A DNA stretch of 64,000 bases from the NCBI RefSeq assembly GCF_021183625.1, contig NZ_CP089214.1, forward strand, positions 2,170,001 through 2,234,000. The letters run 5' to 3'. Below, one piece after another: positions 1 through 64,000 of this stretch. Below the pieces are notes generated by a model, which was not told the origin of the DNA, made no database searches, and saw nothing but the letters and a program-made list of their open reading frames with translations. Within the stretch, counting starts at the first letter, position 1; every line of letters starts with the position of its first letter. A program made the translations under genes and the position numbers. This DNA comes from Nocardia asteroides (GTDB lineage: Bacteria > Actinomycetota > Actinomycetes > Mycobacteriales > Mycobacteriaceae).

Positions 1-6
1 ACTCAT
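1..6 (-). CDS. DUF2469-family protein, first two codons only (edge)
   Basis: Only the first two codons (Met-Ser) are in the window. A strong AAGGAGG at 19-25 on the minus strand lies 12 nt upstream of the ATG. In mycobacteria the gene directly after rnhB is the roughly 100-aa DUF2469 protein, which begins with Met/Val-Ser. Synteny and the ribosome site support the call; the protein itself cannot be checked here. Confidence 0.5.
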
Positions 7-52
7 CGGGTGGGACGTCCTCCTTCTCGCCGCAGTGCGTCGTCGGGGGTAA

Positions 53-787
53 TCATCGCGCATGCGCGGGCGCGGCAGCCATCCGGAGGCCCCCCTCGGC
101 CGCCGGGGGCCGCGCTTCGCCGAGTTCGCGCACGTTCTTCCAGCTCCGCCGGTGTTCGCTGCACGGCCCGAGCCGGCGTAGCGCCTCGAGGTGCTCGGGG
201 GTGTTGTAGCCCTTGTGCGCGGCGAAGCCGTAGCCGGGGAAGCGGCCGTCCAGCCCGGTCATGATCCGATCGCGGGTGACCTTGGCCAGGATGCTGGCGG
301 CGGCGATGCAGGCGGCTGCCGCGTCGCCGCCGATCACCGGCAGCGAGGGCACCGTGATGCCCGGCACCCGGAACCCGTCGGTGAGCACGTACCCGGGGGT
401 GTGCGCCAGCCCGGCGACGGCCCGGCGCATGCCCTCGATATTGGCGACGTGGATGCCGATGGCGTCCACCTCCCAGGCGGGGACGGTGACCACCGTCCAG
501 CTCAGCGCGAGCCGGGTGATCACCGGGTACAGCTCGTCGCGGGCGGCCTCGGCGAGCTTCTTGGAGTCGTCGAGGCCCGCCAGCCGGTCATAGGCCTTCG
601 GCGGGAGCAGGCAGGCGGCGACCACGAGCGGGCCCGCGCAGGGGCCGCGCCCCGCCTCGTCGACGCCGGCCACCGGGCCAAGGCCGCTGCGGATCAGCGC
701 GGCCTCCAGCGTGCGCAGCCCGCCGGCCGGACGCATGACGACGCGCGGCGGCCACTTCCCGGATCGGATCACTGAACTCTGCACCAT
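53..787 (-). CDS. rnhB: Ribonuclease HII
   Basis: Cytoplasmic endonuclease that cuts the RNA strand of RNA-DNA hybrids and removes misincorporated ribonucleotides. The 244-aa protein has the DEAGRG motif at residues 43-48, DDSKK at 73-77, the conserved Asp in VLTDGF (about 137) and the [12 protein letters not shown] helix (about 162-173), so the acidic active site is complete. The ATG at 787 gives the usual actinobacterial N terminus (KWPPR followed by the first motif). A GTG one codon later lies 7 nt after a CATAAT box and could be the start of a leaderless mRNA. It is 40 bp downstream of lepB. Confidence 0.95.
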
Positions 788-791
788 GTCG

Positions 792-797
792 ATTATG
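792..797 (-). promoter_or_regulatory. Possible -10 box for rnhB
   Basis: CATAAT on the minus strand matches TATAAT at five of six positions and lies in the 40-bp gap between lepB and rnhB. It ends 7 nt before the GTG second codon of the annotated rnhB frame, so transcription could begin at that codon. No clear -35 is seen. Confidence 0.4.
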
Positions 798-827
798 CTG
801 CGGCCACCGACATTTCGGCCGGCCGGC

Positions 828-1607
828 TCACTCCGCCTGCGGATCCTCCGCGCGCACCGGGCCCATCCGGCCGGGCGGCCAGATTTTGAAGACGGTCTTG
901 CCGCGCACGTTGTCGACCGGCACCGTGCCCTGCAGCTCGTCGCCGACGTGCGCGCGGGAATCCGCCGACTCGTTGCGGTTGTCGCCCATCACCCACAGGT
1001 GCCCCTCCGGCACGGTGACCGGCCCGAACACCCGGCCGGCCGGGTAGACGGCGTTGGCCTGGCCCTGGCGCCACGGGAAGTCGTCCTTGACGTACGGCTC
1101 GTCCAGCGGCTTGCCGTCCACGGTGACCCGGCCCTGCGCGTCGCAGCACTGCACGGTCTGGCCGCCGACCGCGATCACCCGCTTCACCAGATCGTTCTCG
1201 TCCGGGGGGACCAGCCCGAACCAGGAGAAGAAGTTCTGCACGCCGCGCACCACCGCGTTGTCCGAGCGGATCGACCGGTAGCTGGTGTTCCAGCTCGGCG
1301 GGCCGACGAAGACGACGACGTCGCCCGGCTCCGGATCGGCGGTGTAGTAGCTGATCTTCTGCACGTAGATGCGGTCGCCGATGGCCAGCGTGGGATCCAT
1401 CGACTGCGACGGGATGACGTACGGGCGCCCCACGAAGGAGACCATGAGCGCGGCGATCACCGCCGCGATGACGATCAGGACCGGCAGCTCCTGCCAGAAC
1501 GGCCGCTGCTTGCGCTGCTGCTGCTTGCGCCGCGACGCCCGGCCGCCCTCCCCCGACCTGCCCTCGCCCGCTCCGGACACGCCCACCGAACCGCTTTCGT
1601 CTGCCAC
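828..1607 (-). CDS. lepB: Type I signal peptidase
   Basis: Membrane-bound Ser/Lys protease that removes signal peptides from exported proteins. The 259-aa protein has a charged cytoplasmic N-terminal tail, one membrane segment at about 42-60, the nucleophile serine in PSQSMDPT (Ser69), the general-base lysine in [10 protein letters not shown] (Lys142) and the [11 protein letters not shown] box near the C terminus. I chose GTG at 1607 because the only longer frame extends through the rplS terminator into rplS. No Shine-Dalgarno precedes this GTG, but TACTCT ends 7 nt before it, which suggests leaderless translation. lepB lies between rplS and rnhB as in mycobacteria. Confidence 0.93.
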
Positions 1608-1614
1608 GCCGAAC

Positions 1615-1620
1615 AGAGTA
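1615..1620 (-). promoter_or_regulatory. -10 box of lepB, probable leaderless transcript
   Basis: TACTCT (TANNNT type) on the minus strand, separated by 7 nt from the lepB GTG, with no ribosome site in between. It sits just downstream of the rplS terminator, so lepB has room for its own promoter. Confidence 0.5.
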
Positions 1621-1648
1621 GCCGTCGACCTGGAGCTGACCGCACACA

Positions 1649-1690
1649 CTTCGGCCCGGCACCGCGAACGAATCGGGTGCCGGGCCGAAG
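1649..1690 (-). terminator. Hairpin terminator after rplS
   Basis: Perfect 15-bp inverted repeat: CTTCGGCCCGGCACC at 1649-1663 pairs with 1676-1690 around a 12-nt loop. It begins 44 nt after the rplS stop and ends before lepB. There is no U-rich tail, which is common for actinobacterial terminators. Confidence 0.8.
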
Positions 1691-1734
1691 GAGATTTCAG
1701 CGCGGAGCGCGCGAGCGCGCCCCGGCGGGGAAGC

Positions 1735-2076
1735 TCAGCGCTTCTCCTTGATCTTGGCGGCCTTGCCGCGCAGGTCGCGCAGGTAGTACAGCTTGGCCCG
1801 GCGGACATCGCCGCGGGTGACCACCTCGATGTGGTCGATGTTGGGGCTGTGCACCGGGAAGGTGCGCTCCACGCCGACACCGAACGACACCTTGCGCACG
1901 GTGAAGGTCTCGCGGATGCCGCCGCCCTGACGGCGGATCACGACGCCCTTGAAGACCTGGATGCGCTCCTTGGAGCCCTCGATGACCTTCACGTGCACGT
2001 TCAGCGTATCGCCCGGGCGGAAGGCCGGGACGTCGCTGCGCAGCGACTTCTCGTCGACGAAGTCAAGGGTGTTCAT
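1735..2076 (-). CDS. rplS: 50S ribosomal protein L19
   Basis: The 113-aa protein, of normal L19 length, binds 23S rRNA at the 30S-50S interface. It contains the typical [32 protein letters not shown] and [13 protein letters not shown]-like segments. The ATG at 2076 ([12 protein letters not shown]) is fixed by homologous N termini and by AAGGA 7 nt upstream; the frame stays open further upstream, but that part is not L19-like. A 15-bp hairpin terminator follows. Confidence 0.97.
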
Positions 2077-2235
2077 TTTCGTCCTTAACGGTTCATGGTG
2101 GAACAGAGGACCCTGGCGGCACTGGCGTGCTCGGCCGGTTCGTGCTCGGTACAAGGGATGCCGGAGCCGGGAAACGGCCCGGGGCAACCCGAACAGTGTG
2201 CCAGACGAGCTGGTCCGCGCTGAAATCGGGGCCGA

Positions 2236-3105
2236 TCAGCTCTTCCCCGCCGGCTCGCTCGGCTGGAAGTGCCGGTGCTGCGCGGCGGGCGCGGGCACCA
2301 CCTTGCGGGCCAGCTCCTCCTCGGCCGCGGTGCGCACGTGGTCGACGTCGGGCTTCCCGGCCACCAGGTCCTGCACGAAGATCTTGGCCCGGATTACCGG
2401 GCGCCGGTAGCGCCGCTCGCGCACGACGGCGCGGGCCATCAGCCTGCGCCGCCGGTCCGCGTAGCGCCAGCGCGCCCACGGCGCGCCCGGCCTGCTCAGC
2501 CGCAGCGCCCCGACCACGAGCAGCGGCAGGAAGAACATGCCGAAGAGCCCGGTCCAGATCTTGCCCTTGGCGATCACGATCGCCGCGAGCACCAGGTTCA
2601 CCAGCGCGAAGACCGCGACGACCACCCGGACGGCGATGCCGGGATCGGCGCGGAAGTCGTTGATCTCCAGCAGCCACAGCGGGTGGAAGCCGAGCAGCAG
2701 CAGCCCGGTGACGGCGATCGCGACGAACACCGCGTCCACCGAGGTGCGGCCCTGCTTCTCCCAGTACACGTCGCGCAGGTAGAAGATCAGCGCGAACTCG
2801 TCCAGCACCAGCGCCGCGCCGACCCCGAAGGCGGCGGCGAGCATGGCCGCGGTGGAGCGGCTCGACGTCTCGGTGGTGGCCACCATGCCGATCCCGGAGG
2901 CCAGCACCAGCACCACGCCGAACACCATGTGGTGGATGTGGGTGTCGCCCGCCCTGATGTTCCCCGGCCACCAGCGCACCTTGGCCCTGATCATCCGGAC
3001 GCTGACCCGGATGATCACGAACCCGACGATGAAGCCGAGCAGGAAGCACAGCAGCGGCAACCGGCCCTGCGCGATCACGTCCTGTTCGAGCCACCGCCGC
3101 AACAC
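2236..3105 (-). CDS. Multi-pass membrane protein with a His cluster, function unknown
   Basis: 289-aa integral membrane protein that I cannot assign to a named family. About seven hydrophobic segments are visible, beginning right after the N terminus (PLLCFLLGFIVGFVIIRV). A conspicuous GDTHIHHM motif lies near residue 55, and an acidic DEFALIFYLRDVYWE stretch follows the third segment; both look like possible metal or ligand sites. The last 90 residues are basic and cytoplasmic in character. The GTG start at 3105 follows GAGGGAG. It is 16 bp downstream of tex, with rplS next on the same strand. Confidence 0.75.
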   Translation of the reverse strand: MLRRWLEQDVIAQGRLPLLCFLLGFIVGFVIIRVSVRMIRAKVRWWPGNIRAGDTHIHHMVFGVVLVLASGIGMVATTETSSRSTAAMLAAAFGVGAALVLDEFALIFYLRDVYWEKQGRTSVDAVFVAIAVTGLLLLGFHPLWLLEINDFRADPGIAVRVVVAVFALVNLVLAAIVIAKGKIWTGLFGMFFLPLLVVGALRLSRPGAPWARWRYADRRRRLMARAVVRERRYRRPVIRAKIFVQDLVAGKPDVDHVRTAAEEELARKVVPAPAAQHRHFQPSEPAGKS

Positions 3106-3121
3106 CGCGCTCCCTCTCGGT

Positions 3122-5503
3122 CTACTTGCCGAGCCCCGCTCGGCGCAGGGCGTCGGCCATGGCGCCGTTCGCCGGAGCGGGGCGGCGCTGCTGCTGGCCG
3201 CCCTGTTTGCCCTGGCCGCGCCCGTCGCCCTGCGGCTTTCCCTGTCCATTCTGCCTGGGTTTGCCGCTGCCGCCCCGGTTGCGATCGCGCTGACCGCCGC
3301 GCTCCTCGCGCCCGGCCGGTTTGCCCGGCTCGTCGTCCAGCCGGAGCGAGAGCCCGATGCGCTGCCTGGCCACGTCGACCTCGAGCACCTTGACCTTCAC
3401 CACGTCGCCGGACTTCACTACGCTGCGCGGGTCGTCGACGAAGCTGTGCGACATGGCCGAGACGTGCACCAGGCCGTCCTGGTGCACCCCGACGTCGACG
3501 AAGGCGCCGAAGGCGGCGACATTGGTGACCACGCCCTCCAGCACCATGCCCGGTTCCAGGTCGGCGACCTTCTCCACGCCGGCGGCGAACTCGGCGGTCT
3601 TGAACTCCGGGCGTGGGTCGCGGCCCGGCTTCTCCAGCTCGGCGATGATGTCGGTGACCGTCGGGACGCCGAAACGCTCGTCGGTGAAGTCGACCGGCTT
3701 CAGCGCGCGCAGCACGGCCGGGTTGCCGATCACCTCGGCGATGCCGCTGCCGGTCGAGTCCAGGATGCGGCGGACCACCGGGTACGCCTCGGGGTGCACG
3801 GCGGAGGTGTCGAGCGGGTCGGCGCCGCCGCGGATGCGCAGGAAGCCCGCGCACTGCTCGAAGGCCTTCGGGCCGAGCCGGGGCACCTCCCTGAGCGCGG
3901 TGCGGCTGTGGAACGGGCCGTTCTGGTCGCGGTGCGCGACGATGCTCTCGGCGACCGTTCCGCTGATACCCGAGACCCGGGCGAGCAGCGGCACCGACGC
4001 GGTGTTCACGTCGACGCCGACCGCGTTCACCGCGTCCTCGACCACGACGCCGAGCGAGCGGGCCAGCAGCGTCTCGGAGATGTCGTGCTGGTACTGCCCG
4101 ACCCCGATCGACTTCGGATCGATCTTCACCAGCTCCGCAAGCGGATCCTGCAGCCTGCGCGCGATGGAGACGGCCCCGCGCAGCGAGACGTCCATGTCCG
4201 GCAGCTCCTGCGAGGCGTAGGCCGAGGCGGAGTACACCGAGGCGCCCGCCTCGGAGACCACGATCTTGGTCGGCTTGTTCTCCGGGATCCGGGAGATCAG
4301 CTCGACGGCGAGCGCGTCGGTCTCGCGGGAGGCCGTGCCGTTGCCGATCGCGATCAGCTCGACGCCGAACCTGGCGACCAGCGCGGCCAGCACGGCCAGC
4401 GACTTCTCGGTCTGCCCCTGCGGCTTGTGCGGGTAGATGACCTCGGTGGCGACGGCCTTGCCGGTCGCGTCGACCACGGCCACCTTGACGCCGGTGCGGT
4501 ACCCCGGATCCAGCCCCATGGTGGTGCGGGTGCCCGCGGGGGCGGCGAGCAGCAGGTCGCGCAGGTTGGCGGCGAAGATGTCGACCGCGTCCTTCTCGGC
4601 GGCCTGCCGCAGCCGCATCCTGGTGTCGATGCCGAGGCTCACCTGGAGTTTGGTGCGCCAGGCCCAGCGCACGGTGTCGAGCAGCCAGCCGTCGGCGGCG
4701 CGGCCGCGGTCGGCGATATCGAAGCGGGTGGCGATCCGGCCCTCGTAGACGGTGCGCTCGCCGGGCTGCGGCTCCTCGGTGTCCGGCTCCAGCTTCAGCG
4801 CGAGGATCTCCTCCTTCTCGCCACGGAGCAGCGCGAGAATGCGGTGCGACGGCAGCGATTCGAAGGCCTCGGCGAACTCGAAGTAGTCGGCGAACTTGGC
4901 GCCGGCCTCCTCTTTACCCGGGCGAACGGCCGCGCTGACCCGGCCGCGCTTCCACATCAGCTCGCGCAGCTCGCCGACCAGGTCGGCGTCCTCGGCGAAG
5001 CGCTCGACCAGGATGGCGCGGGCGCCCTCCAGCTGCTCGGCGGTGTAGCCCGCCGGGTCGGTGGCCGGGTCGCCGATCAGGGCGTCGGCGACCGGCTCGT
5101 GCCCGGCCTCGCGCGCGATCTGCGCCTTGGTGCGCCGCTTCGGCTTGTACGGGAGGTAGATGTCCTCCAGCCTGGCCTTGGTGTCGGCGAGGAGCAGCTG
5201 CCGGTGCAGCTCGTCGTCGAGTTTGCCTTGGCCGCGAATGGATTCCACGACGGCGGCGCGGCGCTCGTCCAGTTCACGCAGGTAGTGCAGCCGCTCCTCC
5301 AGCGTGCGCAGCTGCGCGTCGTCCAGCCCCTCGGTGACCTCCTTGCGGTACCTGGCGACGAAGGGGACGGTGGCGCCGCCGTCGAGCAGCTCGACGGTGG
5401 CGCGCACCTGGCTCTCCCGGACGCCGAGTTCCTCGGCGATACGGCGGTCGACGCTGGGCACACCGGCGCTGGGCAGAGCGGAACTCTCGGGCACTGTCGT
5501 CAC
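3122..5503 (-). CDS. tex: Tex-type S1 RNA-binding transcription accessory protein
   Basis: The 793-aa nucleic-acid-binding protein has the full Tex layout: an N-terminal helical region, a YqgF/RNase H-like domain (GLDPGYRTGVKVAVVD, near residue 325), tandem helix-hairpin-helix motifs (VNTASVPLLARVSGI and LREVPRLGPKAFEQ) and an S1 domain (GMVLEGVVTNVAAFGAFVDVGVHQDGLVHVS). A Gly/Gln/Arg-rich tail follows. I chose GTG at 5503 over the longer frame, whose extra residues are not Tex-like. TAGGGT ends 8 nt before this GTG and no Shine-Dalgarno is seen, so the transcript may be leaderless. Confidence 0.92.
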   Translation of the reverse strand: MTTVPESSALPSAGVPSVDRRIAEELGVRESQVRATVELLDGGATVPFVARYRKEVTEGLDDAQLRTLEERLHYLRELDERRAAVVESIRGQGKLDDELHRQLLLADTKARLEDIYLPYKPKRRTKAQIAREAGHEPVADALIGDPATDPAGYTAEQLEGARAILVERFAEDADLVGELRELMWKRGRVSAAVRPGKEEAGAKFADYFEFAEAFESLPSHRILALLRGEKEEILALKLEPDTEEPQPGERTVYEGRIATRFDIADRGRAADGWLLDTVRWAWRTKLQVSLGIDTRMRLRQAAEKDAVDIFAANLRDLLLAAPAGTRTTMGLDPGYRTGVKVAVVDATGKAVATEVIYPHKPQGQTEKSLAVLAALVARFGVELIAIGNGTASRETDALAVELISRIPENKPTKIVVSEAGASVYSASAYASQELPDMDVSLRGAVSIARRLQDPLAELVKIDPKSIGVGQYQHDISETLLARSLGVVVEDAVNAVGVDVNTASVPLLARVSGISGTVAESIVAHRDQNGPFHSRTALREVPRLGPKAFEQCAGFLRIRGGADPLDTSAVHPEAYPVVRRILDSTGSGIAEVIGNPAVLRALKPVDFTDERFGVPTVTDIIAELEKPGRDPRPEFKTAEFAAGVEKVADLEPGMVLEGVVTNVAAFGAFVDVGVHQDGLVHVSAMSHSFVDDPRSVVKSGDVVKVKVLEVDVARQRIGLSLRLDDEPGKPAGREERGGQRDRNRGGSGKPRQNGQGKPQGDGRGQGKQGGQQQRRPAPANGAMADALRRAGLGK

Positions 5504-5540
5504 GAGGCGCCACCCTACCGGCGACCATCGACGCCGGGGG

Positions 5541-7184
5541 TCAGGCGTCCTGGCGACCGAGCAGTTCCCCGGCCAGTGCACGCATTTCGGCCTTGCGCAC
5601 CTTCCCGGTGACGGTCATCGGGAACTCCTCGACCAGGTGCACGTAGCGCGGGATCTTGTAGTGCGCCAGCTTGCCGGTGCAGAACTCGCGCAACCGCGCG
5701 GCGTCCAGCGGGGCCGCGCCGGGGCGCAGCCGGATCCACGCCATCAGCTCCTCGCCGTAGGTGGCGTCCGGCACCCCGATCACCTGCGCGTCCAGCACGT
5801 CCGGGTGCGCGTAGAGGAACTCCTCGATCTCGCGCGGGTAGATGTTCTCGCCACCGCGGATCACCATGTCCTTGATCCGGCCGGTCACCGCGAGGTAGCC
5901 GGCGCCGTCCATGACGGCGATGTCGCCGGTGTGCATCCAGCGCGCGGCGTCGACGGCCTCCGCGGTCTTGGCCGGTTCGCCCCAGTACCCGAGCATCACC
6001 GAGTAGCCGCGGGTGCAGAGCTCGCCGGGCTCGCCGCGCGGCAGCGTCCGCCCGGTCACCGGGTCGACGATCTTGACCTCCAGGTGCGGCCCGACCCGGC
6101 CGACGGTCTCGGTGCGCCGCTCCAGGCTGTCGTCGCGGCGGGTCTGGGTGGAGACCGGCGAGGTCTCGGTCATGCCGTAGCAGATGGAGACCTCCGCCAT
6201 GTTCATCCGGTCGATGACCCGCTTCATCACCTCGATCGGGCAGGGCGAGCCCGCCATGATGCCGGTGCGCAGCGTGCGGAGGTCGTGCTCGGCGCCGGCG
6301 TCGAGCGCGGCGAGCATGGCGATGAACATGGTCGGCACGCCGTAGAGCGAGGTGCAGCGCTCGGCGGCGACCGCGGCCAGGCTCGCCTCCGGGTCGAACG
6401 ATGGCGCCGGGATGACGACGGCGGCGCCGTGCGTCGTGCTCGCCAGATTGCCCATCACCATGCCGAAGCAGTGGTAGAAGGGCACCGGAACGCAGATCCG
6501 ATCGTGCTCGGTGTAGCCGCACAGCTCACCGACGAACCAGCCGTTGTTCAGGATGTTGTGGTGGCTGAGCGTGGCGCCCTTGGGGAATCCCGTCGTCCCC
6601 GAGGTGTACTGGATATTGATCGGGTCGTCGGCGGAGAGCTCCGCGGCGACGGCGGCGAGCCGGGCGGCCTCCGCTTCGGTGGCCGCCAGCGCTTCCCACT
6701 CCGGCGAGCCGAGCACCAGCACCGATTCCAGCTCCGGGACCGCGGCGCGCACCTCGCCGACCATCGCGACGTAGTCCGAGGTCTTGAAGGACTCGGCGGT
6801 GATCAGCGTCCGCACCCCGGCCTGGCGGAGCACGAACTCCAGCTCCGAGGTGCGGTAGGCCGGGTTGATGGTGACCAGGATCGCGCCGATCTTCGCGGTG
6901 GCGTACTGCACCAGGAACCACTCCGCGCAGTTCGGCGCCCAGATCCCGACCCGGTCACCGGTGCGGACGCCGTGCTCGAGCAGCCCGGTGCCGATGGCGT
7001 CGACCGCCGCGACCAGTTCCCGGTAGCTCCAGCGGCGGCCGGATGGGCGGTCGACCAGGGCTTCGCGCTCCGGGTGCGCGGCGGCGACGCGATCGAGGTT
7101 GCCGCCGATGGTGTCGCCGAGCAGCGGGGTGTCGGCGCGGCCGCTGTCGTAGGCGGGGGCGCTGTCGTAGGCGGGGGCTCTCAC
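5541..7184 (-). CDS. Fatty-acyl-CoA ligase (AMP-forming)
   Basis: 547-aa member of the adenylate-forming superfamily that would activate a carboxylic acid, probably a medium or long fatty acid, to its CoA thioester. The P-loop-like YTSGTTGFPKG is at 193-203, the A5 motif is YGMTETSP, the hinge lies in TGRIKDMVIRGGENIYP, and the catalytic lysine is in TVTGKVRKAEM near the C terminus. GTG at 7184 overlaps the TGA of the upstream ligase by 4 bp, so the two are co-translated. The first 20 residues carry a duplicated AYDS-containing segment encoded by a perfect 18-bp tandem repeat. The substrate is inferred. Confidence 0.9.
   Translation of the reverse strand: MRAPAYDSAPAYDSGRADTPLLGDTIGGNLDRVAAAHPEREALVDRPSGRRWSYRELVAAVDAIGTGLLEHGVRTGDRVGIWAPNCAEWFLVQYATAKIGAILVTINPAYRTSELEFVLRQAGVRTLITAESFKTSDYVAMVGEVRAAVPELESVLVLGSPEWEALAATEAEAARLAAVAAELSADDPINIQYTSGTTGFPKGATLSHHNILNNGWFVGELCGYTEHDRICVPVPFYHCFGMVMGNLASTTHGAAVVIPAPSFDPEASLAAVAAERCTSLYGVPTMFIAMLAALDAGAEHDLRTLRTGIMAGSPCPIEVMKRVIDRMNMAEVSICYGMTETSPVSTQTRRDDSLERRTETVGRVGPHLEVKIVDPVTGRTLPRGEPGELCTRGYSVMLGYWGEPAKTAEAVDAARWMHTGDIAVMDGAGYLAVTGRIKDMVIRGGENIYPREIEEFLYAHPDVLDAQVIGVPDATYGEELMAWIRLRPGAAPLDAARLREFCTGKLAHYKIPRYVHLVEEFPMTVTGKVRKAEMRALAGELLGRQDA
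7143..7178. repeat. Perfect 18-bp tandem duplication
   Basis: The unit GCTGTCGTAGGCGGGGGC occurs at 7143-7160 and again at 7161-7178 with no mismatch. It lies inside the first codons of the downstream acyl-CoA ligase and duplicates six residues, next to the overlap with the upstream ligase. Perfect identity points to recent slippage. Confidence 0.95.
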
Positions 7185-8827
7185 CGGGCGCCGCCGCGGC
7201 GGAGCAGGTAGCGCTGCACCTTGCCGCTCGGGGTCTTGGGCAGCGTGTCGACGAAGTGCACCCGGCGGGGGTAGGCGTGCGCGGCGAACTTCTGTTTGAC
7301 CAGCTGCTGCAGCTCGGCGGCGAGCTCGTCGTCGCCGGTCGCCTCCCTGCCGAGCACGACGAAGGCCTCCAGCACCTCGCCGCGCAGCTCGTCCGGCATC
7401 CCCACCACCGCGGCCTCGGCGACCCCCGGATGCAGCAGCAGCACGCTCTCCACCTCGAACGGGCCGATCCGGTAGCCGGCCATGATGATCACGTCGTCGT
7501 CCCTGGCCGAGAAGCGGAAGAAACCGTCGGCGTCCCGCGAGCCCGCGTCGCCGGTGAGGTACCAGCGGCCGTCGGCGGTGAAGCGCTGCGCGGTGCGCTC
7601 GGGGGCGTCCAGGTAGCCGGTGAACCAGAGCAGCGGGCTGTTCCCGGTATCGATGGCGACCCGGCCGAGCTCGCCGGTCGGCGCCTCGGCGTCGGCGTCG
7701 TCGGCGAGCACCGCGCAGTGCCAGCCGGGCAGCTGCCTGCCCATCGAGCCGAGCGGGACGGTGGCGTCCAGCGCCTCGTGCCAGGCGTTGCCGATGACCA
7801 TGCCGTGCTCGGTCTGGCCGTAGTGGTCGCGGACCGGGACGCCGAGCGCCTCGGCCGACCACTCCACCACCTCGGGGGTGAGCGGCTCGCCCGCCGACGA
7901 GGCGCGGCGCAGCGTGACGCCCTCCGGAGCGGGCTCGGCGCGCAACGCCCGGTAGACGGTGGGCGCGGCGGCGAAGTTGGTGACGCCGAAGCGCTCCAGC
8001 ACCTGCCAGGTGAGCGCGGGCGAGAACGGCGCGTGCAGCAGCAGGGTGCGGATCCCGGACGCCAGCGGGGCCAGGATCGCGTAGTACAGCCCGTAGGCCC
8101 AGCCCGGGTCGGCGCCGTTCCAGAAGACGTCGTCCGGCCGTACGTCCAGCGCGAACTCCTGGTACGCGTGGAACGAGGCGAGTGCGCGCAACGGGATCGG
8201 CACGCCCTTCGGGGTCCCGGTGGTGCCGCTGGTGAAGAGCTGGACCAGCCCGCCGTCGCCGCCGACGGTCACCGCGGCGGCCAGCGGGTCGTCGGCCGAG
8301 TGCCCGGCGAGCAGCTCCTCGAAGCGCAGCGCGCCCGGTTGCTCGCCACCCGCGACGATCACCCCCCACGGCGCGTCGGCCGGGATGTCGTCGCCGGGAA
8401 GCAGCTTCGCGGCCTGGTCGGCGTCGGCGATGACCCAGCGGGCATCGCCGGCCGTGAGCCGGAAGGCGATGGCGGGCGAGGCGAAGGCGGTGAACAGCGG
8501 CATGTGCACCGCACCGCGGCGCCAGATGCCGAGCAGCGCCACGACCAGCTCGGCCGACTTGGCCATGAGCGTGGCCACCCGGTCGCCGGGGCCGACGCCG
8601 AGCTCGCCGAGTGCGGCGGCGAACCGCTCGGAGCGCTCGCGCAGCTCCCCGTAGGTGAGGTCGGTGTGGCTCAGGTCGGACTCGACCACGGTGACCGCGA
8701 CCCGGTCGGCCGGGTGCCGGTCGCAGAGCAGCACCGCCGCGGTGGCGGCCGGGCTGTCGTAGGTCGCCAGCAGGGTGCGTACCCGCTGGTCCGGGTCGCT
8801 GTCGGGCACCGTCGTCTCGGTCGCCAT
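7181..8827 (-). CDS. Acetyl-/medium-chain acyl-CoA synthetase-like ligase
   Basis: 548-aa adenylate-forming enzyme. Motifs visible are FTSGTTGTPKG (198-208), DHYGQTEHG (A5), YLTGDAGSRDADGFF (A7), RDDDVIIMAGYRIGPFEVE (A8) and the catalytic lysine in TPSGKVQRYLL at the C terminus. The WNGADPGWAYGLYYAI segment resembles acetyl-CoA and ACSM-type medium-chain synthetases more than long-chain FadD enzymes. GGGAGGA stands 6 nt before the ATG. It is first of a two-gene operon and diverges from a RamA-like regulator, which fits a role in acetate or short-acid activation; the exact substrate is not determined. Confidence 0.88.
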   Translation of the reverse strand: MATETTVPDSDPDQRVRTLLATYDSPAATAAVLLCDRHPADRVAVTVVESDLSHTDLTYGELRERSERFAAALGELGVGPGDRVATLMAKSAELVVALLGIWRRGAVHMPLFTAFASPAIAFRLTAGDARWVIADADQAAKLLPGDDIPADAPWGVIVAGGEQPGALRFEELLAGHSADDPLAAAVTVGGDGGLVQLFTSGTTGTPKGVPIPLRALASFHAYQEFALDVRPDDVFWNGADPGWAYGLYYAILAPLASGIRTLLLHAPFSPALTWQVLERFGVTNFAAAPTVYRALRAEPAPEGVTLRRASSAGEPLTPEVVEWSAEALGVPVRDHYGQTEHGMVIGNAWHEALDATVPLGSMGRQLPGWHCAVLADDADAEAPTGELGRVAIDTGNSPLLWFTGYLDAPERTAQRFTADGRWYLTGDAGSRDADGFFRFSARDDDVIIMAGYRIGPFEVESVLLLHPGVAEAAVVGMPDELRGEVLEAFVVLGREATGDDELAAELQQLVKQKFAAHAYPRRVHFVDTLPKTPSGKVQRYLLRRGGAR

Positions 8828-8877
8828 GTGGTCCTCCCTCGTGCGGCTCCGGATCGGCGCCGGAGTCCGCCTAGAAT

Positions 8878-8917
8878 GTGGGACACGTCACGTTCCGCAC
8901 TACCCCCGAAAAGGGGT
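8878..8917. promoter_or_regulatory. Divergent control region with RamA-type boxes
   Basis: Between the ligase operon and the ramA-like gene there is an imperfect dyad at 8878-8900 (7 of 10 pairs) followed by ACCCCCG (8902-8908) and AGGGGT (8912-8917). The published corynebacterial RamA motif is tandem short runs of four to six G or C flanked by A/T, and these two runs fit it. They abut the regulator's start codon, so they could serve autoregulation. The -10-like TAGAAT at 8872-8877 precedes them on the plus strand. Confidence 0.5.
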
Positions 8918-8925
8918 GACCCGAG

Positions 8926-9786
8926 ATGAGCCCCGATCGCGTGCCCGGCGAGCACCTGCTCCGCCCGCGCGACGGCGACGCGCTGCGCGCGGCACTGCGG
9001 CTGGTGGCGCGGGAGGCCGGGGTGCCGGTGGCGTTCGGCGGCGAGATCGCGCGGGACGCGCTGCTGCTCTCCGAGTTCGTCGGCACCACCACGAACGCGC
9101 TGCGCGGGCTCACGGTGCTGCGCATGTCCGGCCTCGGCGGGCAGGTCATGGCGAGCGGCTCCCCCGCCTCGGTGGCCGACTACCGCAGCGCCTCGTCCAT
9201 CACGCACGACTACGACCGGCCGGTGCTCGGCGAGGGCATCCGCTCGGTGCTCGCGGTACCGGTGCTGGTCGAGCGGCAATCCCGCGCGGTGCTCTACGCC
9301 GCGAACCGCGGCGGCTCCCCGCTCGGCGGCCGCACCGCCGAGCTGATGATCGGCGCGGCCAGGCAGCTGGCCCGCGAGATCACCGTGCGCGACGAGGTGG
9401 ACCGGCGGCTGCGGCTGCTCCGGCTCGCCGAACCGGCGCCCGCGGGCGCGGAGAGCGAGGAGCTGCGCGACATCCACGCCGAGCTCAGGGAGATCGCGGC
9501 CGCCGTTCCCGACCCCGAGCTGCGCGCCCGCCTCGACACCGTCGGCGGCCGGATCACCCACGTGCTCGCCGGAGCGCCCGCCGCCGACGCGCCCCGGCTC
9601 TCCCGCCGCGAGCTCGACGTGCTCGCCCAGGTCGCGCTCGGCTGCACCAACCAGGAGGTGGCGACGCGGCTCTCGCTCGGCCCGGAGACGGTGAAGAGCT
9701 ACCTGCGCAGCGCCATGAGCAAGCTCGACGCACACACCAGGGTCGAGGCGGTCGCCAGGGCCAGACGGGCTCGGCTGCTGCCCTAG
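8926..9786 (+). CDS. RamA-like GAF-LuxR transcriptional regulator
   Basis: 286-aa DNA-binding regulator. A GAF-like ligand domain spans about residues 20-155 (VGTTTNALRGL, GLGGQVMASGSPASVADYR, GIRSVLAVPVLVERQSRAVLY), and a LuxR/FixJ helix-turn-helix spans about 225-270 (LSRRELDVLAQVALG, LGPETVKSYLRSAMSKL). Length, domain order and these strings resemble Corynebacterium RamA, which controls acetate and carbon genes. It diverges from two acyl-CoA ligases, its probable targets. Start is ATG 8926, with AAGGGG 9 nt upstream. No phosphoreceiver domain is present. The orthology is inferred. Confidence 0.85.
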   Translation: MSPDRVPGEHLLRPRDGDALRAALRLVAREAGVPVAFGGEIARDALLLSEFVGTTTNALRGLTVLRMSGLGGQVMASGSPASVADYRSASSITHDYDRPVLGEGIRSVLAVPVLVERQSRAVLYAANRGGSPLGGRTAELMIGAARQLAREITVRDEVDRRLRLLRLAEPAPAGAESEELRDIHAELREIAAAVPDPELRARLDTVGGRITHVLAGAPAADAPRLSRRELDVLAQVALGCTNQEVATRLSLGPETVKSYLRSAMSKLDAHTRVEAVARARRARLLP

Positions 9787-9832
9787 GACCCTGTCGGTGC
9801 CCCGTGCAAAGATCGGCGCCGACAACTACTTC

Positions 9833-9840
9833 GGGGGGAG
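9833..9840 (+). promoter_or_regulatory. Shine-Dalgarno of the frameshifted lipoprotein
   Basis: GGGGGGAG ends 6 nt before ATG 9847. This ideal spacing supports the lipoprotein start in one frame, although most of the protein continues in another frame. Confidence 0.8.
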
Positions 9841-9846
9841 TTCGGC

Positions 9847-11006
9847 ATGGAGTGGAATCGAGCGGTACGGGCGCTGGCGGCGTTCGGGCTGGTCATGGTG
9901 GTGGCGGCGTGCGGGGGCCCGCGGCGTCCCGGCCGCAGGGCGGGCTGGAGCTGTCCGGGATCCACACCGTCGAGCTCGGCGGCTTCGATGACGCGGGGGT
10001 GACCGAGTCCGGCATCTACACCGTGCGCGGCGACACGATTCTCGGCTGGAGCCCGGACGGCGAGCAGCGGTGGGCGATTGCGCGAGCCGGGAGTGCGCCG
10101 GATCCGCGGCGCACCACGCCGGTGCTGTTCCACGACGTGCTGCTGGTGGGATGGCAGGACTCCCCCGGCTACGTGGCCTACTCCGCCGATACCGGCGCGG
10201 AGCTGTGGAGCACCGCCGCCGACGGGTGGTGGGAGAGCGGCGTCGAGGACGGCAGCGTCGTGCTCCGCGATCCGGCGACGAACCGGCCGCGCTGGACCGC
10301 CGATCCGGCGCGGTGGAGCTGCGCGGCGCCGTTCACCGAGGACAACCTCTCCGTCCTGCTGACGCGGGAGGTCGCGCTGCTGCGCTGCCCCACCCGCTTC
10401 GCCCCGGACGGTACCGGCCTCGACCTCGCGGTGGCCGCGTTCGACCGCCTGACCGGGGCCGAGCTGTGGCACCGGAGGCTCACCGGCACCGACACCTTCG
10501 TGGTCGATTCGTCCGACACCCTGACCGTGAAGTCCGGCGGCGAGCGGGTGTTCCTCGCCCTGCGCAGCGGCGACGAGCTCGGCCGTCAGCCGGTCGGCGA
10601 GCAGTCCCGCTACCGCTTCGCCCGGCCCGGCGGCACCGCGCTGATCATGGACAGCACCACCCTGGCGAAGAACACCGAGATGCGGTTCGTGGAGCCGGAC
10701 GGCGGGGTGCGCTGGACGGCGCCGCTCGCCGCAGACGAGGAAGTACTGCTGAGCGTCGGGTCGCCGGACGGCGCACTGCTGGCGACGCTGCGGCCGCGCA
10801 GCGGCGGGCGCGACGACGGGTCACTGCTCGCCTACGACGTACGCACCGGCGAGCGCACCCGCGTCGCGGGGGCGAGGCCGACATCGCGCGGAGAGGAACC
10901 GCTGCTCACCATGCCGGTCGCGCAGACCGCGCAGTTGAATCCCGCACCGTGGGGCGTGCTGGTGCTGGGCGCGGACGGCCGGGCCGCGGTGATTCCGTCC
11001 GGCTGA
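9847..11006 (+). pseudogene. PQQ-like/beta-propeller lipoprotein, frameshifted after the lipobox
   Basis: The start at 9847 encodes a clear lipoprotein signal: a charged N terminus, the hydrophobic core ALAAFGLVMVVAAC and Cys22 at 9910-9912. This frame closes about 30 codons later. The mature part (roughly 360 aa, GGLELSGIHTVELGGF to the TGA at 11004-11006) is open in a different frame and shows PQQ-enzyme-like repeats (ILGWSPDGEQRWAI, YVAYSADTGAELWSTA, AFDRLTGAELWHR, LLAYDVRTGERTRV). Adding one G to the G5 run at 9913-9917 would join both parts as AACGGPAASRPQGG. It is thus either a one-base deletion (mutation, phase variation or sequencing error), or translation really begins at GTG 9852 without a signal peptide. 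The family is typically a secreted surface lipoprotein. Confidence 0.75.
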
Positions 11007-11040
11007 GCGGAGCCGGGGCGGGTCCCGTCCGGTCGAGCGG

Positions 11041-11745
11041 TCAGGCCGGGTCGGGAACGCCGTCGTCGCCGGGCAGCAGATCCGGTCGGCGGGCGCGGGT
11101 GCGCTCCAGCGCCTGCTCGTGCCGCCAGGCCGCGATCTTGGCGTGGTCGCCGGAGAGCAGGATCGGCGGCACTTCGAGATCGCGCCAGATCACCGGCCTG
11201 GTGTAGCTGGGGCCCTCGAGCAGCCCGTCGGAGAAGGAATCCTCGCGGTGCGACTGCTGGTTGCCGAGCACGCCGGGCAGCAGCCGGACCACCGCCTCGA
11301 CCATGACCAGGACGGCGGCCTCACCGCCGATGAGCACGTAGTCCCCGATGCTCACCTCCTCGACCCGCACCCGGCGGGCGGCATCGTCGAAGACCCGCTG
11401 GTCGATGCCCTCGTACCGGCCGCAGGCGAAGACCAGGTGCCGCTCGGCCGCCCAGCGCTGGGCGGTGGCCTGGGTGAACGGCACCCCCGCCGGGGTCGGC
11501 ACCACCAGCAGCGCGTCGTCGGGGCAGACCTCGTCCAGCGCGACACCCCACACGGAGGGCTTCATGACCATGCCCGGCCCGCCGCCGTACGGCGAGTCGT
11601 CCACCGACCGGTGCACGTCGTGCGTCCAGTGCCGCAGATCGTGCACATCGATGGCGATCAGCCCGCGGTCGATGGCCTTGCCGAGCAGCGCGGCGCGCAG
11701 CGGCTCCAGGTACTCCGGGAAGATCGTCAGCACATCCAGTTTCAC
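11041..11745 (-). CDS. trmD: tRNA (guanine-37-N1)-methyltransferase
   Basis: The 234-aa SPOUT enzyme methylates G37 of tRNAs to prevent +1 frameshifting. The N-terminal [24 protein letters not shown], the [13 protein letters not shown] strand and the trefoil-knot SAM site ([30 protein letters not shown], in sections) are all intact. ATG 11745 lies 7 nt after the rimM stop. It is the last gene of the rpsP-khpA-rimM-trmD operon. Confidence 0.97.
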
Positions 11746-11752
11746 GACGGCC

Positions 11753-12277
11753 TCATTCCGGATCGAGCAACCCCTCGGGCGGGTCGATCACCACGACGCC
11801 CTCGGCCACCGAGACGGTCGGCACGATGGCGGTGACGAAGGGGATCAGCAGCTCCCTGCCGTCCTCGGCGCGCACCGAGAGCAGCTCGCCCGCTGCCGAG
11901 TGCAGCACCTCGGTGACGGTGCCGACGGCGGTGCCGTCGGTGAGCCGCACCGCGAGCCCCTCGAGTTCGTGGTCGTAGAACTCGTCCGGGTCATCACCGG
12001 GCGGCAGATCGGCGCTGTCCACCAGGAACAGCGTGCCGCGCATGGCGTCCGCCGCATCGCGACCGTCCACCTCGCGCAGCCGCACGAGCAGCCGGCCCGA
12101 GTGTTCGCGGGCCGACTCCACGGTGAACTCCGTGCCACCGGTGCGCGCCCGCGGCGGCCGTCCGAGCAGGACGGTGCCCGGCGCGAACCGGGAGTCCGGA
12201 TCGTCGGTGCGGATCTCGACGACGAGTTCGCCGCGCACACCGTGCGACTTGGCGACCCGTCCGACGACGAGTTCCAT
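11753..12277 (-). CDS. rimM: Ribosome maturation factor RimM
   Basis: The 174-aa protein needed for 30S head maturation binds S19. The RimM N-terminal barrel ([17 protein letters not shown]) is followed by the PRC-type C-terminal barrel ([41 protein letters not shown]). ATG 12277 directly abuts the TAG of the KH protein, so translation is coupled in the rpsP operon. Confidence 0.96.
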
Positions 12278-12520
12278 CTAGGCGTCGGTGTCGACCACGT
12301 CGACCCGGATGCCGCGGCCGCCGATCCCGGCGACCAGCGTGCGCAGCGCGGTGGCGGTGCGGCCGCCGCGGCCGATGACCTTGCCCAGGTCGTCCGGGTG
12401 GACGTGCACCTCGACGGTGCGGCCGCGCCTGCCGGTGATCAGCTCGACCCGGACGTCGTCGGGATTGGCGACGATGCCGCGCACCAGGTGCTCGACGGCA
12501 TCGGCGACAACGACGCTCAT
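12278..12520 (-). CDS. khpA: KH-domain RNA-binding protein KhpA
   Basis: The small 80-aa protein is a single KH domain: an N-terminal helix (DAVEHLVRGIVANPDDV), two strands and the GxxG loop in VIGRGGRTATALRTL. KhpA-type proteins bind RNA and work with KhpB/Jag in other bacteria. The ATG at 12520 shares its A with the rpsP TAA, and its TAG abuts rimM, so it is fully embedded in the ribosomal operon. The longer frame upstream overlaps rpsP and is not real. Confidence 0.94.
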   Translation of the reverse strand: MSVVVADAVEHLVRGIVANPDDVRVELITGRRGRTVEVHVHPDDLGKVIGRGGRTATALRTLVAGIGGRGIRVDVVDTDA

Positions 12521-12951
12521 TACTCGGCGGCTTCTGTCGACTCGGCCGCAGCGTCGTCGGCCTTCTTGGCCTTCTTCTTCGGCGTGGTGGCCGCGCCGGA
12601 CGGCTCGCCGTCGGCGGCGGCCAGCGCCGCGTTGAAGAGGTCGAGCTTGCTCGGCTTCGCGGCCTTGACCTTCAGGGTGCCCTCGGTGCCCGGCAGGCCC
12701 TTGAACTTCTGCCAGTCGCCGGTGATCTCCAGCAGCCGCTGCACCTGCTCGGTCGGCTGGGCGCCGACGCCGAGCCAGTACGCCACGCGCTCCGCGTCGA
12801 TCTGGATCAGCGAGGGCTCTTCCTTCGGGTGGTACGTGCCGATCGACTCGATGGCCCGGCCGTCGCGGCGGGTGCGGGCGTCGGCGACGACCACGCGGTA
12901 CTGCGGGTTGCGGATCTTGCCCAGGCGGGTGAGTCTGATGCGAACAGCCAT
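12520..12951 (-). CDS. rpsP: 30S ribosomal protein S16
   Basis: 143 aa. The first 80 residues are canonical S16 ([21 protein letters not shown], in sections; [35 protein letters not shown]). The rest is the Lys/Ala-rich actinobacterial tail ([16 protein letters not shown]). It is first gene of rpsP-khpA-rimM-trmD. The start at 12951 is an ATG with AAAGGC about 8 nt upstream. Confidence 0.97.
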
Positions 12952-13019
12952 GGCTGTGAGTTCTGCCTTTCGGTGGTGGCCGCCGCGGGGGCGGCCCGAT
13001 GGTCACTGCGCGATTCAGC

Positions 13020-13040
13020 GACCCGCACGGTCTGCGGGTC
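13020..13040 (-). promoter_or_regulatory. Leader hairpin upstream of rpsP
   Basis: An 8-bp perfect stem (GACCCGCA at 13020-13027 with 13033-13040, loop of 5) lies about 70 nt before rpsP in a 211-bp intergenic region. It may be a leader structure of the ribosomal operon. No U tract follows, and its role is not established. Confidence 0.3.
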
Positions 13041-13162
13041 CGGTTTCGCGCTCGAAGTGTGTGACCGCCGCGCGGTACGGAACCGGAGACGGGCTGACAC
13101 GCGTCCAGAAGGACGGTGGATCATTGTGCCAGACGGGTGCGGCCCGCCCGAAATCGGCTCGG

Positions 13163-13720
13163 TCAGCCCCGCCGGTAGCGCAGCAGCACCACGCCGGAGC
13201 GGAAGGCCCGCGATTCGGCGAGCCGCAGCGGCGGCACCCCGGTGGCGTCCGCGAAGAGCCGGGCGCCGGTACCGACCACCACCGGATAGACGAAGAGCCG
13301 GTACTCGTCCACCAGGTCGGCGGCGATCAGCGCGTGGCAGAGCCGGATACTGCCGGTGAGCACGATGTCGCGGCCCGGCCGGGCCTTGATTCCGGCGATC
13401 TCCTCGGCGAGCGGGCCGCGCAGGATCTCCGAGTTCGCCCAGTTCGGCTCGGTCAGGGTCCGGGAGACGACGTACTTGGTGACGGTGTTCAGGTGTTCGG
13501 TGACGCCCGAGGTGTCGTCGGTCCGCGCGGGCCAGAAGCCGCGCATCTCCTCGAAGGTCGTCCGGCCGAAGAGCACCGCGTCCGAGGCGGCGGCTTGCTC
13601 GCGCAGGGCGGCATCCAGGTCGGCGGTGGCGGCCGGGTCGCTGCCTGCCACCGAGAACCAGTCGGCGGCTTCGATCACCCCGTCGACGGTGATGTTCTGG
13701 GTCACGACGAGTTCGCGCAC
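13163..13720 (-). CDS. RibD/dihydrofolate-reductase-like reductase
   Basis: 185-aa stand-alone RibD C-terminal/DHFR-fold protein. It has the family signature: an N-terminal strand ELVVTQNITVDGVIE, ASDAVLFGRTTFEEMRGFW, YVVSRTL, DIVLTGSIRLCHALIAADLVDEYRLFVYPVVVGTGARLF (in sections). It would bind NADPH; the substrate is unknown and it is unlikely to be the folate enzyme FolA. The GTG at 13720 is preferred to a GTG-less upstream ATG at 13750 because GGAAGGA lies 5 nt before it. It is upstream of the rpsP operon on the same strand. Confidence 0.85.
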   Translation of the reverse strand: MRELVVTQNITVDGVIEAADWFSVAGSDPAATADLDAALREQAAASDAVLFGRTTFEEMRGFWPARTDDTSGVTEHLNTVTKYVVSRTLTEPNWANSEILRGPLAEEIAGIKARPGRDIVLTGSIRLCHALIAADLVDEYRLFVYPVVVGTGARLFADATGVPPLRLAESRAFRSGVVLLRYRRG

Positions 13721-13778
13721 GGCTTTCCTTCCGATCGGTGGTGCTTCCATCGATAGCGACGAAGCGGCGGCGCGGAAT

Positions 13779-14873
13779 TCAGCGGTGCGCGGTCACCGGA
13801 TCACGGCGCGGGTAGGGGCTGCCGCGCAGGACGACCGCGCGCGGGGCGGTCAGCGCGGCGGGGTCGGTGCGCGGGTCCCGGTCGTAGAGCACGAAGTCGG
13901 CGGGGGCGCCCTCCTCGAGCACCGGGCGGCCGAGCCAGCGGCGGGCGTCCCAGGAGGCGGCGCCGAGCGCGTCGTGCGGGGAGAGCCCGGCGCCGGCCAG
14001 CGCGCTGATCTCGTCGGCGATCCGGCCGTGCCGGATCGAGCCGCCCGCGTCGGTGCCCGCGTAGATCGGCACCCCGGCCTCGTGTGCGCGGCCGACGGTG
14101 TCGCGCACCCGGCGGTGCAGGTCGCGCATGTGCGCGGCGTAGACGGGGAACCTGCCCGCCCCGTCGGCGATCCCGGGGAAGGTGTCGATATTGACCAGCG
14201 TGGGCACCAGCGCGGTGCCGTGCTCGACCATCAGCGCGACGGTGTCGTCGGTGAGGCCGGTGCCGTGCTCCAGGCAGTCGATCCCGGCGGTGATCAGCCC
14301 GGGCAGTGCGTCCTCGCCGAACACGTGCGCGGTGACCCTGGCGCCGTTGGCGTGCGCGGCGGCGATCGCCTCCCGCAGCACCGCGTCGCTCCACAGCGGG
14401 CGCAGGTCGCCGACCGCGCGGTCGATCCAGTCGCCGACGATCTTCACCCAGCCGTCGCCGAACCTGGCCTGCTCGGCCACGATCTCCGGCAGGTCGCGCT
14501 CGTCGTCCAGCTCGATGCCGAGCTCCCGGATGTAGCGCTTGGGCCGGGCGATGTGCCTGCCCGCCCTGATGATCCGCGGCAGCTCCGCGTGCTCGTCCAC
14601 GAACCGGGTGTCGATCGGCGAACCGGCGTCGCGCAGCAGCAGCGCCCCCGCCTCCCGCTCGGTGACGGCCTGCTCGATCGCGCCGTCCCGGTCCTCGTGG
14701 CCGCCGCCGTACCGGATGCCGACGTGGCAGTGCGCGTCCACCAGCCCCGGCACGATCCAGCCGTCGCGCGCGAAGGTCTCGGCGCCGGGCACGGGCTCAT
14801 AGGTGACCCGGCCCTCGTGCACCCAGAGGTCGCGCACCTCGGCCTCGGGCAGAACAACGCCGCGCAGATGCAC
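13779..14873 (-). CDS. Metal-dependent amidohydrolase
   Basis: 364-aa amidohydrolase-superfamily enzyme. The first metal motif DAHCH is at residues 46-50. The metal-bridging lysine is probably in WVKIVGD, further histidines are in TAHVFGE and LEHGTG, and the last aspartate is in YAGTDAGG. The C-terminal GAPADFVLYDRDP is typical of imidazolonepropionase/prolidase-like members. The substrate is unknown. GTG 14873 follows AAGGAGG at good spacing. The pairing with ffh is conserved in mycobacteria. Confidence 0.88.
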   Translation of the reverse strand: MHLRGVVLPEAEVRDLWVHEGRVTYEPVPGAETFARDGWIVPGLVDAHCHVGIRYGGGHEDRDGAIEQAVTEREAGALLLRDAGSPIDTRFVDEHAELPRIIRAGRHIARPKRYIRELGIELDDERDLPEIVAEQARFGDGWVKIVGDWIDRAVGDLRPLWSDAVLREAIAAAHANGARVTAHVFGEDALPGLITAGIDCLEHGTGLTDDTVALMVEHGTALVPTLVNIDTFPGIADGAGRFPVYAAHMRDLHRRVRDTVGRAHEAGVPIYAGTDAGGSIRHGRIADEISALAGAGLSPHDALGAASWDARRWLGRPVLEEGAPADFVLYDRDPRTDPAALTAPRAVVLRGSPYPRRDPVTAHR

Positions 14874-14885
14874 CGCCGACCTCCT

Positions 14886-14902
14886 TCGCCCCGGAGGGGC
14901 GA
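14886..14902 (-). terminator. Compact hairpin between ffh and the amidohydrolase
   Basis: TCGCCCC at 14886-14892 pairs perfectly with 14896-14902 around a 3-nt loop. On the transcript it starts 4 nt after the ffh stop and its 3' arm touches the AAGGAGG of the next gene, so it may act as terminator, attenuator or translation gate. Confidence 0.5.
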
Positions 14903-14906
14903 GCCG

Positions 14907-16457
14907 CTACTGCTTGGGGAACTTCAGCTTCGAGAGGTCGAAACCCTCCAGCCCGGGCGGCAGCTGGTCCAGGCCGGCGGGCATGTTGGAGATGTCGGGC
15001 ATGCCGGGCGGAAGGCCGGGCATGCCGGGGAACCCGCCGCGCACCTTGGGCGGAGTCGGCCCGCGGCCGCCCTTCTTCCCCTTCTTGCCCTTGCGGTTGT
15101 TCCGCCGGTTGGCGCCGGGCATGCCCATCTGCCTGCCCATGGCCGCCATCATCTTCCTGGCCTCGAAGAACCGGTCGACCAGCTGGTTCACGTCGGAGAC
15201 CTGGACGCCGGAGCCGTTCGCGATGCGCAGCCTGCGCGAGGCGTTGATGATCTTCGGTTCGGCGCGCTCGGCCGGGGTCATGCCGCGGATGATGGCCTGC
15301 ACCCGGTCCAGCTGCTTGTCGTCGACGGCGGCGAGCGCGTCCTTCATCTGGCCGGCGCCGGGGAGCATGCCGAGCAGGTTGCCGATCGGCCCCATCTTGC
15401 GGATGGCGAGCATCTGCTCGAGGAAATCCTCCAGCGTGAGCTCACCGCTGCCGATCTTGCGCGCCGCCTCCTCGGCCTGCTGCTGGTCGTAGACCTGCTC
15501 GGCCTGCTCGATGAGGGTGAGCACGTCGCCCATGCCGAGGATGCGGCTTGCCATCCGGTCGGGGTGGAAGACGTCGAAGTCCTCCAGTTTCTCGCCGGTG
15601 GAGGCGAACATGATCGGCGCGCCGGTGACGTTGCGGACCGAGAGCGCGGCGCCGCCGCGGGCGTCGCCGTCCAGCTTCGTCAGCACGACGCCGGTGAAGC
15701 CGACGCCGTCGCGGAACGCCTCGGCGGTGTTCACCGCGTCCTGGCCGATCATGGCGTCGAGGACGAAGAGCACCTCGTCCGGCTGCACGGCGTCGCGGAT
15801 GCCGGCGGCCTGCTGCATCAGTTCCGCGTCGATGCCGAGCCGGCCTGCGGTGTCGACGATGACCACGTCGTACTGCTTGGCCCGCGCCTCCGCGATGCCG
15901 GACTCGGCGACCTGCACCGGGTCGGCGGCGGAGACGCCGAGCTGGTTCTCCCCGCCGAGGCCGGTGCCGGGGTGCGGCGCGAAGACCGGGACGCCCGCGC
16001 GCTCGCCGACCACCTGGAGCTGGGTGACCGCGCCGGGGCGCTGCAGGTCGCAGGCGACGAGCAGCGGCTGATGGCCCTGGCCGCGCAGCCATTTCGCGAG
16101 CTTGCCCGCGAGCGTGGTCTTACCGGCGCCCTGCAGGCCGGCCAGCATGATCACGGTGGGCGGGTTCTTGGCCAGCGTGAGCCTGCGGGTCTCGCCGCCG
16201 AGAATGCCGACAAGCTCCTCGTTGACGATCTTGACGACCTGCTGCGCCGGATTCAGCGCCCCCGACACCTCGGCGCCGTTGGCGCGCTCCTTGATCCGGG
16301 CGATGAAGCCGCGCACCACCGGAAGCGCGACGTCGGCCTCCAGCAGCGCCAGCCGGATCTCGCGCGCGGTGGCGTCGATGTCGGCCGGTGACAGCCGCCC
16401 CTTGCCGCGCAGATCCTTGAGGGCACCTGTCAGCCGGTCGGACAGTGATTCGAACAC
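14907..16457 (-). CDS. ffh: Signal recognition particle protein Ffh
   Basis: 516-aa SRP54 homologue that binds signal peptides and 4.5S RNA and delivers ribosomes to FtsY. Order: N domain; G domain with the P-loop GLQGAGKTT (107-115), DTAGRLGIDAE, TKLDGDARGG; then the Met-rich M domain (MGPIGNLLGMLPGAGQMK, NGSGVQVSDVNQLVDRFFEARKMM in sections). A Gly/Pro/Met-rich tail ends the protein. The GTG at 16457 follows AGGAG at 8 nt; the longer frame upstream is not Ffh-like. Confidence 0.96.
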   Translation of the reverse strand: MFESLSDRLTGALKDLRGKGRLSPADIDATAREIRLALLEADVALPVVRGFIARIKERANGAEVSGALNPAQQVVKIVNEELVGILGGETRRLTLAKNPPTVIMLAGLQGAGKTTLAGKLAKWLRGQGHQPLLVACDLQRPGAVTQLQVVGERAGVPVFAPHPGTGLGGENQLGVSAADPVQVAESGIAEARAKQYDVVIVDTAGRLGIDAELMQQAAGIRDAVQPDEVLFVLDAMIGQDAVNTAEAFRDGVGFTGVVLTKLDGDARGGAALSVRNVTGAPIMFASTGEKLEDFDVFHPDRMASRILGMGDVLTLIEQAEQVYDQQQAEEAARKIGSGELTLEDFLEQMLAIRKMGPIGNLLGMLPGAGQMKDALAAVDDKQLDRVQAIIRGMTPAERAEPKIINASRRLRIANGSGVQVSDVNQLVDRFFEARKMMAAMGRQMGMPGANRRNNRKGKKGKKGGRGPTPPKVRGGFPGMPGLPPGMPDISNMPAGLDQLPPGLEGFDLSKLKFPKQ

Positions 16458-16556
16458 CGATCGCGCTCCTGGACTCGGGGGGACGACATTTCCCGTCCAG
16501 GGTAATCGGCTGACGCGGCGCGGCACGCGGCGGTCGGGAAGTCGACCGCCGCCGCC

Positions 16557-16859
16557 TCAGCGCCGCGGCCGCGGGCGGGGCCGCTGGGTGCCGTAGTCGT
16601 GGTTCTCCACCGCGATGAGGAACACCGCCTCGCGGCCGGTGAGGCCGAGTTCGGCCGCGGCCGCGTCGAGTTCGCCCGCGCCGTCGGCGCCGCCGGTCGC
16701 CACCGCCGAGGCGATGGTCATGGCGGTGACGGCCTGCGGTGCGCTGAGGGTGCGGCCGGGCAGCCAGGACACCACCCAGCTCCCGTCGCCGACGCAGCGA
16801 GCGATGTGCCTGGTCTCGTCGCTGGTCATCAGCGACGCGGAAACCACCTCCAGCGCCAA
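16557..16859 (-). CDS. Small conserved-looking hypothetical protein
   Basis: About 100 aa, no family recognised. Visible features are a Trp-containing strand pattern (GDGSWVVSWLPGRTLS), an Ala/Gly-rich middle and a basic RPRPRPRR end. TTG at 16859 has AGGTAGG about 5 nt upstream; ATG at 16829 (MTSDETRHIA) is the alternative and would give 90 aa. It lies alone between ffh and glnD on the same strand with about 90 bp on each side. Confidence 0.6.
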   Translation of the reverse strand: MALEVVSASLMTSDETRHIARCVGDGSWVVSWLPGRTLSAPQAVTAMTIASAVATGGADGAGELDAAAAELGLTGREAVFLIAVENHDYGTQRPRPRPRR

Positions 16860-16943
16860 CGGACCTACCTCTCATCGACGTTTCCGGTCAACCGATAGTA
16901 ATCTGCGTCACATTCGATGCGGAAGCTGAATCGCGTCGGACGA

Positions 16944-19379
16944 TCAGCCGACAGCCGAATCCCCCGCCTCCTCCGGCTTCTTCGGGGCGGGCTGCGGCAC
17001 CACCTCCAGCACGCTCCGCTCCAGCGCCGCCCTGCGCTCCGGGGTGTCCCCGGCGCCGAGATCGAGGCAGAAGGTGTCGACGACCGCCGACCCCATGGTG
17101 ACCACCTTGGCCCACCGCACCGAGGCCGCGGCATCCGCGAAGACCGCCGCCAGCCGGGTCAGCAGGCCGAGCCGGTCCTCGGCTCGCAGCTCGAGGAGCA
17201 CCCCGCCCTCCGACGCCTCCGACCAGAGCACCCGCGGCTGCGCCTGCGCGTAGGGGCCGGGGCCGGGGCCGTCGGCGTCGCGCTCCCGCTTGGCCAGCAC
17301 CGCGCCCGGGTCGAGGTCGCCCGCGATGGCCCGGATGAGTTCCTGGCGCAGCAACCCGGCGTCCGGCGGGCCGCCGAAGCGCGGGGTCACCACGAAGGTG
17401 TCGACGGCCGAGGCCCCCTCCACCCCGAGCGCGGCCGAGAGCACCCGCAGCGAGTGCAGCGCGAGCACCCCGGCGGCGTCCGAGAGCAGCCCGGGAGAAT
17501 CCGGGGCGATCACCGTGACGGTGTAGGTGTGCTTGCCGTCGCCCGGTTGCAGCTCCACGTGCACCCCGCCCGCCGCAGCTTTGGCCAGCAGCTCCGGCGC
17601 GATCGGCTCCGGGGCGGGCAGTTCGTCGCCGCGCATGACGGTCCGGCAGCGCCGCACCAGATCACCGATCAGCGAGGCCTTCCAGTCGCCCCAGACACCG
17701 GGGCCGGTGGCCAGCGAGTCCGCCTCGGCCAGGGTGTGCAGCAGCTCCAGCAGCTGGACGTCGCCGTCCAGCGCCGTCACCACGTGCTCCACGGTGGCCG
17801 GGTCGGCCAGGTCCCTGCGGGTGGCCGTGTCCGGCAGCAGCAGGTGGTGCCGGACGATGGCGCTGAGCGTGCGCACATCCGACGGCCAGAGCCCGAGCCT
17901 GCGCCCGATGTGCGTGGCCAGCTCGGCGCCGACGATGCTGTGGTCGCCCGCGCGGCCCTTGCCGATGTCGTGCAGCAGCGCGCCGAGCGCGAGCAGGTCC
18001 GGCCTGGCCACCCTGGTGCTGCCCGCGCCCGCGTAGGCGACGGTCTCCATGAGGTGCCGGTCGACGGTCCAGGTGTGGATGGCGTCCCGCGGTGGCAGGT
18101 CGCGCACGGCGCCCCACTCCGGTAGCAGCCTGCCCCAGAGCCCGGTGCGGTCGAGCGCCTCGATCACGCCGATGGCGTTGCGGCCGGCGCCGAGCAGCAC
18201 GAGCAGGTCGTTCAGCGCGTCCTTGGGCCAGGGCTCGCGCAGCTCCGGCGCGTCCTCGGAGAGCCGGTTCAGCGTGGTGGCCGACATCGGCAGCCCGGTG
18301 ACGGCCGAGGACGCCGCCACCCGCAGGATCAGCCCCGGGTCGCGCTGCGGCCTGGCGTCGCGGGCGAGCACCACCTCGCCCGCGTGCTCGACGACGCCCT
18401 CGTCGATCGGGCGGCGCACCGGCATCCGGCGCAGCCGGGCCAGGCCGCGGCGGGGCAGCGCGTTGGCCGCGGTGCGCAGCCCGACGTCGACCGAGTAGCT
18501 CACCGTCCGCGCCGAATCGCTGAGCGTCCTGGCCAGGTCGAAGCGGTCGCCGATGCGCAGCGCGGCGCCGATCTCGTCGGCGTCCTGCGCGCGCAGCTGA
18601 TCGCGGGCGCGGCCCGCCACCCGGTGCAGCTCGGTGCGCACGTCGAGCATTCTGCGGTGCGCGTGCTTCAGCCCGCCGCCGGGCACGTCCGGGCCGAGAC
18701 CGGGCATGGCGTCGGTGAGCTGGGCGATGGCGAGCGCGTCGAGCAGCTGGATGTCGCGCAGCCCGCCGCGGCCGTTCTTCAGGTCGGGCTCGGCCCGGTG
18801 CGCGATCTCGCCGCTGCGCTGCCAGCGCGTGCGGGTCTGCGCGATCAGGTCGTCGAAGCGGGTTCTGATGCTGGTGCGCCACTCCCGGCGCACCCCGCCG
18901 ATCAGCAGGTTGCTCAGGTCGGCGTCGCCGACGATGTGCCTGGCCTCCAGCATGCCGAGCGCGGCCGGGATGTCGTCGGCGGCGACCCGCAGCGCCTGCG
19001 GCACCGTGCGCACGCTGTGGTCCAGCTTGATGTGTGCGTCCCAGAGCGGGTACCAGAGCTGATCGGCCACCTCGGCCACCCGGGCCGGGTCCACGTCGTC
19101 GTGCAGCAGCACCAGGTCGAGGTCCGAGTAGGGCAGCATCTCGCGCCGCCCGAGCCCGCCGACGGCGACCAGCGCCAGCCCGCTGTCCGGCCCGATGCCG
19201 AGTTCGGCGCCCTTGCCGGTGAGCCAGAGTTCGAACAGATCGACCAGCGCCGACCGCAGTGATTCCGCGTCCAGCCGCGGATTGCGCGGATGACCCCCCT
19301 CGAGCAGCTGTGCCCGTGCCCGGACCAGATCGGCAGCCCCGTTGTTCTGATTGTTGCCCATAGTCACCGCCCGTTCCAC
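16944..19379 (-). CDS. glnD: PII uridylyl/adenylyltransferase GlnD
   Basis: 811-aa bifunctional enzyme that modifies and demodifies PII in response to glutamine. The nucleotidyltransferase motif is GGLGRRE (74-80) with SDLDL (85-89); an HD domain follows ([20 protein letters not shown], near 470), and two ACT domains (about 620-690, [20 protein letters not shown] at about 740) sense glutamine. In actinobacteria the transfer is adenylylation of GlnK/GlnB Tyr51. GTG at 19379 is the longest start; ATG at 19361 is possible, and neither has a clear Shine-Dalgarno. Two hairpins separate it from glnB. Confidence 0.94.
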
Positions 19380-19387
19380 GCGCGCGA

Positions 19388-19421
19388 CCCCGCTCCGGCC
19401 GGTGCTCCGGCCGGAGCGGGG
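19388..19421 (-). terminator. 15-bp hairpin just before glnD
   Basis: CCCCGCTCCGGCCGG at 19388-19402 pairs perfectly with 19407-19421 around the loop TGCT. It ends 8 nt before the glnD GTG, so it could terminate amt-glnB transcription or cover glnD's start. No U tract. Confidence 0.65.
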
Positions 19422-19442
19422 CCGCCGCTCTCTCGTGCTGGA

Positions 19443-19472
19443 TCCGGGGCCGATCCGTCCACCGGCCCCGGA
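19443..19472 (-). terminator. Hairpin directly after glnB
   Basis: TCCGGGGCCG at 19443-19452 pairs with 19463-19472 around a 10-nt loop. It starts 3 nt after the glnB stop codon. With the second hairpin 21 bp further on, it forms a two-hairpin barrier between glnB and glnD. Confidence 0.6.
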
Positions 19473-19475
19473 GTA

Positions 19476-19817
<342 letters not shown>

Positions 19818-21164
19818 TTATGCCTCCTTGACGGTGGTACGTGCCGTGCCACCCACAGCAGCGAAATCGTATGCGCTTTCCGCGTGCTCGGACTCGTCCG
19901 CGCCCAGCGCCTCGTCCTCCTCGGACACCCGGAGGCCGATGGTGAACTTGATGGCGAAGGCGATGATCGCGGTCGCGACCACCGAGTAGGCCAGCACCGC
20001 GAAGGCACCGACGGCCTGCAGCTTCAGCTGCTCCAGACCACCACCGTAGAACAGCCCGGAGACCGCCGCCGGTGCTTCCGGCGCAGCGACCAGCCCGACG
20101 AGCAGGGTGCCGACCAGGCCACCGACCAGGTGCACGCCGACCACGTCGAGCGAATCGTCGAAGCCGAAGCGGAACTTCAGCCCGACCGCGAGGGCGCAGA
20201 GCGCACCCGCCACGACGCCGATGACCAGCGCGCCGACGGTGTTCACCGAGGAACAGGACGGGGTGATGGCGACCAGACCGGCCACGATGCCCGAGGCGGC
20301 GCCCAGCGAGGTGGGCTTGCCGTCGCGGATCTTCTCCACCACGAGCCAGGCGAGCATGGCGGCGGCGGTGGCGAGGGTGGTGGTCAGGAAGGTGGCGCCG
20401 GCGATGCCGTTGGCGCCGAGCGCGGAGCCCGCGTTGAAGCCGTACCAGCCGAACCACAGCAGCCCGGCGCCGAGCATGACGAACGGCAGGTTGTGCGGGC
20501 GGAACGGGGTCTTGGGCCAGCCCCTGCGCTTGCCGAGGACGATCGCGAGCACGAGGCCGGCCGCACCGGCGTTGATGTGCACCGCGGTGCCGCCCGCGAA
20601 GTCGATGGCCTTGAGGTTGTTGGCGATCCAGCCGCCCTGCTCGCCGGTGTAGCCGTCGAACGCGAAGACCCAGTGCGCCACCGGGAAGTAGACGACGGTG
20701 GCCCAGATGCCGGCGAAGACCAGCCAGGAGCCGAACTTGATGCGGTCGGCGACCGCACCCGAGATGAGGGCGACGGTGATGATCGCGAACATCAGCTGGA
20801 AGGCGACGAACACCGAGAGCGGGATGGTGCCGAACAGCGGGATGCCGGCAGGCGCTGCCGGGTCGGTCGAGGCGAGGTACTCACCGCCGAAGACCTTGGC
20901 CAGTCCGAAGTACTGGGTCGGGTCGCCGATCAGGTTCGCCTTGTCCTCGCCGAAGGCGACGGAGAAGCCGTACAGCGCCCAGAGGATCGTGATGAGCCCC
21001 ATGGCGCTGATGCTCATCATGATCATGTTCAGCACGTTCTTGGCGCGGACCATGCCGCCGTAGAAGAACGCGAGTCCTGGCGTCATCAGCAAGACGAATG
21101 CCGCGGCAGCCAGCATCCATGCGGTATCACCGGCGTCCGGCGCGCCTATCGTGGGAAAATCCAC
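19818..21164 (-). CDS. amt: Ammonium transporter
   Basis: 448-aa Amt/Rh-family channel with about eleven membrane segments. Signatures include GLAFFYGGMVRAKNVL near the N terminus, the pore histidines in TAVHINAGAAGL and VVGVHLVGGLVG, and LLWFGWYGFNAGSALG. The GTG at 21164 has GAGGAGG about 8 nt upstream. The C terminus is cytoplasmic and acidic. A GlnR-type site lies 73-110 bp upstream, so expression is expected to rise in nitrogen limitation. Confidence 0.96.
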   Translation of the reverse strand: MDFPTIGAPDAGDTAWMLAAAAFVLLMTPGLAFFYGGMVRAKNVLNMIMMSISAMGLITILWALYGFSVAFGEDKANLIGDPTQYFGLAKVFGGEYLASTDPAAPAGIPLFGTIPLSVFVAFQLMFAIITVALISGAVADRIKFGSWLVFAGIWATVVYFPVAHWVFAFDGYTGEQGGWIANNLKAIDFAGGTAVHINAGAAGLVLAIVLGKRRGWPKTPFRPHNLPFVMLGAGLLWFGWYGFNAGSALGANGIAGATFLTTTLATAAAMLAWLVVEKIRDGKPTSLGAASGIVAGLVAITPSCSSVNTVGALVIGVVAGALCALAVGLKFRFGFDDSLDVVGVHLVGGLVGTLLVGLVAAPEAPAAVSGLFYGGGLEQLKLQAVGAFAVLAYSVVATAIIAFAIKFTIGLRVSEEDEALGADESEHAESAYDFAAVGGTARTTVKEA

Positions 21165-21236
21165 CTTGATGTCCTCCTCATCTCGGGCCCGGCCGACTTC
21201 GGCATCAGGACCTGGGAAGAAGAATCCTCACCTGGT

Positions 21237-21274
21237 GTTTCATCCGGCGATCCACTGTGTTTCACCTACGTGAA
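21237..21274 (-). promoter_or_regulatory. GlnR-type four-box operator upstream of amt
   Basis: On the minus strand the order is TTCAC-n6-GAAAC-n6-GATCG-n6-GAAAC, exactly the 11-bp periodic a1-b1-a2-b2 layout of actinomycete GlnR sites (GTnAC-n6-GAAAC repeated). Both b boxes are perfect, a1 has one mismatch and a2 is poor. It sits 73-110 bp before the amt start codon. Confidence 0.75.
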
Positions 21275-21312
21275 CGGGTGCGCCGGTTGTGTTGCGACCA
21301 CGTTTCGTCGGG

Positions 21313-21341
21313 CCCACAGCGGTCGTTCGGGCCGCTGTGGG
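21313..21341 (-). terminator. Terminator hairpin after ftsY
   Basis: CCCACAGCGG at 21313-21322 pairs perfectly with 21332-21341 around a 9-nt loop, about 20 nt after the ftsY stop codon and upstream of the GlnR site. No U tract. Confidence 0.7.
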
Positions 21342-21361
21342 GCGCACCACGAGGCTATTTC

Positions 21362-22954
21362 TCAGCCGAGCAGCGCGTCGACGAAGGCGCCCGGCTCGAA
21401 CGGGGCGAGGTCGTCCGCGCCCTCGCCGAGGCCGACCAGCTTCACCGGGACGCCGAGCTCGTGCTGCACCTGGAAGACGATGCCGCCCTTCGCGGTGCCG
21501 TCCAGCTTGGTGAGCACGACGCCGGTGATCTCGACGACCTCGGCGAAGACCCGCGCCTGCGCCAGGCCGTTCTGCCCGACGGTGGCATCGAGCACCAGCA
21601 GCACCTCGTCGACGGCGGCCTTCTTCTCCACCACCCGCTTGACCTTGCCGAGCTCGTCCATCAGCCCGGTCTTGGTGTGCAGCCTGCCCGCGGTGTCCAC
21701 CAGGACGGCGTCGACGCCGCGCTCGATGCCGACGGTCACGGCGTCGAAGGCGACCGAGGCCGGGTCCGCGCCCTCGCGGCCGCGCACGGTGTCGGCGCCG
21801 ACCCGCTCGCCCCAGGTCTGCAGCTGGTCGGCGGCGGCGGCGCGGAAGGTGTCGGCCGCGCCGAGCAGCACCCGGCGGCCGTCCGCGACCAGGACCCGGG
21901 CCAGCTTGCCGGTGGTGGTCGTCTTGCCGGTGCCGTTCACGCCGACCACGAGCAGGATCGACGGGTGGTCGTCGTGCGGGAGCGCGTGCACCGCGCGGTC
22001 CAGCTCCGGGCGCAACGCCTCGACCAGGACGGTGCGCAGCACCGCGCGGGCCTCGTCGGTGCTGCGCACGCTGCGCGCCGCCATCTCCTCGCGCAGCCGC
22101 TGCACGATCACCGCGGTGCTCGCGGTGCCGAGGTCGGCGAGGACGAGGGTGTCCTCGATCTCCTCCCACGAGTCCTCGTCCAGGTCGCCGCCGCCGAGCA
22201 GGCCGAGCAGGCTCTTGCCGACGGCGTTCTGGGAGCGGGAGAGGCGGCCGCGGAGGCGGGTGAGGCGGCCGGAGGTCGGGGCGATCTCGTCGGCGGCCGA
22301 GGTGCCCGCGGCGGGGGCCGTACCCGGCACCGGAGTGGACGGTGCGGTGTCGGCGGTCGACGGGGTGGCGCCCGGCGCGGCCGGGGCGGTGGCCGGCGTG
22401 GCCGGGGCGGTGGCCGGCGTGGCCGGGGCGGTGGCCGTGCCGTCACCGGTGGTGCCCGCGGCGGGCAGGGTGTCTTCGGTAGGCGCAGTGGCGGACGGGG
22501 CCGCGGCAGTATCGGCTGGGGTGTCGGCGGGGGCGGCCGGGCCCGCGTCGGGGGTGTCCGTTTCGGTCGGTGCGGTAGCGGTGGGATCGCCGGGGTGGGT
22601 GACCGTTTCGGACGGCTCCACGTCCGCGTCGGGGAGCCGGACCTCGGTGATCCCGCGCCGGTGCGCGTCGCGCGGGACGGCGGCGTCGTCGCCGACGTGC
22701 GGCTGCCCCTCGGTGTCGGTGCGGTCGCGCAGCACCGGCTCCGGTTCCGCGGTGGCGGCACCGCCCCTGCTGAAGCTGAACCCGCCCGCGGCGGTATAAC
22801 CGCCGGAGCGGTCGGTCAACTCCTTCTCCTCCGCCGGCGCGGTCAGCGACACCCGGCGGCGCTTGGACAGGACGTAGCCCGCGACCAACACCACCAGCAC
22901 GACGGCGGCGATCACGGCGATCAGAATCCAGGCTTCGGCACTCACACCGGACAT
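21362..22954 (-). CDS. ftsY: SRP receptor FtsY
   Basis: 530-aa membrane-anchored GTPase that pairs with Ffh for co-translational insertion. An N-terminal membrane segment (about 8-28, WILIAVIAAVVLVVLVAGYV) is followed by a long Pro/Ala/Thr-rich linker to about residue 225 and the NG domain (GVNGTGKTTTTGKLA, DTAGRLHTKTGLMDELGKV, TKLDGTAKGGI). The linker contains a 7-residue repeat. ATG 22954 is annotated, but GTG 22945 has AAGGA at better spacing and could be the real start. Confidence 0.95.
   Translation of the reverse strand: MSGVSAEAWILIAVIAAVVLVVLVAGYVLSKRRRVSLTAPAEEKELTDRSGGYTAAGGFSFSRGGAATAEPEPVLRDRTDTEGQPHVGDDAAVPRDAHRRGITEVRLPDADVEPSETVTHPGDPTATAPTETDTPDAGPAAPADTPADTAAAPSATAPTEDTLPAAGTTGDGTATAPATPATAPATPATAPAAPGATPSTADTAPSTPVPGTAPAAGTSAADEIAPTSGRLTRLRGRLSRSQNAVGKSLLGLLGGGDLDEDSWEEIEDTLVLADLGTASTAVIVQRLREEMAARSVRSTDEARAVLRTVLVEALRPELDRAVHALPHDDHPSILLVVGVNGTGKTTTTGKLARVLVADGRRVLLGAADTFRAAAADQLQTWGERVGADTVRGREGADPASVAFDAVTVGIERGVDAVLVDTAGRLHTKTGLMDELGKVKRVVEKKAAVDEVLLVLDATVGQNGLAQARVFAEVVEITGVVLTKLDGTAKGGIVFQVQHELGVPVKLVGLGEGADDLAPFEPGAFVDALLG
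22381..22436. repeat. 21-bp tandem repeat in the ftsY linker
   Basis: Two perfect 21-bp units (22381-22401, 22402-22422) and a 14-bp partial unit (22423-22436) encode an ATAPATP heptad repeat in the disordered linker. Copy number is likely to vary between strains. Confidence 0.9.
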
Positions 22955-23053
22955 CCTTGCAGAGCCCGGCTGAGCCGCTGGTCAGGGTGCCCGCGCGCCC
23001 GCAGACCGGCCATCGAGATTTCTTGTCCTGCGGAACTTCTCGGCAGAGGCCAA

Positions 23054-23059
23054 TAGGAT
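23054..23059 (+). promoter_or_regulatory. -10 box of the DUF2237 gene, probable leaderless transcript
   Basis: TAGGAT is followed by 7 nt and then the GTG of the DUF2237 gene, with no Shine-Dalgarno between them. Confidence 0.5.
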
Positions 23060-23066
23060 CGGCGGC

Positions 23067-23456
23067 GTGACCGATCGAAACGTGCTTGGGGGGCCGCTGG
23101 AAGAGTGCGGCACCGATCCTCTCACCGGCTTCTACCGTGACGGCTGCTGCAGTACCGGCCCGGAGGATCTCGGCAGCCACACCGTGTGCACCGTCGCGAC
23201 CGCGGAGTTCCTGGAACACCAGGCCTCCATCGGCAACGACCTGAGCACCCCGCGCCCGGAGAACAACTTCCCCGGCCTGCAGCCGGGCGACCGCTGGTGC
23301 GTCGTCGCGGTGCGCTGGCTGCACGCGCACGAGGACGGGGTGGCCGCGCCGGTGGTGCTGGCCGCCACCCACGAGAACGCGCTCGAGGTGATCTCCATGG
23401 AGATCCTGCGGAAGTACGCGGTCGACGTCCCGGACGACGTCAGCGACCTCCTCTAG
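23067..23456 (+). CDS. DUF2237-family protein
   Basis: 129-aa protein of the DUF2237 family, function unknown. Recognisable strings are NVLGGPLEECGTDPLTGFYRDGCC, in sections, and PGLQPGDRWCVVAVRW, with LLAATHENALE-like ending. The Cys-Cys pair and further cysteines near the N terminus suggest metal or redox chemistry, which is inference. GTG 23067 appears leaderless. Its stop codon overlaps that of the convergent TetR gene in the sequence CTAG. Confidence 0.85.
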   Translation: MTDRNVLGGPLEECGTDPLTGFYRDGCCSTGPEDLGSHTVCTVATAEFLEHQASIGNDLSTPRPENNFPGLQPGDRWCVVAVRWLHAHEDGVAAPVVLAATHENALEVISMEILRKYAVDVPDDVSDLL

Positions 23457-24256
23457 CTCGAGACGGCGCCCGGCTCGCGCCGGTGCCGCCCGCTCTCCCC
23501 CGGAACGCCGTACTCGGTCACCGTTCCGGAGGGCAGTCCCGCGCGTCTGCGGCGGTGCGCCCGCTGCCTGCACGCGGGCGAGCAGTACCGCGCCGGGCGC
23601 CCGGTCGCGGGCCGGTGGACCGGCTGCGCGCAGACCGGGCAGGCGGATTCCGGCGCGGCGCTCGGCCCGGTTTCGTCACTCGGTTTCGTCTCGGTGGCGG
23701 ACAGCGCGTCGAGGATCACGCGGGCGGGCCGGGATATCCCCGGCTCCGGTCGCATCCGCTGCACCGCGATGGCGCCGGTGACGACGGCGAGCGCGTCGGC
23801 GGCGTCCAGGTCGGCGCGGACCGCGCCCTGCCGCTGCGCCGCGGCGAGCAGGTCGCCGAACTCGCGCTGGAAGCGGGCGCCCGCGCTCTGTACCAGCGCC
23901 TTCGGCCAGCCGTCGTCGGACCGCACCTGCTCGCAGAGCTCCTGCGCCCGCGGGGTGGTGAGCACCAGCTCCCGGCAGACCGCGAAGAAGGCGCTGCCCG
24001 GGTCGGCGGCGGTGGCGTGTTTGGCCGCGACCGCGGCGAGATGGTCGATGCGCTGGTGCACGACCGCCTCGACCAGGTCCGACTTGGCCGGGAAGTGCCG
24101 GTAGACGGTCCCCGCACCGACGCCTGCGGCGCGGGCGATCTCGGTCAGCGAGACGCCGGTGCCGCGCTCGGCGAAGGCGCGGCGGGCGGCCGCGAGGACC
24201 AGGGCGCGGTTGTGCCTGGCATCGGCCCTTGCAAGTTCGACGGCCACTTTCGTCAC
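23453..24256 (-). CDS. TetR-family repressor with C-terminal cysteine cluster
   Basis: 267-aa regulator. The TetR helix-turn-helix is at about 20-66 (VSLTEIARAAGVGAGTVYRHFPAKSDLVE, in sections) and the ligand domain runs to about 190. The C terminus adds Cys206-x2-Cys209-x15-Cys225-x3-Cys229 inside CPVCAQP and RYCSPACRQRAHRRRR, which looks like a small zinc-binding, arginine-rich module. GTG 24256 has AAAGG about 4 nt upstream; a GTG three codons later is possible. It diverges from the NmrA-type gene across a large palindrome, its probable operator. Confidence 0.88.
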   Translation of the reverse strand: MTKVAVELARADARHNRALVLAAARRAFAERGTGVSLTEIARAAGVGAGTVYRHFPAKSDLVEAVVHQRIDHLAAVAAKHATAADPGSAFFAVCRELVLTTPRAQELCEQVRSDDGWPKALVQSAGARFQREFGDLLAAAQRQGAVRADLDAADALAVVTGAIAVQRMRPEPGISRPARVILDALSATETKPSDETGPSAAPESACPVCAQPVHRPATGRPARYCSPACRQRAHRRRRAGLPSGTVTEYGVPGESGRHRREPGAVSS

Positions 24257-24305
24257 GGCCTTTCGTTCCGGGGGCTGTGCGGGGTTCGGCCCGAATTCTA
24301 GCCTC

Positions 24306-24331
24306 GGAAACGGGTCGATCGACCCGATTCC
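24306..24331. promoter_or_regulatory. 26-bp palindromic operator between tetR and nmrA-like genes
   Basis: The left arm GGAAACGGGTCGA (24306-24318) is followed by the right arm TCGACCCGATTCC (24319-24331); 12 of 13 pairs match and the central 16 bp are perfect. It lies between the divergent starts at 24256 and 24366. A 7-bp hairpin (24332-24348) follows directly, before the nmrA Shine-Dalgarno. Confidence 0.85.
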
Positions 24332-24365
24332 GGGGCGCTCGGCGCCCCCGCAGAGAAGGGCCGTC

Positions 24366-25295
24366 ATGGCTGAACACTCCGATTCCGTGCTCGTCGTCGG
24401 CGCCACCGGGCAGCAGGGCGGCGCGACCGCGCGCGGGCTGCTCGCCGCCGGGGTTCCGGTGCGGGCGCTGGTGCGCGATCCCGCCGCGCCCGCCGCCGTC
24501 GCGCTGGCCGCCGCGGGCGCGGCGCTGGTCACGGGCGATCTCGACGATCCGCCCGGCCTGGCGGCCGCGGTGGCCGGGGCACGGGCGGTATTCCTGATTC
24601 CGCCTTCGGTTTTCGGCGCGGGCGGCTGGGACTCCGATCGGGAGGCCGCGCGCGGGCGCGCGGTGGTCGACGCGGCGCGCAGGGGCGGGGTCGAGCAGAT
24701 CGTGTTCAGCGGGGTCGCCCGGACGCCCGGGCACGATTCCCGCGATCTCGACGGCAAGACCGCGATCGAGGAGGCGGTGGCGGAGTCCGGGCTGCGGTAC
24801 ACGCTGCTGCGGCCGGTGCGCTTCATGGAGAACTACCTGCTGCGCGGGTTCATGGTCGACGGGATCGTGGACGGCGTGAACCGGCACATCTTCCCGGCCG
24901 ACGAGCCGCTGTTCATGATCGCGCTCGCCGATATCGCCGACTTCGCGGTGCTCGCGCTCACCGATCCAATGCGCTTCGACGGGCAGTCGTTGCAGCTCGC
25001 GGGCGACGCGCCGACGCCGCGCGCCGCGGCCGACGCGATCTCCGCCGCCACCGGGGACGCAGTGCGGTACCACGAACTCTCCGAAGCCGAGGCGGACGCC
25101 ATCGCCCCGATGATCGGCGACGCCTGGCGCGCGGTCCGCCGCAGCGGCGGCTGGCAGGCGGACCTGCCCGCCCTCCGCGCACTGCATCCCGGCCTCCGCG
25201 ACCTGGACACCTGGCTGCGCACCGGCGGCGCCGACGCCATCGGCGCACTCGGCGCGGACACCGGTTCCACGGCGGCAACGCCGTCGACCCGGTAG
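24366..25295 (+). CDS. NmrA-like NAD(P)-binding protein
   Basis: 309-aa Rossmann-fold protein of the NmrA/SDR-atypical group. The N terminus VLVVGATGQQGGATARGLL is the glycine-rich nucleotide site, VRALVRDP follows, and TLLRPVRFMENYL and IALADIADFAVLALTDP are family strings. Such proteins act as redox sensors or quinone-type reductases; the role here is unknown. ATG 24366 has GAAGGG 6 nt upstream. Control by the divergent TetR repressor is inferred from the shared palindrome. Its last codons belong to a duplicated segment. Confidence 0.85.
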   Translation: MAEHSDSVLVVGATGQQGGATARGLLAAGVPVRALVRDPAAPAAVALAAAGAALVTGDLDDPPGLAAAVAGARAVFLIPPSVFGAGGWDSDREAARGRAVVDAARRGGVEQIVFSGVARTPGHDSRDLDGKTAIEEAVAESGLRYTLLRPVRFMENYLLRGFMVDGIVDGVNRHIFPADEPLFMIALADIADFAVLALTDPMRFDGQSLQLAGDAPTPRAAADAISAATGDAVRYHELSEAEADAIAPMIGDAWRAVRRSGGWQADLPALRALHPGLRDLDTWLRTGGADAIGALGADTGSTAATPSTR

Positions 25296-25355
25296 GCGGC
25301 CGAGCCGGGCGCAGAAACCGGTTCACGGCGTCAACGCCGTCGACCCGCTGGGCGG
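25260..25355. repeat. Imperfect direct repeat at the nmrA/smc junction
   Basis: A 41-bp segment at 25260-25300 recurs at 25317-25355 with about 90% identity. Each copy contains a 6-bp hairpin (ACGGCG ... CGCCGT), with loop GCAA in copy 1 and TCAA in copy 2. The first copy encodes the NmrA C terminus, the second is non-coding. Confidence 0.85.
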
Positions 25356-25370
25356 CGGCACAGCTGCCGC
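25355..25370. terminator. Hairpin between convergent genes
   Basis: GCGGCA at 25355-25360 pairs with TGCCGC at 25365-25370 around CAGC. With the two preceding hairpins it lies between the convergent stops of the NmrA-type gene and smc and could serve both as a bidirectional terminator. Confidence 0.45.
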
Positions 25371-25396
25371 GCGGCACCGGTCCGCCCGCCGGGGCC

Positions 25397-28300
25397 CTAC
25401 CCCGCGGGGGCGGCGGCGGGGGCCAGGTTCTCGCCGCGCAACCGCTGCGAGATCACCTGGGTGATGCCGTCCCCGCGCATGCTGACGCCGTAGAGCGCGT
25501 CGGCGATCTCCATGGTCGGCTTCTGGTGCGTGATGACGATCAGCTGGCTCTTCTCCCGCAGCTGCTCGAAGAGGCCGATGAGGCGGCGCAGGTTGGTGTC
25601 GTCGAGCGCCGCCTCGACCTCGTCCATGACGTAGAACGGCGACGGCCGCGCCCGGAAGATGGCGACCAGCAGCGCCACCGCGGTCAGCGACTTCTCGCCG
25701 CCGGAGAGCAGCGAGAGCCGCTTGACCTTCTTGCCCGGCGGCCGCGCCTCGACCTCGATCCCGGTGGTGAGCATGTTCGAGGGATCGGTGAGCACCAGCC
25801 GCCCCTCGCCGCCGGGGAAGAGCCGCGCGAAGACCCCGACGAACTCGCGCTCCACGTCGGCGTAGGCCTCGGCGAAGACCTGCAGGATCCGCGCGTCCAC
25901 CTCGGCGACCACGTCGAGCAGGTCCTGCCTGGCGTTCTTGACGTCCTCGAGCTGGGTGGCGAGGAAGTTGTAGCGCTCCTCCAGCGCGGCGAACTCCTCA
26001 AGCGCGAGCGGGTTCACCTTGCCGAGCGTGCCGAGGTCCTTCTCCGCCCGGCGCGCCCTGCGCTCCTGGGAGGCGCGGTCGTAGGGCATGGGCTGCGGCG
26101 GGGTCACCGCCTCGCCGCGCTCCCGCGCCTGCTCGTACTCGTGCAGCTCCAGCTCGGACGGGGGCAGCGGGACGTCCGGGCCGTACTCGGCGATGAGGTC
26201 GTCCAGCGCGATCCCGAACTGCTCGGCGATGGTCGACTCGACCTGCTCGATCCGCAGCGCGGCCTCGGCCTTGGCGACCTCGTCCCGGTGCACCGCGTCG
26301 GTGAGCTGGGTGAGCTGCGCGGTGAGCGCCCGCACCCGCTCCTTGACCCGCTCCACCTCGGCGGCGACCTCGGTGCGGCGGCGCACCAGCTCGTCACGCC
26401 TGGCGGCGGCCCGCGCCACCACCCGCTCCAGCTCGCCCGCGACCTGCGCGCCGGACTCCGCGACGGCGGCGGCCACCGCGGCGGCCTTGCGCCTGGCGGC
26501 CTGCGCGCGCTCGGCCCGCGCCCGCGCCTCGCGCTCGGCCCGCGCCGCGCGGCGCAGCGAATCCGCCTTGCCGTGCACCGACTGCGCACGCTCCTCCGCG
26601 GTGCGCACGGCGAGCCGCGCCTCCACCTCCATGGTCCTGGCCTCGGCGAGCGCGGCGGCGGCCTCCTCGCGCTCCCGGCCGGCGGCCTCGGTGCCCGCCG
26701 CACCGTAGCCGTCGGCGTCGATCCTGGCCTGCTCGAGTTCGGCGTTGCGCAGCCGGTCCTCCAGCTCGGCGAGGGTCGCCAGGCTCTGCTCGCGGCCGGT
26801 CTCGGCGGCGGCGCGCTGGTCGTAGAGGCGGGCGCTCTCCTTCTCGGCGGTGCGGGTGGTCTCGCCGAGCCTGGCCAGCCGCTCGTACACCGCGACCAGC
26901 GCCTGGTCCGATTCGTGCAGCGCGAGCAGGGTGTGGTCGACCGCCTGCCTGCGATCGGTCTGCTCGTCGAGCGCGCCCGCGAGCGCGGCCTCCAGCTCGG
27001 CGGCGCGGCGCTGGGCCGCGGTGAGTTCGGTGGCGGCGGCGTCGATCTCGGCCTGGATCTCCAGCCTGCTCGGCGCCCGCTCGGAGCCGCCGAGCACCCA
27101 GCCGGTGCCTGCCAGGTCACCGTCCCTGGTGACGACGCGCAGCTCGGGGCGGGTGCCGAGGAGTGCGGTCGCGGCGGCGAGGTCGTCGACGACGGCGACC
27201 GTTGCGGTCAGCGCGAGCACCGCGGGGGCCAGCTCGTCCGGGTACTCGACCACGGCGGCGAGCGCGGTGGCGCCCGCGGGCAGCTCGGCGGGGGCGATCG
27301 CCCGCCCCCCGGTGTGGAACACCAGCCCGACCCGGCCGCCGTCGGCCTCCTTGACGGCGCGCAGCGCGTCGTAGGCGGCGGCTTCGGACCCGGCGGCGGT
27401 GGCGTCGGCGAGCGGGCCGAGCACCGCGGCCACCGCGGCCTCGAAGCCGGGCCGCACCCGCAGCACCCCGGAGAGCGGCCCGAGCAGCCCGGCCGGGCTG
27501 TGCTCGGCGAGCCAGGCGGTGCCGTCCTTGCGGGTCAGGTTCATGCCGAGCGCCTCGATGCGGGCGCTCAGCGAGGCCACCCGCTTGGTGGCGTCGCGAT
27601 CGTCCTGCCGCAGCTCGGCCACGCGGGCATCGGCGAGCTCCAGCGCCGCGACGGCGTGCTCGTGCTGGGCGTCGAGCCCGGCCTCTCCCGCGTCCAGCTC
27701 GGCCAGCTCGGCCTGGACGTCGTCGAACTCGGCGCGGGCGGTGTCGGCGCGCCTGCCCGCCTCGGTGATCGCGCCGGAGATCCGGGTGATCTCGGTGTCC
27801 GCGGACTGGGTCTTGTGCCGCAGCGTCTCGACCTGCCCGGCGAGCCGGGCCAGCCCCTCCCTGCGGTCGGCGATGGCGCGCACCGCGGCGAGGTGTGCCT
27901 GCTCGGCGGCCTTGGCGGCCTGCTCGCGCTCGGCCAGCGCGTCGCGCGCGGCCTCCAGCGTCTCCATCGTCATCTCGACGGTCTCGCGCAGCTCGGCCTC
28001 CTCGGCCGCCACCCGGTCGGCCTCGGCCTCCAGCTGCTCCGGGTCGCGGCCGGTACCCGCCTGGGTGGCGGTGTCCAGGTGCCTGGCCCGGTCGCCCGCG
28101 ATCCGGATGGTGGCGTTGACCCGCTCGGCCAGGGCGGAGAGCTGGAACCAGGTCTGCGCGGCCGCCTCGGAGCTCGGGGTCAGCTCGGCGAGCTGGTGCT
28201 CCTGCCCGGCCAGCGCGGCGCCGGCGGCGTCCAGCTCGGCCTGCACGGTGATCTGCTGCTCGCGGGCGTAGGCCTCCTTGCTCTGCCTGCCCGCGAGCTC

Positions 28301-29017
28301 GCCGCGCCTGGTCACCAGGTCGTCGGCGGCGAGCCGGAGCCGGGCGTCGCGCAGGTCGGCCTGCACGGTGGCGGCGCGGCGCGCCACCTCGGCCTGCCTG
28401 CCGAGCGGCTTGAGCTGGCGGCGCAGCTCGGAGGTGAGGTCGGTGAGGCGGGCCAGGTTGGCCTGCATCGCCTCGAGTTTGCGGACCGCCTTCTCCTTGC
28501 GCTTGCGGTGCTTGAGCACACCCGCGGCCTCCTCCACGAAGGAGCGGCGGTCCTCCGGCCGCGATTCGAGGATGGCGGCGAGCTGCCCCTGGCCGACGAT
28601 GACGTGCATCTCCCGGCCGATGCCGGAGTCGCTGAGCAGCTCCTGGACGTCCATCAGCCGGCAGGTGGAGCCGTTGATCTCGTACTCGCCCGCGCCGTCC
28701 CGGAACATCCGCCGGGTGATCGAGACCTCGGCGTAGTCGATCGGCAGCGCGCCGTCGGAGTTGTCGATGGTCAGCGTGACCTCGGCGCGGCCGAGCGCGG
28801 CCCGGCCCTGGGTGCCCGCGAAGATCACGTCCTGCATCTTGCCGCCGCGCAGCGCCTTGGCCCCCTGCTCGCCCATCACCCAGGTCAGCGCGTCCACCAC
28901 ATTCGACTTGCCGGAGCCGTTCGGGCCGACCACGCAGGTGATGCCCGGCTCGAAGCGCAGCGTCGTCGCGGACGCGAAGGATTTGAAGCCCTTCAACGTC
29001 AAGCTCTTCAGATGCAC
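25397..29017 (-). CDS. smc: Chromosome segregation protein SMC
   Basis: 1206-aa condensin ATPase that works with ScpA/ScpB to compact and segregate the chromosome. Walker [10 protein letters not shown] is at 31-39, a Q-loop/early domain follows ([19 protein letters not shown], in sections), two long coiled coils flank a hinge at about 500-650, and the C-terminal head has [18 protein letters not shown] (in sections) and Walker [13 protein letters not shown]. The GTG at 29017 ([15 protein letters not shown]) is the canonical start; AAAGG lies about 9 nt upstream. Confidence 0.97.
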
Positions 29018-29268
29018 GGCCGGGACCTTTCCGTGGATGAGGCGGGTTTGCTCCGACGACAGCGAGGGGGCGCGGCGAGCAGTCATCGTATCCGCCGGCG
29101 GTGACCTCGGTCGCCGGCATCGCTGCGTGCCGGGGCCACCGGTTGACCACAACGCCGGTGTGCCCGGCATTAGCCGACGTCACAGCGGTGCGCGCGGGGC
29201 TGCCACGGGGCGGGGATCGCGCCTACGATCCACCTGATCCCACCTTCTCCCGTCAGGAGCATCGACCC

Positions 29269-30558
29269 GTGGCTGCGCTGTCGTCCCGCCACGGCACCGC
29301 GTTCCGGTTGCTGCGCGTCGGCGCGCTGCTCGTCGCCTGCCTGGTGTTCCTGTGGGGGTGCGAGGTGAGCCGCAGTTCGACGCTCGGGGACGTGCCGGAG
29401 TACCTGGTGCTCGCCGGGCTGGCCGCGGTGGTCGGGTTCGCCGCCGCCTGGTTCGAGATCAGGGCGGTCCGGGCCGGGCGGCGCACGGTGACCATGGACG
29501 ACGGGCGGTGGCGGGTGGTCGCGCGGGTCGGCGGCGACGGTGCGCTGGTCTTCGTCGGGCACGACGAGGAGCCGGCGGACTCGGACGACCCCGAGGACGC
29601 GCCCTCCGGCTGGGTCTGGACCTTCCCCGCGGACTCGATCGACGCGGTGCGCACTGTGCTGCACACCGCCTGCTTCCCCGATGACGACCCGCTCGAGCTG
29701 GCCGAACTCGAGCTGCTCGAGCTGCTCGGCGAGGCGGCGGGGGTGCTCGACCCGGTCGCGCGGGCCGACCCGGGGGCGTGGTTGCACGGGCACGGGGTGC
29801 GCGGGGAGCGGCACGAGTGGGGGGTGGATCCGACGCAGACCACCCGCACGCTGCCGATCGTCGGCACACCGCTCGCCGGGCCGGTGCGCCGGGGTGCGAA
29901 GCGACGCGCGGCCGGTGCGCACAAGCGCTCTTCGGACGAGACCCGGCGTAGCTCCGCCGACAGTCCCGGGCGTGCGCAGGACGGCTCCGCCGGTGCGGCG
30001 GCCGAGCGGAATCGGCGCGACGCCGCGTCCGGATCGGAGCGGCCGCGCGGCGAGCAGAAGCGAAGGCCCGACCGCGGTGCGGCGAATCGCTGGGATGCGG
30101 CGCAGGCCCGGCGGGCCGGGCACACCGCAGGCTCCATGGCGAAGCGTGCGGATGGGCGCCTCGGGAGCGAATCGCAGGGTCCACGCGGCACCGGGAGTTC
30201 GGAGTCCGCCGCGGAGCGCGGAGCCGAGCGACGGGAACGCGGAGCCGCCGGGCGGACCGGTCGGCGCGCCGCGGACGCGCGCTCGGCACCGGACGGCGAA
30301 GCCGCCGGTTCGCGCCCCGCCCGGCGCTCGGGCGAGGCCGCACCCCGGCCCGATCGCACACAGCAGGCAAGCGGAGGACAGCCGGTTCCCGGGCAGGACC
30401 AGCGGTACAGCGGGCCGATCCGGCGCCGCGGGGTCGGCAGGCCGCAGCGCCAGGACCCGGACAGCTGGTGGGAGACGGCCGACGGCCCGACCGACCGCAC
30501 CTACCGGGAACCACCCCCGCCCCGCCTCTCGAACCCGCGCAGGCGCGCGGACGAGTGA
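29269..30558 (+). CDS. Membrane protein with a long Arg/Ala/Gly-rich tail
   Basis: 429 aa, family not recognised. Two membrane segments lie near the N terminus (about 15-34, RVGALLVACLVFLWGC; about 45-65, YLVLAGLAAVVGFAAAWFEI). A folded acidic domain follows to about residue 200 (TMDDGRWRVVARVGGDGALVFVG; DSIDAVRTVLHTACF). From about 205 to the end the protein is disordered and rich in Arg, Ala, Gly, Ser and Pro. GTG 29269 has AGGAG 9 nt upstream. It diverges from smc and converges on the DUF1707 gene with 1 bp between stops. Confidence 0.72.
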   Translation: MAALSSRHGTAFRLLRVGALLVACLVFLWGCEVSRSSTLGDVPEYLVLAGLAAVVGFAAAWFEIRAVRAGRRTVTMDDGRWRVVARVGGDGALVFVGHDEEPADSDDPEDAPSGWVWTFPADSIDAVRTVLHTACFPDDDPLELAELELLELLGEAAGVLDPVARADPGAWLHGHGVRGERHEWGVDPTQTTRTLPIVGTPLAGPVRRGAKRRAAGAHKRSSDETRRSSADSPGRAQDGSAGAAAERNRRDAASGSERPRGEQKRRPDRGAANRWDAAQARRAGHTAGSMAKRADGRLGSESQGPRGTGSSESAAERGAERRERGAAGRTGRRAADARSAPDGEAAGSRPARRSGEAAPRPDRTQQASGGQPVPGQDQRYSGPIRRRGVGRPQRQDPDSWWETADGPTDRTYREPPPPRLSNPRRRADE

Positions 30559-30559
30559 A

Positions 30560-31024
30560 TCAGCCGAGCGCCCGCCGCACCGCCCGCGCCCCGGCCCCGG
30601 AGCGGCAGGCCCGCCCCTCGAACCCGGTGACCACGCGGAACGCGAGCACCGCGCCCCACGGCCCGATCACCCAGACCGGCCAGAAGTAGGTGAACTCGCC
30701 GACCCCGAGCGAGATCGCCGCCCAGATCACCAGGACGAGCAGGCTCACCCCGGCCCAGCTCGCGAACTCGATCTGCTGCCAGAGCGGCAGCCCCCGCACC
30801 CCGCGCCCGCGCGGCTTCGGCTGCGCGGCGGCGGAATCGGCGAGCCGCGGCAGGTCGGCGAGCACCGGGGCGAGGTCGTCGCGGAACCGGGTGGCGTAGA
30901 CCCGGGCGACCCGCTCGTCGTACTCGCCCAGATCCAGCCGCCCGTCCGCGAGGTGCCTGCCGAGCAGCGTCACCACCGCGTCCCGCTCGGCATCGGAGGC
31001 GCGGGTACCGGTGGCGATGTCCAT
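30560..31024 (-). CDS. DUF1707 SHOCT-like / 2TM-domain membrane protein
   Basis: 154-aa protein. The N-terminal DUF1707 domain (RASDAERDAVVTLLGRHLADGRLDLGEYDERV, in sections, about 8-60) is typical of actinobacterial envelope proteins. The C-terminal half has two membrane helices (about 90-108 and 112-132, FASWAGVSLLVLVIW; FWPVWVIGPWGAVLAF). ATG 31024 has AGAGGA about 8 nt upstream. It has its own AT-rich promoter with operator-like dyads, so it is probably separate from the DUF350 operon. Confidence 0.85.
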   Translation of the reverse strand: MDIATGTRASDAERDAVVTLLGRHLADGRLDLGEYDERVARVYATRFRDDLAPVLADLPRLADSAAAQPKPRGRGVRGLPLWQQIEFASWAGVSLLVLVIWAAISLGVGEFTYFWPVWVIGPWGAVLAFRVVTGFEGRACRSGAGARAVRRALG

Positions 31025-31064
31025 GCTCGAGTCCTCTCGGCGGGGAGGGAACGCGGCGTCACCC

Positions 31065-31112
31065 TCCACTATGGAATATAACCATGATGGTTTTTCCACA
31101 GTGGAATGTCAA
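31065..31112 (-). promoter_or_regulatory. Promoter with three operator-like palindromes
   Basis: On the minus strand a perfect TTGACA (-35, 31112-31107) and CATCAT (-10, 31089-31084) are 17 bp apart. Three dyads lie in the same 43 bp: TCCACTATGGA (centre 31070), ACCATGATGGT (centre 31086) and TTCCACAGTGGAA (centre 31100). The segment is markedly AT-rich against its surroundings. It should drive the DUF1707 gene. Confidence 0.65.
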
Positions 31113-31116
31113 GGTC

Positions 31117-31569
31117 TCAGAGAATCGCGAAGGCCACCACGAGCCCGAGCGCGAAGTGCGCGGCGGCGACGACCAGCACCGCCGGGGTGTACGCCTCGGA
31201 GTGCAGCGCCGCGCCGATATCGATGCCGAGCGCCTTCTCGATCACCCGCACCGATACCACCTGCGCGATGATGCCGACCAGCCCGAAGATCAGCGAGGCG
31301 ATAAGCCCCTCCAGCAGCTTGCCGGACGCCGCGAAGATCGCGAGCACCACGATGAACGCCATGCTCAGCATGCCCGCCGCCGTCACGACGATGGCGTTCG
31401 GCTTGCCCTCCAGCACCAGCTGGCGCAGGCGCCCGGGGGTGGTGAGGTCGATGGCGTAGAAGCCGACGAGCATGAGCACCAGGCCGACGAGGGCGTAGAG
31501 CAGGATCGCGCCCACCCCTTCGCCGAGCGAACTCCAGTAGCCCGATTCGAGGGCGACAGCGGCGGTCAT
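31117..31569 (-). CDS. DUF350 (YjfL-like) membrane protein
   Basis: 150-aa membrane protein with four hydrophobic segments, the DUF350 layout (ILLYALVGLVLMLVGFYAIDLTTPG; LIASLIFGLVGIIAQVVSVRVIEKALG in sections). It lies 25 bp behind the ATP-grasp gene. In E. coli the homologue YjfL is encoded with YjfM (DUF1190) and YjfC (ATP-grasp), as seems to be the case here. Molecular function is unknown. Confidence 0.88.
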   Translation of the reverse strand: MTAAVALESGYWSSLGEGVGAILLYALVGLVLMLVGFYAIDLTTPGRLRQLVLEGKPNAIVVTAAGMLSMAFIVVLAIFAASGKLLEGLIASLIFGLVGIIAQVVSVRVIEKALGIDIGAALHSEAYTPAVLVVAAAHFALGLVVAFAIL

Positions 31570-31594
31570 CGTGGTCCTTCCGATGGATTGACGA

Positions 31595-32764
31595 TCAGTC
31601 GTCGGTGGGGATGCGGTGCGGGACGAAGGCGGAGCCGTCGTCGGTGATCAGGCCGGCGGTCTCGCGGATGCCGAGCCCGGCCGAGCTGTCGCCGACGATC
31701 CAGGCGCCGAGCACCGGCCGCATGTCGTCGAACTGCGGCAGCGGGTCGAGCAGCTGGTAGACGAAGCCCTCTTCGCCGTACATGCCGCCGGTCGCGGTCT
31801 CCATCCCGGCGCCGACGATGGTCATGTTCGCGCCCTCGCGGCCGAGCTTCGGCTTGCGGATGTACTCGGTGAGCTCGTTCGGCTGATCGAGGTAGGCGGG
31901 CAGCAGGTTCGGGTGGCCGGGGTACATCTCCCAGAGCACCGCGAGGATGGCCTTGTTGCTGAGCAGCGTCTTCCACAGCGGCTCGATCCACATGGTCTGC
32001 GGCAGGCTCGCGACGACCCGCTTGCCGAAGTCGTCGTCGAGCACCCACTCCCACGGGTAGAGCTTGAAGATCGCCTGGATCGGGTCCTCGGCCAGGTCGA
32101 CGAAGCGCTCCAGCTCGGTGTCGACGCCGACCTCCTCGATCGGCAGCCCGATGGTGTCGAAGCCCGCCTCGGCGGCGGTCTCCTGGATGTAGGCGGTGGT
32201 GACGCCGTCCTCGCCGGTCGGCTCGGCGCCGGACCAGCTGAAGTGCAGCTGGTCGCTGGGGAGGATGGCACGCAGCTCGCCCCAGCGCTCGACCAGCTTC
32301 TCGTGCAGCGAATTCCACTGGTCGTGGTCCGGGTACAGCGCGGTGAGCCAGTGCCACTGCAGGATCGCCGCTTCCAGCAGCGAGGTGGGGGTGTCGGCGT
32401 TGTACTCCAGCAGCTTCGCCGGGCGGCGGGCGTCGTAGCGCAGGTCGAAGCGGCCGTAGACGTGCGGGTCGGCGCGGCGCCACGACTCCGCGATCGGCTG
32501 CCAGCTCCACTCCGGCAGCCCGAAGTCGCGGTACCGCTCGGTCAGCACGACCTGCTCGACCGCCTTCAGGCACATGCTGTGCAGCAGTTCGACATCCGCC
32601 TCCAGGGCGAGGATCTCCGGCATGTCGAACTCGTAGTAGACCGATTCGTCCCAGTACGGCCGGGGCTTGCCCTGCGCGTCGCGGCCGGGGGTGCCGTAGA
32701 CCAGCCCCTGCTCCTCGACGATCTGCTGCCAGCCCTTCCGTGGTTCCACGCGGACCCGTCGCAC
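31595..32764 (-). CDS. Glutathionylspermidine-synthase-like ATP-grasp ligase (YgiC/YjfC type)
   Basis: 389-aa ATP-grasp enzyme of the glutathionylspermidine synthase C-terminal family, without an amidase domain. Recognisable motifs are RFDLRYDARRPAKLLEYNADTPTSLLEA (in sections, about 105-132), LPSDQLHFSW, LYPWEWVLDDDFG, IEPLWKTLLSNKAILAVLWEM and the C-terminal GMYGEEGFVYQLL. Family members form an amide bond between a carboxylate and an amine using ATP; the substrate of this stand-alone subgroup is not known. GTG 32764 has GGAGG 9 nt upstream and lies 2 nt after the DUF1190-like stop. Confidence 0.87.
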   Translation of the reverse strand: MRRVRVEPRKGWQQIVEEQGLVYGTPGRDAQGKPRPYWDESVYYEFDMPEILALEADVELLHSMCLKAVEQVVLTERYRDFGLPEWSWQPIAESWRRADPHVYGRFDLRYDARRPAKLLEYNADTPTSLLEAAILQWHWLTALYPDHDQWNSLHEKLVERWGELRAILPSDQLHFSWSGAEPTGEDGVTTAYIQETAAEAGFDTIGLPIEEVGVDTELERFVDLAEDPIQAIFKLYPWEWVLDDDFGKRVVASLPQTMWIEPLWKTLLSNKAILAVLWEMYPGHPNLLPAYLDQPNELTEYIRKPKLGREGANMTIVGAGMETATGGMYGEEGFVYQLLDPLPQFDDMRPVLGAWIVGDSSAGLGIRETAGLITDDGSAFVPHRIPTDD

Positions 32765-32766
32765 CG

Positions 32767-33747
32767 CTAGGAACCTCCGCCGATCTTGCTGCCGAGGCCG
32801 CCGCGCTGCACCGTGGTTCCGGTCTTGGTCTTGATCTCGGTGTTCTTCGGCTTCACCGTCGTCCCGCCGGTCGGCTTGCCGCCGATCGCGGTGGAGCCGC
32901 CGTAGTAGTAGCGGTACTGCGGCCAGCCCGCCAGCAGGACGACGCCCGCGGTGTCGCCGACGAAACCCGGGCGGCCGGTGCCGCAGTAGGTGTCCTCGAC
33001 GACGATCTCGTTGCCGTTCTGGTCGGTGGCGACGCAGGACGCGGTCACCGTCTCCGGGGCGGAGAGCGCCAGGTAGGCGAGGTAGCCGCCGCCGACCAGC
33101 GCGGCGACGCCGACCACGGCGGCGCCGCCGATGAGCACCCGGTTGCGGGAGCGCTTCTTCGCCGCGGCGGCCTCGGCGGCGGCGCGCTCGGCGTCGCGGG
33201 CCTGCTTGCGCGCCTTGTCCCTGGCGCGGGACTCGGCCACCGTCGGTGGGCGGGGCTGCGTCACCCCCGCCCGCTGCTGCTGAACGCGCCCCGCGCGCTT
33301 CCCGCTCTCGGGCGGAGTGCTTCCCGCAGGTGCGCCCGCTCCGTGCGCGCCGGGCAGCGAGCCCGGGGGCGGTTGGAAACCGCCCGCCTGCGGCTGGGCG
33401 CCGGGCCACGGAAAGGGGGGCGGGGCATGCTGCTCCGCCGCCGAAAACGGCTGCGTGCCAGGTTGCCCCGCGGCCGGGAACGGCTGCGTGCCGGGCTGCC
33501 CTGCCGCCGGGAACGGCTGTGTACCGGGCTGATCCGCGCCCGGCGCGGGGCGGGAATCCGGCTCTTCCGCGGACGGCTGCGGACCGGAAGCGCCGGTCGG
33601 CGCAGCGGATCCCGCGCCGGGCGCGGGCACGTTCGCCGCCGAACCCTCCTCGTAGACCGGGCCGGTGGCGGCGGCGGTCCCTTCCTCCCACTGCGGCCGG
33701 CTGCCGTCGTTCCGTTCGTCCCCCCGACGGGGTTCGTCTGTGCTCAC
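32767..33747 (-). CDS. DUF1190-like (YgiB/YjfM type) membrane-anchored protein
   Basis: 326 aa. The first 165 residues are Pro/Ala/Gln-rich and disordered, with three 11-residue repeats (GQPGTQPFPAA). An Ala/Arg/Lys-rich helix and one membrane segment follow (about 204-228). The extracytoplasmic part has two cysteines (238, 255), a Tyr/Gly region (QYRYYYGGSTAIGG) and the tail TVQRGGLGSKIGGGS. The last part resembles the TVTRGGFG tail of E. coli YgiB as I remember it. GTG 33747 is 4 nt after acyP. The family call is mine and rests on this tail and on the neighbouring ligase. Confidence 0.65.
   Translation of the reverse strand: MSTDEPRRGDERNDGSRPQWEEGTAAATGPVYEEGSAANVPAPGAGSAAPTGASGPQPSAEEPDSRPAPGADQPGTQPFPAAGQPGTQPFPAAGQPGTQPFSAAEQHAPPPFPWPGAQPQAGGFQPPPGSLPGAHGAGAPAGSTPPESGKRAGRVQQQRAGVTQPRPPTVAESRARDKARKQARDAERAAAEAAAAKKRSRNRVLIGGAAVVGVAALVGGGYLAYLALSAPETVTASCVATDQNGNEIVVEDTYCGTGRPGFVGDTAGVVLLAGWPQYRYYYGGSTAIGGKPTGGTTVKPKNTEIKTKTGTTVQRGGLGSKIGGGS
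33440..33538. repeat. Three 33-bp tandem repeats
   Basis: Units at 33440-33472, 33473-33505 and 33506-33538 encode the 11-residue repeat of the DUF1190-like protein. The copies differ by a few substitutions, so the array is older than the 18-bp duplication near 7.15 kb. Confidence 0.88.
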
Positions 33748-33751
33748 GCCG

Positions 33752-34030
33752 CTACCGCTCCTCGAATCCGGACAGATCGCCCCGCGCGGGCTCCCAGCTT
33801 TCCACAACAAGACCGACCCGGCCAGGCGTATCGGGCGAGCGGAGCAGGGCGAGCAATCGCTCGGCGGCCCGCCGCGGCCCCTCGGCGACCACGTGCACCC
33901 GCCCGTCGGCGGTGTTGGTGGCGTGCCCGGCGAGCCCGAGTTCCAGCGCGCGCGACCGCGTCCACCAGCGGAAACCGACGCCCTGCACCTGCCCGTGCAC
34001 CCAGGCGGAGAGCCGCTCGGCCTCGGCCAC
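33752..34030 (-). CDS. acyP: Acylphosphatase
   Basis: The 92-aa enzyme hydrolyses acyl phosphates. The catalytic Arg21 is in GQVQGVGFRWWT and Asn39 in GHATNTADGRVHVVAEG. GTG 34030 overlaps the last base of the osmC stop codon. In mycobacteria acyP also lies between smc and the OsmC gene, although here several genes separate it from smc. Confidence 0.93.
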   Translation of the reverse strand: MAEAERLSAWVHGQVQGVGFRWWTRSRALELGLAGHATNTADGRVHVVAEGPRRAAERLLALLRSPDTPGRVGLVVESWEPARGDLSGFEER

Positions 34031-34455
34031 TACAGCTCCACGTCGAAGGAGAGCGTCACCTTGCTCCCGGACTTCAGCGTCCGGCCGACGGTGCACACCT
34101 TGTCGACGGCGCGCTGCACGCTCACCAGCAGCCGCTCCCGCTCGACCTCGGAGAGCTCGCTGAGGTCGAGCTCGAAGACCTCGTCGATCTCGGGGTAGAC
34201 CTCGTTCTCCCGGTCCGGGTCGCCGGAGACCCGGATGGTGGCGTCGAAGTGCTCGCCGAGCTTGCGGGAGAGCGAGAAGTCGGCGCTCAGCCCGGAGCAC
34301 GCGGCGACCGCGATCTTCAGCAGCTCGCCGGGGGTGAAGGCCTCGGGGGTGCCCGCGGAGGCGATGCGCACCACCGCGTCCCGCTCGTTGCGGCCGGTGT
34401 AGGCGCGGGTGCCGGTGCGCTCCACCCGGAGCGCCGACGTGTTCTGCTCGGACAT
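34030..34455 (-). CDS. OsmC/Ohr-family peroxide-detoxifying protein
   Basis: 141-aa OsmC-fold protein that reduces organic hydroperoxides with two cysteines. Cys53 (IAVAACSGLSADF) and Cys121 (DKVCTVGRTLKSG) match the redox pair. ATG 34455 follows AGGA at 9 nt. It is first in a tight operon osmC-acyP-DUF1190-ATP-grasp-DUF350, and its stop overlaps acyP. No MarR-type OhrR gene is next to it. Confidence 0.9.
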   Translation of the reverse strand: MSEQNTSALRVERTGTRAYTGRNERDAVVRIASAGTPEAFTPGELLKIAVAACSGLSADFSLSRKLGEHFDATIRVSGDPDRENEVYPEIDEVFELDLSELSEVERERLLVSVQRAVDKVCTVGRTLKSGSKVTLSFDVEL

Positions 34456-34523
34456 GGTCACGATCCTGCCATTCGCCGGGACGGTCGTGCCGGGCAACAC
34501 CGCGCGGGGCGGGGGCATTCCGC

Positions 34524-35222
34524 TCACTCCTGGAACCGGTACCCCATGCCCGCCTCGGTGAGCAGGTGCCTCGGGTGCGCCGGGTCGTCCTCCAGCTTGC
34601 GCCGCAGCTGCGCGAGATAGACCCGCAAATAGTGGGTTTCGGTGGCGTAGGAGGGGCCCCACACCTCGCGCAGCAGCTCCTTGCGGCCGACCAGCTTGCC
34701 CCGGTGCCGCACCAGCATCTCGAGCATCCCCCACTCGGTCGGGGTGAGGTGCACCGGTTCGCCGTGCCTGGTGACCCGCTTGGCGGCGAGGTCGACGGTG
34801 AACGAGTCGGTGATCACCACCGGCTCGCCGCCGGTGTCGGCGCCCGCCCGCCGCACCGCGGCGCGCAGCCGGGCGAGCAGCTCGTCCATGCCGAACGGCT
34901 TGGTGACGTAGTCGTCGGCGCCCGCGTCCAGCGCCTCCACCTTGTCGGCGGAGTCGGTGCGGGCGGAGAGCACGATCACCGGCGCCGCGCTCCAGCCGCG
35001 CAGCCCGGCGAGCACCTCGGTGCCGTCCATGTCCGGCAGCCCGAGGTCGAGGATCACCACGTCCGGGTGCCGGTCGGCGGCGGCGCGCAGCGCGGCGGCG
35101 CCGGTGCCCGCGGTGACCACGTCGTAGCCGCGCACCGAGAGGTTGATCCGCAGCGCGCGCACGATGTGCGGCTCGTCGTCGACCACGAGCACGGTCGTCG
35201 CCGCGGGGACCGGATCACTCAT
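34524..35222 (-). CDS. kdpE: Potassium-responsive response regulator KdpE
   Basis: 232-aa OmpR/PhoB-family regulator. The receiver has the acidic pair Asp15-Asp16, phospho-acceptor Asp59 (VILDLGLPDMDG) and the lysine in YVTKPFG. The winged-helix C-terminal domain (LTPTEWGMLEMLVRHRGKLV; THYLRVYLAQLRRKLEDDP) binds DNA as tandem dimers. ATG 35222 overlaps the stop of a 23-codon ORF that links it to kdpD. Direct repeats in the kdp intergenic region are its likely sites. Confidence 0.95.
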   Translation of the reverse strand: MSDPVPAATTVLVVDDEPHIVRALRINLSVRGYDVVTAGTGAAALRAAADRHPDVVILDLGLPDMDGTEVLAGLRGWSAAPVIVLSARTDSADKVEALDAGADDYVTKPFGMDELLARLRAAVRRAGADTGGEPVVITDSFTVDLAAKRVTRHGEPVHLTPTEWGMLEMLVRHRGKLVGRKELLREVWGPSYATETHYLRVYLAQLRRKLEDDPAHPRHLLTEAGMGYRFQE

Positions 35223-35290
35223 GCGCGCTCCCGCGCCGTGCCGGGTGGGCCGGCGGCGAGCACCGTCGGCGGCGGGGCCGGATCGGTCAT
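35219..35290 (-). CDS. Predicted 23-aa micro-ORF bridging kdpD and kdpE
   Basis: The 23-codon frame begins with MTDPAPPPTVLAA and ends ARERA. Its ATG overlaps the kdpD TGA (ATGA), and its TGA overlaps the kdpE ATG (ATGA again), so it would couple translation from one gene to the other. Its first 12 residues resemble the start of KdpE (MSDPVPAATTVLVV), as though the kdpE start had been partly duplicated. Whether the peptide itself matters is unknown. Confidence 0.55.
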   Translation of the reverse strand: MTDPAPPPTVLAAGPPGTARERA

Positions 35291-37782
35291 GACGGCTCCT
35301 CGGCTGCGGGCAGGTCGACGAGCATGGTCAGCCCGCCGCCCGGCGTGGTCTCGGCGTGCACGGTACCGCCCATGGCCTCGGCGAAGCCGCGCACCACGGA
35401 GAGCCCGAGCCCGACGCCGGTGGTGTTGTCCCGGTCGCCGCGCCGCTGGAAGGGCTCGAACACCTGCTCCTCGGCGCCGCGCGGGATGCCGGGGCCGGTG
35501 TCGGCCACCGCGACGGTCACCCGGTCGCCGTCGCGCTCCGCGCTGACCCGCACCGGGGCGTCGCGCGGGGCGTGCCGCAGCGCGTTGTCCACCAGGTTGG
35601 CCAGCACCCGCTCCAGCAGCCCGGGGTCGGCGGCGACCGCGATCTCGCCGACCTCGACCTCGACCCGCTCCATCGATGCCCGGCGCACCCCGCGGGTGCC
35701 CATGCCGATGCCGACGAGCGCGCGGTGCACCGCCTCGTCCAGGTACACGGTGCGGACCCGGGGCGCGACCACGCCCGCGGCGAGCCGGGAGGAGTCGAGC
35801 AGGTTGTCCACCAGCGCGGTGAGCTGGTCCACCGACTCCTCGACGGTCTCCAGCAGCTCCTCGGTGTCCTCCGGGGAGAACTCGACGTCCTCGCTGCGCA
35901 GGCTGGAGACGGCGGCCTTGGCGCCGGCCAGCGGGGTGCGCAGGTCGTGCCCGACGGCGGAGAGCAGCGCGCGGCGCAGCCGGTCGGCCTCGCGCAGCGC
36001 CACCGCGGCCCCGGCCTCCTCGGTGAGCCTGGCCTGCCGCACCAGCCCGGCCGCCTGGTTGGCGACGGCGGCGAGCACCGGCCGGTCGGCGGCGGCGAGC
36101 GGCCGCCCGGCGAGCGCGAGCACCAGCCCCCCGTCCCCGGACTCGACCACCGTGTCGGCCTCGGCGGGCCGCGCGGGCGGATCGGCCCCGACCGCGGCGA
36201 CCACGGCATCGCCGTCCAGCACGGCGGCCCAGCGCTGCGCGTAGGTCTCCCTGAGCTGCTCCAGCAGCCGGGTCAGGTCGGCGCCGTGCAGCACCGCGCC
36301 GGCGAACCGGGTGAGCAGCTCGGCCTGGCGCGAGGCCCGGCGCGCCTGCTCGGCCCGCGCCGCGGCGATGTCGACCAGCGCGGCCACCGCCACCGCGACC
36401 ACGAGCAGCACCACCACCGCGACGAAGTTGTCCGGCTCGGCGACCGTGAGGCTGTAGCGCGGGGCGGCGAAGAACCAGTTCAGCAGCAGCCCGGAGAGCA
36501 GCGCCGAGACCGTCGCGGGCAGCACCCCGCCGAAGAGCGAGACGGCCACCACCCCGACCACGAAGACCGAGGAGAGCCCCGGCAGGTCGAGCACCCCGTC
36601 CAGCAGCCAGGCGCAGAGCGCGCAGACCAGCAGCGGCATCAGCACCGCGGCGGGCCATGCGGCGGCCGGGCGCCGCGGCCGCAGCGCCGCGCGCCGCAGC
36701 GGGCGGTGGGTCTCGGAGTGGGTCACCATGTGAATGTCGATCTTGCCCGACCGCCGGACGACGGCGGCGCCGATACCCTCGTCGAGCAGCCGCGCCCAGC
36801 GCGAGCGGCGCGAGGTGCCGAGCACCAGCTGGGTGGCGTTGACCTCGCGGGCGAAGCCGAGCAGCGCGGCCGGGACGTCCTCGCCGGTGACGGTGTGCAG
36901 CGAGGCGTCCAGCGCGCCGGCCAGCTCGCGCAGCCGGGCCAGCCGCGCGGCCGAGACCCCGGCGAGGCCGTCGCCGCGCACCACGTGCAGCACCGCCAGC
37001 TCGGCGCTGGCCTTCCCCGCGATCCGGGCCGCGCGGCGCACGATCGTCTCCGACTCCGGGCCGCCGGTCACCGCGACCACCACCCGCTCGCGCGCCTCCC
37101 AGGTCGCGGTGATCCGGTGCTCGGAGCGGTACTTCGCGAGCGCGGCGTCCACCTGGTCGGCGAGCCAGAGCAGCGCGAGCTCGCGCAGCGCGGTGAGGTT
37201 GCCCGGCCGGAAGTAGTTGCGCAGCGCGGCGTCGGCCCGGTCGGCGGCGTAGACGTTGCCGTGCGCGAGCCTGCGCCGCAGCGCCTCCGGGGTGATGTCG
37301 ACCAGCTCCACCTGCCCCGCCCCGCGCACCACCGCGTCCGGCACCGTCTCCCGCTGCTCGATCCCGGTGATCTGCTCGACCACGTCGTTCAGGCTCTCCA
37401 GGTGCTGCACGTTGACCGTCGACACCACGTCGATCCCGGCCTCGAGCAGCTCGTCCACGTCCTGCCAGCGCTTGCGGTTGCGGCTGCCGGGCGCGTTGGT
37501 GTGCGCGAGCTCGTCCACCAGCGCGATGCCGGGCGCGCGGCGCAGCACCGCGTCCACGTCGAGCTCGTCCAGCACGGTGCCGCGGTACGGCACCCGCCGC
37601 GGCGGGATGCGCTCGATCCCGTCGAGCAGCGCGGCCGTCTGCGCCCGGCCGTGCGTCTCGACGACCGCGGCGACGACGTCGCGGCCGCGTTCCCGGCGAC
37701 GGTGCGCCTCGGCGAGCATGGCGTAGGTCTTGCCGACGCCGGGCGCCGCGCCGAGGTAGATCCGCAGTTCGCCGCGGTTCAC
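35287..37782 (-). CDS. kdpD: Sensor histidine kinase KdpD
   Basis: 831-aa osmosensing kinase. Order: KdpD domain with Walker A GAAPGVGKT (11-19) and ELAHTNAPGSRNRKRWQDV; a USP-like domain (about 215-350); four membrane helices (about 370-470); a GAF-like region; the H-box SAVGHDLRTPL with His612; the N box LVDNALRHAP; ADTGPGIP and GVGLGLS. GTG 37782 is fixed by a GTGA overlap with the stop of an upstream 26-codon ORF and leads straight into the Walker A region as in other KdpD proteins. Confidence 0.95.
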   Translation of the reverse strand: MNRGELRIYLGAAPGVGKTYAMLAEAHRRRERGRDVVAAVVETHGRAQTAALLDGIERIPPRRVPYRGTVLDELDVDAVLRRAPGIALVDELAHTNAPGSRNRKRWQDVDELLEAGIDVVSTVNVQHLESLNDVVEQITGIEQRETVPDAVVRGAGQVELVDITPEALRRRLAHGNVYAADRADAALRNYFRPGNLTALRELALLWLADQVDAALAKYRSEHRITATWEARERVVVAVTGGPESETIVRRAARIAGKASAELAVLHVVRGDGLAGVSAARLARLRELAGALDASLHTVTGEDVPAALLGFAREVNATQLVLGTSRRSRWARLLDEGIGAAVVRRSGKIDIHMVTHSETHRPLRRAALRPRRPAAAWPAAVLMPLLVCALCAWLLDGVLDLPGLSSVFVVGVVAVSLFGGVLPATVSALLSGLLLNWFFAAPRYSLTVAEPDNFVAVVVLLVVAVAVAALVDIAAARAEQARRASRQAELLTRFAGAVLHGADLTRLLEQLRETYAQRWAAVLDGDAVVAAVGADPPARPAEADTVVESGDGGLVLALAGRPLAAADRPVLAAVANQAAGLVRQARLTEEAGAAVALREADRLRRALLSAVGHDLRTPLAGAKAAVSSLRSEDVEFSPEDTEELLETVEESVDQLTALVDNLLDSSRLAAGVVAPRVRTVYLDEAVHRALVGIGMGTRGVRRASMERVEVEVGEIAVAADPGLLERVLANLVDNALRHAPRDAPVRVSAERDGDRVTVAVADTGPGIPRGAEEQVFEPFQRRGDRDNTTGVGLGLSVVRGFAEAMGGTVHAETTPGGGLTMLVDLPAAEEPS

Positions 37783-37859
37783 CACCCGCGCACGCGCTGC
37801 ACACGGGTCGCGGCGATGCCGCACAGGAAACCGGCCACCGCGGTCACCACCACCTTCAT
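37779..37859 (-). CDS. Predicted 26-aa membrane micro-protein leading kdpDE
   Basis: The frame of 26 codons starts MKVVVTAVAGFLCGIAA and ends VQRVRGW, one hydrophobic helix followed by a basic end. GAGGA lies 5 nt before the ATG, and the TGA overlaps the kdpD GTG in GTGA. It shares MxVVV at the start and VQR near the end with the 27-aa ORF on the opposite strand. It is either a leader peptide for coupling or a small membrane partner of KdpD. Confidence 0.6.
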   Translation of the reverse strand: MKVVVTAVAGFLCGIAATRVQRVRGW

Positions 37860-37914
37860 CGTTCCTCGGTATCCCCGATCACTCTGCCCGCGCGGAGCGC
37901 CGCGCGCGGGCGTC

Positions 37915-37932
37915 TTTACGGTTCGTTGACGG
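37915..37932 (-). promoter_or_regulatory. KdpE-like direct repeat facing kdpDE
   Basis: On the minus strand CCGTCAA and CCGTAAA are 11 bp apart start to start, the spacing expected for an OmpR-family dimer. The same heptamer pair occurs twice on the plus strand of this intergenic region. Confidence 0.6.
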
Positions 37933-38014
37933 CATCGCCGCCTTTCCTGACGCTTTCGTATCGCGTTGTACCGCAGGGACGTTCACGTCGTGCGGCGAGA
38001 CCGGCGAGCACCCC

Positions 38015-38032
38015 GCGTCAAGAAACCGTCAA
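38015..38032 (+). promoter_or_regulatory. KdpE-like direct repeat facing kdpFABC, pair 1
   Basis: GCGTCAA (38015-38021) and CCGTCAA (38026-38032), both followed by G, are spaced 11 bp. This is the best match of the three pairs. Confidence 0.65.
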
Positions 38033-38046
38033 GGCGGGGCGCCACC

Positions 38047-38064
38047 CCGCCAAGAAGCCGTAAG
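38047..38064 (+). promoter_or_regulatory. KdpE-like direct repeat facing kdpFABC, pair 2
   Basis: CCGCCAA (38047-38053) and CCGTAAG (38058-38064) are spaced 11 bp, about three helical turns after the first pair. They end 80 bp before the first small ORF of the transport operon. Confidence 0.55.
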
Positions 38065-38145
38065 GAGCGGTGGAAAAGCCGCGCCGGCGTCGTTCACTCG
38101 AACGAGCGTGCTCCACCGCGGAGCAGCTCGAGGAGGTTCGACCCG

Positions 38146-38229
38146 ATGTCCGTCGTCGTGTTCACGGTGCTCACCGTGGCCGTGTTCGCCCTGTTGGGCC
38201 TGGTCCAGCGCGGGGTGGAGCGGCTGTGA
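38146..38229 (+). CDS. Predicted 27-aa membrane micro-protein before kdpF
   Basis: 27 codons, starting MSVVVFTVLTVAVFALLG and ending VQRGVERL: one membrane helix and a charged end. AGGAGG stands 9 nt upstream of the ATG, so translation is likely. Its TGA overlaps the kdpF GTG (GTGA). It is not KdpF, which follows. It may be a second small subunit or stabiliser of the KdpFABC complex; that is inference. Confidence 0.7.
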   Translation: MSVVVFTVLTVAVFALLGLVQRGVERL

Positions 38230-38312
38230 TCGCGAATATCGCCGGCCTGGCGCTCGCGGTGCCGGTCGCGCTGCTCGCGCTGGCCGCCCTGCTCTTCCCC
38301 GAGAGGTTCTAG
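38226..38312 (+). CDS. kdpF: KdpF small subunit
   Basis: 28-aa single-helix peptide (IANIAGLALAVPVALLAL ... LLFPERF). The ending LLFPE(K/R)F is that of mycobacterial KdpF. KdpF stabilises the KdpABC potassium ATPase in the membrane. GTG 38226 overlaps the preceding micro-ORF stop, and its TAG directly abuts the kdpA GTG. Confidence 0.88.
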   Translation: MIANIAGLALAVPVALLALAALLFPERF

Positions 38313-39986
38313 GTGAACGACACGGTCAGGGCGGTGCTGCTGGTCGGCTCGCTGGTGGCGGCGCTCGCGCTGGTGCACGTGCCGCTCGGCGACTACATGC
38401 ACCGGGTCTACTCGGGGACGAAGCACTCGCACGCCGAGCGGCTGATCTACCGGGTGATCGGGGTGCGCCCCGAGGTCGAGCAGAGCTGGCCGGTCTACGC
38501 CCGCGGCGTGCTCGCCTTCTCGGCGGTGGGCGTGCTCGCGCTCTTCGCCTTCCAGCTGGCGCAGCGGGTGCTGCCGCTGCACCTGAACGATCCGGGCACC
38601 GAGCTGACCCCCGCCCTGGCCTGGAACACCGCGGTCAGCTTCGTGACCAACACCAACTGGCAGAACTACGCGGGCGAGAGCACCCAGGGGCACCTGGTGC
38701 AGATGGCCGGGCTCGCGGTGCAGAACTTCGGCTCCGCCGCGGTCGGCATGGCGGTCGCGGTCGCGCTGGTGCGCGGCTTCGCCCGCACCCGCACCGGTGA
38801 GCTCGGCAACTTCTGGGTCGATCTGGTGCGCGGCACCGTGCGCATTTTGCTGCCGCTCGCCTTCGCCGGCGCGGTGCTGCTGCTGGTCGGCGGCGTGGTG
38901 CAGAACTTCCAGCTGCACGACCGGGTCGCGCAGACGCTCACCGGTGCGGCACAGCCGATTCCGGGCGGGCCGGTGGCGAGCCAGGAGGCGATCAAGGAGC
39001 TCGGCACCAACGGCGGCGGCTTCTTCAACGCCAACTCCGCACACCCGTTCGAGAACCCGTCCGCCTGGACCGACTGGCTGGAGATCTTCCTGCTGCTGGT
39101 GATCTCCTTCTCGCTGCCGCGCACCTTCGGCCGGATGGTCGGCAGCCCGAAGCAGGGCTACGCCGTCCTCGCGGTGCAGGCCGTGCTCGCGCTCACCGGC
39201 ATCGCGCTCACCGTGTTCTTCCAGCTGCGCGCGGACGGCACCGTGCCGACCGCGATCGGCGCCGCCACCGAGGGCGTGGAGCAGCGCTTCGGCGTGGTCG
39301 ACTCGGCGGTCTTCGCGGCAGGCACCACGCTCACCTCGACCGGCGCGGTGAACTCGTCCCATGACGCGTACACCAGCCTCGGCGGCATGATGACGATGAT
39401 CCACATGCAGCTCGGCGAGGTGGCGCCGGGCGGCGTCGGCTCCGGGCTGTACGGGATCCTCGTGCTCGCGGTGATCACCGTGTTCGTGGCCGGGCTCATG
39501 GTCGGCCGCACCCCGGAGTACCTGGGCAAGAAGATCACCCCGCGGGAGATCAAGCTGGCCGCCGCCTACATCCTGGTGACGCCGCTGGTGGTCCTGATCG
39601 GCACCGCGCTCGCGGTGGCGATGCCCGGCCAGCGGGCGAGCATGCTCGCCGCCGGGCCGCACGGCCTCTCCGAGGTGCTCTACGCCTTCACCTCGGCCGC
39701 CGCCAACAACGGCTCGGCCTTCGGCGGGCTCTCCGGCAACACCGAGTGGTTCAACACCGCGCTCGGGCTGGCCATGCTCTTCGGCCGGTTCCTGCCGATC
39801 GTGCTGGTCCTCGCGCTGGCGGGGTCGCTCGCCGCGCAGGGCCGGACCCCGGAGTCGGCGGGCACACTGCCCACCCACCGCCCCCAGTTCATCGGCATGG
39901 TCGCCGGCGTGACCGTTGTCCTGGTCGCGCTCACCTTCCTGCCCGCCCTCGCGCTCGGCCCGCTCGCCGAAGGAATCGGTTCATGA
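38313..39986 (+). CDS. kdpA: Potassium-transporting ATPase subunit A
   Basis: 557-aa K+-channel-like subunit with about ten membrane helices. Selectivity-filter segments are visible: [37 protein letters not shown] (in sections), [17 protein letters not shown]. It provides the high-affinity K+ entry path. GTG 38313 abuts the kdpF stop and its TGA overlaps the kdpB ATG. Confidence 0.96.
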
Positions 39987-42121
39987 CCTCCACGCTCTCC
40001 TCCCCCGCCCCGGCCGCACCCGCGCCGGAGCCGCGCCGCCCCGGCGCGGTGCGCGCGGGCGTGCTCGACCCGGCCATGCTGCTCACCTGCCTGCCGCAGG
40101 CGCTGCGCAAGCTGGACCCGCGCACGCTCTGGCACAACCCGGTCATGCTCATCGTCGAGGTCGGCGCGGCCTGGTCCACCGTGCTCGCGGTGGCCGACCC
40201 GAGCTTCTTCGCGTGGGCGGTCGTGGCCTGGCTCTGGCTCACCGTGCTCTTCGCCAACCTGGCCGAGGCGGTCGCCGAGGGACGCGGCCGCGCGCAGGCG
40301 GATTCGCTGCGCAGGGCCCGCACCGACACCGTCGCCCGCAGGCTCGGCGAGGATGGCGCCGAGCAGCGGGTGCCCGCCCCCGAGCTGCGCCGCGGCGATC
40401 GGGTCGTCATCGAGGCGGGCGAGGTGGTGCCCGCCGACGGCGACGTGGTGGACGGCATCGCCTCGGTCGACGAATCGGCGATCACCGGCGAATCCGCGCC
40501 GGTGATCCGGGAATCCGGCGGCGATCGCTCGGCCGTCACCGGCGGTACGACGGTGCTCTCCGACCGGATCGTCGTCGAGATCACCCAGGAGCCGGGCGCC
40601 GGCTTCATCGACACGATGATCGCCCTGGTCGAGGGGGCGAAGCGGCAGCGGACGCCGAACGAGATCGCGCTGAACATCCTGCTCGCCGCGCTCACCGTGG
40701 TCTTCCTCTGCGCGGTGGTGACGCTGCAGCCGATGGCGATCTACGCGCGCGGCAACGACACCGGGGTGGCCGATACCCTCGCGCTCACCGCCGACGGCAT
40801 CTCCGGCATCGTGCTGGTCGCGCTGCTGGTCTGCCTCATCCCGACCACGATCGGCGCGCTGCTCTCGGCCATCGGCATCGCCGGGATGGACCGGCTGGTG
40901 CAGCGCAATGTGCTGGCCATGTCCGGCCGCGCGGTGGAGGCGGCGGGCGACGTGAACACGCTGCTGCTGGACAAGACCGGCACCATCACGCTCGGCAACC
41001 GGCGAGCCTCGGAGTTCCTGCCCGCCCCCGGCATCACCCCCGACGAGCTGGCCGCCGCGGCTCAGCTCTCGAGCCTCGCGGACGAGACCCCGGAGGGGCG
41101 CTCGATCGTGGTGCACGCGAAGGAGGCGCACGGCCGCCGCGCGCGCACCACCGGCGAGCTGCCGGGCGCCACCTGGGTGCCGTTCACCGCGCAGACCAGG
41201 ATGTCCGGCGTCGACCTCGCCGACGGCCACCGGCTGCGCAAGGGCGCCGCCACCGCGGTCGTGGAGTGGGTTCGCTCGGCGGGCGGTTCGGTGCCGGACG
41301 AGATCGGCGCGCGGGTCGAGCGGATCGCGGGCGCGGGCGGCACCCCGCTGGTCGTCGGCGAGGTGCGCGACGGCACCGCGCGGGTGCTCGGCGTGCTCGC
41401 CCTGGTCGACGTGGTCAAGGACGGCATGCGCGAGCGCTTCGACCAGATGCGCCGGATGGGCATTCGCACCGTGATGATCACCGGCGACAACCCGGCCACC
41501 GCCGCCGCCATCGCCGCACAGGCCGGGGTGGACGACTTCCTCGCGGAGGCCACTCCGGAGGACAAGCTCGCGCTCATCCGGAAGGAGCAGGAGGGCGGGC
41601 GGCTGGTCGCCATGACCGGCGACGGCACCAATGACGCTCCCGCGCTGGCCCAGGCCGACGTCGGGGTCGCCATGAACACCGGCACCTCCGCGGCCAAGGA
41701 GGCGGCCAACATGATCGACCTGGACGCCGACCCGACCAAGCTGATCGAGATCGTGGCGATCGGCAAGCAGCTGCTCATCACCCGCGGCGCGCTCACCACC
41801 TTCTCCATCGCGAACGACATCGCCAAGTACTTCGCGATCATCCCGGCGCTGTTCGTCCCGCTCTTCCCCGGCCTGGCGGCGCTGAACGTCATGCGGCTGG
41901 CCAGCGCGCAGTCGGCGATCCTCTCGGCGGTGATCTTCAACGCAGTGGTGATCGTCGCGCTGATCCCGCTGGCGCTGCGCGGGGTGCGGTACCGGCCGAG
42001 CGGCGCCGCCGGGCTGCTCGGGCGCAACCTCGCGATCTACGGCATCGGCGGCATCGCGGTGCCGTTCCTCGGCATCAAGCTCATCGACCTGTTCGTCCAC
42101 CTTCTCCCCGGGATGTCCTGA
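39983..42121 (+). CDS. kdpB: Potassium-transporting ATPase subunit B
   Basis: 712-aa P-type ATPase subunit. The phosphorylated Asp330 lies in [12 protein letters not shown]; the TGES-like actuator motif is SAITGESAP, and [25 protein letters not shown] (in sections) and [18 protein letters not shown] complete the P domain. ATG 39983 overlaps the kdpA TGA. It energises K+ uptake through KdpA by coupled ATP hydrolysis. Confidence 0.96.
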
Positions 42122-42122
42122 T

Positions 42123-42989
42123 ATGCGTACGACCACCTGGATCCGGCAGCACCTGGCCGCGGTGCGCGCGCTGGCCGCGCTCACCGTCGTCACCGGGCTC
42201 GCCTACCCGCTCGCGGTGACCGCCGTCGGGCAGCTGCCCGGGCTGCGCGAGCGCGCCGACGGGTCGGTGCTCACCGTCGACGGCACGGTGGCGGGCTCCC
42301 GGCTGCTCGGCCAGTCCTTCACCGCCGCCGACGGTTCCGCGCTGCCCGCGTACTTCCAGAGCCGCCCCTCCGCGGCGGGCGACGGGTACGACACCCTGGC
42401 AAGCGGCGCGAGCAACCGCGGCCCGGAGGACATCGTCGACACCGCCGCCGCGCCGAGCCTGCTGACCGAGGTCTGCGCGCGGAGCAGAGAGGTCGGCGAC
42501 CGCGAAGGGGTCGACGGCTCCCGCCCGTTCTGCACCGCCGACGGCGTCGGGGCGGTGCTCGCTGTCTTCGGCCCGCGCGGCGCCGACGGCACGGTGACCA
42601 CGCCGGTGCGGGTGGTGAGCGTGAACCAGCCGTGCCCGGCCCGCCCCTTCCTCGGCGGCTACCGCGGCGTTCCCGTGGAATGCGCGACGGAGCGGGAGGA
42701 TTGGTCCGTGGCCCGGCTGGTCCCGGTGCGCGGCCCGGCGAGCGCCACGCCCGTGGTGCCCGCCGACGCGGTCACCGCGAGCGGCAGCGGGCTCGACCCG
42801 CACATCTCCCCGGAGTACGCCGCGCTGCAGCTGCGCCGGGTGGCCGCGGCCCGCGGGGTGCCGGAGGAGCGGGTGCGCGCCCTGGTCGACGCGCACACCG
42901 ACGGCCGCGCGCTCGGCTTCCTCGGCGAGCCGACGGTGCACGTGCTGGAGCTGAATCTGGAACTGGACCAGCGCTATCCGGCGCCGTAG
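42123..42989 (+). CDS. kdpC: Potassium-transporting ATPase subunit C, enlarged
   Basis: 288 aa against about 190 in E. coli. The membrane anchor (about 12-35, ALAALTVVTGLAYPLAVTAVG), GSRLLGQSF, the FQSRPSAAGDGYD motif, GASNRGPE and the C-terminal GLDPHISPEYAALQLRRVAAARG plus VLELNLEL are all in place. The extra residues lie between GASNRGPE and the DAVTASGSGLDPHIS motif, about 110-205, and include three cysteines. The ATG lies one base after the kdpB stop. Its 3' end overlaps a small opposite-strand gene by 16 bp. Confidence 0.93.
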   Translation: MRTTTWIRQHLAAVRALAALTVVTGLAYPLAVTAVGQLPGLRERADGSVLTVDGTVAGSRLLGQSFTAADGSALPAYFQSRPSAAGDGYDTLASGASNRGPEDIVDTAAAPSLLTEVCARSREVGDREGVDGSRPFCTADGVGAVLAVFGPRGADGTVTTPVRVVSVNQPCPARPFLGGYRGVPVECATEREDWSVARLVPVRGPASATPVVPADAVTASGSGLDPHISPEYAALQLRRVAAARGVPEERVRALVDAHTDGRALGFLGEPTVHVLELNLELDQRYPAP

Positions 42990-43153
42990 CAGAACGCGGC
43001 CGCCGCCAGGTACTGGCGGCACTCGGGGCCGTGGCCCGCGTGCATGCTGCAGATGAAGCGGGCGCGGTCGGTGTCGAGCGGGACGGTGGGCTCGGCGGCA
43101 CAGTCGCTGTGCTGCGAGCTCCACAGGTCCCTGGTATCCAGCGAGGTCTGCAT
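42974..43153 (-). CDS. Small four-cysteine protein
   Basis: 59 aa, no family recognised. Four cysteines are spaced through the chain (HSDCAAEP, FICSMHAGHGPECRQY, AAAFCYGAG), together with several histidines, so metal binding is conceivable. GAGAGG lies 6 nt before the ATG. It follows the debranching-enzyme gene by 36 bp on the same strand and overlaps the 3' end of kdpC antisense by 16 bp. Expression with the glycosyltransferase operon is inferred. Confidence 0.62.
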   Translation of the reverse strand: MQTSLDTRDLWSSQHSDCAAEPTVPLDTDRARFICSMHAGHGPECRQYLAAAAFCYGAG

Positions 43154-43189
43154 GGTCGCGCCTCTCGGTGTTCGGTTATCGGGGGGAGT

Positions 43190-45301
43190 TCACTCCGCGA
43201 TCAGCTTCCACTCGTCCGGCAGCCGGACCTCGGCGACCTCGTCGCCCTTGGCCTGCACGTCGACGGTGACGCCGCCGAGCCGCAGCGCGGAGAGCGTCAC
43301 CGTCCCCCAGGAGGCGGGCAGCCGCGGCCGCACGCCGAGCGTGCGCTCAGGCACATTCGGCTCCAGCCCGAGGAAGGAGCGCACCAGCAGCATCGGGGCC
43401 GCGCTCGCCCACGCCTGCGGCGAACACGAGGTCGGGTAGGGAACCGGCGCCGCGAAGCGGGAACGCGGGAAGCCGCAGAACAATTCGGGAAGCCGGCCCC
43501 CGAAGGCGGCGGCCGCGTCGAGCAGCCCGCCCGCCAGCCGGGTCGCCAGCTCGACCGCGCCGGGCACGTGCTCGTAGCGCAGCAGCCCGGCCACCGCGAG
43601 CGCGGTGTCGTGCGGCCAGATCGAGCCGTTGTGGTAGCTCATCGGGTTGTAGGCGCCCATGTCGGAGCCGAGCGTGCGCAGCCCGAAGCCGCTGTCCATC
43701 CCCGGGCCGCCGAGGTGTCGCACGATCTGCTCGGCGTGCTCGTCGGTGGCGATGCCCGCCCAGAGACAGTGCGCCACATTGCTGGTCAGCGCGGTAACCC
43801 GGCGCTTGTCCCGGTCCAGCGCGACGGCGTACCAGCCGCGCTCGGGCAGCCAGAACTTCGCCGCGAAGTTCTGCTTCATCTCGGCCGCCTTGTCGCGCAG
43901 CTTGGCCGCCACCCGCACCTCGTCGAAGGCCTCGGCGAGCTCGGCGCGGGCCAGTACCGCGGCGTAGGCGTAGCCCTGCACCTCGCAGAGCGCCAGCGGC
44001 GCCTCCGGCAGGTGCCCGCTCGCGTCGTTGATGCCGTCGAAGCTGTCCTTCCAGCCCTGGTTGATCAGGCCGCGGTCGGTGGCGCGGCGATACTCGACGA
44101 AGCCGTCGCCGTCCCGGTCGCCGTAATCGCGCAGCCAGCGCAGCGCGGCGTCGGCGGCGGGCAGCAGCGCCTCCACCGCCTCCCGGTCGGCGCCCCAGCG
44201 GTGCGCCTCGTTCAGCAGCATGACGAAGAGCGGGGTGGCGTCGGCGGTGCCGTAGTAGATGTTGCCGCCCAGCACCTGGCCGCTGGCCGGGCCGCGGCGC
44301 ATCTCGTGCATGATCCGCCCCGGCTCCTCCTCGGTGAGCGGATCCACCCGGCGGCCCTGCAACTCGGCGAGCTGCTGCAGGGTGCCGACCGCGAGGTCGA
44401 CCTCGAGCGGCAGCGCCATCCACGCGGTCAGCAGGCTGTCCCGGCCGAAGAGCGTCATGAACCAGGGCGCGCCCGCCGCGACGAACGGGCGGCCGTCGCC
44501 GTGCTCGTCGTGGATCTGCAGCGCGCCGAGATCGCTCTCGGTGCGGCGCAGCACCTGGGCGAGCACCGGGTCGTCGGCGCGCACGTCGGTGGCGGAGTCG
44601 CGCCAGGCCGCGATCTTGCGGCCCGGCGCGCTGATTCCGTAGTTCTCGGACTGGACGCGCTGGTTGCCGACGGTGGGCTGGGCGATGATCTCGGTCTGCC
44701 AGAGCTCGCCGGGCGGGACCACCACCCGCCACACCAGGGTGCCCGGCAGCACCACCGGCTCCACCGTCGACGACACCGAGAGCCCGCGCATCCGCTCGGC
44801 CCGGTCGTGCAGCAGCAGCTCGCCGTCGCTGACGGTGACCTCGGCCCTGGTGTGCCCGGCCCGGCCCTCCTTGACCGCGAACAGGTCGACGAAGTCCGCG
44901 TCGACGTGCAGCTCCAGCGTGACCGCGGTCGGTTCGCGGCCCATGTTCTCCAGCGTGACCGTCTCGTGCATGCCCTCGGCCACCAGCCGCTCCCTGACCA
45001 CGAGCAGCGTGCTGTCGGCGATCCCGGCCTGCGGTGGACGGCGCAGCACGAACCTGGCCGCGAACGCCTCCGGGCTCAGCACGGAGAGCGAATCGGCGGG
45101 TTTGCCGTCCACCAGCAGCTCCCAGCGGGAGATGACGCGCGCGTCCCGGTAGAACAGGCCGTGCGGCAACCCCGGCGCGATATCGCCGAGCCGGTTGGAC
45201 AGGCAGAAGGTGCCGCCCTCCACCAGGGTCACCGAGGCCCCGCAGCCACCGAGACCGGTGGGTTCGCCTGCGTTGAGCGGGGCGGGCGCGTCGGCCGTCA
45301 T
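43190..45301 (-). CDS. Glycogen-debranching / amylo-alpha-1,6-glucosidase-like protein
   Basis: 703 aa. The N-terminal beta domain of the glycogen-debranching family (TLVEGGTFCLSNRLGDIAPG; PHGLFYRDARVISRWELLVDG in sections) is followed by an alpha/alpha-barrel (APWFMTLFGRDSLLTAWMALP in sections; INQGWKDSFDGI; YNPMSYHNGSIWPHDTALA). The acidic pair expected for an inverting glucosidase could be in GRDS and in the WKDSFD region. ATG 45301 overlaps the glycosyltransferase stop (ATGA). The substrate may be a short alpha-glucan or glucoside; this is inferred. Confidence 0.85.
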   Translation of the reverse strand: MTADAPAPLNAGEPTGLGGCGASVTLVEGGTFCLSNRLGDIAPGLPHGLFYRDARVISRWELLVDGKPADSLSVLSPEAFAARFVLRRPPQAGIADSTLLVVRERLVAEGMHETVTLENMGREPTAVTLELHVDADFVDLFAVKEGRAGHTRAEVTVSDGELLLHDRAERMRGLSVSSTVEPVVLPGTLVWRVVVPPGELWQTEIIAQPTVGNQRVQSENYGISAPGRKIAAWRDSATDVRADDPVLAQVLRRTESDLGALQIHDEHGDGRPFVAAGAPWFMTLFGRDSLLTAWMALPLEVDLAVGTLQQLAELQGRRVDPLTEEEPGRIMHEMRRGPASGQVLGGNIYYGTADATPLFVMLLNEAHRWGADREAVEALLPAADAALRWLRDYGDRDGDGFVEYRRATDRGLINQGWKDSFDGINDASGHLPEAPLALCEVQGYAYAAVLARAELAEAFDEVRVAAKLRDKAAEMKQNFAAKFWLPERGWYAVALDRDKRRVTALTSNVAHCLWAGIATDEHAEQIVRHLGGPGMDSGFGLRTLGSDMGAYNPMSYHNGSIWPHDTALAVAGLLRYEHVPGAVELATRLAGGLLDAAAAFGGRLPELFCGFPRSRFAAPVPYPTSCSPQAWASAAPMLLVRSFLGLEPNVPERTLGVRPRLPASWGTVTLSALRLGGVTVDVQAKGDEVAEVRLPDEWKLIAE

Positions 45302-46476
45302 GCCCGGCCGCTCGTCACGAAGGTCAGCGCGGTCGAGCCGGCGAAGCGAACGGCGCGCTCGCGCAGCAGCTTCCGGTAGACGTCCTCGTAGCCGCGGCCG
45401 AGCGTCTCGGCGCCGAAGTTGGCCGCCACGTGCGCCCGGCAGGCCGCCGGGTCGTAACCGCGCACCTCGGCGATGGCGGCGGGCAGCTCGGCGGGGTCGT
45501 CGCAGATCCGCCCGGTCACCCCGTCCACCACGACCTCGGGCACCGCGCCGCCGCGCAGCGCCACCACCGGGGTGCCGCAGACCATCGCCTCGATCATCAC
45601 CATGCCGAACGGCTCCTCCCACCGCACCGGGAACAACAGGCAGCTCGCCTCGGAGAGCAGCCTGCGCTTGGCGGTGGCATCGGCCATCCCGAAGACGTGG
45701 TCCTGCTCGCCGAGCAGCGGGCGGACCTTCTCCTCGAAGTAGTTCTGCTCCGCCGGTTCGCTGCACTTGCCCGCGAGTACCAGGGGGATACCCGCTTCGT
45801 GGGCCGCTTGAACCGCCAGATGCGGCGCCTTGTCCTCGGTGTAGCGGCCGAGGAAGAGCGCGTACTCCTTCTTCTCGGCCTGGAACGGCCATTCGTCCAC
45901 GTGCAGGGCGTTGTGCACCCGCCCGACCCAGTTCAGGTCGGGGGCGAGCGCGCGCTGCCGGTCGCTGATCGCGACCAGCGCCACCTCGTCGCCCATCTCG
46001 CGGTAGTAGCGGTAGCTGTCGTCCTGCACCGGGCCGTGCACGGTGACGACGGTGGGCAGCCCGAGCCCCGCGTAGGCGGGGGCGTTGAGCGGGCCCGCGA
46101 AGGTGTGGTCGTGCACCAGGTCGACCCCGTCGGTGCCGGCGAGCCGCTCGATCGCGCGGCGCACCCGCAATGCGTGCACCACCTCGGGAAACGGCTCGCC
46201 GAGCCGCTCCGGGACCGCGCGGTCCCACAGCGGCAGGAAGTTCGCCTTGGTTCCGGGCTCACCCGCACCGAGCAGGGTCACCTCGTGGCCCAGGCCGACG
46301 AGCGAATCCACCAGGTCGGCGACGACCGCCTCGACCCCGCCGTACGCCTTGGGCGGCACATCGAAGTACGGGGGCACCACCATGGCGATCCGGAACCGAT
46401 CGGGACGACGACCGAGCGACAGCAGATCCGCGGTATCGAACTGCGCCGGGATCGGCGCTGACAACCCTGCGCTCAT
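45298..46476 (-). CDS. GT4-family glycosyltransferase
   Basis: 392-aa GT-B fold enzyme. The N-terminal half has VVPPYFDVPPKAYGGVEAVVADLVDSL (in sections), the acceptor side; the C-terminal nucleotide-sugar site is marked by FLGRYTEDKAPHLAVQAA and the EPFGMVMIEAMVCGTPVVA motif with its conserved glutamates. ATG 46476 has GGAAGGAGGG at ideal spacing. It is first gene of an operon with the debranching-type enzyme, so the pair may build and trim the same glucoside. Sugar donor unknown. Confidence 0.88.
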   Translation of the reverse strand: MSAGLSAPIPAQFDTADLLSLGRRPDRFRIAMVVPPYFDVPPKAYGGVEAVVADLVDSLVGLGHEVTLLGAGEPGTKANFLPLWDRAVPERLGEPFPEVVHALRVRRAIERLAGTDGVDLVHDHTFAGPLNAPAYAGLGLPTVVTVHGPVQDDSYRYYREMGDEVALVAISDRQRALAPDLNWVGRVHNALHVDEWPFQAEKKEYALFLGRYTEDKAPHLAVQAAHEAGIPLVLAGKCSEPAEQNYFEEKVRPLLGEQDHVFGMADATAKRRLLSEASCLLFPVRWEEPFGMVMIEAMVCGTPVVALRGGAVPEVVVDGVTGRICDDPAELPAAIAEVRGYDPAACRAHVAANFGAETLGRGYEDVYRKLLRERAVRFAGSTALTFVTSGRA

Positions 46477-46514
46477 GACCCTCCTTCCAGGGGAACAACC
46501 TTGGAGCACATCCA

Positions 46515-46536
46515 CCCGGCACACCGGTGTACCGGG
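46515..46536. promoter_or_regulatory. 22-bp palindrome upstream of the glycosyltransferase
   Basis: CCCGGC, then the perfect decamer ACACCGGTGT, then ACCGGG: one mismatched pair in 11. It lies 39-60 bp before the glycosyltransferase ATG, a position suited to a repressor site overlapping a promoter. Confidence 0.55.
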
Positions 46537-46716
46537 CGCAGAAAGATGGCCGCCGCGGCGGAGGTGAAGACCGAGCAGCACCGCCGTCCATGGGGCAGGT
46601 CGGCCTGGGAGGGGTGCGGAACGCCAGAGAAGTTCCCAGGGGGGCCGCCGACAACATAGCCCACTTTCGGCGCTCGAAACCTCGAAACCGAGAGCCGACG
46701 GCGCGTCGGCGAATAC

Positions 46717-47802
46717 TCAGCGCACGATGGAAATTGCCGCTTCCCCGTAAGGGATCAGGAATTTCAGCGTTCGCTCGGCTTCTTCGCGGATCGCAGCATC
46801 ATCCGAGTTACCGATCGGATGCCAGGGCTCGACGCGCAGCGTGCTCCCCGCCAGCGACCACCGGCCGTGCACGAAACCGTCCACCAGGTACACCGGCACG
46901 CCGGCCGACGCCTCGGCCGCGGTGCGCCGCCGGTCGGCCTCGCTCACGATGCGGCGCCGGTCCCGGTAGCCGAGCACGGCGTTGTCGAAGGCGGGCAGGA
47001 AGCGCACCGGCACCGGGGTCTCCGGGTCGGCGAGCACCGCGTCCGGCAGGTCGAAGAGTTCGCGGCCGTCCGGGTCGCGCAGCACCCGCAGCTCCGGCCG
47101 CAGCGCCGCGAAGACCGGGGCCAGCCTGGTCGCGCCGGACCACGCCTGCGCGTCGGCCACGGTCGCCGGGCCGAAGGCGGCCAGGTAGCGCCGCACCAGC
47201 GTCGCCGGCTCCGGCGCGGGGGCGAGCGGGCCGAGCCGCGCCTCCGCCAGCCCGACCGTGACGTAGCGGTTGCGCCAGCGCCCCCACTCGCCGCACTCCG
47301 GGCCGTGCACCAGCGGCACCATGACCTCGACCGCCTCGGCCAGCCTGCGCACGTGCCGCTCCGGAAACCGCTCCGCCAGCGCGGTTCCCAGCTCCCCGCG
47401 GGTGAGCAGCCGGTCGCCGAGCAGCTCCCGGCCCGCGGCCGCGAGCGCGGCGTGGTCGATGCCGTCCAGCTCGTCGCGGTAGTACGCCGAGCGCACCGCG
47501 CCCGCGACCAGCTCGTGCAGGGTGGGGCGGAGCCAGCGGAAGTCGGCGGCGGTGGTCAGGTGCACGGTGCGGCGCAGCGTGGTCGAGCGCACCACCTCGC
47601 CCGCGATCAGCGCTGCCGCCAGATCGGCGCGGTCGAACCGCCGCAGCCGATTCCAGAGCCCCAGGTACGGCCAGTTCGGCTCCTGCCCCTGCACGGCGAC
47701 CAGCTCCTCGATCAGCGCCGCCGGGGTGAGCGGGGCGGGCTCGATCAGGTGCTGGCGGGTGAGCAGGGTGCGGTTCAGGGCGCGCAGCGAGAGGTCGGGC
47801 AC
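46717..47802 (-). CDS. Winged-helix DNA-binding-domain protein (HTH_42 / AlkZ-like)
   Basis: 361 aa of the winged-helix family that includes the DNA glycosylases AlkZ/YcaQ. Family strings are LNRTLLTRQHLIEP, LVAVQGQEPNWPYLGLWNRL, VVRSTTLRRTVHLTTAADF, LFDLPDAVLADP and VPVRFLPAFDNAVLGYRDR. The QxQ-type catalytic motif of AlkZ is not evident; VQGQEP may correspond, so glycosylase activity is uncertain. GTG 47802 is chosen because the longer frame overlaps the next gene upstream. Confidence 0.82.
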   Translation of the reverse strand: MPDLSLRALNRTLLTRQHLIEPAPLTPAALIEELVAVQGQEPNWPYLGLWNRLRRFDRADLAAALIAGEVVRSTTLRRTVHLTTAADFRWLRPTLHELVAGAVRSAYYRDELDGIDHAALAAAGRELLGDRLLTRGELGTALAERFPERHVRRLAEAVEVMVPLVHGPECGEWGRWRNRYVTVGLAEARLGPLAPAPEPATLVRRYLAAFGPATVADAQAWSGATRLAPVFAALRPELRVLRDPDGRELFDLPDAVLADPETPVPVRFLPAFDNAVLGYRDRRRIVSEADRRRTAAEASAGVPVYLVDGFVHGRWSLAGSTLRVEPWHPIGNSDDAAIREEAERTLKFLIPYGEAAISIVR

Positions 47803-47831
47803 CGCTCCATCATCGCGGGTGGCACCGACAT

Positions 47832-49358
47832 TCAGCCGCTGTCGCCGCAGCGCGCTGGGTTCGGCAGGTCGCGGCAGGGTTCGGTGCCGTGCGCGCGCAG
47901 GACGTCGCTGCCCGCCTCGTCGGTGAGGTAGCGCAGGAACGCGGCGGCCGGGGAGCCGGGCGGGGCGGCGCCGTAGCTGTAGGCGAACTCGATGCCCCAC
48001 AGCTCGTAGCGCCCGGCGAGCGCTGCCTGCCGGTCGGGGGCGACGCCGTTCAGCGCGGGGGTGCGCAGCCCGGCCCTCGTCGCCTCGCCGAACTCGCTGT
48101 ACCCGATGGCGCCCCTGGTGTCCCGCACGGTCTGCAGCAGGTCGCCGGTGACCTCGGCGGTGCAGCGGGTCGGACCGGACAGTTCGCGGCCCTGGACGGC
48201 GAGGCAGCTGGTGTGCGGCACCGCGGGCTGTGACCCGCCGAGCACCCGCTGCTCGAACACCGCGCGCGTCCCCGAGCCGGGGGCCCGCTCCACCAGCACC
48301 ACCGGCAGTGGCGGGCCGCCGAGCTCGCTCCAATCGGTCACCCGCCCGGCGTAGATGTCGCGCAGCTGCGCGGTGGTCAGCGAGGGCAGGTCGAGCTCGG
48401 GGTGGGTGACGACGGTGAACACCGCGACCGCCAGCGAGCGGCGGTCCAGCTTCGGGTAGTTGGCGCCGATCGGGTTGTCGCCGATGGCGATCAGCGTGCC
48501 GTCGGTGGAGGCGGCCCTGGTCAGCCGGTCCAAGCCGCGCTCGGTGCCCTCGAAGGCGAAATCGAAGCGCAGGTCGCGGCATTCGGCGCGGTACCGCTCC
48601 GCCGCGTCCTGGATCACCGGCCGCAGCGCGGACGACCCGACGACGGTGAGCTCACCGGCGGCACAGCCGCGCGGCGGCCGGTCCCCGCGGACCACCCCGA
48701 CCACCAGCTGCGCCGCCACCACCAGCACCAGGAACCCGACCAGCAGGAACATCCCGCGCGATGCCCCGGTCCGGCTGCGGGTCTCCAGCAGCCGCCCGCC
48801 CTTGATCCCGCCGCGCAGCTCGGGCTCCGGGTCCGCGCCGGACCGGCCCTGCCGCCGCAGGATGACGAGCACCTTGTAGTGGTCGCCGCGGTTCAGCGGC
48901 ACCCTGGGCAGGTCGACCACGCCGCGGCCCGCGCTCGCGTCCCAGCGATGGGCGATCCCCGAACGGGCGTCGAGACACTCGGCGAGGCCGGGGTGGCTCA
49001 GCTCGGTCACCGCCATGCCGATCACCCGGCGCTGCGGGAAGTGCACGTGCAGCCCGGCCCTGCCGTTCTCGAGGGTCTGGTAGTCGCTGGTGTCGATGGT
49101 GGTGGCACCGGAGTTCTCGATCCGGACCAGCACCACCGAGAGGTCCTTCAGATCGGTGGCGCCGTCCGGAGATTCGGGCCGCAGGCGGGTGAGCACGCCG
49201 GGGAACACCGATTCGATCTCGCCGGTGACCGGGGTGTCCATCTGCACCCGGTAGCCGAGCCTGCGCCTGCCGACCACGACGAATTCCCAGAGGAACGCGC
49301 TGATCGGCACCGCCACACCGATGAGCGCGAGGACGATCTCGATCGGAAACCCGTTCAC
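47832..49358 (-). CDS. Membrane-anchored PstS-like substrate-binding protein
   Basis: 508 aa. A short N-terminal membrane helix (about 6-28) is followed by a domain of unknown type (about 40-195) and a second helix (about 202-224, GMFLLVGFLVLVVAAQLVVGVV). The C-terminal half is a periplasmic-binding-protein fold of the PstS/PBP-like type: ELTVVGSSALRPVIQDAAERY, DGTLIAIGDNPIG, TTAQLRDIYAGRVTDWSELGG (in sections), APGSGTRAVFEQRVLG, GAIGYSEFGEA. GTG 49358 has GGGAG 3 nt upstream. No ABC permease is nearby, so it may sense phosphate or another anion instead of feeding a transporter. Confidence 0.8.
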   Translation of the reverse strand: MNGFPIEIVLALIGVAVPISAFLWEFVVVGRRRLGYRVQMDTPVTGEIESVFPGVLTRLRPESPDGATDLKDLSVVLVRIENSGATTIDTSDYQTLENGRAGLHVHFPQRRVIGMAVTELSHPGLAECLDARSGIAHRWDASAGRGVVDLPRVPLNRGDHYKVLVILRRQGRSGADPEPELRGGIKGGRLLETRSRTGASRGMFLLVGFLVLVVAAQLVVGVVRGDRPPRGCAAGELTVVGSSALRPVIQDAAERYRAECRDLRFDFAFEGTERGLDRLTRAASTDGTLIAIGDNPIGANYPKLDRRSLAVAVFTVVTHPELDLPSLTTAQLRDIYAGRVTDWSELGGPPLPVVLVERAPGSGTRAVFEQRVLGGSQPAVPHTSCLAVQGRELSGPTRCTAEVTGDLLQTVRDTRGAIGYSEFGEATRAGLRTPALNGVAPDRQAALAGRYELWGIEFAYSYGAAPPGSPAAAFLRYLTDEAGSDVLRAHGTEPCRDLPNPARCGDSG

Positions 49359-49463
49359 GCTCCCGCGCTCCCCCCGTATTCGGTTGCCGTGAGCACAGTT
49401 TCGACGGCGGGGCCGGGGACCGACACCCGGGGCGGGACAGTTCGCCGAGTGTTCCCCTCGGGT

Positions 49464-50486
49464 TCAGCGCCCGGTGGTCCAGGCCAGCAGCTCGGCCAGC
49501 GGCCAGGTGTTGACCACCCGCTCCGGCGGGACCCCGTTCGCCAGCGCGCGCTCGCAGCCGTAGCCGAGCCAGTCCAGCTGGCCGGGGGCGTGCGCGTCGG
49601 TGTCGATCGAGAACAGGCACTCCATCTCGACGGCGAGCCGGAGCAGCCGGGCGGGCGGGTCGCGTCGCTCCGGGCGGCTGTTGATCTCCACCGCGGTGCC
49701 GTAGGCGCGGCACGCCTCGAAGACCACCTCGGCGTCGAACTGCGACTCCGGCCTGGTGCCGCGGCCGCCCTCGACCAGCCGCCCGGTGCAGTGCCCGAGC
49801 ACGTCGACGTGCGGGTTGGCGACGGCGTAGACCATCCGCTCGGTCATGGCGGCGCTGTCCTCCCTGAGCCGGGAGTGCACACTGGCCACCACCACGTCGA
49901 GCTCGGCGAGCAGCTCGGGCTCCTGGTCCAGCTCGCCGCCGGCCAGGATGTCGACCTCGATCCCGGTGAGCACCCGGAAGGGCGCGATCTCCGCGTTCAG
50001 CTCGGCGACCACGTCGAGCTGGCGGCGCAACCGCTCGGCGGAGAGCCCGTTGGCGACGGTGAGCCGCGGCGAGTGGTCGGTGAGCGCGCAGTACTCGTGC
50101 CCGAGCGCGGCGGCCACCGCCATCATCTCGGCGATCGGGCTGCCGCCGTCGGACCACTCCGAGTGGGTGTGCAGGTCGCCGCGGAGCCGCTGCCGCAGCG
50201 CCGCCCCCGCCGGGCCGATCGGCGCGGCCGCCTGCCGCAGCTCGGCGAGGTACCGCGGCACCTCCCCCGCCTGCGCCTCGGCGATCACCGCCGCCGTCTT
50301 GGGGCCGATCCCGGCCAGCTCGCGCCACGAATTCGTCGCCGCGCGCTCGGCGAACTCGGCCTCGGGCAGCCCGCCGACCACGTCGGCCGCGCGCCGGTAC
50401 GCCTTGACCCGGTGGGTCTCGGCGCGCGAGCGCTCCAGCCAGAAGCCGATCTCGCGCAGCGCCTCGACCGGGCCCGGTGCGGTCAC
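49464..50486 (-). CDS. PHP-domain phosphoesterase with helix-hairpin-helix (PolX C-terminal type)
   Basis: 340 aa. The N-terminal part has a helix-hairpin-helix (WRELAGIGPKTAAVIAEA, about 54-71). From about 103 a PHP domain follows with the metal motifs GDLHTHSEWSDGG, YCALTDHSP, VLTGIEVDIL, VVASVHS, DVLGHCTGR and SIDTDAHAP. This is the C-terminal architecture of PolX-type DNA polymerases without the polymerase palm, so it may be a stand-alone DNA-repair nuclease or phosphoesterase. GTG 50486 overlaps the upstream reductase stop (GTGA). Confidence 0.86.
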   Translation of the reverse strand: MTAPGPVEALREIGFWLERSRAETHRVKAYRRAADVVGGLPEAEFAERAATNSWRELAGIGPKTAAVIAEAQAGEVPRYLAELRQAAAPIGPAGAALRQRLRGDLHTHSEWSDGGSPIAEMMAVAAALGHEYCALTDHSPRLTVANGLSAERLRRQLDVVAELNAEIAPFRVLTGIEVDILAGGELDQEPELLAELDVVVASVHSRLREDSAAMTERMVYAVANPHVDVLGHCTGRLVEGGRGTRPESQFDAEVVFEACRAYGTAVEINSRPERRDPPARLLRLAVEMECLFSIDTDAHAPGQLDWLGYGCERALANGVPPERVVNTWPLAELLAWTTGR

Positions 50487-51067
50487 GGGCGCAGCGCGGC
50501 GTACTTGAGGAAGGCGACCCCGTCGGCGAAGACCCGGCTGGTGACCACCCGGAAGCAGGCGGGCTCGGGCAGCCGCGAACCGGCGCCGAAGAGCGGGCGG
50601 CCCGCGCCGAGCACAATCGGGTACAGCTTGAGGAACACCTGGTCGATCTCGGGCAGCAACGCCTGCGCCAGCTCGCCGCCGCCGCACAGCCAGATGCCGA
50701 GGCCGTCCTCGCGCTTGAGCGCCCGCACCGCGGCGACCGGGTCGCCCGCGATGAGCTCGACGTCCGGGTCCGGGTTCTCCGGCAGCGTGCCGGAGACGAC
50801 GTACTGCCGCAGGTGCGAGTACGGGCTGGCGGTACCGGTGCGCACCCCGAAGTCGTGCGTGCGCCTGCCCATCACGACGGTGTCGAAGGTCTGGTTCGGC
50901 TTGTCGACGCCGAGCGCCTCGCGGACCTTGGTCGGCAGCGTCTCGGGGTAGTGGCTGTTGATGTAGGGGCCGTGGTCGCCGCCGACCGGGAAGAAGTCGA
51001 CCGAGCCGTCCTCGGTCGCGATGAAGCCGTCGATGGTCGAGGCCACGTAGTAGGTGAGCTTGCGCAT
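50483..51067 (-). CDS. RibD/dihydrofolate-reductase-like reductase, second copy
   Basis: 194-aa NADPH-binding reductase-fold protein. Signatures are KLTYYVASTIDGFIA, VVMGRRTHDFGV, YVVSGTLPE, IWLCGGGELAQALLPEIDQVFLKLYPIVLGAG (in sections). ATG 51067 follows GAGAGGGAAGGA. It resembles the reductase at 13.2 kb only at family level. It is translationally coupled to the PHP gene, which suggests a shared but unknown task. Confidence 0.86.
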   Translation of the reverse strand: MRKLTYYVASTIDGFIATEDGSVDFFPVGGDHGPYINSHYPETLPTKVREALGVDKPNQTFDTVVMGRRTHDFGVRTGTASPYSHLRQYVVSGTLPENPDPDVELIAGDPVAAVRALKREDGLGIWLCGGGELAQALLPEIDQVFLKLYPIVLGAGRPLFGAGSRLPEPACFRVVTSRVFADGVAFLKYAALRP

Positions 51068-51094
51068 GCGTCCTTCCCTCTCAGGCGCCGGTGC

Positions 51095-51976
51095 TCACAC
51101 GGTAACGCGCTTTCCGGCGCGGGCACGCGGCTTCGGCTGGCAGCGCGGGCAGGAGAAGGACGACCGGTTCATGAACCTCTCCCGCACCATCGGCGCACCG
51201 CAGCGGCGGCACGGCTCGTCGACCCGGCCGTAGGCGTCCAGCGAGCGCTCGAAGTACCCGGAGTTGCCGTTCACATTGACATACAGCGCGTCGAAGGAGG
51301 TGCCGCCCGCGGCGAGCGCGGCGGTCATCACCTCGGTGGCGGCGTCCAGCAGGGTGCGCAGCGCGGGGCGGGTCAGCCCGGCGGCGCTCCTGGTGCCGTG
51401 CACGCGGGCGCGCCAGAGCGCCTCGTCCGCGTAGATGTTGCCGATCCCGGAGACCACGCCCTGGTCAAGCAGCAGCCGCTTGATCTCGGTCTGCCTGGCA
51501 CGCAGCGCGGTGACCGCGGCCTCCCGGTCGAAGCGGGGGTCGAGCGGGTCGCGGGCGATGTGCGCGACCGGCGCGGGCAGCGGCGTCCCGTCGACGGTGA
51601 CCAGCGGGGCCAGCGCCCAGCCACCGAAGGTGCGCTGGTCGACGAAGCGCAGCTGGGTGCCGTCGCTCAGCCCCGCGGTGATGTGCGCGTGCTTCTGCCG
51701 CGGCGCCGCACCCGGCTGCACCAGCATCTGCCCGCTCATCCCGAGGTGCACGACGAGCGCGAGATCCGGCTCGTCGAAGGTGAGCCAGAGGAACTTGCCG
51801 CGGCGCTCGGCGCTCGCGACGGTCAGCCCGGAGAGCCGGGCGGCCAGGTCGGCCGCGCCCGCCGGGTGCCTGCGCACCGAACGCTCGTGCGTGACGGTGA
51901 CCGACTCGATCACCCGGCCGACCACGTGCTCGGCCAGCCCGCGCCGTACCACCTCGACCTCGGGGAGCTCCGGCAC
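51095..51976 (-). CDS. mutM: Formamidopyrimidine-DNA glycosylase
   Basis: 293-aa base-excision enzyme for 8-oxoguanine and Fapy lesions. The catalytic Pro2-Glu3 follows the start ([14 protein letters not shown]), the H2TH region [19 protein letters not shown] and LLDQGV are present, and the zinc finger has CRRCGAP and FSCPRCQ. GTG 51976 lies one base after the rnc stop. rnc-mutM adjacency is conserved in mycobacteria. Confidence 0.96.
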
Positions 51977-51977
51977 G

Positions 51978-52712
51978 TCAGGCGTCGGCGGCGGCTTCGG
52001 CGGTCAGCGCCTGGTAGGCGGTGCCCGCGGCCTTCTGCTCGGCTTCCTTCTTGGAGCGGCCGACCCCGGTGCCGTAGGGCCGTCCGGCGATCACCGTCGT
52101 CGCGGTGAACTCCTTGTCGTGGTCCGGGCCGGTGGAGCTGATCTCGTAGCTGGGCACGCCGAGGCCGCGCTCGGCGGTGAGCTCCTGCAGGCTGGTCTTC
52201 CAATCCAGGCCCGCGCCCATCCGCGGGCCGCGCTCGAGCAGCTCGGCGAAGAGCCGCAGCACGACGGTGCGGGCCACCTCGATGCCGTGCTCCAGGTGCA
52301 CCGCACCGAGCAGCGACTCCATGCCGTCGGCGAGGATGCTCGGCTTGTCCCGGCCGCCGGTGAGCTCCTCGCCCTTGCCGAGCAGCAGGTGCGTGCCGAG
52401 CCCGCCCGCGCCGAGCGCCCGCGCCACCTCGGCCAGCGCGTGCATGTTGACCACGCTGGCGCGCAGCTTGGCGAGCTCGCCCTCGGACTTCTCCGGGTGC
52501 TCGTGGTAGAGCTGCTCGGTGATGCTGAGCCCGAGCACCGAGTCGCCGAGGAACTCCAGGCGCTCGTTGGTGGGCAGCCCGCCGTTCTCGTAGGCGTACG
52601 AGCGGTGCGTCAGCGCGAGCCGCAGCAGCTCCGGCTGCAGTTCGACGCCGAGCGCGGCGAGCAGGCTCGCATGGTCACCGGAGGCGTGGGCGCCGTCCCT
52701 ACTGGATGTCAC
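51978..52712 (-). CDS. rnc: Ribonuclease III
   Basis: 244-aa double-strand RNA endonuclease for rRNA and mRNA processing. The signature [13 protein letters not shown] (about 49-61) holds the metal ligands, [16 protein letters not shown] completes the active site, and a dsRNA-binding domain occupies about 160-235 ([33 protein letters not shown]). GTG 52712 is 19 bp after rpmF. Confidence 0.96.
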
Positions 52713-52731
52713 GTCGATACGAGGGGCTCGC

Positions 52732-52914
52732 TCAGACGGCGGCGGTGACCTGGCGGCCCCGGTACGTGCCGCAGTTCGGGCAGGCGATGTGCGGCAGCGT
52801 CTTCTCGCCGCAGGCCCGGTTCGGGCAGGTGATGAGGGTGGGCGCGACAGCCTTCCACTGGCTGCGCCGCGACCTGGTGTTGGAACGGGACATCCGGCGC
52901 TTCGGAACGGCCAC
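52732..52914 (-). CDS. rpmF: 50S ribosomal protein L32, zinc-binding form
   Basis: 60 aa, with [21 protein letters not shown] (in sections) and the four-cysteine zinc site formed by [10 protein letters not shown] and [11 protein letters not shown]. This is the C+ type used under zinc sufficiency. GTG 52914 follows GGAGAAG and begins 2 nt after the DUF177 stop, the usual yceD-rpmF pairing. Confidence 0.95.
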
Positions 52915-52916
52915 GA

Positions 52917-53576
52917 CTACTTCTCCTCTGTACGCGAGCGTGCCTGGTCGGCAGCACGATCTGACGGTGGGTGGTCCTGGGGACCGGGGGACGCGACATC
53001 CGCATCGGAGGCGAACTTCGCCAGTCCGGCCCAGCGAGGATCGAGTATCTCATGCCCGTGCCCGGAACCCGCAATCGCCATCCGGACACCGCACTCGGGG
53101 CAGAGCCCGGCGCAGTCCGGGGCGCAGAGCGGCTGCAGCGGCAGCTCCAGCCCGATCGCGTCGATGACCACCGGCTCCAGGTCGATGAGGTCGTCGACCA
53201 GCCGGTGGACGTCGTCCTCCTCGGTGGTCTGCTCGGTGGCGCTGTCCGGGTAGGCGAACAGCTCGGTGATCGACAGCTCGACGGAGTCGGTGAACGACTC
53301 CAGGCAGCGCGAGCACTCGCCCGCCACCGGCGCCGAGACGGTGCCGGTGACCAGCACGCCCTCGGAGACGGCCTGCAGCGTGAGGTCGAGATCGATGGGC
53401 GCGCCCTCGGGGATGTGCACGAGGTCGAGGCCGATCCGCTCGGTGGCGGTGACCTCGCGGCGCAGCTCGCGCATGGTGCCGGGGCGGCGCCCCAGGCTGC
53501 GGGCATCCAGTACGAAGCCGCCGACCTGAAGCCCGTGCGAAGCCGGGCGACGGCGCGCGGCGGAACCGGCGGACAT
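52917..53576 (-). CDS. DUF177 (YceD-like) protein
   Basis: 219-aa YceD/DUF177 protein linked to 23S rRNA processing in other bacteria. The family strings are [31 protein letters not shown] (in sections), the CSRCLE motif, ELFAYPDS, and [14 protein letters not shown]. An acidic, Pro/Ser-rich tail follows. ATG 53576 is taken ([16 protein letters not shown]); a GTG one codon earlier would serve too. It is co-directional with rpmF and sepIVA. Confidence 0.92.
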
Positions 53577-53657
53577 CACGAATTCACTCCGATACTGAAG
53601 GGGGATGGGCAACCACCCCACAGTACGCGACGGGCAGCTCCGCGCCCCAATCGCGGG

Positions 53658-54434
53658 TCAGCGCCGGTAGTCGGCGACGTACTCGGGGGCCGGGTACTCG
53701 GCGGCGTAATCGGGCGCCTTCCCCGCCTCGGCGCGCAGCTGGTGCCTGCCCCGGACGACGGTGCGCAGCGTGCTGTTCAGCGTCTCCTCGAAGTCGGCCA
53801 GCTTGCCGTCGACGTAGTGGTCGCACTCGTCGCGCATGCGGTCGGACTCCCCGTGCGCGGCATCGATCACCCGCGCCGACTCGGCGTGCGCGGCGCGCAC
53901 CACCTCGGTCTGCGCCACCAGCCGGGCCCGCTCGGCCTCGCCCTCGGCGACCGAGCGCTCGAAGGATGCCTTGCCCGCCTCGATCATCCGCTCCGACTCG
54001 ACCCTGGCCCGGCCGGTGACCGCGTCGTACTCGGCATTGGCGTCGGCGACCAGCCGCTCCGCCTCGGCCTGGGCGCCGGTGACCAGGTGGTCGGCGTGCG
54101 CGTTGGCATCGGCCACCATCCGGTCGGCGTGCGCCTTGGCCTCGGCCAGGATGCGGTCGGCCTCGGCGCGCGCGGACTCGAGGGTGTCCCGCGCCTGCTC
54201 GTCGGCGCCGGTGACGGTGGCCTCGGCGGAGGTGCGGGCATCGGTGACGATCTTGTCCCGGTGGTCGAGCACGTCCTGCGCGTCGTCGAGTTCACCGGGC
54301 AGCGCGTCCCGCACGTCGTCGAGCAGCTCCAGCACCTCGCCGCGGGGCACGATGCAGTTGCGGGTGGGCGGGATGCCGCGTGCCTCCTCGACGATCGCCA
54401 CGAGCTCGTCGAGCGCTTCGAATACGCGATACAT
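53658..54434 (-). CDS. sepIVA: SepIVA, DivIVA-like septal coiled-coil protein
   Basis: 258 aa. The N terminus MYRVFEALDELVAIVEEARG and the segment IVPRGEVLELLDDVRDALPGELDDAQDVLD (in sections) match mycobacterial SepIVA (the Rv2927c type), which acts in septum formation and cell elongation. A continuous coiled coil of Ala/Glu/Asp-rich repeats (ADANAHAD, AEAERLVADANAEYD) fills residues 80-215. ATG 54434 has GGAGGG 8 nt upstream. Its position next to DUF177-rpmF-rnc-mutM is conserved. Confidence 0.92.
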   Translation of the reverse strand: MYRVFEALDELVAIVEEARGIPPTRNCIVPRGEVLELLDDVRDALPGELDDAQDVLDHRDKIVTDARTSAEATVTGADEQARDTLESARAEADRILAEAKAHADRMVADANAHADHLVTGAQAEAERLVADANAEYDAVTGRARVESERMIEAGKASFERSVAEGEAERARLVAQTEVVRAAHAESARVIDAAHGESDRMRDECDHYVDGKLADFEETLNSTLRTVVRGRHQLRAEAGKAPDYAAEYPAPEYVADYRR

Positions 54435-54743
54435 GCTGTCACCCTCCTCGGCACACACTTCGCCTGTGCTCCAGTCTGCCCGGAGCGGCGGGGTTGACCC
54501 CGGCACGCGGCCGGTGTGTCGAGCGGTTGCGGGAAATCACAGGATTCCCTCAGGAGCAAGTGGAGAGCGAACCTCCGGTTGATGTAGAATACTCGCGGAG
54601 GTCGACAAGATCTTCGCAAGCGAATCGCAGGCTCCACCCAGGATTCTGCGGATAGGCAGCCGCCGTGCCGAGCACCCGCCCTCGAGCGGGCAGCGGGAAT
54701 CCCCCGCGACGCCCGGTGCCAGGCTCTCGCGATCGGAACGCGT
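54435..54743. other. 309-bp divergent intergenic region, sepIVA / GtrA
   Basis: No supported gene. It contains a locally AT-richer stretch (54578-54592) with a TAGAAT hexamer on the plus strand and TATTCT on the minus strand, but no well-spaced -35 for either, and a small dyad TTCGC-AA-GCGAA. The sepIVA Shine-Dalgarno lies at its left end. Confidence 0.6.
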
Positions 54744-55379
54744 ATGACCGTCCTGCACCCGCGCACCGCGGTGATGTCGCATCTCACCACCCTCATCGCG
54801 CCGTGGACGCCGATGACCGCTGCCGCGCGCGGCCCCGCGGGCGACCCGGCGGAGACAGGTGCCGACGACCGGGTCCGGCGGCAGCCGAGGCGGAGCAGGC
54901 GGGTTGCCAGGCTGCGCGCGGCCGGTGGGGCCGCGCTCGTGCGGGCCACCCAGCGCGGCCGCGCCGGGCTGGTCACCCTGCTCACCTACCTGCGCGGCGA
55001 CCGCGCCCCCGCCCAGCTGGTGCGGTTCGCCATGGTCGGGATGGCGAGCAATGTCGTGTACGTGGCGTTGTTCCTCGCGCTGCTCGGGTCGGGGACGCTG
55101 CCCGCGAACACGGTCGGCTCGATCGCCAGCACCATCGTCGCCAACGAGCTGCACCGCCGGCTCACCTTCCGCGCCGCGGATCGGGTCGGCTGGTTCACCG
55201 CGCAGTGGGAGGGCGGCGGGCTCGCCGTCGCCGGGCTGCTCATCACCTCCGCGGGCCTGGCCGCGCTCGAGGTGGCCTCCCCCGGGCTCGGCGGCCTCGG
55301 CCAGGCCGCCGCCGTGCTCGCGATCACCGCCGCCGTCGGCACGCTGCGCTTCCTCGCGCTGCGCGGCTGGGTCTTCTAG
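54744..55379 (+). CDS. GtrA-family membrane protein
   Basis: 211 aa with four membrane helices in the second half, the GtrA layout (LVRFAMVGMASNVVYVALFLALLG; NTVGSIASTIVANELHRRLTFR in sections). GtrA proteins move or support lipid-linked sugars for cell-envelope glycans. The first 90 residues are basic and variable, so the start is uncertain: ATG 54744 is used, ATG 54774 is possible. Its TAG overlaps the coaD stop in CTAG. Confidence 0.8.
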   Translation: MTVLHPRTAVMSHLTTLIAPWTPMTAAARGPAGDPAETGADDRVRRQPRRSRRVARLRAAGGAALVRATQRGRAGLVTLLTYLRGDRAPAQLVRFAMVGMASNVVYVALFLALLGSGTLPANTVGSIASTIVANELHRRLTFRAADRVGWFTAQWEGGGLAVAGLLITSAGLAALEVASPGLGGLGQAAAVLAITAAVGTLRFLALRGWVF

Positions 55380-55858
55380 CCCTGCTCGGCGAGCCGGGCC
55401 AGCAACGCCTTGTGCACGACGGGCGGCAGCATGTCGGCGACGTCGCCGCCGAACCTCGCGACCTCCTTGACCAGTGAACTCGAGAGGTGGGTGAACGCCG
55501 GGTCGGCAGGGATGAAGAAGGTGTCGACCCCGGCGAGCTTCTTGTTCATCAGCGCCATCGGCAGCTCGTAGCCGAAGTCGCCGGGATCGCGCAGCCCCTT
55601 CACGATGGCGGTGACGCCCTGCTCCCTGGCGAAGTCGACGGTCAGCCCCTGCCACGACGCGATCCGCACATTCGGCAGGTGGGCGGTGGTCTCGCGGAGC
55701 AACTCGATGCGCTCCGGCACGGTGAACATCCCCTGCTTCTTCGGGTTCACATTGACGGTCACGATCACCTCGTCGAACTGCGCCGCCACCCGCTGGAAGA
55801 CGTCGAGGTGTCCGTTCGTCACCGGGTCGAACGAGCCCGGGCACAACGCTCCTGCCAT
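55376..55858 (-). CDS. coaD: Phosphopantetheine adenylyltransferase
   Basis: 160-aa enzyme that makes dephospho-CoA from 4'-phosphopantetheine and ATP. It has the nucleotidyl-transferase motif GSFDPVTNGHLD near the N terminus, IVKGLRDPGDFGYELPMALMN (in sections) and the SSSLVKEVARFGGDV segment equivalent to ISSTxxR. ATG 55858 has no Shine-Dalgarno, but TAGCGT ends 7 nt before it. coaD-rsmD-pyc order is that of mycobacteria. Confidence 0.96.
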   Translation of the reverse strand: MAGALCPGSFDPVTNGHLDVFQRVAAQFDEVIVTVNVNPKKQGMFTVPERIELLRETTAHLPNVRIASWQGLTVDFAREQGVTAIVKGLRDPGDFGYELPMALMNKKLAGVDTFFIPADPAFTHLSSSLVKEVARFGGDVADMLPPVVHKALLARLAEQG

Positions 55859-55865
55859 GCCGCAG

Positions 55866-55871
55866 ACGCTA
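55866..55871 (-). promoter_or_regulatory. -10 box of coaD, probable leaderless transcript
   Basis: TAGCGT on the minus strand with 7 nt to the coaD ATG, inside the 33-bp gap after rsmD. Confidence 0.5.
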
Positions 55872-55891
55872 GCAGCCGGTGGCGGTGTGGC

Positions 55892-56452
55892 TCAGCCGGG
55901 AGCGGCGAACTCGGCCAGCTCCAGCCGGGTTTCGCCGTACCGGCGTGGCTTCTCGGCGAGAAACCCGTTCGGCCAGGTGATCTCGGCCCCGCGAGCCGAG
56001 CGCTCGACCACCACCAGCGCCTCGGGCGCCAGCCAGCCGCGCGCGAGCGCGGTGAGATCGCCCTCGACGGCGGCGACGCCCAGGTCGTAGGGCGGGTCGG
56101 CGAAGACGAGGTCGAACGGCTCGGCGGGCGGCGTCGCCAGCACGGCGCAGACACTGCCCGCCCGCAGCTCCGCCCCCGGCAGGCCGAGCTCGGCGATATT
56201 GGCCCGGATCACCGCTCCCGCCTTCCGATCCGACTCCACCAGCAGGGCGAAGCCCGCCCCCCGGGAGAGCGCCTCCAGCCCGAGCGCCCCCGACCCGGCG
56301 TAGAGGTCGAGCACCCGCACCCCGTCGAAGTCGAGCCGGGCGGCGAGCGCGCTGAACAGCGCCTCGCGCACCCGATCCGAGGTCGGCCTGGTCCCCGCGG
56401 GCGGCACCCGGAGCCGCCGCCCGCCCGCCACCCCGGCGACGATCCGCGTCAT
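55892..56452 (-). CDS. rsmD: 16S rRNA (guanine-966-N2)-methyltransferase
   Basis: 186-aa SAM-dependent methyltransferase. MTRIVAGVAGGRRLRVPP is the family N terminus, LDLYAGSGALGLEALSRGA binds SAM and FADPPYD is the catalytic DPPY motif. ATG 56452 overlaps the pyc stop (ATGA), which fixes the start and shows co-translation with pyc. Confidence 0.95.
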   Translation of the reverse strand: MTRIVAGVAGGRRLRVPPAGTRPTSDRVREALFSALAARLDFDGVRVLDLYAGSGALGLEALSRGAGFALLVESDRKAGAVIRANIAELGLPGAELRAGSVCAVLATPPAEPFDLVFADPPYDLGVAAVEGDLTALARGWLAPEALVVVERSARGAEITWPNGFLAEKPRRYGETRLELAEFAAPG

Positions 56453-59400
56453 TCCGCCGCGGACTCCCGCCCGGCGAGCTCGAGCAGCAGGTCGCCGCCC
56501 TCCACCTGCTGGACGGTGCTGATCGCGATCCGCGCGACCGTGCCGGGCCGCGGCGCGGTGATGGCGGCCTCCATCTTCATGGCCTCGATGGTGCCGATGG
56601 CGTCGCCCGCCGCGACGGTGTCGCCCTCGCTCACCGTCAGCGTAACCACGCCCGCGAACGGCGCCGCCACGTGCCTGGAGTCGTTGCGGTCGGCCTTCTC
56701 CGCCGACTTCACCTCGCCCGCGATCGAGCGGTCCCGCACCGCCACCGGACGCAGCTGGCCGTTGAGGATGCACATGACCGTGCGCATCCCGCGCTCGTCC
56801 GGCTCGGAGATCGCCTCCAGCCCGATCAGCAGCGTGACGCCCTTCTCCAGCTGCACCCGGTGCTCGTCCCCGCGACGCAGGCCGTAGAAGAACTGGTTCG
56901 CCGACAGCCCCGAGGTGTCACCGTAGGTCTCCCGGTGCGCGAGGAACTCACCGGTCGGGCCCGGGAACAGCAGCCGGTTCAAGGTGCCGCGGCGCTCCAG
57001 GGGTTCGCCGTCGAGCGCCTTCTCGTCCTCGTCGCTGAGCGGGGTCACCGGCTTCGGGTCGGTCCGGCCCTCCAGCGCGCGGGTCCGGAACGGCTCGGGC
57101 CAGCCACCGGCCGGGGTGCCGAGCTCGCCGCGCAGGAACCCGATCACCGAATCCGGGATGTCGTAGCGCGCCGGGTCGGCGGCGAACTGCTCGGCATCGA
57201 CCCCGGTCCCCACCAGCGCCAGGGCCAGGTCACCGACGACCTTGGAGGAGGGGGTGACCTTGATCAGCCTGCCCAGCATCCGGTCCGCGGCCGCGTAGGT
57301 CGCCTCGACCTCCTCGAACCGGTCGCCCAGCCCCAGCGCGATGGCCTGCTGCCGCAGATTCGACAGCTGCCCGCCCGGGATCTCGTGGGTGTACACGCGC
57401 CCGGTCGGGGCCGGAAGCCCGGACTCGAACGGCGCGTACACCTTCCGCAGCGCCTCCCAGTACGGCTCCAGATCGCACACGGCCTGCAGGTTCAGCCCGG
57501 TGTCGAACTCCGAATGCGCCGCCGCGGCGACGATCGCCGACAGCGCGGGCTGGCTCGTCGTGCCCGCCATCGCCGCGCTCGCCCCGTCGACGGCATCCGC
57601 GCCCGCCTGCCAGGCGGCGAGGTAGGTCGCGAGTTGCCCGCCGGGGGTGTCGTGGGTGTGCACGTGCACGGGCAGGTCGAAGTTCCTGCGCAGCGCGGTC
57701 ACCAGCTTGGTCGCGGCCGGCGCGCGGAGCAGCCCGGCCATGTCCTTGATCGCCAGCACGTGCGCGCCCGCCTGCACGATCTGCTCGGCCAGGCGCAGGT
57801 AGTAGTCGAGGGTGTAGAGGTTCTCGTTCGGATTCGCCAGGTCGCCGGTGTAGGAGAGCGCGACCTCGGCCAGCGCCGTTCCGGTCTCGCGGACCGCGTC
57901 GATCGCGGGACGCATCTGGTCGACGTTGTTCAGGGCGTCGAAGATGCGGAAGATATCGATCCCGGTCGAGGTGGCCTCGGCGACGAAGGCCCGGGTCACC
58001 TTCTCCGGATACGGGGTGTAGCCGACGGTGTTGCGCCCGCGCAGCAGCATCTGCAGGCAGATGTTCGGGATCGCCGCACGCAGCGCCGCCAGCCGCTCCC
58101 ACGGATCCTCGTAGAGGAACCGCAGCGCCACGTCGTAGGTGGCCCCACCCCAGCACTCCACCGACAGCAACTCCGGCGTCGACCGCGCGACATGCCCGGC
58201 CACCCCCAGCAACCCGTTGGTCCGCACCCTGGTGGCCAGCAGCGACTGGTGCGCGTCGCGGAAGGTGGTGTCGGTGACGCCGACCGCCTTCTGCTCCCGC
58301 AACGCCTTCGCGAACCCCTCCGGCCCGAGCGCGCGCAACCGCTGCCGCGACCCGTCCGGCGGCGGCGCCGAGAGATCCAGCGCGGGCAGCTTGTCGTGCG
58401 GGTACACCTGCGTCGGCCGCTCCCCGTGCGGCTTGTTCACCGTGACGTCGGCGAGGTAGTTCAAGATCTTGGTCCCGCGGTCGCCGGACTCCGGCAACCG
58501 CAGCAGCTGCGGCCGCTCGTCGATGAACGACGTGGTCACCCGCCCCGCCCGGAAGTCGGGGTCGTCCAGCACGGCGAGCAGGAACGGGATATTGGTGGTC
58601 ACGCCGCGGATCCGGAACTCCGCGAGCCCCCGCCGCGCCCGCGCCACCGCGAGCTCGAAATCGCGGCCCCGGCAGGTCAGCTTGACCAGCATGGAGTCGA
58701 AGTAGGCGCCGATCTCCGCGCCCAGGTTCGCCCCGCCGTCCAGCCGGATACCCGCGCCGCCGGGGGTGCGGTAGGCGGTGATCCGCCCGGTGTCGGGCCG
58801 GAAGCCGTTCGCCGGGTCCTCGGTCGTGATCCGGCACTGCAGCGCCGCACCGCGGATCGTCACCGCGTCCTGGCTCAGCCCGAGGTCTTCGAGGGACTCC
58901 CCCGCCGCGATCCGCAGCTGCGACTGCACCAGATCCACGTCGGTGATCTCCTCGGTCACCGTGTGCTCGACCTGGATCCGCGGGTTCATCTCGATGAAGA
59001 CGTGGTTCCCGCGCTCGTCCAGCAGGAACTCCACCGTCCCCGCGCACGAGTAGTCGATCTCGCGGGCGAAGGCCACCGCGTCCGCGCAGATCCGCTCCCG
59101 CAGCTCCGGATCGAGGTTCGGCGCGGGCGCCAGCTCGATCACCTTCTGATGCCTGCGCTGCAGCGAACAGTCCCGCTCGAACAGGTGCATCACATTGCCG
59201 TGCTGATCGGCCAGGATCTGCACCTCGATGTGGCGCGGGTTCACCACCGCCTGCTCCAGGAACACGGTCGGATCGCCGAACGCCGACTCCGCCTCGCGCG
59301 AGGCCGCCTCGATCGCCTCACGCAACTGTTCGGGCTCGGCGACCCGCCGCATCCCGCGGCCACCGCCACCGGCCACCGCCTTGACGAAGATCGGGAACTG

Positions 59401-59853
59401 CAACTCGGCCGAGGCCGCGACCAGCTCCTCCACATCCGCGGATGGCTCGCTGGACTTCAGCACCGGCAGCCCGGCGGCGCGGGCGGCGGCCACCGCCCGT
59501 GCCTTGTTGCCCGCCAGCTCCAGCACCTGCGCGGAGGGGCCGATGAAGGTGATGCCCTCGGCGGCGCAGGCGGCGGCCAGGTCGGGGTTCTCCGAGAGGA
59601 AGCCGTAGCCGGGGTAGATGGCGTCGGCGCCCGCGGTCTTGGCGGCATCGATGACGGCCTCGATCGAGAGGTAGGCCCGGACCGGATGGCCCTCCTCGCC
59701 GATCTGGTAGGACTCGTCGGCCTTGAGCCGGTGCACCGAGTTGCGATCCTCGTAGGGGAAGACCGCGACCGTCCCGATCCCGAGCTCGTAGGCGGCGCGG
59801 AAGGCCCGAATAGCGATCTCACCGCGATTGGCGACCAAGACTTTCGAGAACAT
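56449..59853 (-). CDS. pyc: Pyruvate carboxylase
   Basis: 1134-aa biotin enzyme that refills oxaloacetate from pyruvate and bicarbonate. Order: biotin carboxylase with ATP-grasp (MFSKVLVANRGEIAIRAFRA in sections; AVAGGGGRGMRRV; FIEMNPRIQVEHTVTEE), carboxyltransferase (VTDTTFRDAHQSLLATRVR, with metal histidines in VHVHTHDTPGG), and the biotinyl domain with Lys1093 in EAMKMEAAI. No Shine-Dalgarno precedes ATG 59853, but TACGTT ends 6 nt upstream. A RamB-like regulator diverges from it. Confidence 0.97.
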   Translation of the reverse strand: MFSKVLVANRGEIAIRAFRAAYELGIGTVAVFPYEDRNSVHRLKADESYQIGEEGHPVRAYLSIEAVIDAAKTAGADAIYPGYGFLSENPDLAAACAAEGITFIGPSAQVLELAGNKARAVAAARAAGLPVLKSSEPSADVEELVAASAELQFPIFVKAVAGGGGRGMRRVAEPEQLREAIEAASREAESAFGDPTVFLEQAVVNPRHIEVQILADQHGNVMHLFERDCSLQRRHQKVIELAPAPNLDPELRERICADAVAFAREIDYSCAGTVEFLLDERGNHVFIEMNPRIQVEHTVTEEITDVDLVQSQLRIAAGESLEDLGLSQDAVTIRGAALQCRITTEDPANGFRPDTGRITAYRTPGGAGIRLDGGANLGAEIGAYFDSMLVKLTCRGRDFELAVARARRGLAEFRIRGVTTNIPFLLAVLDDPDFRAGRVTTSFIDERPQLLRLPESGDRGTKILNYLADVTVNKPHGERPTQVYPHDKLPALDLSAPPPDGSRQRLRALGPEGFAKALREQKAVGVTDTTFRDAHQSLLATRVRTNGLLGVAGHVARSTPELLSVECWGGATYDVALRFLYEDPWERLAALRAAIPNICLQMLLRGRNTVGYTPYPEKVTRAFVAEATSTGIDIFRIFDALNNVDQMRPAIDAVRETGTALAEVALSYTGDLANPNENLYTLDYYLRLAEQIVQAGAHVLAIKDMAGLLRAPAATKLVTALRRNFDLPVHVHTHDTPGGQLATYLAAWQAGADAVDGASAAMAGTTSQPALSAIVAAAAHSEFDTGLNLQAVCDLEPYWEALRKVYAPFESGLPAPTGRVYTHEIPGGQLSNLRQQAIALGLGDRFEEVEATYAAADRMLGRLIKVTPSSKVVGDLALALVGTGVDAEQFAADPARYDIPDSVIGFLRGELGTPAGGWPEPFRTRALEGRTDPKPVTPLSDEDEKALDGEPLERRGTLNRLLFPGPTGEFLAHRETYGDTSGLSANQFFYGLRRGDEHRVQLEKGVTLLIGLEAISEPDERGMRTVMCILNGQLRPVAVRDRSIAGEVKSAEKADRNDSRHVAAPFAGVVTLTVSEGDTVAAGDAIGTIEAMKMEAAITAPRPGTVARIAISTVQQVEGGDLLLELAGRESAAE

Positions 59854-59859
59854 CAGCCC

Positions 59860-59865
59860 AACGTA
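59860..59865 (-). promoter_or_regulatory. -10 box of pyc, probable leaderless transcript
   Basis: TACGTT on the minus strand occupies exactly -12 to -7 relative to the pyc ATG, and there is no Shine-Dalgarno. Confidence 0.55.
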
Positions 59866-60145
59866 CCGAACCCGGCGAGCTGGGCGAACACCGATTCCCG
59901 TATTCGGAACTTCTTCACAACCGACCCTCGCAGGGTTGCGAAGTCCCGTTCATACGGATGTCACATGACGCCGCTGACGACGGGGTGCAGTAGGCGTGAC
60001 GGCCACCCCGGCGTTAGAGTGGCGACTTTCCGATCACGCACCCTTCGCACGCTACGCAGCAGCGCAGGGGCCTGAAAGACCTTGCGGTATCGAAATTCCG
60101 CGTGCCGAACCGCGCCGTTCTGCGATGATTGCGAAGGCAAAGGTC

Positions 60146-60151
60146 TACCAT
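60146..60151 (+). promoter_or_regulatory. -10 box of ramB, probable leaderless transcript
   Basis: TACCAT is followed by 7 nt and GTG 60159. The TTGCGAAG repeat with adjoining GCAAAGG lies directly upstream, where a bound repressor would block it. Confidence 0.5.
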
Positions 60152-60158
60152 CTGCCGG

Positions 60159-61583
60159 GTGCGCAAGATGTACGCGGGCGCCCGGCTGCGGCGGCTGCGC
60201 GAGGAACGCAGGATGACCCAGGCCGCGCTGGCCAAGTCGCTCGACCTCTCACCCAGTTACCTGAACCAGCTGGAGCGGGATCAGCGCCCGCTCACCATCC
60301 CGGTGCTGCTCAAGCTGAACTCGACCTTCGACCTGGACGTCCAGTTCTTCGCCACCGACTCCGACGCCAGGCTCGTCTCCGACCTGCACGAGGTGCTGGT
60401 CGACGCGGCGGGCGGCGACACCGCGCCGGTCACCGAGGTGGAGGAGCTGGCGACCAGGCTGCCCGAGGTGGCCCGGCTCGTGGTCGGGATGCACCGGCGG
60501 CTGCGCGCCGCCACCGACCAGCTCGACCTGCTCTCCTCCCGGATGGACGCCCCGGCGGGCGCCCCCGGCGCGCCCATGCCCTACGAGGACGTGCGCGACT
60601 TCTTCTACGACCACCACAACCACATCCCCAGCCTCGACCAGGCCGCCGAGCAGCTCTTCGAGCAGTCCGGGCTGACCGTCGGCTCGCTCGACCGGCAGCT
60701 GGCCCGGGTCGCCGAGGACCGGGCCGGGGTCACCGTGCTGGTCCGCGGCGACGGTGCCGACCCGGCCATCCCCAAGCGGCAGTACGACCCGGAGAGCCGC
60801 ACGCTCACCCTGGCCCGCCGGCTGCGGCCGGGGCAGCGCGCCTTCCAGATCGCGGCCACGCTCGGCTTCCTGCTGCACGGCAGGGAGATCGACGCGGTGC
60901 TCGCGGAGACCCCGTCGCTCACCGGCGAATCCCGGTCGCTGGCCCGGATCGGGCTGGCGCACTACTTCGCCGGGGCGCTGGTGCTGCCCTACGGCCGCTT
61001 CCTGCGCTCGGCGGAGGAGCTGCGCTACGACATCGACCTGCTCGGGCTGCGCTTCGAGGTCGGGTTCGAGACGGTGTGCCACCGGCTCTCCACGCTGCAG
61101 CGGCAGGGCAGGCGCGGGGTGCCGTTCTTCTTCGTCCGCACCGACCGGGCGGGCAATATCTCGAAGCGGCAGTCCGCCACCGCGTTCCACTTCTCCCGGG
61201 TCGGCGGCTCCTGCCCGCTCTGGGTGGTGCACGAGGCGTTCGCCAACCCGGGGCGGATCCTCCCCCAGATCGCCGAGATGCCGGACGGGCGCCGCTACCT
61301 CTGGATCGCCCGCACCGCCACCCCCGGCCCGCGCGGGTACGGGGCCCCGGCCAAGGATTTCGCGGTCGCGCTCGGCTGCGACCTGGAGCACGCGGAGCGC
61401 ACGGTGTACGCGCGCGGGCTGCGGCTGGACGACCCCGATGCCGCGGTGCCGATCGGCGCCGGGTGCAAGGTCTGCGACCGCGCCACCTGCACCCAGCGCG
61501 CGTTCCCGCAGATCGGGGCCCCGCTCGCGCTGCCGGAGCACGTCAGCACCGACCTCCCCTACCCCCGGCTCGGTCGCGGGTAG
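60159..61583 (+). CDS. ramB: RamB-like XRE / short-chain fatty-acyl regulator
   Basis: 474 aa. The N-terminal XRE helix-turn-helix (about 8-64, MTQAALAKSLDLSPSYLNQLERDQRPL in sections) is followed by an ImmA/IrrE-like middle part and the C-terminal short-chain fatty-acid-regulator domain with its cysteine motif GCKVCDRATCTQRAFPQ. This is the architecture of RamB/Rv0465c, a repressor of glyoxylate and acetate genes. GTG 60159 gives an N terminus of the same length as mycobacterial RamB; ATG 60168 is the alternative. It diverges from pyc. Confidence 0.88.
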   Translation: MRKMYAGARLRRLREERRMTQAALAKSLDLSPSYLNQLERDQRPLTIPVLLKLNSTFDLDVQFFATDSDARLVSDLHEVLVDAAGGDTAPVTEVEELATRLPEVARLVVGMHRRLRAATDQLDLLSSRMDAPAGAPGAPMPYEDVRDFFYDHHNHIPSLDQAAEQLFEQSGLTVGSLDRQLARVAEDRAGVTVLVRGDGADPAIPKRQYDPESRTLTLARRLRPGQRAFQIAATLGFLLHGREIDAVLAETPSLTGESRSLARIGLAHYFAGALVLPYGRFLRSAEELRYDIDLLGLRFEVGFETVCHRLSTLQRQGRRGVPFFFVRTDRAGNISKRQSATAFHFSRVGGSCPLWVVHEAFANPGRILPQIAEMPDGRRYLWIARTATPGPRGYGAPAKDFAVALGCDLEHAERTVYARGLRLDDPDAAVPIGAGCKVCDRATCTQRAFPQIGAPLALPEHVSTDLPYPRLGRG

Positions 61584-61589
61584 CGCGCG

Positions 61590-63866
61590 TCAGGATTTCG
61601 CCAGGTACTCCAGGCGCTCGCCGTCGACGGCGGCGCGCATCATGGCCGCCAGGCCGGGGTGCGCGTCGAGGCCGGGATCCTCCGCCACCACCGCGCGCGC
61701 GAAATCCTTCGCCGCGCTGATCGTTTCGAGATCGTCGAGGAGCGAGAGCAACCGCAGCGAGCGCGCGGTCCCGCTCTGCGCGGAGCCGAGCACGTCGCCC
61801 TCGCGGCGCTGCTTCAGGTCGAGCACCGCCAGCTCGAAACCGTCGGTGGTGGCGGCGACCGCCTCCAGCCGGGCCATCGCGGTCCCGCCCGGCGCGGCAT
61901 CGGTGACCAGCAGGCACAGGCTCGCGTGCGCGCCGCGGCCGATCCGCCCGCGCAGCTGGTGCAGCTGGCTGACGCCGAACCGGTCGGCATCCAGGATCAC
62001 CATGACGGTGGCGTTCGGCACGTCCACCCCGACCTCGACCACGGTGGTGCAGACCAGCACGTCCACGCTGCCCGCGTTGAAGGCCCGCATCACCTCGTCC
62101 TTCTCGTCCGCGGGCAGCCTGCCGTGCAGCAGCCCGACCCGGAGCCCGGCCAGCGCACCGCCCCGCAGCTCCTCGTAGACGTCGAGCACCGCCTGCGTGT
62201 TCGGCGGCTCCTTCTCGGCGGCCTTCCCCTTCTTCGGCTTCGCGGGGTGTTTCCCACCCTCGCCCCGCCCGTCGTCGTCCCCGATCCGCGAACACACCAC
62301 ATACGCCTGCCGCCCGGCCCGAACCTCCTCGGTGATCCGCTCCCAGGCCCGGTGCACCCAGCCGGGGTGCTGCCTGCGCGGCACCACCCTGGAGGCGATG
62401 GGCGAGCGGCCGCGGGGCAGCTCGGTGAGCGTGGAGGTCTCCAGGTCGCCGAGCGTGGTCATGGCGATGGTGCGCGGGATCGGGGTCGCGGTCATCACCA
62501 GCAGGTGCGGGCTGATGCCGCCCCTGGCCTTGGCGCGCAGCGCGTCCCGCTGCTCGACGCCGAAGCGGTGCTGCTCGTCCACCACCACCATGCCGAGGTC
62601 GAAGAACTCCACCGCGTCCTGGATCAGCGCGTGCGTGCCGATCACGATCCCGGCCTCGCCGGTGACCGCGGCCAGCAGCGCCGCCTTGCGCGCCGCGGCA
62701 GGCATCGAGCCGGTGAGCAGCACCACCCGGGTGGCGTGCTCGGCCGCGCCGAGCTCACCCGCGGCCGCGAGCTCGCCGAGCATGGCGCGCAGCGAGCGGT
62801 GGTGCTGCGCGGCGAGGACCTCGGTGGGGGCGAGCAGGGCGCACTGCTTGCCCGCGTCGACGACCTGCAGCATCGCGTGCAACGCGACGATGGTCTTGCC
62901 GGAGCCGACCTCGCCCTGCAGCAGGCGGTGCGTGGGGCGCTCCCGGCCCAGATCGGCGGAGATCTCGTCGATCACCTGCCGCTGCCCGGCGGTCAGCTCG
63001 AAGGGCAGCTTCGCGGCGAAGGCGGCGGCGATGCCGTCCCGGCGCGGCGGGCAGGGGTGCGCGGTGCGGCCCTCGACCTCGTGCCTGCGCTCGGCGAGCA
63101 CCAGCTGCAGCGCCAGCGCCTCGTCGAAGCGCAGCCGGTCCCTGGCGCGGTCGATGTCGGCGCGGTGCTCGGGCAGGTGGATGAGGCGCAGCGCCTCGGT
63201 GATCTCCAGCAGGCCGCGCTCCGCGCGCACCGGCTCGGGCAGCGGGTCGTCCAGCGGGTCGAGCTGCTCGAGCACCTGCCGGACGCAGGCGAGCAGGTCC
63301 CAGCTCTGCACCTTCGCGGTCGCCGGGTAGACCGGGACGAACTCGCGCTCGAAGAACGCGGTGTCGACGCCATCGGCGCCCTGCGCGCTGCGCGCCAGCC
63401 CGGCCAGGTCACCCGCGCCGCGCACGGTGGTCAGGGCGGCGGGCTCGTCCTCCTCCGGCAGGATCAGGTAGCCGGGGTGGTTCAGGCTCCACTGGCCCGG
63501 CCGCCAGTAGTTGACGGTGCCCGACATCATGGCCCGCACCCCCTGCTTCACCGCGTACTTGACCTTGTCGCCGTTGAAGAAGGTGACGTCGACCGGGCGG
63601 CCCGAGCCGGTGTCGAGCGCGACCTTGAGCAGCGAGCCGCGGCGGTTGCGCATGGGCCGCAGGTCGGCCTTGGTGATCCGGCCGATCACGGTGACGTGCG
63701 CGCCGTCCTCCGGCTCCTCCTCGGTGAGCGGCTGGCCCTGGGTGGCGTAGCGCAGCGGGTAGTGCCGGAGCAGGTCCTCCGCCGTCCGCATGTCGAAGGC
63801 GTCGGCCAGCGAATCCGCCGCCTTCACGCCGAGCAGGTGATCGAGCCGATCGCCGAGTGTCGCCAT
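61590..63866 (-). CDS. recG: ATP-dependent DNA helicase RecG
   Basis: 758-aa branch-migration helicase for stalled forks. An OB-type wedge domain (VTVIGRITKADLRPMRNRRG) precedes helicase motif I GEVGSGKTIVALHAML, the DEQH box VVVDEQHRFGVEQR, LVMTATPIPRTIAM, and motif VI LHQLRGRIGRGAHASLCLL (in sections). A Lys/Pro-rich insertion (GGKHPAKPKKGKAAEKEPP) lies in the second RecA lobe at about residue 540. ATG 63866 starts 3 nt after the DAK2 stop; GGAG lies 8 nt upstream. Confidence 0.96.
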   Translation of the reverse strand: MATLGDRLDHLLGVKAADSLADAFDMRTAEDLLRHYPLRYATQGQPLTEEEPEDGAHVTVIGRITKADLRPMRNRRGSLLKVALDTGSGRPVDVTFFNGDKVKYAVKQGVRAMMSGTVNYWRPGQWSLNHPGYLILPEEDEPAALTTVRGAGDLAGLARSAQGADGVDTAFFEREFVPVYPATAKVQSWDLLACVRQVLEQLDPLDDPLPEPVRAERGLLEITEALRLIHLPEHRADIDRARDRLRFDEALALQLVLAERRHEVEGRTAHPCPPRRDGIAAAFAAKLPFELTAGQRQVIDEISADLGRERPTHRLLQGEVGSGKTIVALHAMLQVVDAGKQCALLAPTEVLAAQHHRSLRAMLGELAAAGELGAAEHATRVVLLTGSMPAAARKAALLAAVTGEAGIVIGTHALIQDAVEFFDLGMVVVDEQHRFGVEQRDALRAKARGGISPHLLVMTATPIPRTIAMTTLGDLETSTLTELPRGRSPIASRVVPRRQHPGWVHRAWERITEEVRAGRQAYVVCSRIGDDDGRGEGGKHPAKPKKGKAAEKEPPNTQAVLDVYEELRGGALAGLRVGLLHGRLPADEKDEVMRAFNAGSVDVLVCTTVVEVGVDVPNATVMVILDADRFGVSQLHQLRGRIGRGAHASLCLLVTDAAPGGTAMARLEAVAATTDGFELAVLDLKQRREGDVLGSAQSGTARSLRLLSLLDDLETISAAKDFARAVVAEDPGLDAHPGLAAMMRAAVDGERLEYLAKS

Positions 63867-63869
63867 TGT

Positions 63870-64000
63870 CTACTCCACACCTATCTGCACCAGGTCCTCC
63901 GGCTGCCCGCCGGTGTAGACCGCGACCTCGATTCCGGAGAATCGCTCCTCGATATGCCCGGTCAGCGCGGCGGCCAGCCCGTCCGGGGCCGCCGCGCCCA
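63870..64000 (-). CDS. DAK2/FakA-like protein, C-terminal end (edge)
   Basis: The last 42 codons are visible. The ending GIEVAVYTGGQPEDLVQIGVE (in sections) is the conserved C terminus of DAK2-domain/YloV-type proteins, such as the fatty-acid kinase FakA and mycobacterial neighbours of recG. The stop is 3 nt before recG, so both are in one operon. The main part lies beyond the window. Confidence 0.8.
   Translation of the reverse strand, partial: GAAAPDGLAAALTGHIEERFSGIEVAVYTGGQPEDLVQIGVE

Follow-up and report, generated by a model that had tools for sequence, protein, structure and literature searches.

Gene Organization of the Locus

The window analyzed here is a stretch of 64,000 nucleotides from Nocardia asteroides (NZ_CP089214.1, positions 2,170,001 to 2,234,000). 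The genome forms a single 6.99-Mb contig, and its best relatives are Nocardia. On the minus strand, a partner protein, a ligase and a DUF350 protein are encoded head to tail in this order, behind osmC and acyP. The features are listed below with their positions in the window.

34030-34458, osmC, from open frames and Pfam
33752-34033, acyP, from open frames and Pfam
32767..33747, minus strand, partner protein of 326 aa, with a long variable N-terminal part, one TM segment, a small two-Cys core and a flexible C-terminal tail
33433..33531, minus strand, three 11-residue repeats of the partner, QPGTQPF[PS]AA[GE], read from the translation
33067..33138 (approximate limits), minus strand, predicted single TM segment of the partner, from sequence and the flank charges of relatives
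32770..32805, minus strand, C-terminal tail of the partner, RGGLGSKIGGGS, proposed ligase substrate, from C-terminus-anchored conservation and shuffle tests
31595..32764, minus strand, predicted YgiC/YjfC-type ATP-grasp peptide-polyamine ligase of 389 aa with a GTG start; PF03738, 496 bits
31117..31569, minus strand, DUF350 (YjfL family) membrane protein of 150 aa; PF03994, 69.8 bits against a cut-off of 26

Open frames and Pfam bear out the gene arrangement given in a preliminary description of this DNA, and the two Pfam scores confirm the ATP-grasp ligase and DUF350 assignments made there. The GTG start of the ligase lies 2 bases past the stop of the partner. The osmC/acyP neighborhood is confined to Nocardia and close relatives. 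In all 80 of 80 related actinobacterial loci the partner is directly upstream of the ligase, its stop being at most 30 bases from the ligase start in 78 of them, and a DUF350 gene follows downstream in most actinobacterial relatives, indicating that the three-gene set exceeds chance.

Family and Active Site of the Ligase

Over its full length, the ligase shares ~41% identity with E. coli YgiC. Its structure matches to YgiC (7uk8, 300 bits) and YjfC (7uk6, 275 bits) exceed that to GspS (83 bits), placing it with the YgiC/YjfC peptide-spermidine ligases and agreeing with the earlier view of the module as the counterpart of E. coli ygiB-ygiC and yjfL-yjfM-yjfC. YjfC is annotated in NC_000913 as 'peptide--spermidine ligase'. 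According to PMC12568646, the activity of YgiC and YjfC was described by Pederick et al. 2023, and the family takes peptides in vitro.

For a comparison of residues, 183 related ligases were aligned with E. coli GspS, an enzyme with a fused amidase domain that is absent from the 389-aa frame of the window ligase. The equivalents of GspS R316, D318, E330, N332, K498, K533, R538, Q568 and R598, which we take to be catalytic residues, show little or no variation throughout. Their counterparts in the window ligase are R105, D107, E120, N122, K271, K304, R309, Q337 and R367, so the catalytic residues of an ATP-grasp amidoligase site are all present; family and catalytic residues are likewise shared with trypanothione synthetase. 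The equivalents of E391/E392, presumably polyamine-site residues, stay acidic (E/D). Several positions that we assume to contact the substrate glutathione are changed, S335 to T, T441 to L, T446 to W and D610 to A. With the catalytic residues kept and these contacts altered, the chemistry of the ligase should be retained, and its peptide site should be unlike that for glutathione. Actinobacteria generally use mycothiol, not glutathione. Glutathionylspermidine synthesis was discarded as the main function in view of the changed residues together with the missing amidase domain.

The Partner Protein and the DUF1190 Question

A single TM segment is predicted in the partner, in line with its earlier description as membrane-anchored, and the basic N-side flank of this segment (KKRSRNR) predicts a C terminus located outside. 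The long repeat-bearing N terminus is there as described, with QPGTQPFPAAG, QPGTQPFPAAG and QPGTQPFSAAE at about residues 73-105, but it is unconserved among relatives, in which the length preceding the TM segment ranges from ~70 to >380 residues (start codons uncurated). Similarly, the glycine-rich end had been read correctly, but its last residue is Ser, and relatives switch between G, S and A at this position. We infer that the 'glycine carboxylate' named as ligase substrate was adopted by analogy with glutathionylspermidine synthetase.

The label 'DUF1190-like' for 32767-33747 had to be abandoned. The partner belongs to no Pfam family by hmmscan, nor did a search of Pfam plus NCBIfam return a DUF1190 match. 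PF06693 was matched in 0 of 149 actinobacterial genomes, the best PF06693 scores among a few relatives of the partner had an E of 0.06, and where short partners of other phyla match DUF1190 weakly, the match falls at the tail end of that profile. When 34 actinobacterial partners were compared with 20 DUF1190-type proteins by hhalign, 18 columns only could be joined, consisting of RGG[F/L]G plus tail (probability 89%, E 2e-6); with tails removed, the cores alone reached a probability of 11%. The actinobacterial partner does carry the RGG[FYL]G tail feature of DUF1190. The four-Cys core of DUF1190 with its FMPxxxGYxxGR-like segment was not found, the core being instead a two-Cys segment that includes a YYYGG-like motif. 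DUF1190 homology was discarded on the lack of a Pfam match, the tail-only alignment and the low core probability, and as judged by the profile tests made, the partner shares only its C-terminal tail with DUF1190 (YgiB/YjfM). A structure model of the core displays a few strands at weak confidence (mean pLDDT 60) with a disordered tail (pLDDT 29-40), and a fold search with this weak core model matched no known fold.

The module belongs with YgiB-YgiC but is built around another type of partner protein. It resembles the E. coli YgiB-YgiC and YjfL-YjfM-YjfC systems in ligase type, in catalytic residues, in the DUF350 neighbor as found at yjfL, and in a partner tail with RGG[F/Y]G, which ends in GG there. 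The E. coli partners are DUF1190 lipoproteins, whereas in Nocardia the partner differs in its core, is anchored by a TM segment, has a long N-terminal part and ends in GS.

Co-occurrence of Ligase and Partner

Within the genus of the window, PF03738 is present in 52 of 59 genomes, and the partner profile detects its target in exactly the same 52, with one copy in the genome of the window. Across the wider phylum, the ligase was found in 16 of 246 genomes drawn, all 16 with a Gly/Ser-tailed ORF upstream. Of 20 further bacterial records, 18 have a partner adjacent to the ligase, and a tail-bearing ORF is close to the ligase, mostly directly upstream, in 75 of 80 viral-contig loci, where partners were picked by an RGG-like motif and Gly/Ser/Ala/Thr content and not by their last residues. 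No recognizable tail-bearing neighbor was seen in the available DNA of two bacterial (L109, L115) and five viral loci (L163, L173, L174, L176, L201); some of these contigs are truncated, and the ligase of L115 is divergent.

Six ligase-bearing genomes of the genus harbor extra partner-like proteins unlinked to the ligase (L219:3443-4042, L220:2728-3288, L221:2702-3496, L222:2491-3039, L223:2621-3262, L224:2065-2838). Some have diverged cores and lipoboxes, and all keep an RGGLG-like tail ending in GS, with the ends IQRGGLGRGGGGSGS, IQRGGLGRGGGSGS, ARGGLGKARPDSSGGGGSAGS, IQRGVLGQGRPDIGGVGS and IHRGGLG[YH]RDHSGS. By their tails, these paralogues look like additional substrates of the ligase.

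Conservation of the C-terminal Tail

Neighbors of the ligase come as the Nocardia type, as DUF1190 proteins (YgiB/YjfM) and as lipoproteins of Deinococcus and of phages. Their cores differ, and what nearly all have in common is an RGG[F/L]G motif and, after it, a variable Gly/Ser tail. E. coli YgiB ends in TRGGFG...SMGG and YjfM in SRGGYGRSSSARGHWGG, and the same plan is displayed by partners from Rhodobacter, Sulfitobacter, the Pseudomonas plasmid pQBR103, Deinococcus and Pseudarthrobacter. On the Pseudarthrobacter plasmid NZ_CP061722, the partner (L100:2501-2998) is annotated 'tRNA-dihydrouridine synthase', a name that looks wrong since the sequence is that of a short lipoprotein ending in SRGGFGGTAKGGSGS. 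Sphingomonas-type partners (L101, L147, L153) have a conserved ...FGSIHA end, not GG/GS, a naturally occurring alternative to the proposed acceptor.

Shuffling of each partner's own post-motif tail provides an expectation for these ends. GG or GS was observed in 69 of 74 bacterial partners versus 18.7 expected, and in 45 of 64 partners from viral contigs versus 14.0 expected. Among 126 partners made non-redundant by a 70% similarity cut, which corrects the counts for shared descent only in part, Gly occupies position -2 in 113 (90%), compared with 21-41% at positions -3 to -8; the null for position -2 had a mean of 50.6 and a maximum of 67 in 5,000 draws. This peak indicates that conservation is highest at the free C terminus, despite the variable distance to RGG[F/L]G. 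At the last position, 97% of the 126 have G, S or A. Ser is a frequent end of partners, Ala an occasional and Glu or Thr a rare one, and G, S and A interchange there among loci with ligases >85% identical, with 30 changes on the tree. These loci contain 10,156 ORFs with 80 or more codons; a strict form of the tail motif occurs in 145, each of which is the partner.

These distributions bear on the very unlikely case that tail and ligase are no physical partners at all, the partner acting as an envelope polyamine sensor or metal binder with an RGG-like or adhesive tail in a shared stress operon. RGG- and GS-rich tails are indeed of low complexity, and related operons include PspA, DUF350 and channels (PMC11237479). 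Such a scheme, however, fits poorly with conservation that centers on the final two residues instead of running through the tail, with the exact co-occurrence within the genus, and with the lack of the strict motif in every other ORF of these loci.

Retention of the last residues of the tail in soil bacteria, in E. coli and in phages alike suggests that the ligase modifies this tail. The preliminary description had offered, as speculation, that the C terminus could itself be the substrate; of the readings considered, this one is best supported by the comparative evidence. As an example of a candidate ligase substrate, we propose the tail peptide TTVQRGGLGSKIGGGS. The accessible literature contained no report of a modified tail, and we found no proposal there of the partner tail as ligase substrate; Iyer et al. 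2009, Pederick et al. 2023 and Sui et al. 2012 may contain one.

At one locus (L188), ligase and partner form a natural tandem in one frame with a single stop between them. AlphaFold2 was run on the read-through, with the stop read as Gly and without ATP, polyamine or a partner alignment. Under these settings the ligase is modeled confidently, while the partner is disordered and its tail (pLDDT 26-33) is not placed on the ligase, leaving docking unsupported. Docking is the essence of another, rather unlikely explanation, namely that the tail sits unmodified in the peptide site of the ligase to regulate or localize it, with small peptidyl-polyamines as the real products. The same conservation pattern would result from a docked C terminus, and the use of peptides in vitro by the family (PMC12568646) is compatible with docking. 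The unlinked paralogues, with their diverged cores and same tail, nevertheless fit several substrates better than one regulator, and export carries the partners away from the enzyme.

Export, Amine Supply and Proposed Mechanism

Among 188 partners, 95 have a lipobox and 80 a TM anchor, the latter with a basic N-side flank, so that the C termini of most should end outside the membrane. Since the partners are exported and the ligase is ATP-dependent and cytosolic, modification of the tail must precede or accompany export.

Genes of the Orn/Arg decarboxylase type, for AdoMet decarboxylase and for spermidine synthase are found within a 2.1-kb stretch of the genome (G000:C1:1912215-1914259), which makes synthesis of a spermidine-like polyamine probable. 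Outside this cluster at 1.91 Mb, the genome has another AdoMet decarboxylase-like gene (G000:C1:6605385-6605708, L128).

The tail might still be the substrate with the amine residing on another macromolecule, such as a protein lysine, a peptidoglycan diamino acid or an amino-lipid, which would make it a conjugated tag comparable to Pup or ubiquitin. A flexible tail with a C-terminal GG or GS does resemble protein tags. We consider this quite unlikely, as the genome has its own polyamine-synthesis genes and the residues equivalent to GspS E391/E392, which we take to line the polyamine site, are kept as E/D. The closest characterized relatives are moreover named for spermidine (NC_000913; PMC12568646).

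We hypothesize that the core of the system would consist of two proteins, ligase and partner, usually joined by DUF350, which we can only guess to be a membrane holder of the ligase. The cytosolic ATP-grasp ligase would activate the carboxylate at the partner C terminus as an acyl-phosphate and couple it to a primary amine on a polyamine, for which spermidine is the likeliest candidate. RGG[F/L]G plus the Gly/Ser tail ending in G-[G/S/A]-COOH would serve as recognition and acceptor element. The partner would then be exported and anchored in the membrane, by a TM anchor in Nocardia and by a lipid anchor in most others, and its free end would display a cationic polyamine within the envelope. Addition of a polyamine, most likely spermidine, to the partner C-terminal carboxylate before export is the best explanation of the whole, to which we assign a probability of roughly 0.6.

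Relation to Known Systems and Implications

In eukaryotes, spermidine is joined to the carboxylate of the C-terminal GG of SUMO, with a mass shift of 127.147 (PMC12270671). The reaction proposed here would be alike in placing spermidine on the carboxylate of a flexible C-terminal ...GG in an ATP-dependent manner. SUMO-spermidine is made by E1/E2 enzymes, whereas an ATP-grasp ligase would act here, and SUMO adopts a ubiquitin-like fold, whereas the partner is an envelope protein that is not ubiquitin-like. Ravi et al. 2024 (PMC11237479) describe PspA-associated operons in which a GspS-like ATP-grasp ligase occurs with DUF350 and DUF1190. The accessible text of that paper names DUF1190 or DUF4247 partners and contains no mention of the shared tail or of the actinobacterial partner type.

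The ligase is also encoded in 132 phage-collection records (H113-H134 among them), many of them Aeromonas and Acinetobacter phages of ~160-175 kb, where it is mostly annotated as glutathionylspermidine synthase or hypothetical. It is found as well on viral contigs of up to 530 kb (L133-L208). In most cases a lipoprotein-like partner with the shared tail accompanies it.

In the accessible literature, no function is settled for proteins of the DUF1190 and DUF350 families, and no physiological substrate is named for YgiC or YjfC. A C-terminal signal shared by otherwise differing partners points to a specific candidate substrate for these enzymes. We give even odds to the broader generalization that C-terminal polyamination of exported proteins is widespread in bacteria and phages, with RGG[F/L]G-(x)n-G-[G/S/A]-COOH as signal, a dedicated ligase and possibly several substrates per genome. 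If true, bacteria would possess a protein C-terminal polyamination parallel to the SUMO-spermidine of eukaryotes, and this would be relevant to the question of why 'glutathionylspermidine synthase' genes occur in many T4-like and very large phages.
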